From the NCBI GenBank assembly GCA_013151335.1, contig JAADIJ010000009.1, forward strand, positions 1 through 35,195: a DNA stretch of 35,195 nt, written 5' to 3'. The stretch comes from Alphaproteobacteria bacterium (lineage in GTDB: Bacteria > Pseudomonadota > Alphaproteobacteria > Rhodobacterales > Rhodobacteraceae). Below are positions 1 through 35,195 of this stretch, piece after piece; the stretch's first letter is position 1, and each line of letters starts with the position of its first letter. The notes beneath the pieces were generated by a model. That model searched no databases. It was not told the DNA's origin and worked only from the letters and a program-made list of their open reading frames with translations. A program made the position numbers and the translations under genes.

Positions 1-2
1 TT

Positions 3-44
3 TCGCTCGAGGCTAATCTGACAGCCAAGCCGGTCGCCGATTAA
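3..44 (+). CDS. Possible 3' end of a gene cut by the window edge
   Basis: One plus-strand frame is open from the window edge to a TAA at 42-44 and would end in ...LEANLTAKPVAD. Only 13 residues are visible, so no family can be named. The gene would converge on the DUF5665-like gene that ends at 72. The open frame is short enough to be chance. Confidence 0.3.
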   Translation, partial: SLEANLTAKPVAD

Positions 45-71
45 GGCGCGATTACCTGATCCTTAGTCAAG

Positions 72-347
72 TTAATTTCGCTGGATTTGCGCCGCAATCT
101 GCGAGGCCCAATCGCCGATGATCGGAATAAAATTTATCGAAGCCAGCGTGTAGATCAGTACCGAAACCACCAGTGTCGCTCCGAGAAAACTACCCAAACC
201 GAAGGCCATTCCGCGCAGAAATTGCAGGCGCGGGACGCGAAATACCGGCATGTTCAGGCGCTGGTTTACAGCCAGAATTTCGGTCTTGAGGTTGGAAATC
301 TCAGAGATCAACGCCGCTTGAAACTGGTTTTCTTGATCGGAATTCAC
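72..347 (-). CDS. Small DUF5665-like membrane protein
   Basis: A 91-residue protein with a GTG start. An AAGGCG Shine-Dalgarno-like stretch lies about 6 bases upstream, which supports this start. Residues 8-31 look like an amphipathic or coiled-coil helix. A single hydrophobic segment at about 46-70 follows the PRLQFLRG motif, and the tail FIPIIGDWASQI closes the protein. This pattern (short helix, PR-x-F-x-RG, one membrane span, IPxxGDW) is what I remember of the DUF5665 family, common in Alphaproteobacteria. No function is known. It stands alone: the gene downstream (plus strand) starts at 660 and points away. Expected location is the inner membrane. Confidence 0.7.
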   Translation of the reverse strand: MNSDQENQFQAALISEISNLKTEILAVNQRLNMPVFRVPRLQFLRGMAFGLGSFLGATLVVSVLIYTLASINFIPIIGDWASQIAAQIQRN

Positions 348-659
348 TATATGCGCCTTTATATTTCTGCCGATTTGTTGGGCGATATGCTGGTCGGAGT
401 TTAACGATTTGTGACCAAATGGAAACAGTAGACGAAGGTGAGCCGTACTGAGTCCAACAAAATACCGAACTCAGGTAATTACGGCGCGATTACAACAATT
501 TAGAAACGTCCGTCTGGCGGATTTCACGATGTTCTGGTAAGTTATACTGGTCTGGGGATTCGCTCGGGCCGGAGGGTTCAACAATGATCCGCTCGGTCTG
601 GTTTAGGTGAATGTAGGGCATGATGATCCGTCGGTGCGGCGGGTAGGAGTGCGCTCGAT
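348..659. other. Intergenic region between two divergent genes
   Basis: About 310 bases without a supported gene, lying between the minus-strand DUF5665-like gene and the plus-strand gene at 660, so it should hold promoters for both. A TATACT at 543-548 could be a -10 box for the rightward gene, with a poor -35 candidate (TTTCAC, 522-527, 15-base spacer). A 9-codon open frame at 584-610 (MIRSVWFR) has a good GGAGGG at 571-576. The Shine-Dalgarno for the gene at 660 is GGTAGGAG at 642-649. No stable hairpin stood out by eye. Confidence 0.5.
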
Positions 660-1097
660 ATGATTTCTTTACTGGTATTTTCCGGCTTTGGCAGCGGAGT
701 AAGCGGTGGCGTCGATGACGGGGTTGGCCTTGATGAGGCGGATCAGCAGGCTGACGATCAGGCGCAGGTCGAAGCCGAGTTGCAGGCGAATATCAGCACT
801 GAGAGTGATTTTCTGACCGATGATTTTGGCGGCAATGCAGATGCATCGGCGGCGCAGGATCCGGCTGACTCCATGGAAACTCATGACCTTGTTCGCGGCG
901 AAACCATTATTGGTTTTGATCCTGATACCGACCTGATCGAGCTTGAATATTCGGCTGCTTTGGGCACGCCGGATGTGACGATCGCCGATTTTCCTGATGG
1001 CACCGGCGCGTCGGTTGCGCTGAACGGTGTAGTTGTGGCAGATGTTGCCGGGGCAAGCGGGCTTGATATTTCAAGCGTGGTTTTGCGGCCAGTCTAG
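660..1097 (+). CDS. Acidic protein with RTX-type C-terminal tail
   Basis: A 145-residue, strongly acidic protein; ATG start with GGTAGGAG 10 bases upstream. Residues 1-12 are mildly hydrophobic and 13-75 are rich in Asp, Glu, Gly and Ala, low-complexity. Residues 80-142 (GETIIGFDPDTDLIELEY ... LNGVVVADVAGASGLDISSVVL) resemble the beta-rich module that follows the glycine-rich calcium repeats at the C-terminus of many Rhodobacterales type I secreted (RTX, hemolysin-type) proteins. The nonapeptide repeats themselves (GGxGxDxLx) are absent. It may be an exported or surface protein or a remnant of a larger one; no partner ABC exporter is nearby. Function unknown. Confidence 0.65.
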   Translation: MISLLVFSGFGSGVSGGVDDGVGLDEADQQADDQAQVEAELQANISTESDFLTDDFGGNADASAAQDPADSMETHDLVRGETIIGFDPDTDLIELEYSAALGTPDVTIADFPDGTGASVALNGVVVADVAGASGLDISSVVLRPV

Positions 1098-1113
1098 GGC
1101 CAGGACCCGAAGA

Positions 1114-1641
1114 TCAGACGCTGGTTTGCCAGCGCGCGGGTTGCACCGAATAGGCGATATAAAGTGGATGTTTGGGGTGGCCGTCCTTGGTCAGACCCAA
1201 ATGCCACAAGTCCACGGCGCGTGCGCGCAGCAATGCCTCAACTTTTGTGCCGCGATCAAGATGTGCGCCATGGGTTCCCCACGCGCAAATCACCCGATCC
1301 GCCGCCCGATTCGCCCATCGGCTGGCCTCGTCGATAGCCCTGTCATTTTCCGGCCCGACCGGATCGGGTTGCGCACGCATATTGCGTGGATCAGTGGCGC
1401 GCCACGCGAATATATTGCACACACGAAACCCCCCGAAGCCAAGAGCGCGGGCGCGGCGCTCACAGCGTTCGACCGTTGGGTCATTTTCAACCTCGGTGGC
1501 GGTCGAGGGGTTAAGCATGACAAAAAGGGCCTTATCGCCTCCAGCCTGCCAGATTCGGGTTAACGAATACCTAAAATTCTCGCAATCCGAGTAAACTGCT
1601 ACGCTGGCCGCGTCGCCTTTGAGGTGCTCGCGCGTGATCAT
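1114..1641 (-). CDS. DUF1643 family protein
   Basis: A 175-residue protein carrying the features of DUF1643: an N-terminal RY-x-L region, the MLNPSTA motif at 42-48, NDPT at 53-56, a Cys-rich middle and the AWGTHG block near 120-125. The biochemical role of DUF1643 is not established. The open frame extends 29 codons upstream into truB, but the ATG at 1641 overlaps the truB TGA as ATGA, so I take that as the start: translation is probably coupled to truB. It is the last gene of the rbfA-sulfotransferase-truB run and converges with the acidic gene ending at 1097. Confidence 0.8.
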
Positions 1642-2552
1642 GACGGCTTGGCAAACACCCGGCCGGGGTGAAGCTCGCCGCTGCGATAAATACCCACCGC
1701 AACCGCTTGGCCGTCGCAAGAGGCCCATGCGGTATCGCCGTATTCAACGTTTGAATTCAATACCATAGCTGGATTTCCGTTGCGAAGGTGGGTGGCGGAT
1801 TCTACGCTGCAACGAAGCTCTGGCAAATCGGCGAGACCTGTTTCCAACGGCAACAGATACTGGTCCAGCTCCGAGGATTTTGCCAACTCGTCCAGCGTTT
1901 CAACCGACAGCCCTTCCTCGACATCAAACGGTCCCGACCAGATGCGCCGCAGTGCGGAAACATGGCCAAAACAACCGAGATCCTCGCCGAGATCACGGGC
2001 AATCGCGCGCACATATCCGCCCTTGCCGCAGACCATTTCAAGGGTCACATGATCGGGGTCCGGTCGCGCGATAAAGGTCAGGCTCTCCATCCATAAAGGC
2101 CGCGCGGCAAGCTCCACATCGTCGCCATCGCGGGCCAGTTTATAGGCGCGCTGGCCGTCGATTTTGACGGCGGAGAACTTGGGCGGCACTTGCATGATAT
2201 CGCCCAGATACGCGCCAAGCGCCTGTTTGATCTCGGCGTCTTCGGGGCGTGTTTGGGAGGTCGCGATCACCTCGCCCTCGGTGTCGTCGGTGTTGGTGGC
2301 CTGCCCCAAACGCATGGTGAAATGATAGGCCTTGAGCGCGTCGGTGATGTAGGGAACCGTCTTGGTCGCCTCGCCAAAAGCGATGGCCAGAACGCCGGTT
2401 GCCTCGGGGTCGAGCGTGCCTGCGTGACCGGCTTTTTTGGCGTCAAACGCCCAACGCGCCTTGTTTACAACGGCGCTGGAGGTCAGGCCTTTGGGCTTGT
2501 CAACGATCAACCAGCCCGAAATATCGCGGCCTTTTTTGCGGCTTCTTCCCAC
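1638..2552 (-). CDS. truB: tRNA pseudouridine(55) synthase TruB
   Basis: A 304-residue enzyme that converts U55 of the tRNA T-arm to pseudouridine in the cytoplasm. The N-terminal [13 protein letters not shown] motif (13-25) and the catalytic loop [13 protein letters not shown] (43-55, nucleophile Asp48) are intact. The [10 protein letters not shown] and [10 protein letters not shown] motifs of the TruB fold follow, then a short PUA-like end. The length is normal for alphaproteobacterial TruB. The start is a GTG at 2552; the GRDISGWL N-terminus matches what is usual for the family, so no longer form is needed. The upstream sulfotransferase gene stops 4 bases before it, and truB overlaps DUF1643 downstream. 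Confidence 0.95.
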
Positions 2553-2556
2553 GGGC

Positions 2557-3333
2557 TCAGCCCTCCTTTGTCGAGGTTACGGCCCATTCGGCGCTGATCT
2601 TTTGGTAAAGTGCCGCGTCTTTTTCATAGATCGCGCGCACGGTCTCGGCGATTTCCGGCGTCATGATCTCGGCCTTGGTGAAGCGCTTTTTTGAGGTGTT
2701 TCGCGTGGTGACCGCCGCCGCTTTGCGCGCGAAATCCGGCACCACCGGCCCGAGAGTTTGCGCCAGTTGTGCGGACAGACCATCAAGCGTCAACAGCCGC
2801 GCGCCAAGCCCCTCGATACGCGCCAGACGCACCGATTGTCGCTGCCAGTGCGGGTTGGGTTTTCCGGCGTTTTTGGTGTCAAGATTGCGGCTAAACCATG
2901 CGAGGGTCTTGAGGCAGTTTTCGCGGTGCGTCGCCAGATCGTCATGTTCTAGATCGAGCCCCGCCGCCTTGGAAACCCGCCGCCTCATGCCTGCGTCAAA
3001 CTGGTTTTGCTGGTTGGCGATTTTGTCAAAATAGAGCGACAAAAACCGGTCAACCGGATCGCGGATCACCGCAAACAGGCCGGGCGCACCCTTGATAATC
3101 TCGCGAGGGATAAGGTCGGCCTTCACGAAATCCTCGTCATGGGCATGGATGCGCGCGGCTTTCGGGTGCATCGCGTCATGGTCCAGATAATAGAGCAGAT
3201 TTCGCACATATGTGCAGCCGCATTTGGTGATCTGAAGGTAGAAAATCGGATAGCGACGGGTGGTGAACAGCACGCGCCCCGGTCCGGACCGATCCAGCAA
3301 CGCGCCGGTGTCCCAGTCAAATTGATCAGTCAT
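2557..3333 (-). CDS. Sulfotransferase family 2-like protein
   Basis: A 258-residue protein with both PAPS-binding signatures of carbohydrate/family-2 sulfotransferases: a 5'-phosphosulfate loop ITKCGCT (35-41) and a 3'-phosphate site [13 protein letters not shown] (89-101). Such enzymes move sulfate from PAPS to a sugar or small-molecule hydroxyl; the acceptor here cannot be told. There is no signal peptide or membrane span, so a cytoplasmic enzyme is expected. Its start overlaps the rbfA stop by 8 bases and it ends 4 bases before truB, so it should be co-expressed with ribosome and tRNA maturation genes, which is odd company. A second sulfotransferase with the same two motifs lies at 10863-11666. 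Confidence 0.85.
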
Positions 3334-3736
3334 CGGCTGGGTCCGCGTCCAGATCGCGGCGCACGTTATCTTGATCGAGCAGGCGGCGGGTTTCGTCCAT
3401 CTGATCGAACGTGGTGTCGGGCACGAATCGCAGCTCTGGCGAGAATTTCAGTTTTATGTTTTTGTTAAGATGACGCCTCAGCTCGGCCTTGTTGCGGTTC
3501 AAAGCCTCAATCGCGACATCGGTATTTTGCCCGCCCAGCGGCATCACATGCACGGTCGCGACCTTGAGGTCGGGGCTGGTGCGGACCTCGCCAACGGTGA
3601 TCGACATATGGGCAATATCCGCGTCATAAAGATCGCCGCGCAACAGCACGTCGGCGAGGGTGCGACGGATCAGCTCTCCCACGCGCAACTGGCGCTGCGT
3701 GGGGCCGGAATTTTCGTTAAACTGTCGTTTGCTCAT
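3326..3736 (-). CDS. rbfA: Ribosome-binding factor A
   Basis: A 136-residue KH-fold protein that binds the 30S subunit and helps late 16S rRNA 5'-end maturation, including in the cold. The sequence shows the standard order: [18 protein letters not shown] (14-31), the [20 protein letters not shown] strand pair, the helix with [12 protein letters not shown], then [19 protein letters not shown] near 96-115. ATG start with an AGAGG Shine-Dalgarno upstream. It heads the minus-strand run with the sulfotransferase, truB and DUF1643, and is divergent from dapB, so 3737-3844 must hold both promoters. Confidence 0.95.
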
Positions 3737-3844
3737 GTGATCTGACCTCTTTTAGCCGATTTAGCCAAGAAACTGGGCTGTTGCAACCGGATGCACGCTC
3801 TGCCAAACCAAACAGGGCTAATTGGGCCGCCTGCGGAGCATAAA

Positions 3845-4654
3845 ATGAGCAAACTGCCAGCGATTGCTATCATGGGAGCGTCGGGCCGCATGGGTCGGAT
3901 GCTGATCAATGCCGTTAACGCCAGCGACAAAGCGATCCTTGGTGGGGTGACTGAGCAGGCCGGACATGACTGGATCGGGCAGGATCTGGGCCTTGCTATG
4001 GGCGTGGCCAAGATGGGGGTCAAGGTTGAGGATGATCCGCTGGAGCTGTTCGCGCGCGTGCAGGCGGTGATTGATTTCACCTCGCCCAAGGCAACGATGG
4101 AATACGCCAAAATTGCCGCTCAGGCGCGGCTGGTTCATGTGATCGGCACCACTGGTTTGAGCGAGGAAGACGGCCAGAAACTTTCTGCCGCCGCCCGTCA
4201 TGCGGTGATCGTGCGCGCCGGAAATATGAGCCTCGGGGTCAATCTTTTGACGCTTCTGACCAAAAAGGTCGCCGCTGCGCTGGACGAGGATTTCGACATC
4301 GAGGTGATCGAGGCCCATCACCGCCACAAGGTCGATGCCCCCTCCGGCACCGCGCTGATGTTAGGCGAGGCCGCCGCCGAGGGTCGTGGGGTTGAGCTGA
4401 AAGACGTGTCTGAACGCGGTCGCGACGGGATTACCGGCGCTCGAAACCGTGGCGATATCGGCTTTGCCTCGGTTCGCGGCGGCGATGTTGTGGGCGAGCA
4501 TGACGTGGTTTTCGCCGCCGATGGCGAGCGTTTGGTCTTGCGTCATCTGGCGACAGATCGCAGCATTTTCGCCCGAGGTGCGCTTAAGGCGGCGCTGTGG
4601 GGGCAGGGTAAAAAACCCGGTGAATACAATATGATGGACGTGCTGGGGCTTTAG
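3845..4654 (+). CDS. dapB: 4-hydroxy-tetrahydrodipicolinate reductase
   Basis: A 269-residue NAD(P)H-dependent reductase of the diaminopimelate/lysine pathway, supplying lysine and the peptidoglycan cross-link residue. The Rossmann loop GASGRMGR is at 11-18, the GTTG motif near 101-104, the catalytic HHRHK at 158-162 and SGTA at 167-170. The open frame begins 18 codons earlier, but ATG 3845 has GGAG about 7 bases upstream and gives the expected [18 protein letters not shown]-terminus, so I chose it. It converges with polA across 26 bases with no clear terminator. Confidence 0.96.
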
Positions 4655-4680
4655 CTCGGTTCAGCCTTCAATGCGCTACA

Positions 4681-7479
4681 TCAATGTGCTTCGGCCCAGT
4701 TTTTACCGAATCCCGCGTCGACTAGCAGGGGCACATCGAGCTTGACGGCGGGCATGGAGGCGCTCTCCATCACCTCGCGCACGGTAGAGATTGTCGCGTC
4801 GACCGAGGCTTCGGGCACCTCAAAAATCAGCTCGTCATGGACCTGCAACAGCATTCGCGCGGGCAAGTGGGCGATGGCGTCGGGCATGCGGATCATGGCG
4901 CGGCGAATGACATCGGCGGCGGTGCCTTGGATGGGCGCATTGATGGCCGCGCGCTTTGAGAACCCCGCGTGGGGCCCGCGCGCGTTGATCTCTGGCGTGT
5001 GGATTTTGCGACCAAACAGCGTCTGGACGAAACCGTGTTCTTTGGCGAAGGCGACGGTCTCGTCCATATAGGTTCGGATACCGGGGAAACGCTCAAAATA
5101 GCGGTCGATAAAGCCCTGGGCCTCGGCGCGGGGGATGCGCAGATTGCGGGCCAGACCAAAGCCGGAAATGCCGTAGATCACCCCAAAATTGATCGCCTTG
5201 GCTTGCCGACGAATGTCGGGGGTCATCTGGTCCATCGGCACGCCAAACATCTCGCTGGCGGTCATGGCGTGGATGTCTTGACCCTCGCCAAAGGCTTGTT
5301 TCAGGGCGGGAAGATCGGCAATATGGGCCAAGATGCGCAGCTCGATCTGGCTGTAGTCAAGGCTCAGAAGAACATTGCCGGGATTAGCGATAAACGCCTC
5401 GCGGATGCGGCGGCCCTCCTCGGTTCTGACGGGGATATTTTGCAAGTTTGGATCGGTCGAAGCCAGCCGTCCGGTCGAGGCCCCCGAGATCACATAAGAG
5501 GTATGCACCCGCCCGGTTTCAGGGTGGATATGGCCTTGCAGCGCGTCGGTATAGGTCGATTTCAGCTTGGCCATTTGCCGCCAATCCAGCACGCGCGCGG
5601 GCAGATCATGGCCTTCGGCAGCGAGGTCGCCAAGCACGTCTGCTCCGGTGCCATAAGCGCCGGTTTTGCCTTTCTTTCCACCCGCTAAGCCCATCTGATC
5701 AAACAGAATTTCGCCAAGCTGTTTGGGAGAAGCAACGTTGAAGTTGCCACCTGCGAGCGCGTAGATCTCGGCCTCCAGCCCGGCCATTTTCTGGGCGAAA
5801 TTATTGGACATGCGGCTGAGGTGATCGCGATCGACTTTAATGCCGTGCATCTCCATCTCGGCCAGCACCGGCACCAGCGGGCGCTCTAGCGTCTCATAGA
5901 CCGTGGTGACGTGGGCGCTGTGCAACTGGGGCTTGAAAAGCTGCCACAGGCGCAGCGTAATATCGGCATCCTCGGCGGCATATTTTACCGCGTCGTCAAT
6001 CGGCACACGGTCAAAGGTGATCGCCGATTTGCCGGTGCCAAGCACGGATTTGATCGGGATCGGTGTGTGGTCAAGATAGCGGGTCGAGAGCGCGTCCATG
6101 CCGTGATTATGAAGGCCCCCGTGCAGCGCGTAAGACAGCAGCATCGTGTCGTCAATCGGCGCGATCTTGATGCCATTACGCGCGAGCATCTTGGCGTCGT
6201 ATTTCATGTTCTGACCGATTTTCAGAACCGCGTCATCCTCCAGCAAAGGTTTGAGCATGGCCAGCGCCTCGGCCAAATCCATCTGACCGGGGGCGAGGTT
6301 CGCACCGCCAAAAAGATCGCCCTCGCCGTCCTTGTGGATAAGCGGAATGTAGCAGGCCTCGCCCGGCGTGACGCTGAGGCAAACGCCGACCAGATCGGCA
6401 CGCATCTCGTCAAGCCCGGTGGTCTCGGTGTCAACGGCGACAAATCCGCGCTCGCGCGCGCGGTCGATCCAGATTTGCAAGGCAGCCGCGTCGCGCACAC
6501 ACTCGTATTTCTCGGGATCAATCGGGATTTGCACCTGAGGAGGCGCGGGCGTGTCACCAGAGGTTTGCTCGACAATTTCCGGCACCTCGACCCCCATTTT
6601 GGCGGCGATGCGCGCGGTCATGGTGCGAAACTCCATCAGCGCCAGAAACCCCAGCAGATCCTCGGCGACCGGGTCTTGCACCTCGAAATCGTCAAAACTG
6701 ACATCAAGCGGCGTGTCGGTTTTGAGGGTCACAAGCTGGCGGCTGACCCTGATTTGATCGGCAAAATTGAGTAGGGTTTCGCGCCGTTTGGGTTGCTTGA
6801 TCTCGCCCGCACGCGCCAAAAGCGTATCAAGATCGCCGTATTCGCGAATGAGCAGCGCGGCGGTTTTGATGCCAATACCGGGCGCACCCGGCACATTGTC
6901 AACGCTGTCGCCCGCAAGACTTTGCACGTCAATCACCCGATCAGGCGCGACACCGAACTTGGCCTCGACCTCTTCAATGCCGATGCGTTTGTTCTTCATT
7001 GCGTCGAGCATCTCAACCCCGCCGCCAACCAGTTGCATCAAATCCTTGTCCGAGGAAATGATCGTTACACGGGCACCAGCGTCGCGCGCACGCACCGCCA
7101 GCGTGGCGATAATGTCGTCGGCCTCAAAACCCTCAAGCTCCAGATGAGCGAGGTTGAACGCGCGGGCTGCATCACGCGTCAGCGGAAATTGCGGCACGAG
7201 GTCTTCGGGCGCTGGCGGGCGGTTGGCCTTGTATTTGTCGTAAATCTGGTTGCGAAACGTCTTGCCTTTCGCGTCAAAAATCACTGCGACATGCGTGGGG
7301 GCATCGGCGCCTTTTTGGTCCTCGACAAATTTGTAAAGCATGTTGCAAAACCCCGCGACCGCACCAACCGGCAGGCCATCGGATTTGCGCGTAAGTGGGG
7401 GCAGAGCGTGATAGGCACGGAAAATAAACCCCGAGCCGTCAATCAGATGCAGGTGGTGACCACGACCAAAATCGCTCAA
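4681..7479 (-). CDS. polA: DNA polymerase I
   Basis: A 932-residue three-domain enzyme for Okazaki fragment processing and repair. Residues 1-290 are the 5'-3' exonuclease (GFEADD and DSVDNVPG motifs). Residues 325-510 are a 3'-5' proofreading domain that looks active: D350-x-E352, NMKYD (424-428) and Y500-x3-D504 are all present. The polymerase domain carries motif A DYSQIELR (708-715), motif [14 protein letters not shown] (758-770) and motif C VHDE (880-883). The start codon is TTG at 7479; it overlaps the stop of the upstream zinc-finger gene as TTGA, and the [11 protein letters not shown]-terminus needs this start. Low-efficiency initiation coupled to the upstream gene is likely. Confidence 0.97.
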
Positions 7480-7652
7480 TGACCCGCCCCGGCACCTTCC
7501 GCAAGCTCATAGCGTTTGTCGCAATACGGGCATTCCACGAACCCTGTTTCAGCGGGGATTTGCAGCCAGACGCGGGGGTGTCCGCCGGGGCCGCCATCGC
7601 AGGCCACGCGGCTGGTTGTAACGATTTCGGTTTCGGGGGCTTGGATCGACAT
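7476..7652 (-). CDS. CHCC zinc-finger small protein
   Basis: A 58-residue protein. The four probable zinc ligands are C18, H25, C41 and C44, spaced C-x6-H-x15-C-x2-C with the ends [11 protein letters not shown] and [11 protein letters not shown]. This is the CHCC zinc-finger type that also occurs in the mitochondrial complex I subunit NDUFS6. Alphaproteobacterial copies are small stand-alone proteins; the role is not certain, though a link to complex I assembly is plausible. The stop codon shares TTGA with the polA start, so polA translation is probably coupled to it. ATG start at 7652; the Shine-Dalgarno is weak (GAGAG). Confidence 0.88.
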
Positions 7653-7767
7653 TTGGAGGCTCTCTGATTGGTGCGAGGGGTCGCGCTAGGAATTGACCCC
7701 GGATCAGCGGCCATGATAGCCAACCCTCACGCATGGGCAAGAGGCGGATGCGCCAAAAGGTGAGAAG

Positions 7768-8724
7768 ATGGACGAATTAGCCATTGAAATTTCGGGCTTG
7801 CGAAAGACCTATCGCGCCAGTCGGCACGGGGCGGCCAAAGAGGCGCTGAAGGGGATTGATCTCGACATCCCCAAAGGTGCGATTTTTGGTCTGCTGGGAC
7901 CAAATGGTGCCGGGAAATCGACGCTGATCAATATTCTCGCGGGGCTTGTGCTTAAATCAGCGGGCAAGGTGACCATCTGGGGCTTTGATCAGGACGTGAA
8001 CCCGCGCCAGTCGCGCGCGGCCATTGGAGTCGTGCCGCAGGAGCTTAATCTTGACGCATTTTTGACCCCGCGCATGTCGCTTGATTTGCAGGCGGGGCTT
8101 TATGGCGTGCCAAAAGCGGCGCGGCGCACGGACGACATTCTCGCGGCAATCGGGCTGAGCGACAAGGCTGACGCCTACGCGCGCTCGCTCTCGGGAGGGA
8201 TGCGGCGGCGTCTTTTGCTCGGCAAAGCGATGGTACATTCGCCGCAAGTTCTGGTGCTGGACGAGCCAACCGCAGGCGTGGATATTGAGCTTCGGCGCAT
8301 GTTATGGGCGCATATTCACGAACTGAATGCGCAAGGGGTGACCATCATCCTGACCACCCATTATCTGGAGGAGGCCGAGGCGATGTGCGACCAGATCGCC
8401 ATCATCAACCACGGCCAGATCGTGGCCCAAGACAGCACGAAAAATCTGGTTCAAACCATCGACGCCAAAACTCTGGTGGTGACACCGCGCGCGCCGGTGG
8501 CCGGGATTTCAGACCTGCCTGAGGGGGTGAGTTTTGAGCAACGCGCCGATGGTGCGCTGGCGCTGACCTACTCTAAATCGCGGGTCAAGGTGCAGGATGT
8601 TCTGGATGCGCTAAGCGCCGCCGGTGTCGAAATTTGCGACGTTGCCAGCGAGGAGCCGCATCTGGAGGATGTGTTCATGGCGCTGACATCCTCAACCAAG
8701 GACGAGGGCGTCGTGAGCACTTAA
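7768..8724 (+). CDS. ABC-2 type transporter ATP-binding protein
   Basis: A 318-residue ABC ATPase with all working motifs: Walker A GPNGAGKST (44-52), Q-loop at VPQE (89-92), signature LSGGM (141-145), Walker B LVLDEP (162-167) and H-loop His198. The sequence order and the C-terminal extension (residues about 225-318, ending EPHLEDVFMALT) match the CcmA/YadG group, which drives two-subunit ABC-2 exporters for drugs, polysaccharides or unknown substrates. AAGGTGAG precedes the ATG. The expected permease gene does not follow; the next gene is on the other strand 16 bases away. The permease must be elsewhere or lost. Confidence 0.9.
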   Translation: MDELAIEISGLRKTYRASRHGAAKEALKGIDLDIPKGAIFGLLGPNGAGKSTLINILAGLVLKSAGKVTIWGFDQDVNPRQSRAAIGVVPQELNLDAFLTPRMSLDLQAGLYGVPKAARRTDDILAAIGLSDKADAYARSLSGGMRRRLLLGKAMVHSPQVLVLDEPTAGVDIELRRMLWAHIHELNAQGVTIILTTHYLEEAEAMCDQIAIINHGQIVAQDSTKNLVQTIDAKTLVVTPRAPVAGISDLPEGVSFEQRADGALALTYSKSRVKVQDVLDALSAAGVEICDVASEEPHLEDVFMALTSSTKDEGVVST

Positions 8725-8740
8725 TCCAGCACTTTGCTCT

Positions 8741-9124
8741 CTAATCAGGTCGTTGCAGCATCCGCCCAAGCGGGCGACCGGCAATTACGTGAACATGCAG
8801 GTGCTGCACCTCTTGCACGCCATCCTCGCCCGAATTGGCCAGCAATCGATACCCACCTCCGCCCTCGCCGGGCTTGACCCCCAACAGACGACAAACCTCG
8901 CCAATCGCGCGGGTGAAATCAACGATCTCGGCGTCGCTGGCGGCATCGGCGAAATGGTCAAAACACACATAAGGCCCCTTGGGAATGACCAGCACATGAT
9001 CCGGCGCTTGCGGAGTTATATCGTTGAAAGCAAGGCAATATTCGGTCTCAAGCACGGTCGAGTTGGGGATTTCTCCACGCAGGACACGGGCAAAGATATT
9101 CTGGTCGTCATAGTCATAGCTCAT
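8741..9124 (-). CDS. HIT family nucleotide-binding protein
   Basis: A 127-residue histidine-triad protein of the HINT/PKCI type, with the motif HLHVHV at 108-113; His112 is the expected nucleophile. Members hydrolyse nucleoside phosphoramidates or AMP-lysine adducts. The NIFARVLRGEIP opening (9-20) and DITPQAPDHVLVIPK (35-49) are standard for the group. An open frame continues 17 codons upstream, but ATG 9124 gives the usual short N-terminus. That start lies inside the end of the glycosyltransferase gene (11-base overlap), so the two are probably co-transcribed. Confidence 0.92.
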   Translation of the reverse strand: MSYDYDDQNIFARVLRGEIPNSTVLETEYCLAFNDITPQAPDHVLVIPKGPYVCFDHFADAASDAEIVDFTRAIGEVCRLLGVKPGEGGGGYRLLANSGEDGVQEVQHLHVHVIAGRPLGRMLQRPD

Positions 9125-10718
9125 GGGAGCCTCCGCTAATATCAAGCTCGTTAAACAGCCCGTCCGTCGCAACAATTTCCGCGGCTATTTCTGCTGGAAT
9201 ATCCAGAAAGGCCGACATGGGTTGGGTGTTTTGTATGTCAGTATTTTGCTCGCTGATGCGGTAATAATGGGCAAAATCGGCATCGCGCAACCGATCATTC
9301 TCCAGACTGAATTCCTGCCGGATGGTGGGGGTGAGCTGGGTCAGTATCTGCGGCGAGCTGGTATCGCTGGCCAGTCCCACCCGCTTGGCGTGGCCGACTA
9401 GATAGGCGTCGTCAAAGCTGCATTCGACCTCCAAAATCCGGGTGGTGCAGCGGTCGGAATAAAAGTCTTGCAGCAGGTCGAGATTATTGGGGTCAAGGCA
9501 GATCACCAGCTGGTTGGTGTCGTAGTAATCAAATAGCATTCGCATCATAGCGCGCCGATGCCGTGCGCGTTTCTGTTTGGAGTTTTCGATGCCGCCAAGA
9601 TGGGGAAGGCCCGGATTTTCCTCGTCAAAAAGATAGGCGACCCCGCTAAGATTGGTGGCGTGACGGATGGCGTCGAGCAAGCGTTTGGCCACGTGCCATT
9701 TCTTGCAAATCAGGATTAATAGCTCGCGTTCGCGGCCAAGCGTGCTCTCGCGCTCCCAAAACCGGGGGGCAAAACGACGGCCATGGCGGCCTTGCTGGGT
9801 GAGGTAATGATAAAGGCGGCGGCCCTCGTTTGAGATGTTGAAATCGCGTTTGCCGCTGGCATAAAGACGGCCAAGACGCGTCTTGAGGTCATGCGCCTCT
9901 GACGAGATTTTACGCGCGAACAGAAAGTCCTGCGACAGCAGCATGTCGTATTGGTCATTATAAAACGTGACCGGCATCCCGTAATCGGAAAACATCAAAA
10001 ACGTCAGCGAGCTTGGGTTAATGTCGGAATGCGGCACCAGATGGCGCACCAGCGTTTGAAAGAAGGTCTCGTCCGGTATCCATGTGGTGCGAAAAAACCG
10101 CAAAACATCAGGCCGCTCAGCCAAAAACGTCAGGATCGCCTCGATGGTTTTACGCCGCAGACACCACCATTGCGAGCCGACATTGATCTCCAGATCCTTG
10201 GGCGGCTTGCGCTCAAGTCCGAGGCGTTTTTGCACATTGAGGGCCGCATAAAACAGCGTCTTGTGCTTACGCTCATTAAGGAAATGGCGATAGTTCAGTC
10301 GCTCTTCCTTCATGCCGGTCTTGATCCAGTCGCTCTGATAATAGTCAAACGACTCGATATAATCCACGTCATGCGTGTCGAGAAACTCATGGGCATATTC
10401 GGCGGATTTGATCGGCATGCAATCGCCGGAAACCATGTAAAAATGACTGGCGCGGGGAAACGCCTCGACCGCTCGCGCAAGCGCGTTGAGCGTCGCCTGC
10501 ACCAACGACCACTCTCCCCAGCCGCATTTGACACGATCGGCGAAAACCACCTGATCGACGTCGTTAAACGCCGCCTTGATGGCATCAAAATCAGCGGGTT
10601 TCGCCCGTCCATCGAAATGGATCGACACGAAATCACCCTTGGTAATCAGTTGCCGCACCTGAGCTATGAGCGCTTCTGGATTGGCGTGACACAGCAAAAT
10701 ATAGGCAATCTTGGCCAT
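9114..10718 (-). CDS. GT14-like glycosyltransferase with C-terminal extension
   Basis: A 534-residue protein. The N-terminal 270 residues look like the core-2/I-branching beta-1,6-N-acetylglucosaminyltransferase fold (GT14): AYILLCHANPE (5-15), the SGDCMPIKS block (97-105), GSQWW (181-185) and IPDETFFQT (214-222). Such enzymes add a branching GlcNAc or xylose to a glycan. Residues about 290-534 form a second region with LLILICKKWHVAKRLL and LFDYYDTNQLVICLDPNN; I believe it corresponds to a DUF5927/DUF5928-type domain seen in Rhodobacterales, but cannot confirm the number. No signal peptide or membrane span is seen. It is divergent from a sulfotransferase and overlaps the HIT gene. Confidence 0.8.
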   Translation of the reverse strand: MAKIAYILLCHANPEALIAQVRQLITKGDFVSIHFDGRAKPADFDAIKAAFNDVDQVVFADRVKCGWGEWSLVQATLNALARAVEAFPRASHFYMVSGDCMPIKSAEYAHEFLDTHDVDYIESFDYYQSDWIKTGMKEERLNYRHFLNERKHKTLFYAALNVQKRLGLERKPPKDLEINVGSQWWCLRRKTIEAILTFLAERPDVLRFFRTTWIPDETFFQTLVRHLVPHSDINPSSLTFLMFSDYGMPVTFYNDQYDMLLSQDFLFARKISSEAHDLKTRLGRLYASGKRDFNISNEGRRLYHYLTQQGRHGRRFAPRFWERESTLGRERELLILICKKWHVAKRLLDAIRHATNLSGVAYLFDEENPGLPHLGGIENSKQKRARHRRAMMRMLFDYYDTNQLVICLDPNNLDLLQDFYSDRCTTRILEVECSFDDAYLVGHAKRVGLASDTSSPQILTQLTPTIRQEFSLENDRLRDADFAHYYRISEQNTDIQNTQPMSAFLDIPAEIAAEIVATDGLFNELDISGGSHEL

Positions 10719-10862
10719 TTTGGCGGGTTTTCCTGTGTTAAATCATGCTCGATTATTGCTCTTGCCTCTATAAAGCCAAATTTTCGCTTAAAAAACACCC
10801 TTTATGCGAAGTTTTATGCTCAAACAGGGTTAACAAATATAAAACAGGCGACAGGGGCGACT
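10719..10862. promoter_or_regulatory. AT-rich divergent promoter region
   Basis: This gap separates the start of the glycosyltransferase (minus) from the start of the second sulfotransferase (plus) and is visibly more AT-rich than its surroundings. Possible -10 elements are CTATAAAG near 10768-10775 and AATATAAAA near 10837-10845. No -35 partner is convincing. The sharing of one control region suggests joint regulation, but the boxes are only guesses by eye. Confidence 0.4.
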
Positions 10863-11666
10863 ATGGGCTTTCCCGGAACATGGATGACGACAAGCGAGAC
10901 GCTGGTCTACCGCGTCATTCCCAAATGCGCCTGCTCGACCATCGGGCAAATCATGCATTACGTGGATCACGGGCGCTATTTTGACGGCGATATTCACGAC
11001 GCCACCACCGGCCTGCATAAATGGGCACTGACCGAGAGCCAGCCCAAGCTGACCCACGCAATCACTGATCCCGACGTGTTCACCTTCACTTGCGTGCGCA
11101 ACCCCTACACCCGCGTTCTGTCGGCGTTTTTCGACAAGATTTGCGGCATCCAGCGCAATGGCCAACGCTATCGCGGCAAGCTGGTGCCGTTATTGATCCA
11201 GAAATACGGGATCACGGTGGAGGGCGAGTTTGACCAGATCGCCAGCTTTCGCCGTTTCTTGCTATTCGTGCGCGACAGCATCAAGTTTCGCCGCCCGATG
11301 GACCCGGATATTCACTGGTCATCGGTGGCAGGTCACGCCTCGACTTTGGTAAATGGTGGCGGGCATTATAACATGATCATCGCCACCGAGGACTTTACGC
11401 GCGGCATGACAGAGGTGTTGGCCAGCGTTGAGTGTCGCCACCCGATCGACCTTGAAACCATGCCGAGGTTCAACGAATCCGAAGGTCACGGCCCCAAACG
11501 CGCCCATCCTGTCGAGGCGTTTTTCGACGATCTGTCGATGCATCTGGTCTATGAAATCTATCACCGCGATTTCGAGTTGTTCAAATATGACGCGAGTGAT
11601 CCGGCCAATAAAATGCCAATTGCAGAGATTGATCTTGACGAGGTGCATGCCAAATTACGCGGCTAA
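10863..11666 (+). CDS. Sulfotransferase family 2-like protein (second copy)
   Basis: A 267-residue protein with the PAPS 5'-phosphosulfate loop IPKCACST (19-26) and the 3'-phosphate site CVRNPYTRVLSAFFD (77-91), the signatures of carbohydrate sulfotransferases. The open frame runs far upstream to 9951, but that part is antisense to the glycosyltransferase; ATG 10863 has AGGGGCG just upstream and gives a normal family N-terminus. The acceptor is unknown; divergence from a glycosyltransferase suggests a glycan. The two sulfotransferases in this window share the motifs but diverge elsewhere. The stop codon lies inside a short direct repeat (11655-11682). Confidence 0.85.
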   Translation: MGFPGTWMTTSETLVYRVIPKCACSTIGQIMHYVDHGRYFDGDIHDATTGLHKWALTESQPKLTHAITDPDVFTFTCVRNPYTRVLSAFFDKICGIQRNGQRYRGKLVPLLIQKYGITVEGEFDQIASFRRFLLFVRDSIKFRRPMDPDIHWSSVAGHASTLVNGGGHYNMIIATEDFTRGMTEVLASVECRHPIDLETMPRFNESEGHGPKRAHPVEAFFDDLSMHLVYEIYHRDFELFKYDASDPANKMPIAEIDLDEVHAKLRG

Positions 11667-11682
11667 CAAGTTACGCGGCTAA
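11655..11682. repeat. Short tandem direct repeat at a stop codon
   Basis: TTACGCGGCTAA occurs at 11655-11666 and again at 11671-11682, a 16-base period. The first copy encodes the last residues and TAA stop of the second sulfotransferase; the second lies just beyond and repeats the same stop in shifted frame. It looks like a recent small duplication in the 57-base convergent gap before DUF1285. Confidence 0.8.
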
Positions 11683-11723
11683 TTTGACCAGCAGGGCTTA
11701 CGGTTTGAAACCTTCCAATTGGC

Positions 11724-12332
11724 TCAAATATCCAATTCCAACTCGTCCGACGCGATCACCTTGAAAAATTCACCCCCCGACCAGATACCAAACCAGTCCT
11801 TACCCTCGATCTTGTGATGACAGCCAAGATCAACCAGCCGGTAAAAGCTCTTGCGATCAATCAGCGCCTCCAGATTGGCGCGCACCAGCACATAGGGCGA
11901 AGGCTCGCCGCTCGCCTCGTCGCGCGTCACCCGAATCGGAAAATCCGGCCCCGCAACCACCATATCATCGACATTGGTGGTGAAGGTAATCACCTGATCG
12001 CGCCCCGATCCGGCAACCTCGAAATCCACCGCCACGAACGGCGCGTCATCGACCGTAATCCCGACTTTTTCCACCGGCGTCACCAGAAAATAGGCGTCCC
12101 CATCCTTGCGGATCACCGAGGCAAACAGCTTGACCAGCCGATGTCGTCCAATCGGCGTGCCGAGATAAAACCATGTCCCGTCGCGCGCGATTCGCATATC
12201 GAGATCACCGCAAAACTGCGGGTTCCACAAATGCACCGGCGCTGGCCCCTTTTTGCCCGCTTTGCTCGCCGCCTGCGCGATGCTGTCCGCATTTGCCTTC
12301 ACAATATTTTGTGTGTCGCTTTGATTTGCCAT
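11724..12332 (-). CDS. DUF1285 family protein
   Basis: A 202-residue protein recognisable as DUF1285: PVHLWNPQFCGDLDMRIARDGTWFYLGTPIGR (33-64), then VRKDG/VTPVEK-type strands, then the YVLVRANLEALIDRKSFYRL helix near 147-166 and a final WFGIWSGGEFF. The family is widespread in Proteobacteria, has a known fold but no agreed function. It is divergent from the moxR operon, an arrangement I recall as common in Rhodobacterales. No signal peptide is seen, so it is probably cytoplasmic. Confidence 0.88.
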   Translation of the reverse strand: MANQSDTQNIVKANADSIAQAASKAGKKGPAPVHLWNPQFCGDLDMRIARDGTWFYLGTPIGRHRLVKLFASVIRKDGDAYFLVTPVEKVGITVDDAPFVAVDFEVAGSGRDQVITFTTNVDDMVVAGPDFPIRVTRDEASGEPSPYVLVRANLEALIDRKSFYRLVDLGCHHKIEGKDWFGIWSGGEFFKVIASDELELDI

Positions 12333-12425
12333 TTGTTCATCTTCGTCTAATTTGCCAGAATAGGGTCACGAGCTGTCATGGGCAGCGTTCATAAATCTAA
12401 CTTAAGACGAGATGGGGCAAATGTC

Positions 12426-13436
12426 ATGGCGGATGATGGCGAGAAGTTGCTGGGCGAGATTTCAGAGCTGGGCGAGGCGCTGATCGCGGCCAAATCAAGC
12501 ATCGCCAAACAAATTATCGGCCAGCAAACTGTGGTTGATCTGGCGCTGATAACCCTGCTTTCCGGCGGTCACGGTCTGCTTGTGGGCGTGCCGGGACTGG
12601 CCAAAACCCTGCTGGTAGAGACCCTCGGCACCGTCATGGGTCTCTCCACCAATCGCGTGCAATTCACCCCCGATTTGATGCCCGGCGACATTCTCGGCTC
12701 CGAGGTTTTAGAAACCGCCGCCGACGGCAAGCGCGCTTTTCGCTTCATTGAGGGCCCGATTTTCTGCCAGCTTTTGATGGCCGACGAGATCAATCGCGCC
12801 AGCCCGCGCACCCAATCGGCCCTGCTTCAGGCCATGCAGGAACGCGAGGTCACCATCGCGGGCCAAGAACGCCCACTTGATACCCCGTTTCACGTTCTCG
12901 CCACCCAAAATCCGATCGAACAAGAGGGAACCTATCCTCTGCCAGAGGCCCAGCTCGACCGTTTCTTGTTGCAAATCAACGTCGATTATCCTGATCGCGC
13001 GACCGAGCGTGATATCCTTTTGGCCACCACCGGCACTGACGAAACCAAGGCCAGCCCAGTGTTTACTGCGCCCGAGTTGATCGCCGCGCAGCAAGTGGTG
13101 CGCCGCATGCCGGTTGGCGACGCGGTGGTGGATCTGATCCTTGATCTGGTGCGCGCCGGTCGCCCCGATACCGCCGACGCCCCCGCCCATGTGCGCGATT
13201 TTGTCAGCTGGGGACCGGGACCACGCGCCGCTCAAGCGTTGATGCTGGCCGTACGCGCGCGCGCCCTTCTCGACGGCAGGCTCGTGCCCGATGCCGAGGA
13301 TGTCGCCGCCTTGGCCCACCCGGTTTTGGCCCATCGCATGGCGCTTGGATTTGCTGCCCGCGCGCAGGGGATCGAGCTTGATGACGTGATCGACGACATC
13401 GTGCGCGAGACCCTGAAAATAGAGGCCGCAGCTTGA
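12426..13436 (+). CDS. MoxR family AAA+ ATPase
   Basis: A 336-residue AAA_3-type ATPase of the MoxR group, chaperone-like ATPases that help mature or insert partner proteins, often with von Willebrand domain proteins. Walker A GVPGLAKT is at 54-61, Walker B LLMADE at 116-121, sensor 1 ATQNP at 159-163 and the conserved PLPEAQLDRF at 171-180. A start at 12378 would add 16 residues, but ATG 12426 has GGGG about 8 bases upstream and matches usual family N-termini. It heads a four-gene run; the DUF58 start overlaps its stop as TTGA. Confidence 0.93.
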   Translation: MADDGEKLLGEISELGEALIAAKSSIAKQIIGQQTVVDLALITLLSGGHGLLVGVPGLAKTLLVETLGTVMGLSTNRVQFTPDLMPGDILGSEVLETAADGKRAFRFIEGPIFCQLLMADEINRASPRTQSALLQAMQEREVTIAGQERPLDTPFHVLATQNPIEQEGTYPLPEAQLDRFLLQINVDYPDRATERDILLATTGTDETKASPVFTAPELIAAQQVVRRMPVGDAVVDLILDLVRAGRPDTADAPAHVRDFVSWGPGPRAAQALMLAVRARALLDGRLVPDAEDVAALAHPVLAHRMALGFAARAQGIELDDVIDDIVRETLKIEAAA

Positions 13437-14326
13437 GCCAACCCTCCCCATTTGACGGCATAAAACTGCGACAGCAGGCCCAGCAACAGGCCGCTTTGTT
13501 GCCGCCGCTTTTGGTCGAGGCCCACCATCTTGCCGCCTCGGTGGTGATGGGAACCCATGGCCGTCGTCAGGCCGGGCAGGGCGAGGAGTTCTGGCAATTT
13601 CGCCCCGCCGTTGCCGGGGATGCGTGGCGTGGCATCGACTGGCGGCGCTCGGCGCGCCCCGATGCGCCCTTCATCCGCCAGCAGGAATGGCAAGCCGCCC
13701 AATCGGTGCATCTGTGGCTCGATGGCGCACATTCCATGCATTTCAGCGGCGCGCCAAAACGCACCCCGACCAAAGCGGCGCGGGCCAATCTAATCGGCCT
13801 CGCCATCGCCATTTTACTGTTGCGCGCGGGCGAGCGCGTGGGCCTGATCGAGGACCATGACCCCGCGCGCTCGGGCCAGACCCAGATCGACCGCATCACC
13901 GCACAGCTTGGCGCGCGTTTGAGTGATGACGACTACGGAGTGCCGCAAAATCGTGCGTTTGCCAGCGGCAGCCGTGCGGTGTTCCTGTCTGATTTCCTCG
14001 GCGATTGGAGCCAGCTTGAGAGCGTTCTCGCCAACGCCGCCGACCGCCGCGTCAAAGGCGCGCTGATCCAAATTCTTGACCCAACGGAGGAGGAGTTCCC
14101 CTTTGACGGGCGCACCCGTTTTCACAGCATGAGCGGCACGATCCGCTTTGAAACCCTGCGCGCGCGTGGCCTGAAATCGGCCTATCTCGACAAGCTCGCC
14201 GCGCGCAAACAGGCGCTGCAAACGCTGTGCCACGACACTGGCTGGCAGTATCTTTGCCACCACACATCCTCGCCCGCGCAACCGGCATTGATGTGGCTTT
14301 ATTCGGCTCTGGCGGCGGGGCGATAG
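13433..14326 (+). CDS. DUF58 domain protein
   Basis: A 297-residue protein with the DUF58 signature: GTHGRRQAGQGEEFWQFRPA (40-59), the D-x-W-R-x-I-D-W-R-R-S-A-R block near 63-75 and a following VWA-like stretch LWLDGAHSM. DUF58 proteins pair with MoxR ATPases. The start is TTG at 13433, overlapping the moxR stop as TTGA, which supports translational coupling. No membrane segment or signal peptide is evident, so it is probably a cytosolic or peripheral partner of the ATPase. The DUF4159 gene begins three bases after its stop. Confidence 0.9.
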   Translation: MSQPSPFDGIKLRQQAQQQAALLPPLLVEAHHLAASVVMGTHGRRQAGQGEEFWQFRPAVAGDAWRGIDWRRSARPDAPFIRQQEWQAAQSVHLWLDGAHSMHFSGAPKRTPTKAARANLIGLAIAILLLRAGERVGLIEDHDPARSGQTQIDRITAQLGARLSDDDYGVPQNRAFASGSRAVFLSDFLGDWSQLESVLANAADRRVKGALIQILDPTEEEFPFDGRTRFHSMSGTIRFETLRARGLKSAYLDKLAARKQALQTLCHDTGWQYLCHHTSSPAQPALMWLYSALAAGR

Positions 14327-14329
14327 CGG

Positions 14330-17125
14330 ATGTTTGGGCTGACTTCCCTCGGGTTTTTGCTCCCTTCATTGCTGTTGGGCCTGCTGGCCTTGCCGCTGTT
14401 GTGGTGGCTGCTGCGCGCGATCCCTCCGGCGGCAATCCAGCGCCGCTTTCCCGCCGTCACCCTGCTGCTTGGCCTCAAAGATGCCGAGAGTACGCCGGCC
14501 AAAACCCCGTGGTGGCTGCTGGCTTTACGCATGTTGGCGCTGGCGGCGATGATCGTCGGTTTTGCCGGGCCGATCCTCAACCCAAAAGCCGCGCGCCTCG
14601 CCACCGGCCCGTTGCTGATCCTCAGCGATGCAAGCTGGGCCAGCGCGCCTGACTGGAGCGTTCGCCAAGACAAAATAGGCGCGCTTTTGAGCGAGGCCGC
14701 GCGTCTTGGCCGCCCCGCCGCCGTGATGCTTTTGACCGACAAACCCACCCAAGCCACGCGTCTGCCCCTGCGCGATGCCCGCGATTGGGCCGAGGGCGTC
14801 AAAGCGCTCGCCCCCGCCCCGTGGGAGCCGGATTACGCTGCTTTTAACGCATGGCTCAAACCGCTTTCGGACCAAAAATTCCAGACGATCTGGCTGTCGG
14901 ATAATCTCAAACGCGCCGGTCGCGATGCCCTCGCCAAGACGCTGTCCGAGCGGGGAAGCCTGACGGTTTTAGAGACCAGCGCGAACATCCTCGCCCTCGC
15001 CCCGCCCAAGTTTCAGGATGGCAAAATCAGCATTGAGGTGCTGCGCCCACAGCCCGGACCGGCCAAAATCGTCAATATCAACGCCTATGGGCCGGACCCT
15101 GCCGGGATCAACCGGCGGCTTGCGACCAGCCCTGTTACCTTGGCTCAGGGCGCGACCCGCACGAGCGCCACGTTCGATTTACCAAGCGAGCTTCGCAATC
15201 GTATTCGCCAGTTCAAGATCACCAGCCAGCGCTCGGCGGGGGCGGTTGCGTTGACGGATGACGCGCTGAAACGGCGCAAGGTCGCGCTGTTTGCCGGACA
15301 GCGTCCGCGCGAAGGTCAGGAACTGGTGACCGCGCTGCATTTTCTCAAAAAAGCGCTTGAGCCGAGTGCCGATCTGATCGAGGCGCCGGTTCTGGACAGC
15401 CTGCGCGCCAGCCCCGATGTGGTGATTTTGGCCGATGTGGCCAAGATGAACAAGGCCGAGACCAGCGCGCTTGAAAAATGGGTGCGCGCAGGTAGATTGC
15501 TGGTGCGGTTCGCGGGGCCAAAACTCGCCGCCGAGAGCCTTGCGCAGATCGACCAAGACCCGCTTTTGCCGGTGCGTCTGCGTGCAGGCGGGCGCAATGT
15601 GGGCGGGGCAATGTCGTGGGGTTCGCCTAAGCTCTTGAAACCGTTCGAGAAATCTTCGCCCTTTTTCGGACTAAAAATTCCCGCCGATGTCAGCGTCACC
15701 TCACAAGTGCTGGCCCAGCCCGACCCAAATCTCGCCGCGCGCACCATCGCTTCGCTTCAGGATGGCACTCCGCTGGTCACGAGAAAATCGCTTGGCGACG
15801 GCCAGATCGTGCTGTTTCATGTGACCGCGAATGCCGAATGGTCGAGCCTGCCGCTGTCTGGCCTGTTCGTGCAAATGCTGGGACGCCTCGCAGTTTCGAC
15901 CCGCGCCGCCGCCACGAGCGAGGCCGATCTGGCCGGTCAATTGTGGCAGCCCCAACAGGTGATGGACGGGTTCGGCACGTTACGCGCGGCGGATAGTCTG
16001 GTCGCGGTGCCGGGCGAGCGTCTGGCCAACGCCACCACCGCCGCCGATCTTTTGCCGGGGACTTACGGCAATGGCAAACGCCAGATCGCGGTCAATGTCA
16101 TCACGCCGGATCGCGCGCTTACCCCCGCCCAATGGCCGCAATCGATCAGCGTGATCCCGATGGTCAATGACCAGCAACAGCCCCTCAAAGCGATGTTTTT
16201 ACTGGCCGCGCTGGCCCTCTTGATGCTGGATATTCTTGCCAGCCTGTGGCTCGGCGGTCGCCTGTTTGGGCCGCGCGCAAATACCATCACACCGATGGTG
16301 CTGGCGGGCAGTCTGGCGCTTTTGTTTGCCACAGCGCTCGCCCCACCCCGCGCCTATGCCACCACCGACGAGGAGGGGGTGCGCGCCACCCGCGAGACCG
16401 TTCTGGCTTACGTTAAAACCGGCGATAAAACGCTGGATGCCACCTCGCGCGCGGGGATTTTCGGCCTCTCGCAAGTGCTGGCCCAACGCACCGCCATCGA
16501 GCCGGGAGACCCGATCGCCGTTGATCTGGAGAGCGCCGAGTTGGCGTTTTTCCCCCTCATCTACTGGCCTATTTCCGAGAGCCAGCCCCTGCCATCGGCG
16601 GCGGCTTACCTGCGGATCAACGCCTATCTGCGCTTTGGCGGCATGATCCTTTTTGACACCCGCGACGCCAATCTCGGCGGTTTTGGCAATGGCACACCCA
16701 ACGGGCGACGCCTGCAACAAATCGCAGGCCAGCTCGATATTCCTGCGCTCGAACCGATCCCGTCCGATCACGTCCTCACCCGCAGTTTCTACCTGTTGCA
16801 GGATTTCCCCGGCCGATATGCCCAAACCGATGTCTGGGTCGAGGCCGCGCCAAAAGACGCCGTGCGCGCCGAAGGCATGCCGTTTCGCAACCTCAATGAC
16901 GGGGTTTCGCCGGTGGTGATCGGCGGCAATGACTGGGCCGCTGCGTGGGCGATGTTGCCCAATGGTGACTATATGTTTCCGGTCGGGCGCGGCGGTTATG
17001 GCGGCGCGCGGCAACGCGAACTGGCCTATCGTTTCGGGGTCAATCTGGTGATGTATGTGCTGACTGGAAACTACAAATCCGATCAGGTTCATGTGCCCGC
17101 CCTGCTGGAAAGGCTGGGTCAATAA
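14330..17125 (+). CDS. BatA-N / DUF4159 membrane protein
   Basis: A 931-residue membrane protein. Residues 1-80 form the aerotolerance-regulator N-terminal (BatA-type) region with two hydrophobic spans (about 7-30 and 60-80, the latter WWLLALRMLALAA). A long extracytoplasmic-looking middle follows, then two more spans at about 622-643 and 653-672. The C-terminal part, about 688-905, corresponds to DUF4159, a GATase-related fold (FFPLIYWP; LRFGGMILFDTRD; GNDWAAAW). It sits between DUF58 and the next GATase-like gene, sharing one base (TAATG) with it. A role with MoxR in envelope integrity is an inference; the substrate is unknown. Confidence 0.88.
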   Translation: MFGLTSLGFLLPSLLLGLLALPLLWWLLRAIPPAAIQRRFPAVTLLLGLKDAESTPAKTPWWLLALRMLALAAMIVGFAGPILNPKAARLATGPLLILSDASWASAPDWSVRQDKIGALLSEAARLGRPAAVMLLTDKPTQATRLPLRDARDWAEGVKALAPAPWEPDYAAFNAWLKPLSDQKFQTIWLSDNLKRAGRDALAKTLSERGSLTVLETSANILALAPPKFQDGKISIEVLRPQPGPAKIVNINAYGPDPAGINRRLATSPVTLAQGATRTSATFDLPSELRNRIRQFKITSQRSAGAVALTDDALKRRKVALFAGQRPREGQELVTALHFLKKALEPSADLIEAPVLDSLRASPDVVILADVAKMNKAETSALEKWVRAGRLLVRFAGPKLAAESLAQIDQDPLLPVRLRAGGRNVGGAMSWGSPKLLKPFEKSSPFFGLKIPADVSVTSQVLAQPDPNLAARTIASLQDGTPLVTRKSLGDGQIVLFHVTANAEWSSLPLSGLFVQMLGRLAVSTRAAATSEADLAGQLWQPQQVMDGFGTLRAADSLVAVPGERLANATTAADLLPGTYGNGKRQIAVNVITPDRALTPAQWPQSISVIPMVNDQQQPLKAMFLLAALALLMLDILASLWLGGRLFGPRANTITPMVLAGSLALLFATALAPPRAYATTDEEGVRATRETVLAYVKTGDKTLDATSRAGIFGLSQVLAQRTAIEPGDPIAVDLESAELAFFPLIYWPISESQPLPSAAAYLRINAYLRFGGMILFDTRDANLGGFGNGTPNGRRLQQIAGQLDIPALEPIPSDHVLTRSFYLLQDFPGRYAQTDVWVEAAPKDAVRAEGMPFRNLNDGVSPVVIGGNDWAAAWAMLPNGDYMFPVGRGGYGGARQRELAYRFGVNLVMYVLTGNYKSDQVHVPALLERLGQ

Positions 17126-19203
17126 TGGTCACCGACATCGTCCTTGACCCGCTGTTGCCGCTCTGGAGCATCGCCGCGTTTGCCGCCCTCACGACCGCGT
17201 TGCTTGCGCTGGCGATCTGGCGCGGGCTGGCCGGTTGGGCCTTGCGCGCAGGCGCCGCGCTGGTCTTGCTATTCGCCCTCGCCAACCCCGCTTTCAGGCA
17301 AGAAAACCGCACACCTCTGGCCGATATCGTGCTGTTGGTGATTGACCGGTCCTCCAGCCAAAAAATCGCCGACAGACCAGCGCAAATCGCCGATGCGCGC
17401 GCGAAAATAGAGGCCAAGCTTGGCGCGATCAGCAACCTCAAGATCAAGACCATCGTGGTTAAAGACGCCCCCGTCGGCACCGACGCAGGCACGCTTTTGA
17501 TGACCGCGCTCAGCGATACCACCGCCGAAATCCCGCGCGCGCGCCTAGCTGGTGCGATCCTTATCACCGACGGTCAGGTGCATGACATGACGCTGGCTCC
17601 CGATTTTCCCGCCCCGGTCCAGACCTTGCTGACCGGCAAAAAAACCGACTGGGATCGCCGTCTGAAGATCATCAACGCCCCCGCTTTTGCCATCATGGGC
17701 GAGAGCGTCACCCTGAAACTGATGGTCGAGGATCAGGGCAATATTCCCGCCTCGCTCCCGCAAACCAGCATGTTGACAATCGCCATTGACGGAGGCGCGC
17801 GGCAGACGTTCAACGTCGAAGTTGGCCAAGAGCTGACGCTGCCGATCAAGCTCGCGCATGGTGGGCAGAACGTTTTGCAGTTCAAAATTCCGACGATCAA
17901 AGGCGAGCTGACCGCGCGCAACAACGCCGCCGTGGTCACGATCAACGGCGTGCGCGACCGCCTTCGCGTGCTGCTGGTATCGGGCGAACCTCACGCGGGC
18001 GAGCGCACTTGGCGCAATCTTTTGAAATCCGACAGCTCGGTCGATCTGGTGCATTTCACCATTTTGCGCCCGCCCGGCAAGCAAGACGGGGTGCCGGTAT
18101 CAGAGCTCTCCTTGATCGCTTTTCCCACGCGAGAGCTGTTTTTGGACAAGATCGACCAGTTCGATCTGATCATCTTTGACCGCTATCGTCGGCGCGGAAT
18201 TCTGCCCTCGATCTATCTGGATAACGTGGCGCGCTATGTCGAGGGTGGCGGCGCGGTGCTGGTCGCCGCCGGTCCCGCCTTTGCCGGTGCCGAAAGCCTT
18301 TATCGCTCGCCGCTCGCGCGCATCCTGCCCGCCAGCCCGACGGCGGGGATGTTTGAGACCGGCTTTGTGCCCAAAATCTCCAAGTTGGGCGAGCGTCATC
18401 CCGTCACCGCCGGTCTTGAAAACTTCGCGCCGCGCCCGCGTGCCAAGAACGGCGATCCCGGTTGGGGCCGCTGGTTTCGCATGGTGGATTTGGACAAACG
18501 CTCGGGCGATACGGTGATGACCGGTCCCAAGGGGCGACCGCTTTTGATACTGGATCGGGTCGGCAAGGGCCGCGTCGCGCTGCTGGCCTCTGATCAGGCG
18601 TGGCTTTGGAGCCGTGGCTTTGAAGGTGGGGGCCCGCAGCTCGAACTTTTGCGCCGTCTGGCCCATTGGATGATGAAAGAGCCGGAGTTGGAGGAGGAGT
18701 CCCTCAGCGCCTCGGCAAAAGGTCGTGACGTCACCGTCATTCGCCGTTCTTTGCGCGAGAAGGCCCGTATTCTGAGCGTCACAAACCCCGATGGCAAGGT
18801 CACCAAGCAGCCTCTGAACGAGGTCGCGCCCGGCCGGTATGTGGCCAAATTCACCGGCGATCAGGACGGGCTTTATCGTCTGCGCGAGGGCAAGAAAACC
18901 GCAGTGATCGCGCTCGGCCCTGCCGCACCGAAAGAGTTCGAGAACGCGATTTCAACTGGCAATCTGCTAGCCCCGCTGGCGCGCGCAACCCGTGGCGGGG
19001 TGCTTCGTCTCGCCGCTGGGGTGCCCGATATCCGTTTTGTGCGCGAGGGTCGAGTTGCAGCCGGACGCGGCTGGATCGGCCTCACGCGCCGCAACGCCTA
19101 TGTAACCACGGATATTCGCCTGCGCCCTATCGGCTCGGAGTTGATTTTTCTGCTGCTGGCGGCGTTTACCATGCTAGGCGCGTGGTGGCGCGAGGGTCGA
19201 TAG
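17125..19203 (+). CDS. Membrane GATase/VWA-like protein of moxR operon
   Basis: A 692-residue protein with two N-terminal spans (about 12-32 and 37-55) and one C-terminal span (about 671-688). Between them lies a VWA-like stretch (DIVLLVIDRSSSQKIADRP, 67-85), then a Rossmann/GATase-like segment (IRDRLRVLLVSGEPHAGERTW at about 275-295; YVEGGGAVLVAAGPAFAG near 372-389). This domain set is typical of the last gene in alphaproteobacterial moxR-DUF58-DUF4159 operons. The GATase catalytic Cys is not evident, so an enzymatic role is doubtful. It starts on the final base of the DUF4159 stop. Most of it should face the periplasm. Confidence 0.82.
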   Translation: MVTDIVLDPLLPLWSIAAFAALTTALLALAIWRGLAGWALRAGAALVLLFALANPAFRQENRTPLADIVLLVIDRSSSQKIADRPAQIADARAKIEAKLGAISNLKIKTIVVKDAPVGTDAGTLLMTALSDTTAEIPRARLAGAILITDGQVHDMTLAPDFPAPVQTLLTGKKTDWDRRLKIINAPAFAIMGESVTLKLMVEDQGNIPASLPQTSMLTIAIDGGARQTFNVEVGQELTLPIKLAHGGQNVLQFKIPTIKGELTARNNAAVVTINGVRDRLRVLLVSGEPHAGERTWRNLLKSDSSVDLVHFTILRPPGKQDGVPVSELSLIAFPTRELFLDKIDQFDLIIFDRYRRRGILPSIYLDNVARYVEGGGAVLVAAGPAFAGAESLYRSPLARILPASPTAGMFETGFVPKISKLGERHPVTAGLENFAPRPRAKNGDPGWGRWFRMVDLDKRSGDTVMTGPKGRPLLILDRVGKGRVALLASDQAWLWSRGFEGGGPQLELLRRLAHWMMKEPELEEESLSASAKGRDVTVIRRSLREKARILSVTNPDGKVTKQPLNEVAPGRYVAKFTGDQDGLYRLREGKKTAVIALGPAAPKEFENAISTGNLLAPLARATRGGVLRLAAGVPDIRFVREGRVAAGRGWIGLTRRNAYVTTDIRLRPIGSELIFLLLAAFTMLGAWWREGR

Positions 19204-19254
19204 GCGGGTCGCACCGGTATTGCCGTGCGCTGGACATTTCGCCAGAATTTGCTA

Positions 19255-19279
19255 GATTGGTAATATAACTTTACCAATC
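19255..19279. promoter_or_regulatory. Perfect inverted repeat, possible operator before glcD
   Basis: GATTGGTAA (19255-19263) and TTACCAATC (19271-19279) are perfect 9-base inverted arms around the 7-base spacer TATAACT. The site ends 14 bases before the glcD start and embeds a TATAAC that could be a -10 element. The TTGGT/ACCAA half-sites recall FadR-type GntR regulators (for example PdhR, GlcC), but those usually have a 3-base gap, here 11. No regulator gene is adjacent. Confidence 0.55.
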
Positions 19280-19293
19280 CACAGGATTTGCCC

Positions 19294-20733
19294 ATGGACA
19301 TGCCCGCGCCAAACCCCCTGATCCTGTCTCGCAAGGCCGATATCGTGCGCGCCTTGACATCCGCCTTGCCCGACGGCGCGGTGATTTTTGATCCCAACGA
19401 AACCCGCGCCTATGAATGCGACGCGCTGACCGCTTATCGCTGCGCGCCGCTCTGCGTGGTCTTGCCCACCTCTACCGAGGAGGTCGCGCGCGTGCTGAAA
19501 ATCTGCCATACCGAAGGGGTGCCAGTGGTGCCACGCGGCTCTGGCACATCGCTCGCAGGCGGGGCATTGCCCACCGCCGACAGTGTGGTCCTCGGGGTGG
19601 CGCGTCTTAGTCAAGTGCTTGAAACCGATATAGAAAACCGGTTCATTCGCGTGCAATCCGGCCGCACAAATCTCAGCGTGAGCGGAGCAGTCGAGGCAAT
19701 GGATTTCTTCTATGCGCCCGACCCCTCCAGCCAGCTTGCCTGTGCCATTGCCGGAAATATCGCCATGAATTCCGGCGGCGCGCATTGCCTGAAATACGGG
19801 GTCACCACCAATAATCTTCTCGGCGTCACGCTGGTTTTGATGGACGGAGCCGTGGTTGAGCTTGGCGGCGCGCACCTTGACGCCGGTGGCCTTGACCTGC
19901 TCGGGGTGATTTGCGGCTCCGAAGGCCAGCTTGGCGTGGTGACCGAGGCCACATTGCGGATTTTGCCCAAACCCGAAGGCGCGCGCCCGGTTCTGATCGG
20001 ATTTGACACCAGCGAGGCCGCCGGCACCTGCGTTTCCGACATCATAAAAGCCGGCGTTTTACCCGTGGCGATCGAGTTCATGGACCGCCCCTGTATTCGT
20101 GCAACCGAGGCCTTCGCCCATGCAGGCTACCCCGATGTGGAGGCCCTGCTGATCGTCGAGGTCGAAGGCTCACCCGACGAAATCGCCTATCAGCTCGGCA
20201 AAATCATCGAGATTGCCCGCCGTCACGACCCCGCCGAACTGCGCGAAAGCACCAGCCCTGAGGAGAGCGCGCGCATCTGGGCTGGTCGCAAATCCGCCTT
20301 TGGGGCCATGGGCCAGATCAACGATTACTTGTGTCTGGACGGTACAATCCCCGTTTCCGAACTGCCCTATGTGCTGCAACAAATCCGCGAATTATCTGGC
20401 CAATACGGCCTTGACGTCGGCAATGTTTTTCACGCGGGCGATGGAAATATGCACCCCCTGATCCTGTTTGACGCCAACAAGGCGGGCGACCTTGAAAAGG
20501 CCGAAGAAATGGGGGCCGACATCCTGAAGCTCTGCGTCAAAGTCGGCGGTTGCCTGACCGGTGAACACGGGGTCGGGGTCGAGAAACGGGACCTTATGCT
20601 GGTGCAATACACCCCCGCCGACCTCGCCGCACAACTCGCCATAAAAGACGTGTTTGACCCGGCGTGGTTGCTCAATCCCGCCAAGGTTTTCCCGCTTGCC
20701 GCCACCGAAAACCGCCGCGCTGCCGCCGTCTAG
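19294..20733 (+). CDS. glcD: Glycolate oxidase subunit GlcD
   Basis: A 479-residue FAD-linked oxidase, the catalytic subunit of membrane-associated glycolate oxidase (glycolate to glyoxylate, electrons to the quinone pool). The N-terminal FAD_binding_4 domain has the PRGSGTSLAGG motif at 80-90 and GGAHCLKYGVTTNN near 163-176. The C-terminal oxidase domain has HAGDGNMHP (about 382-390) and GEHGVG near 425-430, which carry cofactor and active-site residues in this family. An AGGA at 19283-19286 supports ATG 19294 over the upstream in-frame TTG. First gene of glcDEF. Confidence 0.95.
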   Translation: MDMPAPNPLILSRKADIVRALTSALPDGAVIFDPNETRAYECDALTAYRCAPLCVVLPTSTEEVARVLKICHTEGVPVVPRGSGTSLAGGALPTADSVVLGVARLSQVLETDIENRFIRVQSGRTNLSVSGAVEAMDFFYAPDPSSQLACAIAGNIAMNSGGAHCLKYGVTTNNLLGVTLVLMDGAVVELGGAHLDAGGLDLLGVICGSEGQLGVVTEATLRILPKPEGARPVLIGFDTSEAAGTCVSDIIKAGVLPVAIEFMDRPCIRATEAFAHAGYPDVEALLIVEVEGSPDEIAYQLGKIIEIARRHDPAELRESTSPEESARIWAGRKSAFGAMGQINDYLCLDGTIPVSELPYVLQQIRELSGQYGLDVGNVFHAGDGNMHPLILFDANKAGDLEKAEEMGADILKLCVKVGGCLTGEHGVGVEKRDLMLVQYTPADLAAQLAIKDVFDPAWLLNPAKVFPLAATENRRAAAV

Positions 20734-20821
20734 GCGAGCGGTCACCCCACTATTGGACATCTGATCATCCCCAGAAAACGAGCTGGCGCTCAGCGATATC
20801 ATCAAATCCGCGACCGGCCCC

Positions 20822-21907
20822 TTGCGAATTAGGGGCGGTGGAACCCGCCCGATTGGGGACACATTTGGTGACGCATTTGACGGCACCGATCTCAATACCC
20901 GCGCTCTGAGTGGCATCACCCTTTATGAGCCCGGCGCGCTGACGCTGGTGGTGAAATCCGGCACGCCACTGTCCGAAGTCGAGGCATTGCTCGCGCACCA
21001 AGGCCAGCGCTTGGCGTTCGAGCCGATGGACCATCGCGGCCTGATGGCCACCACCGGCGAGCCGACCATCGGTGGCATGGTCGCGGCCAATATCTCGGGG
21101 CCAAGACGGGTGCAAACCGGCGCTTGTCGCGACTTTCTGCTTGGCGTGCGCTTTGTCGATGGTATGGGCAATATCATCAAAAATGGCGGGCGGGTAATGA
21201 AAAACGTGACCGGATATGATCTGGTCAAACTGATGGCCGGCAGCTTTGGCACGCTGGGGGTCTTGAGCGAGGTATCGCTCAAAGTTCTGCCAAAAAGCGA
21301 AGTTCAAGCCAGCCTGTTGATCGATGGCCTTGAAGACGCACGCGCGATCAAGGCCTTGTCCATGGCGCTCGGCTCTCCTTATGAAATCTCGGGAGCGGCG
21401 CATATTTCAGGACCATCGCCAACCACGATCATCCGGCTTGAGGGCTTTGCTGCATCGGTCGTCTATCGGAGCGGGCAGTTGCGCGAGCGCCTGCGGGAGT
21501 TTGGTGATATTCGGATTGAAACCGATATTGAGCGCAGCAAATTCCTTTGGCAGGAGTTGCGCGATGTGTCGCCATTTTGGCAAGCTTCCGGCGATGTCTG
21601 GCGCATTTCGCTCAAGCCTTCGGACGGGCCAAAGCTGGGGGCAAAACTGCGCAAAGCTTGCGATGCGCGCCTGATTTATGATTGGGGCGGCGGTCTAGTT
21701 TGGGCGCTCATGCCCGAAGGTTTCGATCTGCGCGCCCAACTCAATGGTATTCCCGGCCACGCTCGTATTGAACGCGCCTCTGCTGAGGTTCGGCGAAAAT
21801 TCACGACTTTTGCGCCCGAACCGCCGGTCCTGCGCGACCTGTCAAAAGGTATCCGCGCACGTTTTGACCCGCGCGGCATTCTCAATCCCGGCCTGATGGG
21901 GCAGTAA
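20822..21907 (+). CDS. glcE: Glycolate oxidase subunit GlcE, odd start
   Basis: A GlcE-type FAD-binding subunit: RGGGTRPIG at the N-terminus, GEPTIGGMVAANISGP (76-91), FVDGMGNIIKNGGRVMKNVTGYDLVKL (109-135) and the closing GILNPGLMG. The first standard start in frame is TTG 20822 (361 residues), but no Shine-Dalgarno precedes it and the coding signal clearly continues upstream: 20765-20821 reads SSPENELALSDIIKSATGP, the usual GlcE beginning. An in-frame TGA at 20762-20764 blocks it, with no ATG, GTG or TTG between. Either a non-standard start is used, or a frameshift in the CCCC run (20769-20772) or a start-codon mutation has hit the gene. Needs GlcD and GlcF to work. Confidence 0.85.
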   Translation: MRIRGGGTRPIGDTFGDAFDGTDLNTRALSGITLYEPGALTLVVKSGTPLSEVEALLAHQGQRLAFEPMDHRGLMATTGEPTIGGMVAANISGPRRVQTGACRDFLLGVRFVDGMGNIIKNGGRVMKNVTGYDLVKLMAGSFGTLGVLSEVSLKVLPKSEVQASLLIDGLEDARAIKALSMALGSPYEISGAAHISGPSPTTIIRLEGFAASVVYRSGQLRERLREFGDIRIETDIERSKFLWQELRDVSPFWQASGDVWRISLKPSDGPKLGAKLRKACDARLIYDWGGGLVWALMPEGFDLRAQLNGIPGHARIERASAEVRRKFTTFAPEPPVLRDLSKGIRARFDPRGILNPGLMGQ

Positions 21908-21909
21908 AT

Positions 21910-23226
21910 ATGCAGACCAATTTTACCCAATCCCAGCTTGATGACCCCGAGATCGCGCGCGCAAACGAAATCCTGCGCGCTTGTGTTCACTGCGGTTTTT
22001 GCACCGCAACTTGCCCCACCTATCAGGTGCTTGGCGACGAACTCGACAGCCCGCGTGGCCGGATTTACCTGATCAAGGACATGCTGGAGCAGGAGCGCGA
22101 CGCCGATGAAACCACCGTCAAACATATCGATCGCTGCCTTTCGTGTCTTGCCTGCATGACCACCTGTCCGTCCGGCGTTCACTATATGCATCTGGTCGAT
22201 CACGCCCGCGCCCATATTGAACGCACTTATAAACGCCCCCTGATGGATCGCCTCGTTCGCTTTGTTCTCGCCAATATTCTGCCCTATCCAAACAGGTTCC
22301 GTCTGGCCATTCTTGGCGCGTGGATCGGGCGACCATTCAGGGGCCTTTTGCCCAAAAAACTGCGGGTGCTCGTGGATATGGCCCCCAAATCCATTCCCCC
22401 CGTCAGCCGTAATGACGACGCGCAGGTGTTTTCCGCCATTGGCCCGCGCAAAAAACGGGTCGCGCTAATGACCGGCTGCGCGCAAAAGGCCCTCAACACC
22501 GACATCAACGACGCAACCATCCGCATATTACGCCGCCATGGCTGCGAAGTGGTCGTCGCCAAGGGCGCAGGATGTTGTGGCGCGCTCACTCATCACATGG
22601 GCAAAACCACCGACAGCCACAAAACTGCCGCCAAAAATATCCACGCGTGGAGCGCGGAGATCGACACCGACGGACTGGACGCCATCGTCATCAATGCGTC
22701 AGGCTGCGGCACCACCGTCAAAGACTATGGCCACATGTTCCGCAGCACGCCACTGGCCGACAAAGCCGCGAAAATTGCCAGCCTCACCCGCGACATTTCC
22801 GAGTTGCTCGCTGAGCTTGACCTGCACAACGGCTCCGCAAGAGGCCTTCCCACCGACGCCACCAAAGGCCTGCGCGTCGCCTATCATTCTGCCTGCTCCT
22901 TGCAGCACGGCCAGCAAATCAAAACCCTTCCCGCAGAGCTGCTTGCGCAGGCAGGTTTTGACGTAGTCACCCCGACCGACGCCCATCTTTGTTGCGGTTC
23001 GGCTGGCACTTATAACCTGTTGCAATCCGAGATTTCCGCCAAACTCAAGTCGCGCAAGATCACAGCCCTTGCCGCCACGGCACCCGACATCATCGCCACC
23101 GGCAATATCGGCTGCATGGTGCAGATCGGCTCCGGCAGCGAGGTTCCGGTCCTGCATACCGTCGAGCTGTTGGATTGGGCGAGTGGTGGCCCAAAACCAC
23201 GCGCTCTATCCGATTCGCACCAATAA
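21910..23226 (+). CDS. glcF: Glycolate oxidase iron-sulfur subunit GlcF
   Basis: A 438-residue protein that passes electrons from the flavin subunits to the membrane quinone pool. Two 4Fe-4S motifs are complete: C25-x2-C28-x2-C31-x3-C35P and C76-x2-C79-x2-C82-x3-C86P. Two CCG-type cysteine-rich domains follow, with GAGCCGAL and HLCCGSAGTY, as in heterodisulfide-reductase-related proteins. It starts two bases after the glcE stop, so the three subunits are one transcript. No other glycolate genes (glcG, glcB, glcC) are visible in this window. Confidence 0.95.
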   Translation: MQTNFTQSQLDDPEIARANEILRACVHCGFCTATCPTYQVLGDELDSPRGRIYLIKDMLEQERDADETTVKHIDRCLSCLACMTTCPSGVHYMHLVDHARAHIERTYKRPLMDRLVRFVLANILPYPNRFRLAILGAWIGRPFRGLLPKKLRVLVDMAPKSIPPVSRNDDAQVFSAIGPRKKRVALMTGCAQKALNTDINDATIRILRRHGCEVVVAKGAGCCGALTHHMGKTTDSHKTAAKNIHAWSAEIDTDGLDAIVINASGCGTTVKDYGHMFRSTPLADKAAKIASLTRDISELLAELDLHNGSARGLPTDATKGLRVAYHSACSLQHGQQIKTLPAELLAQAGFDVVTPTDAHLCCGSAGTYNLLQSEISAKLKSRKITALAATAPDIIATGNIGCMVQIGSGSEVPVLHTVELLDWASGGPKPRALSDSHQ

Positions 23227-23342
23227 TGGCGTGAAAATCTCAAGATTGCCTTAACTTACACCGCCAATCCCACATTCCTGCCTTAGAATCGCCCTACCCC
23301 TCGTTAGAAATGGCGGTGGGGGCGCAGACTTGAGGGAAAAGT

Positions 23343-24101
23343 ATGCGCAAATTCATATTGCTGCTGTTGGTTCTGTGGGCGACCGCGGACCGCGCGCATG
23401 CAAACGAAAAGCTCGGCATGACTGCCGCCAGGCAAACGCAGGCATGGGAGGCCGTGGGTCGTCTCAATCTGATCGGAACCGGGTTTTGCACCGGCGCGCT
23501 AATCGCCCCAAATCTGGTGCTGACGGCGGCGCATTGCATGTTTGACAAGCGCACAGGCAAGCGGGTCGAGCTCAAAAATATCGAGTTTCTGGCCGGTTTT
23601 CGCGATGGTCGCGCGGCGGCAACACGCACGGCCCGGCGCGTGGTTCTCAACAAAAACTATCGCTATAATAATAAACGCCGACTTGAACGGGTCGCCACCG
23701 ACATCGCGCTGATCGAGCTTGACACCCCAATAAAAAACGCGCGCATCATCCCGTTTGGCTGGGCGAAACGCCCGAAAGTTGGCCAGACGGTCGAGGTTGT
23801 CAGCTATGCCACCGATCACCCCAACGCACCGACCTTGCAAGAAACCTGCCGCGTGCTTGGCCGCGATCCCGCCGTACTGGTCTTGTCCTGTCAGGTCAAT
23901 TTCGGGGCCTCGGGTTCGCCGATTTTCGTGATCGAAAACGGGGTGGCGCGCATAACGTCGGTGGTCTCGGCCAAGGCGGAATGGAATCGCAAAAAAGTCG
24001 CTCTTGGTGCCGGTCTTGGCCGTCCGTTGCAGGACCTCATTGGCCAGATCTCGAGCCTTAGCGCGGGGATCACCAGCATTCAATCTTTGGCGTCTCAATA
24101 G
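23343..24101 (+). CDS. Exported trypsin-like serine protease
   Basis: A 252-residue protein with a signal peptide (MRKFILLLLVLWATADRAHA, cleavage probably after A20). The S1 peptidase triad is complete: H64 in LTAAHC, D120 in ATDIALIEL and S190 in NFGASGSP. The GASGSP form of the serine motif is typical of bacterial trypsin-like proteases. No transmembrane anchor or PDZ domain is seen, so it is probably a soluble periplasmic or secreted enzyme. A GAGGGAAA precedes the ATG. It stands alone between glcF and hsp20; its substrate is unknown. Confidence 0.9.
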   Translation: MRKFILLLLVLWATADRAHANEKLGMTAARQTQAWEAVGRLNLIGTGFCTGALIAPNLVLTAAHCMFDKRTGKRVELKNIEFLAGFRDGRAAATRTARRVVLNKNYRYNNKRRLERVATDIALIELDTPIKNARIIPFGWAKRPKVGQTVEVVSYATDHPNAPTLQETCRVLGRDPAVLVLSCQVNFGASGSPIFVIENGVARITSVVSAKAEWNRKKVALGAGLGRPLQDLIGQISSLSAGITSIQSLASQ

Positions 24102-24168
24102 CAAAGTTCACCTGCCGCAACGAGCTAACCACTTGACATAAAGTGATAAAAAAATCGCGATCGTCCCT

Positions 24169-24197
24169 CTTGAAGCGCGACACATGTTTTCCCATAT
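24169..24197 (+). promoter_or_regulatory. Sigma-32 (RpoH)-type heat-shock promoter
   Basis: CTTGAA at 24169-24174 and CCCATAT at 24191-24197 (TCCCATAT from 24190), spaced 15-16 bases, closely match the RpoH consensus CTTGAA / CCCCATnT. Transcription would begin near 24204, giving a leader of about 97 bases ahead of hsp20. No other standard promoter is as good in 24102-24300. Confidence 0.75.
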
Positions 24198-24203
24198 CTG
24201 TTT

Positions 24204-24300
24204 TACCGGATGCCTAGTCAGGGTTCGGCAGACATGAAACAGATGGCCCGTCCCGTCGGGAGGGCCAACAAAATGTATCGCTCAAAAGGAGGATGCCGCT
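24204..24300 (+). ncRNA. ROSE-like RNA thermometer in hsp20 leader
   Basis: The leader ends in a hairpin-like arrangement UCGCU (24278-24282), loop CAAA, AGGAGG (24287-24292), matching the ROSE element hallmark in which UYGCU pairs imperfectly with the Shine-Dalgarno. Further upstream is a strong stem GGCCC (24245-24249) with GGGCC (24262-24266), with an internal CCC/GGG pairing, and a weaker TGCC (24211-24214) / GGCA (24227-24230). Multi-hairpin leaders of about this size are what ROSE elements look like. Heat would melt the last hairpin and open the ribosome site. Confidence 0.6.
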
Positions 24301-24780
24301 ATGCGCAACTTTGATTTTACACCCCTTTACCGCTCCACCGTCGGCTTTGACCACTTCGCCGACCTGATCGACCGGGCTTTTTCCGGCGACGTGGCGCAGA
24401 ACACCTATCCGCCGTTCAATATCGAAAAAACCGCCGATGATGCCTACCGGATTTCCATCGCTGTTGCCGGTTTTTCCGAGGATGATTTGGCGATTGAGGT
24501 CCGCGAAAACCTGTTGCTGATTTCCGCGCGTAAATCAACCGAAACGCCGGATGACGGGCGCGCCTATTTGCATCGCGGCATCGCCGAACGCTCGTTTGAA
24601 AAGCGGTTCCAGTTGGCCGATCATGTGTTGGTAACTGGCGCTACCGTTGAAAACGGGATGCTCAATGTGGACCTCGTGCGCGAAGTTCCAGAGGCGCTGC
24701 GTCCGCGCCGAATTGAGATCACAAGTAACAAAACCATCAGCGCGAAACCTGCCAAAAAGCAGGTCTCAAAAGCTGCATAA
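24301..24780 (+). CDS. Small heat-shock protein Hsp20 (IbpA-like)
   Basis: A 159-residue alpha-crystallin-family holdase that keeps unfolding proteins soluble. The crystallin domain spans about 38-135: PPFNIEKTADDAYRISIAVAGF at 38-59, then LLLISARKS and the VENGMLNVDLVREVP pair. A C-terminal IEI motif (in RRIEIT), which docks into neighbouring subunits, is present, followed by a Lys-rich tail. AGGAGG is 8 bases before the ATG. The sigma-32-type promoter and ROSE-like leader predict strong heat induction at two levels. A good terminator follows. Confidence 0.95.
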   Translation: MRNFDFTPLYRSTVGFDHFADLIDRAFSGDVAQNTYPPFNIEKTADDAYRISIAVAGFSEDDLAIEVRENLLLISARKSTETPDDGRAYLHRGIAERSFEKRFQLADHVLVTGATVENGMLNVDLVREVPEALRPRRIEITSNKTISAKPAKKQVSKAA

Positions 24781-24805
24781 CGTCAGGTTGGTGCACCTCA
24801 CGTCA

Positions 24806-24835
24806 AAGCCCGGATCATCTGGTCCGGGCTTTTTT
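24806..24835 (+). terminator. Rho-independent terminator of hsp20
   Basis: AAGCCCGGA (24806-24814) pairs perfectly with TCCGGGCTT (24823-24831) around the 8-base loop TCATCTGG, followed by a run of T to 24835. It lies 26 bases after the hsp20 stop and just before the end of convergent gabD. Confidence 0.9.
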
Positions 24836-24863
24836 GCAGATATTCAAGCGCGGTTTCGCGGCT

Positions 24864-26342
24864 TTAATCCAGCGCGATACACATATATTTCATCTCCAGA
24901 TAATCCTCGACCCCGTGGCGAGAGCCCTCGCGGCCCTGACCTGACTGCTTGACACCGCCAAACGGCGCAACCTCGGTCGAGATCAGGCCGGTATTGATCC
25001 CGACCATGCCATATTCCAGCGCCTCGGAGACCCGATAAACCCGGCTCAGATCGCGGGCATAGAAATAGCTCGCCAGCCCGAAAATCGTGTCATTAGCCTG
25101 CGCGATCACGTCCTCTTCATCGGTAAACCGGAACAAAGGCGCGACCGGACCGAAGGTCTCGTCATTGGTGACCATCATGTCGGGGGTGACGCCGGTCAAA
25201 ACCGTCGGCTCAAAAAACGTCCCACCCAATTTGTGTTCATGGCCACCCGTGACAATCGTCGCCCCTTTGGCCACCGCATCGGCAACATGGGCCTTAACTT
25301 TCTCAACCGCCGCCTGATTGATCAACGGCCCCTCGGTTACACCGGCATCAAACCCGTCGCCCACCTTCAACTTGGCCACCGCCGCCGCCAGTTTTTCCGC
25401 GAATTCATCATAGACCGAATCCTGCACATAAATCCGGTTGGCACAGACACAGGTCTGGCCATTATTGCGAAATTTTGAGATCATCGCGCCGTCGACCGCT
25501 TTATCCAGATCGGCGTCGTCAAACACGATGAACGGCGCGTTACCGCCCAACTCCATCGAGGTTTTCATGATCTGATCGGCGGCTTGGCGCATCAAAATAC
25601 GCCCCACATTGGTCGAGCCGGTAAAGGTCAGTTTGCGCACAATTGGGTTTTCGCAAAACTCGCGACCAATATCGGAGGATTTGGTCGAGGTGATGACGCT
25701 AAACACGCCTTTGGGCGCACCCGCGCGCTCGGCCAGAACCGCCATCGCCAGCGCGGAAAGTGGGGTTTCGGCGGCGGGGCGGGCGACGAATGCGCAGCCG
25801 ACCGCCAGCGCCGGAGCAACCTTGCGCGCGATCATCGCATTGGGAAAATTCCACGGCGTGATCGAGGCCACAACCCCCACCGGCTGTTTGATCACCATGA
25901 TCCGTTTGTCGGGCTGATGGCCGGGAATGGTCTCGCCATAAACCCGTTTGGCCTCCTCGCCGAACCACTCAACAAAGCTCGCACCGTACAGGACCTCGCT
26001 CTTGGCCTCAGCCAGTGGCTTGCCCATTTCAGCGGTCAAAATCGCCGCCAGATCATCGGCATTTTCAACCATCAGCTCATACCAACGGCGCAGAACAGCC
26101 GCACGCTCCTTGCCGGTTTTCGCCGCCCAGCCCTTTTGCGCCACCTTGGCCGCCTCGATCGCACGGCGGGTTTCCGCCACACCAACATCGGCGATTTCGC
26201 AAATCACATCGCCGCGCGCAGGGTTGGAGACGCTAAACCGCGCCCCGTCATCGGCATCGATCCAGTCACCGGCCACAAAGGCTTTTTGGCACAGCAGGCT
26301 CGCATCTTTCAAAACATCATTCAGGTTTTTCGGGGATGACAT
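24864..26342 (-). CDS. gabD: NAD(P)-dependent succinate-semialdehyde dehydrogenase
   Basis: A 492-residue aldehyde dehydrogenase that fits the GabD group, oxidising succinate semialdehyde to succinate in GABA breakdown. Catalytic Cys298 is in NNGQTC, Glu264 in MELGGNAP and Asn165 in TPWNFP. The FTGSTNVG motif (240-247) binds the cofactor. At R188, in FVARPAAETP, an Arg replaces the Lys usual in ALDHs; other ALDHs, such as the one at 31116 (VLKPAEEA), have Lys. Substrate assignment is by family resemblance only. Upstream AAAGGG supports the ATG. Divergent from the hydrolase gene. Confidence 0.88.
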   Translation of the reverse strand: MSSPKNLNDVLKDASLLCQKAFVAGDWIDADDGARFSVSNPARGDVICEIADVGVAETRRAIEAAKVAQKGWAAKTGKERAAVLRRWYELMVENADDLAAILTAEMGKPLAEAKSEVLYGASFVEWFGEEAKRVYGETIPGHQPDKRIMVIKQPVGVVASITPWNFPNAMIARKVAPALAVGCAFVARPAAETPLSALAMAVLAERAGAPKGVFSVITSTKSSDIGREFCENPIVRKLTFTGSTNVGRILMRQAADQIMKTSMELGGNAPFIVFDDADLDKAVDGAMISKFRNNGQTCVCANRIYVQDSVYDEFAEKLAAAVAKLKVGDGFDAGVTEGPLINQAAVEKVKAHVADAVAKGATIVTGGHEHKLGGTFFEPTVLTGVTPDMMVTNDETFGPVAPLFRFTDEEDVIAQANDTIFGLASYFYARDLSRVYRVSEALEYGMVGINTGLISTEVAPFGGVKQSGQGREGSRHGVEDYLEMKYMCIALD

Positions 26343-26442
26343 ATCTGGCCCTTTCGCAAAAAATATATCTCCCTTGGCTCTTTCACAATTTGCTTTTCTT
26401 CACAAGAGGCGGCAAGAATGGCTCACATAAAAGGGAGGTCGG

Positions 26443-27249
26443 ATGCGCGCTATTGATTGGGACGATGCCTATGCCAACGGCAAATATATCGCGGGTGCCG
26501 ACGAATATCCCGCGCGGTGGGCGGCCAAGGCGGCGACGTTTCGGGACCAACTTTCCGCGACAAATCGCGCGCAGCTCGATCTGCCTTACGCCGATGCACC
26601 GCGCACGCGTCTGGATTTGTTCCTGCCCGACGCCGCCCCGCGCGGGTTGGTGGTGTTTGTGCATGGCGGCTTTTGGCGCGCCTTTGATAAATCAAGCTGG
26701 TCGCATTTTGCCCAAGGCGCATTAGCGCGGCAATTCGCCGTGGCCGTTCCCAGCTACACCCTCTGTCCCGAAGCGAAAATCGCCGATATCACCCGCCAGA
26801 TCGCTGCCGCTATCGACATGGCCTCGGGCCTGATTGCCGGGCCGATCCATCTTGCAGGCCATTCGGCGGGCGGTCATCTGGTTACGCGAATGCTGTGCGA
26901 CGGCATCCCTTGGGCCTCGTGTTTTGTGGAGAGGATCGCGCGGGTGGTGTCGATCTCCGGCGTTCACGATCTTCGCCCCTTGCTTGCCACCGAGATGAAC
27001 GAGGATTTTGGGATGGACGCCGCCGACGCCATCGCCGAAAGCCCGCTTTTGTGTCAAGATGTGCTGCCGGTTCCGGTGGTTGCTTGGGTTGGTGCGGATG
27101 AGCGCCCATCCTTTATTGACCAGTCAAACTGGCTGACCCAAGCTTGGCCCAACGCCACGATCACGCTTGCGCCAGACTGTCACCATTTCAACGTGATCGA
27201 CGGATTGCTCGACCCACATTCAGCACTGATGGATGCGCTGTTGGGCTAA
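26443..27249 (+). CDS. Alpha/beta hydrolase, arylformamidase-like
   Basis: A 268-residue alpha/beta hydrolase with the HGGFW oxyanion motif (74-78) and nucleophile elbow GHSAGG (139-144, Ser141). An acid in VGADERPS and His in DCHHFN near the C-terminus complete a plausible triad. The HGGxW plus GHSAGGH pair is typical of kynurenine formamidase of the AFMID type (N-formylkynurenine to kynurenine in tryptophan breakdown). No other kynurenine gene is adjacent, so a related esterase is possible. GGGAGG lies just upstream of the ATG. It ends 2 bases from the convergent cupin gene. Confidence 0.82.
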   Translation: MRAIDWDDAYANGKYIAGADEYPARWAAKAATFRDQLSATNRAQLDLPYADAPRTRLDLFLPDAAPRGLVVFVHGGFWRAFDKSSWSHFAQGALARQFAVAVPSYTLCPEAKIADITRQIAAAIDMASGLIAGPIHLAGHSAGGHLVTRMLCDGIPWASCFVERIARVVSISGVHDLRPLLATEMNEDFGMDAADAIAESPLLCQDVLPVPVVAWVGADERPSFIDQSNWLTQAWPNATITLAPDCHHFNVIDGLLDPHSALMDALLG

Positions 27250-27251
27250 AC

Positions 27252-27620
27252 CTAGTCATACCGCACCTCGTCGTCGTCGCCGAGATAAGCGCCGGTCTGC
27301 ACCTCGATCAGATGCAGATCGACCTTGCCGTGATTTTCGATCCGATGGGTGGCCCCGACCGGAATATCAACCGATTGCTCTTCATAAAGATCGAACGTAA
27401 CCCCGCTGATGGTGGCCCGACCAGAGCCTGAAACGATAAGCCAATGCTCCGCCCGGTGAAAATGGCTTTGCAAACTCAAAGACTGGTCAGGCCGCACCAC
27501 CAGATGACGCACCACAAACCGGTGCTGCATCGTCAGACACTCACACAGACCCCACGGGTGCCGGGCCACGCCTGAGGGGACGGGGTCTGTGAAATGACTG
27601 CTCGGGGTAGCGATACTCAT
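27252..27620 (-). CDS. Mannose-6-phosphate isomerase-type cupin
   Basis: A 122-residue single-domain cupin. The conserved HFHRAEHWLIVSGSGRATI (52-70) and VGATHRIENHG pattern match the C-terminal cupin of type II phosphomannose isomerase / mannose-1-phosphate guanylyltransferase. Here it is a stand-alone cupin without the nucleotidyltransferase half, so the enzymatic role is uncertain; it might act on a sugar phosphate or be an auxiliary domain. A longer GTG start at 27653 is open, but ATG 27620 has AGGGA about 8 bases upstream, so I chose it. Confidence 0.8.
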   Translation of the reverse strand: MSIATPSSHFTDPVPSGVARHPWGLCECLTMQHRFVVRHLVVRPDQSLSLQSHFHRAEHWLIVSGSGRATISGVTFDLYEEQSVDIPVGATHRIENHGKVDLHLIEVQTGAYLGDDDEVRYD

Positions 27621-27727
27621 GGTGAAAATCCCTGTGATACCTATGGCTTCCACCTAAGTGCGGTAAGGTAAACGAGATGTTAACAAAAGCTGTGGAAACC
27701 GATTGTCTCCGATTTGGCAACAATCAT

Positions 27728-27757
27728 CCGCTTGGCCAAAATATCCCCGGCGGAGCC
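27728..27757 (-). repeat. Roseobacter-type intergenic motif downstream of P1 peptidase
   Basis: On the minus strand this reads roughly CTCCGCCGGGGATATTTTGG followed by CCAAG, in the gap just after the P1 peptidase stop. I remember similar CTCCGGCGGGGATATTTTTGG-type strings recurring behind genes in Rhodobacterales genomes. GGCCAAAA (27734-27741) and TTTTGGCC (27771-27778, inside the peptidase end) form an 8-base inverted repeat. Recognition is from memory only. Confidence 0.4.
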
Positions 27758-27762
27758 ATTTC

Positions 27763-28767
27763 TCAAACTGTTTTGGCCCCGAACCGCTCCTGCCATGTGG
27801 CAAACCGATCCCCCTTGGCCGCCCGCGCCGAATAAACCCCGCGCGCAATCGCCCGCGCCAGCGCAATCGCCCCCGCATGACCAAGCAACATCAAATCCAT
27901 GTCAGCCGCCCCAAGCTCGCGCGCACCCGTCGCCACCCCAAACACCAAATCACCGTCAAACGGGGTGTGACTGGGAAAAATCGCCCGCGCCATCCCGTCA
28001 TGAGCCGCAATCGCCAGCCTCGTCGCCTGCGCCTGACCCAGCCGCGCATCGGTGGCGACAATCGCTATCGTAGTATTAGCCCCCGCCAACGGCCCAAACG
28101 GGGCCACCTCCGCCAGTGGATCAAACGCGCGCGCACTCCCCAAGCCGCCATACTCGTCATTAACCTCATGCGCCGCCGCCCAAAAATGCCCGTCACCACC
28201 TTGCAAAACCGAGCCAACCGCATTGACCGCAACCAACGCCCCAACCGTCAAACCGCTCTCAAGGCAAAACGAGGCCGAGCCTAAACCGCCTTTCAAATCC
28301 ATCGTCGTCGCCCCAACGCCCGCCCCGACAGAGCCAAGCTTGAACTCCTCCGCAGCCGCCTCAAAAGCCGCACGCCCCAACGCCTTATAGGGGTTCTCGC
28401 CCCAATTCTTATCGCCACCATTGCCCAGATCAAACAGGATCGCGCCCGGCACAATCGGCACCCGCACATCGCCAACAGCAAAGCCGCGCCCCTCACGCGC
28501 CAGCGCATCCGCCACACCAGAAGCCGCATCCAGCCCAAAAGCAGAGCCGCCCGACAACACCAGCGCGTCCACCTCTTGCACCAGCCGATCAGGGGCCAAA
28601 AGCTCGGTCTCCCGCGTGCCCGGCGCACCTCCCATCACATGCACGCCAGCGACAAACGGCTGATCAGCAACCAACACCGTCGCCCCGCTTTTCAGACGCG
28701 CATCGCCAGCATTGCCAACCCTCAGCCCGGCCACATCAGTGATCAGATTTCGCGCTCCTCGCCTCAT
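27763..28767 (-). CDS. P1 family peptidase (S58/DmpA-like)
   Basis: A 334-residue Ntn-type hydrolase related to DmpA aminopeptidase and NylC nylon oligomer hydrolase. The expected self-cleavage site is Asn231/Thr232 in GANTTIAIVATDA, freeing the nucleophilic Thr. The family blocks LSGGSAFGLDAA (71-82), SVGAGVGATT (146-155) and AHDGMARAIFPSHT (255-268) are in place. Natural substrates of this subgroup are mostly unknown. An open frame starts 15 codons upstream, inside the SDR gene, but ATG 28767 has AGGGGGG upstream. It lies 10 bases after the SDR stop: same transcript. Confidence 0.9.
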   Translation of the reverse strand: MRRGARNLITDVAGLRVGNAGDARLKSGATVLVADQPFVAGVHVMGGAPGTRETELLAPDRLVQEVDALVLSGGSAFGLDAASGVADALAREGRGFAVGDVRVPIVPGAILFDLGNGGDKNWGENPYKALGRAAFEAAAEEFKLGSVGAGVGATTMDLKGGLGSASFCLESGLTVGALVAVNAVGSVLQGGDGHFWAAAHEVNDEYGGLGSARAFDPLAEVAPFGPLAGANTTIAIVATDARLGQAQATRLAIAAHDGMARAIFPSHTPFDGDLVFGVATGARELGAADMDLMLLGHAGAIALARAIARGVYSARAAKGDRFATWQERFGAKTV

Positions 28768-28777
28768 CACGCCCCCC

Positions 28778-29518
28778 TTAAATACACCGCCCGCCATCAA
28801 CCTCCAGCGCAACGCCAGTGATCATACTGGCCTCATCCGGGCATAAAAACGCCGCCGCATTGCCCATATCCTCAGGGGTCGAAAACCGCCCCAGCGGAAT
28901 GGTCGCCAAAAACTTCGCGCGCATCTCGGGCGTATCCTCGCCCATGAACGACTTCAAAAGCGGCGTTTCCCCCGCCACCGGATTAAGCGCGTTAACCCGC
29001 ACCCCGAACGGCGCCAGTTCAATCGCCATGGTCTTGGTCGCGGTAATCATCCACCCCTTGGAGGCATTATACCAGTTCAGATTTGGCCGAGGCGAGACCC
29101 CGGCCGTAGACGCAATATTCAAAATCGCCCCCGCCTTATTAGCCTTCATATGACCCACAAGATGACGTGCCGTCAGAAAAACCGAGCGCATGTTGATATT
29201 CAAAACCCGATCAAAATCAGCGACCGAAACCTCCTCCATCGGCGTGGGCAGATGAGTGACCCCGGCATTGTTCACCAAAATATCCAATGCGCCAAATTCG
29301 CTGACCGCCGCCTCGGCCATCGCCTTGACCTCGCCGTCATCGGCCACATCGGCCGTGAACGCGAGGCCGCCAATTTCCTCGGCAATTGCCCGCGCCGCGC
29401 CTGCATTGATATCGGCCACCATCACCCGCGCCCCTTCGCGGGCAAATGCACGCGCGATCCCCGCCCCAAAACCAGAACCAGCTCCGGTCACCAGCGCATG
29501 TTTACCTGTTAATCTCAT
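28778..29518 (-). CDS. Short-chain dehydrogenase/reductase
   Basis: A 246-residue classical SDR. The cofactor loop TGAGSGFG is at 11-18, NNAG at 83-86 and the catalytic Ser137, Tyr150, Lys154 set (IAS ... YNASK) is complete. D36, just after the second strand, suggests NAD(H) preference. It resembles the 3-oxoacyl-ACP reductase / glucose-1-dehydrogenase group; the substrate cannot be told. It sits between the YcaQ-like gene (12-base gap) and the P1 peptidase, so it is in the same minus-strand run. Confidence 0.9.
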   Translation of the reverse strand: MRLTGKHALVTGAGSGFGAGIARAFAREGARVMVADINAGAARAIAEEIGGLAFTADVADDGEVKAMAEAAVSEFGALDILVNNAGVTHLPTPMEEVSVADFDRVLNINMRSVFLTARHLVGHMKANKAGAILNIASTAGVSPRPNLNWYNASKGWMITATKTMAIELAPFGVRVNALNPVAGETPLLKSFMGEDTPEMRAKFLATIPLGRFSTPEDMGNAAAFLCPDEASMITGVALEVDGGRCI

Positions 29519-29530
29519 TTGATCCGCCTT

Positions 29531-30733
29531 TTATTGCTGGCCCAACTCTGCGGCTTTAGGCGCTGCCACGCAATCCCATTTGATCACTTCAAGCGACGCC
29601 AATCGGGCAAATCGGCGGAGTTCCGAATGTAGTTTTGCGCGCCGTCGCTCACCCCAAATCACCCCCGCTTGCGGCCAAAACCCGCTCACACGCATCTCGC
29701 TTTTGGCGCGGTCACCCTTCAGTTCAAGCCGCCCGACAAAGCGGTCGCCCTCCAACAGCGGATAAACATAATAGCCCCATTTGCGCTTGGCTTTTGGCAC
29801 GAACATCTCGTTGCGATATTCAAACCCGAACAGGCGCTGCACCCTCGCACGGTCACGGATCGCCGGATCAAACGGATTTATAATCCGCAATCTTGTCAAT
29901 GGCCTGGCGCAAGCCTCAAGCCGAGCCTCAATATCATCAAGCGCCAGACATGCCTGCCACTCACCATCCTTACCCTCAACCAAAACCTCACATAACCGAG
30001 CCTTGGCGCGCGCGGTCCACGCCTGCACCTCCCGCGCATCCATCGCCCCCCAAAACCGCTTAATATCCCCCGCCGAGCCAAAGCCAAGCCGCGAGATCGC
30101 CCCCTGACAAAGCCAATCCACCTGCTCTTGATCCGCCACCTCGCGCGCCCGCAACTCCGCGGGAATGACCCGATCGGCAAAGTCATAAAACTTAACGAAA
30201 TTCTCGCGCCGCGCCGTGGTCAACTCGCCCGCGCTCCACATCTGATCGAGCGCCTTTTTATGCGGCGGTCGCGCCCACATCTGCCGCTCGCCCTTGAGCT
30301 TGCTGTCAAACGCATGGGTCGAAACCGGTCCCTCGGCGCGGATTTTGGCGCGAATAGCCGCCAGATCAAGTGCGTTCAACCCCGATTTATACCAGTGATG
30401 CCCGTTAACCATTTCACCGCGCCGCCGAAATTGCCGCCGCCAATAGGGGTAATATTCCATCGGTAAAACCGAGGCATCATGAGTGAAATGCTCAAACAAG
30501 CGCCGCTCATCGGCCAGCGTGCGCCACAGCATCTCCTCGCGGTAATTCTGGTTTCTGCTCCATAAAATATGATGATGCGCGCGGCTGACATTGCGGATGG
30601 TGTCAAGCTGCACAAACCCGAGCGCGCGGATCATCGCCATCAAATCGACCGCCCCCACCGGCGCACGCGACAGCCCGGTCGTGTCCAGCCACAACCGCCG
30701 CGCGTCCTTGTTGGATATTTTGAACGGTGTCAC
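29531..30733 (-). CDS. YcaQ-like winged-helix DNA glycosylase
   Basis: A 400-residue protein of the HTH_42 (winged-helix) family. Residues Q42-L43-D44 in GFVQLDTIRN form the QxD motif that marks YcaQ-type interstrand crosslink glycosylases, as opposed to the QxQ of AlkZ. The later blocks WARPPHKKALDQMWSAGEL, NPFDPAIRDRARVQRLFGF and KRKWGYYVYPLLEGDRFVGRLELK are also family-typical. Expected role: removal of crosslinked or bulky alkylated bases. The start is a GTG at 30733 with weak ribosome site; the YciI-like gene ends 15 bases upstream. Confidence 0.88.
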   Translation of the reverse strand: MTPFKISNKDARRLWLDTTGLSRAPVGAVDLMAMIRALGFVQLDTIRNVSRAHHHILWSRNQNYREEMLWRTLADERRLFEHFTHDASVLPMEYYPYWRRQFRRRGEMVNGHHWYKSGLNALDLAAIRAKIRAEGPVSTHAFDSKLKGERQMWARPPHKKALDQMWSAGELTTARRENFVKFYDFADRVIPAELRAREVADQEQVDWLCQGAISRLGFGSAGDIKRFWGAMDAREVQAWTARAKARLCEVLVEGKDGEWQACLALDDIEARLEACARPLTRLRIINPFDPAIRDRARVQRLFGFEYRNEMFVPKAKRKWGYYVYPLLEGDRFVGRLELKGDRAKSEMRVSGFWPQAGVIWGERRRAKLHSELRRFARLASLEVIKWDCVAAPKAAELGQQ

Positions 30734-30748
30734 CCGCTTGGCTCGGCA

Positions 30749-31048
30749 CTACATCTTGAAAATTTCCGCCACTTCAAGCGAGCCGATGTCCAAAAACGGA
30801 CAGGCCCGCGCAATTTTCAGCGCCGCCTCCATGTCATCCGCCTTGACCACAGAAAAGCCGGTCAGGTTCGCACCCTCCTGCGCCGCCAGATCGCCCAAAA
30901 ACTCCGAGGGACCAAGCGGCGTACCCGGATTGACCATCGCGTCACCCAGATCCATCATCCAAGACTGCCATTTCTGCCGGTGAGCAACCCCATCCTCAGG
31001 AGTTTTCGGCTTGGCGCCGCCATGATAGGCAATGATAAATTCGGGCAT
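30749..31048 (-). CDS. YciI-like (YCII domain) small protein
   Basis: A 99-residue protein with the YCII-related fold: MPEFIIAYHGG at the start, the HRQKWQSWMMDLG helix, and a final ADDMEAALKIARACPFLDIGSLEVAEI. These dimeric ferredoxin-like proteins may be small enzymes or regulators; the function is not settled. AGGAGA about 9 bases upstream supports the ATG. It precedes the glycosylase gene by 15 bases and probably begins the run YciI-YcaQ-SDR-P1 peptidase. Confidence 0.88.
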   Translation of the reverse strand: MPEFIIAYHGGAKPKTPEDGVAHRQKWQSWMMDLGDAMVNPGTPLGPSEFLGDLAAQEGANLTGFSVVKADDMEAALKIARACPFLDIGSLEVAEIFKM

Positions 31049-31115
31049 ATGTTTCTCCTGTTCACTACATTAAGGGGCGCAGGTTACCACAATATTAACC
31101 CGCCGCCTATCCGCA

Positions 31116-32570
31116 TCACCCATGAAACGCCGCCACGGTCTTCAAGCTGGAAAACCCGTACAACGCCTCAAAGCCCTTTTCGCGCCCATGCCCCGATTTA
31201 CCAACCCCGCCAAACGGCAACTCAACCCCGCCGCCCGCGCCGTAATTATTGATAAACACCTGCCCCGCGCGCAAGTCCTTGGCCAAGCGCATCTGGCGCG
31301 CCCCATCACGGCTCCAGATCGAGGCCACAAGGCCAAAATCGGTCCCATTGGCAATCGCAATCGCCTCTGCCTCGTCGTCAAACGCAATCACCACCTGCAC
31401 CGGCCCGAAAATCTCGTCCTGCGCCAAAATATGATCCGGCGCCACCCCCGCCAACAGCGTCGGGCAAACATAATGCCCCGCCTCAGGCGCATCGGCGACA
31501 ATCTGCCCCCGAGCGGCAACCTCCAGATCGCGCCCCTTGGCCAAAAACCCCTCAACCACGGATTTTTGCGTGCCCGAGATCAGCGGCCCCACGTCAAGAT
31601 CACGCGCGGCTGGCCCAACCCGCAAGGCCTCGTAGCGCTCGGCCATTCGCGCGAGCACCTCGTCGTAACGCGACCGCTGAACCAATATCCGCGACGAGGC
31701 CGAGCAAGTCTGTCCAGCATTCTGTATCCCCGCATTGACCAGAAAAGGCAGGGCGGCGTCCAGATCCGCGTCCTCAAACACCAGTTGCGGGGATTTGCCG
31801 CCAAGCTCCAGCGTCACTGGCACCACGTTCTTCGCCGCCGCCGCCTGAATGAGCGAGCCCACCGGAACCGAGCCGGTAAACGAGAGATGCTGCACGCCGG
31901 GATGAGCCGACAGCGCGGCACCCGCCTCGCTTCCCAGCCCCGGCACCACGTTGAGCGCACCTTTGGGCAGACCGGCCTCCTCGGCAATCGCCCCAATGGC
32001 CAGCGCCGTCAAACAGGCCTCTTCGGCTGGTTTGAGCACACAAGCATTGCCCATCGCCAACGCCGCCCCGACCGAACGGCCAATGATTTGCATGGGGTAA
32101 TTCCACGGCACGATATGGCCCGTGACACCGTGCGGCTCGCGCAGCGTGTAAACCGTGTAGCCGTCCAGATAGGGGATAGTCTCGCCGGTGATTTTGTCGG
32201 CAGCCCCGCCGTAAAACTCCAGATACCGCGCCAGCGCGCGCGCATCATTTCGCGCCTGCGTCAGGGGTTTGCCCACATCGGCGGCCTCGATCTGGGTCAG
32301 GGCATCCTGATATTTCAGCACCAACTGGCCCATGCGCGCCAGCAGGCGCCCGCGCTCAAACGCAGGCAATCGCCCCCATTCGCCCGCCCGCGCGGCAGTC
32401 GCGGCAGCCACCGCTTGATCAATATCGGCGGCTTGACCTCGGGCAATTTGGCCGATCTCGCAACCATCCGAGGGGTTCTCGACCGTCAGATACCCGCCCC
32501 CGAGCGGTGCGCACCAGCGACCGTCGATATAACAGTTTGATTGCTCAAACCACACCGCATCAAGTTTCAT
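31116..32570 (-). CDS. Aldehyde dehydrogenase family protein
   Basis: A 484-residue NAD-dependent aldehyde dehydrogenase. Catalytic Cys289 (NAGQTC), Glu255 (LELGGK), Asn157 (VPWNYP) and cofactor Lys180 (VLKPAEEA) are present, with FTGSVPVG at 231-238. It is nearest to the betaine-aldehyde / gamma-glutamyl-aminobutyraldehyde-type ALDHs by pattern; the substrate is open. The frame continues 52 codons upstream without homology sense; ATG 32570 has AGAGGAGAG nearby, so it is the start. The YciI-like gene follows after 67 bases. Confidence 0.9.
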   Translation of the reverse strand: MKLDAVWFEQSNCYIDGRWCAPLGGGYLTVENPSDGCEIGQIARGQAADIDQAVAAATAARAGEWGRLPAFERGRLLARMGQLVLKYQDALTQIEAADVGKPLTQARNDARALARYLEFYGGAADKITGETIPYLDGYTVYTLREPHGVTGHIVPWNYPMQIIGRSVGAALAMGNACVLKPAEEACLTALAIGAIAEEAGLPKGALNVVPGLGSEAGAALSAHPGVQHLSFTGSVPVGSLIQAAAAKNVVPVTLELGGKSPQLVFEDADLDAALPFLVNAGIQNAGQTCSASSRILVQRSRYDEVLARMAERYEALRVGPAARDLDVGPLISGTQKSVVEGFLAKGRDLEVAARGQIVADAPEAGHYVCPTLLAGVAPDHILAQDEIFGPVQVVIAFDDEAEAIAIANGTDFGLVASIWSRDGARQMRLAKDLRAGQVFINNYGAGGGVELPFGGVGKSGHGREKGFEALYGFSSLKTVAAFHG

Positions 32571-32815
32571 ATGCTGTCTCTCCTCTAGCGCGTCGACTTC
32601 TTTCATACGCCCGCCCCAAATGAAGAACAATCGGGTTTGATTTTTGCATGCCGCAGCGTAAACAGAGCGGCAGGCACTGGCGTCGTCATATGGACCTCGA
32701 CCAAACGCGAAAGAGTACCACCCCAAAGCACAGCGTGACCCTCGTTCTCTTCAACAACGCTCGCTGGAGTTGTTGTATCGTCTATGGTTTTTCCTCGCCA
32801 GAAGGACATTGAAAT
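32571..32815. other. Intergenic patch, divergent promoters, no gene seen
   Basis: About 245 bases between the ALDH start (minus) and the GNAT gene (plus). It must hold promoters for both. A reverse-strand open frame through here has no recognisable family and overlaps the GNAT gene; I do not support it. AAGGA near 32803 serves the GNAT start. Confidence 0.5.
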
Positions 32816-33294
32816 ATGACCGTACATATTCGGCCCTTGATTGCCAGAGATAGCAGTGATGCCGCTCAGATTTTCTTCGATGCTATTAATTTTGGAACGG
32901 CAGATGTCTATACCGAGGAGCAACGATTGGCTTGGGCAGGCGACAAACCAAACCAAGATGGTTGGCACAACCGATTTATCAATTTGGATGGCTACGTTGC
33001 AGAAGTGGGCGGGCAGATGGTTGGGTTTATGACAATAGATGAAACGGGTTATATAGATTTGGCGTTTGTGACGCCGGAGACTATCGGCAATGGTATAGGC
33101 CGAAAACTGTATGAAGCGGTGGAAATTCGCGCGCTAGAATATAAGGCGAAGTTACTGACGACCCAAGCCAGCAAAAAGCCAAGCCATTCTTTAAGCGCAT
33201 GGGCTGGTCGGTTGAATGCGAGCAGGTCGTGGCAAAAGGAAATGTAGAACTTACAAACTACAAAATGTTCAAGTCGTTGTCCCCCGAGCGTTAG
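32816..33294 (+). pseudogene. GNAT acetyltransferase, single frameshift
   Basis: The first 119 codons encode a GNAT fold with the acetyl-CoA loop ETIGNGIGRKLYEA (about 88-101), a YVAEVGGQMVGFMTID strand pair and LLTTQAS. At the A-run 33173-33177 (five A) the frame breaks: as written it ends at 33247 after a nonsense tail (PSHSLSAWAGR...). Adding one A restores KAKPFFKRMGWSVECEQ... and then [17 protein letters not shown] to a TAG at 33292-33294, a normal GNAT C-terminus, about 159 residues. So it is either a fresh pseudogene, a sequencing error in a homopolymer, or phase variation. The acetyl acceptor is unknown. Confidence 0.8.
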
Positions 33295-33433
33295 AGCCAG
33301 CAAAACAGCCCCCGTCGGACGGTTACCCCGCGTGTCATATGCAAAATCTCCTTGCGCCTCCAGCTTTTCGCCGCCAAATGACAATGTCAACAAACCGTGC
33401 CTGCCGATCCAACGATCAAAGGAGACAACCGTC

Positions 33434-34258
33434 ATGAGCGCATCAGCAAAAACCACCTCGCTAAGCCCTCCGCAAATTCAGGCGCAAAAAGGCGCGACAC
33501 CACTGGTTTGCCTGACCGCCTACACCACCCCGATGGCGGCGCTGATTGATCCCCATTGCGACGTGGTTCTGGTTGGCGATTCCGTCGGCATGGTGCTGCA
33601 CGGCTTGCCCTCGACCCTTGAGGTCACCATGGAGATGATGCTGATGCATGGTCGTGCTGTGCGCCGTGGCGTTGCCCATGCGCTGGTGGTGGTCGACATG
33701 CCGTTTGGCTCTTACGAGCAAAACCCGGCGCAGGCGTTTGCCAGTGCTGCCCGCATCATGGCCGAGACCGGTGCCGGTGCTGTCAAGCTTGAGGGTGGCA
33801 CCCATATGGCCGACACCATCGCCTTTTTGGTGGCGCGCGGCATTCCGGTGATGGCGCATATTGGCCTTACGCCTCAGGCGGTAAACACGTTTGGCGGCTA
33901 TAAGGTGCAAGGGCGCGGCGACAGGGCGCAGGCGATTATGGCCGATGCCCAAGCGGTGAGTGAGGCTGGCGCGTTTAGCGTCGTGCTGGAGAAAATCCCC
34001 GCCGCCCTTGCCACCAAGATCACCGCCGAGATTGCCATCCCCACCATCGGCATCGGTGCGTCGGTCGATTGCGACGGGCAAATCCTCGTGCTTGACGACA
34101 TGCTCGGCCTGTTCACCGATTTCAAACCGAAATTCGTCAAACGCTATGCCGCTTTGGGCGAGGCCACCTCCCACGCCGCCGCCGCTTATGCGAGCGAGGT
34201 CCGCGCGCGCTCTTTCCCCGCGTCCGAGCATATCTTCAGCGACGAGAAACAAAAATGA
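33434..34258 (+). CDS. panB: 3-methyl-2-oxobutanoate hydroxymethyltransferase
   Basis: A 274-residue TIM-barrel enzyme making ketopantoate from alpha-ketoisovalerate and methylene-THF, first step of pantothenate synthesis. The family blocks are TAYTTPMA (28-35), [11 protein letters not shown] (47-57, Mg-binding Asp49), KLEGG (118-122), HIGLTPQ (142-148) and the catalytic Glu186 in VLEKIP. The open frame extends 34 codons upstream, but AAAGGAGAC before ATG 33434 sets the start. Its stop overlaps the panC start as ATGA. Confidence 0.96.
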
Positions 34259-35100
34259 CCGCGCCTATTATTCGCACCCGCGCGGCCCTTACCGAACGTG
34301 TGAACACTTGGAAATCCGATGGAGCACGGCTCGGGGTGGTTCTGACCATGGGCGCGCTGCATGACGGTCATCTCAGCCTCGTTGCCGCCGCCAAATCCGC
34401 TTGCGATCGGGTGATCGTGACGATTTTCGTCAATCCCAAACAGTTCAACAATCCGGCCGATTTGCAAAACTACCCGCGAACAGAGCATGACGACGCGGTC
34501 AAGCTCTCCTCGTTTGCTGTGGACGCGATCTATGTGCCCGACCCCGACCAGATTTACCCCGACGGCTTTGCCACCAACATTTCTGTCGCGGGCGTATCGG
34601 CGGGCCTGTGCGGCGCCCATCGGCCCGGCCATTTTGACGGGGTTGCCACCGTGGTTGCCAAACTGCTGTTGCAAACCGGGGCCGATTGCACGTTCTTTGG
34701 CGAGAAGGACTATCAGCAAGTGCAGGTGGTCAAACGGCTGGTTCGCGATCTGGATATTCCCTGCGAAATCATCGGCTGCGACACGGTTCGCGACCCTGAT
34801 GGCATGGCGCTTTCCTCGCGCAACGCACTGCTGTCGCCGCAGGATCGAGGCGCGGCGGCGGTGATCTATCAAGTGCTGCGCCAAATTCGCGACCAACTTT
34901 CGAGCGGCGAGGATATGGCCGCTAGTTTCGCCCAGGGCCGCGCCGAAATCCTTGCGGCAGGGTTTCAGGAGGTCGAATATCTGGAGTTGCGCGATGAGGC
35001 CCATTTTCAGCCTACCGCCGCGCTCACCGGCCCCTCTCGCCTGCTGATCGCCGCGCGCATCGGCGGGGTGCGACTGATTGATAATATCGCGGTCAGCTAG
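34255..35100 (+). CDS. panC: Pantothenate synthetase
   Basis: A 281-residue ATP-dependent ligase joining pantoate and beta-alanine to give pantothenate. The adenylylation motif [12 protein letters not shown] (31-42, HDGH 36-39) and VNPKQF (59-64) are present, as are FGEKDYQQ near 147-154 and MALSSRNA near 182-189, equivalent to KMSKS. The length is normal. It is coupled to panB by an ATGA overlap, so ketopantoate use is co-expressed, though no panE/ilvC is here for the reduction step. Confidence 0.96.
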
Positions 35101-35134
35101 GGTCCGGGGTCAAAGTTCGTATCATAAATGATCC

Positions 35135-35154
35135 AAGCGCTATGACGCTTTTTT
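35135..35154 (+). terminator. Possible weak terminator after panC
   Basis: AAGCG (35135-35139) and CGCTT (35146-35150) form a 5-base stem around CTATGA, followed by T to 35154. Position 34 bases after the panC stop fits, but the stem is short, so this is tentative. Confidence 0.4.
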
Positions 35155-35195
35155 GCCATTTCCACACAGTCCGGCGCGCCCCTCACCACCCCCCA

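Follow-up and report, generated by a model that had tools for sequence, protein, structure and literature searches.

A probable ROSE-type RNA thermometer in the leader of an hsp20 gene with an RpoH-type promoter in a Rhodobacteraceae bacterium

The locus described here lies in a stretch of 35,195 nucleotides (contig JAADIJ010000009.1, assembly GCA_013151335.1, from an alphaproteobacterium of the family Rhodobacteraceae), which as a whole is referred to as the window. On its forward strand, positions 24301..24780 encode an IbpA-like small heat shock protein, Hsp20, of 159 aa with the ATG at 24301. The assignment is based on the PF00011 profile (63.5 bits) and on identity with E. coli IbpA, which is 48% across 141 columns. 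A leader of about 95 nt lies between the hsp20 promoter and the gene. Upstream, a gene for a trypsin-like serine protease (PF00089, 23343-24101) ends 67 nt before the -35 element, and an inverted repeat, CACTTgacataAAGTG, is located at 24130-24145, 5' of the promoter. Downstream, an inverted repeat rich in G+C, with a T run after it (24806-24835), separates hsp20 from a converging aldehyde dehydrogenase gene and is likely the hsp20 terminator.

The host was placed in Rhodobacteraceae because most of its nearest records, which reach 79% protein identity, are MAGs with that label. Relatives of this Hsp20 are widespread. A protein search detected them in 51 of 61 genomes, and in 128 of 129 when one family genome was taken per genus. 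A full-length orthologue (E below 1e-45) is present in 122 of these 129 family genomes, and the other seven have a more distant match or none. The leaders of the 122 orthologues and eight leaders from the host's own genus form the set of 130 used in this study, from which one duplicate locus (L040) was removed. A search with the Rfam model RF00435 had already brought up nine of them (L033-L039, L041, L042), which are also present in the protein list.

The promoter is of the RpoH (sigma32) type. On the forward strand, its -35 element, CTTGAA (24169..24174), and its -10 element, CCCATAT (24191..24197), are separated by a 16-nt spacer and match the consensus CTTGAA-N13-18-CCCATNT with zero mismatches across 24169-24197; the two boxes are exactly those read in an earlier note on this DNA. 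This arrangement is conserved above chance: with at most two mismatches in 12 scored positions, it is found in 124 of the 130 orthologues, compared with 2.65% of 2600 dinucleotide-shuffled leaders. In 22 of the 130, the window included, there is no mismatch at all. An rpoH gene (TIGR02392, 362 bits, above the cut-off) is present in the host, so heat should raise transcription from the hsp20 promoter, whose dependence on RpoH we infer. In 71 of the 94 leaders that could be scored (of 100), the -10 box is 8-9 nt away from the first stem of the leader. Thus, transcription probably begins at the foot of this first hairpin, with a predicted start in the window at about 24204-24206.

The predicted fold of 24200-24312 consists of three forward-strand hairpins with one unpaired G in each 5' arm, a number within the range of two to four hairpins that characterizes ROSE thermometers. 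Hairpin I occupies 24206..24228 (bulged G at 24212) and hairpin II 24245..24266 (bulged G at 24250). The latter is what had been noted earlier as a strong upstream stem, and hairpin I is additional to it. In hairpin III (24275..24296, bulged G at 24280), the presumed thermosensing element, GUAUC(G)CUC is predicted to pair with GAGGAUGC, which contains most of the Shine-Dalgarno (SD) sequence AGGAGG (24287..24292, forward strand). All but the first two bases of the SD are paired in this fold. The 3' part of the leader, directly before the Hsp20 gene, reads UCGCUC-AAAA-GGAGG (UCGCUCAAAAGGAGG, 24278-24292), and the earlier reading of this end as UCGCU-CAAA-AGGAGG is therefore correct. UCGCU at 24278-24282 pairs imperfectly with the SD, and G24280 is bulged opposite to it. 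UYGCU and, 3' of it, an SD core lie no more than 45 nt from the start in 129 of the 130 orthologues (the one miss is L070) and in 32 of 2600 shuffles. For a leader of this composition the folding energy is ordinary (z -1.42), and 21 of 200 shuffles fold equally well. Since folding energy alone is unremarkable, our case is built on conservation and covariation.

We trained a covariance model, R1, on 30 orthologous leaders and kept the further 100 for testing. Its E-values are only rough, because the calibration was shortened. R1 matches all 100 test leaders, with scores from 17.6 to 77.5 bits, and the model start codon falls on ATG in 99 of them and on TTG in one. Two short matches also listed in this search were judged spurious. 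Since a MAFFT alignment misplaced parts of hairpin II and was rejected for pair counts, these were taken from a model-fitted and a sequence-only alignment. The model-fitted alignment, comprising 99 held-out leaders and the window, is shaped by the structure itself; in it 95.6% of the cells are paired, and 20 of the 23 pairs are changed on both sides (8/8 in hairpin I, 9/9 in hairpin II and 3/6 in hairpin III). None of 500 shuffles reaches any of five measures, and pairing falls to 45-61% when the partners are slid by 1-3 columns. The sequence-only model, on which the structure derived from the window was counted, matched 93 of 100 sources at E<=0.001 and lost seven. Here 87.5% of the cells are paired (shuffled mean 82.1), 15 pairs are doubly changed (shuffled 11.9), and the covariation score of 0.237 is above all shuffles (mean 0.158) and above the slid controls (at most 0.116). 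The covariation is carried by hairpins I and II, and hairpin III is almost invariant in sequence.

Conservation of the promoter and of the N-terminal coding sequence could in principle make the leaders look alike with no RNA structure involved. The start region, ATGCG, is indeed conserved in itself, and 9 of 500 shuffles have as many doubly changed pairs as the sequence-only alignment. However, such a chance resemblance is extremely improbable in view of the doubly changed pairs of the model-fitted alignment with its far lower slid controls, of the same proportion (20 of 23 pairs) in 27 loci outside the family, and of the ability of R1 to find hsp20 leaders without protein information. In the host genome, a whole-genome search of this kind gave one match at E<=1, the hsp20 leader of the window.

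Across the 61 genomes, R1 gave 42 matches at E<=1e-3, of which 41 adjoin an hsp20 start. The exception (G039:C88; 27.7 bits, genome-wide E 2.5e-4) was taken as chance: it overlaps two ORFs, the following ORF with a length of 90 aa or more begins about 100 nt further on, and no Hsp20 is listed on the contig. Eleven matches are weaker (E 0.002 to 0.66); two adjoin a listed hsp20 gene and nine do not, and these nine, like the G039 match, count against the thermometer reading. Among the 37 family genomes, 33 have a match at E<=1e-3. Two of the other four (G005, G028) gave no orthologue in the protein search, and the leaders of the remaining two (G017, G026) reach 27.0 and 17.6 bits in a direct search. 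Five genomes with hsp20 and no whole-genome match (G043, G048, G049, G051, G052) likewise have leaders of 27.3 to 42.6 bits by direct search, and thus the whole-genome search loses true cases.

We extended the search to the class, scoring about 20 candidates per genome, and 74 of 190 genomes have a match at E<=0.1. At all 29 of the class-search loci examined, 27 of them outside the family, tblastn places an Hsp20 at the model start codon, within 6 nt. A further match, in G235, precedes an Hsp20-like ORF. Two other matches were set aside. A partial one in G223:C2 (21.0 bits, genome-wide E 0.016) falls within an ORF and has no Hsp20 after it, and a second match in the window itself (18474-18546, minus strand; 15.3 bits, E 0.009) is antisense within a 692-aa ORF and was taken as chance. 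R1 matched 68 of 73 named loci at E<=0.01, all except L236, L243, L256, L260 and L264. One locus, L244, comes from a record titled Actinobacteria bacterium 21-64-8 and has an Hsp20 with a ROSE leader like the sphingomonad ones; its label is possibly a binning or naming error.

The earlier note had named an Rfam ROSE covariance score as its own check, and on this point the leader falls short. RF00435 (ROSE) aligns to it at full length and in register with the start codon, but scores 17.7 bits against a curated gathering cut-off of 45. This counts against a ROSE element, but the model is narrow: none of 100 family genomes reaches its cut-off, 29 having a match with E<=1, and none of 190 class genomes does, 26 having one with E<=0.1. 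RF01832 (ROSE_2, gathering 65 bits) has no match in the window at gathering, nor in 24000-24500 at E<=10. The whole window likewise has no match to Rfam at gathering, and no family reached its cut-off in the 40 leaders tried of 130 or in the 20 class loci tried of 27. A fluoride-riboswitch match at 24376-24453 (14.4 bits, gathering 34) is inside the hsp20 coding sequence and was taken as chance.

R1, by comparison, finds the whole of the E. coli K-12 ibpA leader, an established ROSE thermometer, with 43.9 bits (E 2.1e-11 for a search of 7001 bases), and the ibpB leader with 20.8 bits. Because R1 finds a single place in the host genome, Hsp20 starts in 29 of 29 cases and the E. coli ibpA leader, we conclude that the leader is a ROSE-type element by homology. 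Its anatomy agrees with this, yet it stands outside RF00435 and RF01832 as curated. Thus, the Rfam ROSE models fall below their cut-offs in the leaders tried, and one three-hairpin model reaches both the family and E. coli ibpA. These data also indicate that ROSE control of hsp20 is close to universal in Rhodobacteraceae. The combination of an RpoH-type promoter and a ROSE-type leader on hsp20, as first suggested in the earlier note, is supported by the R1 matches, the covariation, the conserved motifs, the homology to E. coli ibpA and the rpoH gene. We regard the leader element as real and as one of a known kind, and its function as very probable.

Each of the three hairpins keeps its bulged G. 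Of 100 leaders, 100 have it in hairpin I, 97 in hairpin II and 100 in hairpin III; the corresponding counts are 27, 25 and 27 in the 27 loci outside the family, which were chosen by R1 itself. In the 27 named non-Rhodobacteraceae leaders matched by R1, the bulged G is present in hairpin I of 26, in hairpin III of all 27, and in hairpin II of all 19 that have this hairpin; eight are without it. Two C-G pairs above the bulge in hairpins I and II are nearly fixed (94-98 of 100) and most other pairs vary, which argues that the bulge and the upper stem are kept together. In the parts of the published ROSE work available to us, no statement of a three-fold bulged G was found, which is a thin basis for its absence from print. 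We consider the keeping of one bulged G in each of three hairpins to be mildly new. What the 5' hairpins do in ROSE elements has been called not fully understood (PMC3669281), and their conserved bulged Gs point to bases worth testing.

We have high confidence that the 5' UTR of this RpoH-transcribed small heat shock gene contains a ROSE-type RNA thermometer, and the leader very likely masks the ribosome-binding site as long as the cell stays cool. In the mechanism we propose, heat would raise active RpoH and hsp20 mRNA would be made. At low temperature, hairpin III would hold the SD paired with GUAUC(G)CUC. Warming would open the bulged-G helix of this hairpin so that the 30S subunit can bind, and hairpins I and II would remain folded and aid the folding of the leader. 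Melting and translational induction are what we infer for the hsp20 leader. Calculations on isolated hairpins point in the same direction, in that the SD hairpin is predicted to be the least stable in 97 of 100 leaders. When the bulged G is left out of it, the predicted Tm goes up in 98 of 100 (mean from 73 to 90 C; window from 75 to 91 C). Removal of the corresponding G locks the P. aeruginosa ibpA element, with 1.4-fold induction left, and the P. putida one is locked by G removal only together with U38C (PMC3669281).

Alternatively, the folded leader might simply lower translation or stabilise the 5' end of the mRNA regardless of temperature, with all the heat control residing at the RpoH promoter. 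A transcript that probably starts at or beside hairpin I would suit this role, as would the ordinary folding energy and the result of nearest-neighbour folding, which predicts no release of the SD of the window leader up to 60 C. However, this calculation does not discriminate, since the isolated SD hairpin of E. coli ibpA looks equally stable (predicted Tm 79 C, against 75 C for the window; neither temperature can be taken at face value, both being too high). Given the homology to the E. coli ibpA leader, and UYGCU with the SD in all but one of the orthologous leaders, we find a temperature-blind leader improbable and favor the thermometer.

The leader could also be read by the chaperone itself. 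In E. coli, IbpA binds the 5' UTR of its own mRNA and thereby represses its translation, for which R93 is essential and Y34 and the charges at 97/98 also matter; R93 and Y34 are said to be conserved in alphaproteobacteria, where the authors suggested self-suppression as well (PMC10474464). The counterparts in the window Hsp20 are Y34, R93, K97 and R98. In an alignment of 70 relatives (of the 73 loci, three partial or remote ones were left out), R93 is R in all 70 and Y34 is Y in 69, with R or K at position 97 in 70 and at position 98 in 66. It is thus conceivable that the leader is mainly a binding site of Hsp20, with free chaperone repressing translation and letting go when engaged on aggregates, and with melting being secondary. 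The E. coli precedent together with the key residues found here favors this (PMC10474464), as does the retention of a bulged G in hairpins I and II, both of which leave the SD uncovered. However, the residues may be kept for other reasons, and in E. coli self-repression and the thermometer coexist. We hold this reading to be rather unlikely as the main role of the leader. Because both coexist in E. coli, self-repression would add to the thermometer and not replace it. With hairpins I and II retaining a bulged G although neither contacts the SD, chaperone feedback on the same leader as the thermometer may be a reasonable hypothesis. More speculatively, the bulged G of the three hairpins could be a repeated recognition motif for Hsp20, so that the leader would read both temperature and free chaperone on top of the RpoH control. 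Such a system might be ancestral to alpha- and gammaproteobacteria, and it would explain why the non-melting 5' hairpins are kept; we put it forward as a doubtful proposal.

Besides hsp20 of the window, the host carries another small heat shock gene (L001, contig C119). Its upstream region (L001:1273-1383) has an RpoH-like promoter, CTTGAG-N16-CCCATAT, and its leader has GUC(G)CUU...AAGGGC before the start. Neither Rfam nor R1 matches this leader, and the expected SD hairpin is absent from its minimum-energy fold. Nine paralogue leaders from other genera have little sequence between the first hairpin and the SD-motif hairpin; eight of them have GUC(G)CUU...AAGG(A/G)C and one has a paired variant, GUC(G)CUG...CAGGAC. 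R1 matched six of these nine, weakly (E 4e-5 to 0.84). We describe the L001 leader as ROSE-like by motif only.

Waldminghaus et al. 2005 have been credited with over 40 elements of the ROSE type in alpha- and gammaproteobacteria (PMC4166951). The doubt expressed earlier as to whether such elements are described in roseobacters is answered by a report of 2011 on ROSE-like motifs in the roseobacter Nautella sp. R11, upstream of its small heat shock genes ibpA and hspD (PMC3230580). Since these motifs were already published, we do not claim the element as new to roseobacters, and its novelty is small. Like the host, whose two small heat shock genes both have ROSE-like leaders, Nautella sp. R11 has two such genes, which are said to have ROSE-like motifs; the passage on them is one sentence, without structure or covariation, and the likeness is one of description (PMC3230580). 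The short ROSE element of Pseudomonas ibpA resembles the window leader in its SD hairpin with UYGCU, in the G opposite the SD and in its sigma32-type promoter, but it has two hairpins only and in that is nearer to the paralogue leaders described above (PMC3669281). The rhizobial ROSE element (RF00435; Bradyrhizobium hspA) aligns with the window leader over hairpin I with its bulged G, hairpin II and UUGCUC/GGAGGA, whereas its consensus hairpin II is a continuous helix without a bulged G. A further parallel is E. coli ibpA, whose leader is described in a review as a ROSE thermometer of three hairpins, the first two being stable from 20 to 50 C (PMC9450479). This leader scores 100.4 bits with RF01832, a model of 73 positions that covers only hairpins II and III, with the bulged G in both and hairpin I absent. 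The E. coli leader differs from that of the window in the sequence of its SD hairpin, CUCGCUGAUUUCAGGAG, but has the same three hairpins, a bulged G at the same place in each, an anti-SD of the UYGCU type and a small heat shock gene downstream. Thus, the E. coli ibpA and alphaproteobacterial leaders are indicated to share one three-hairpin plan.
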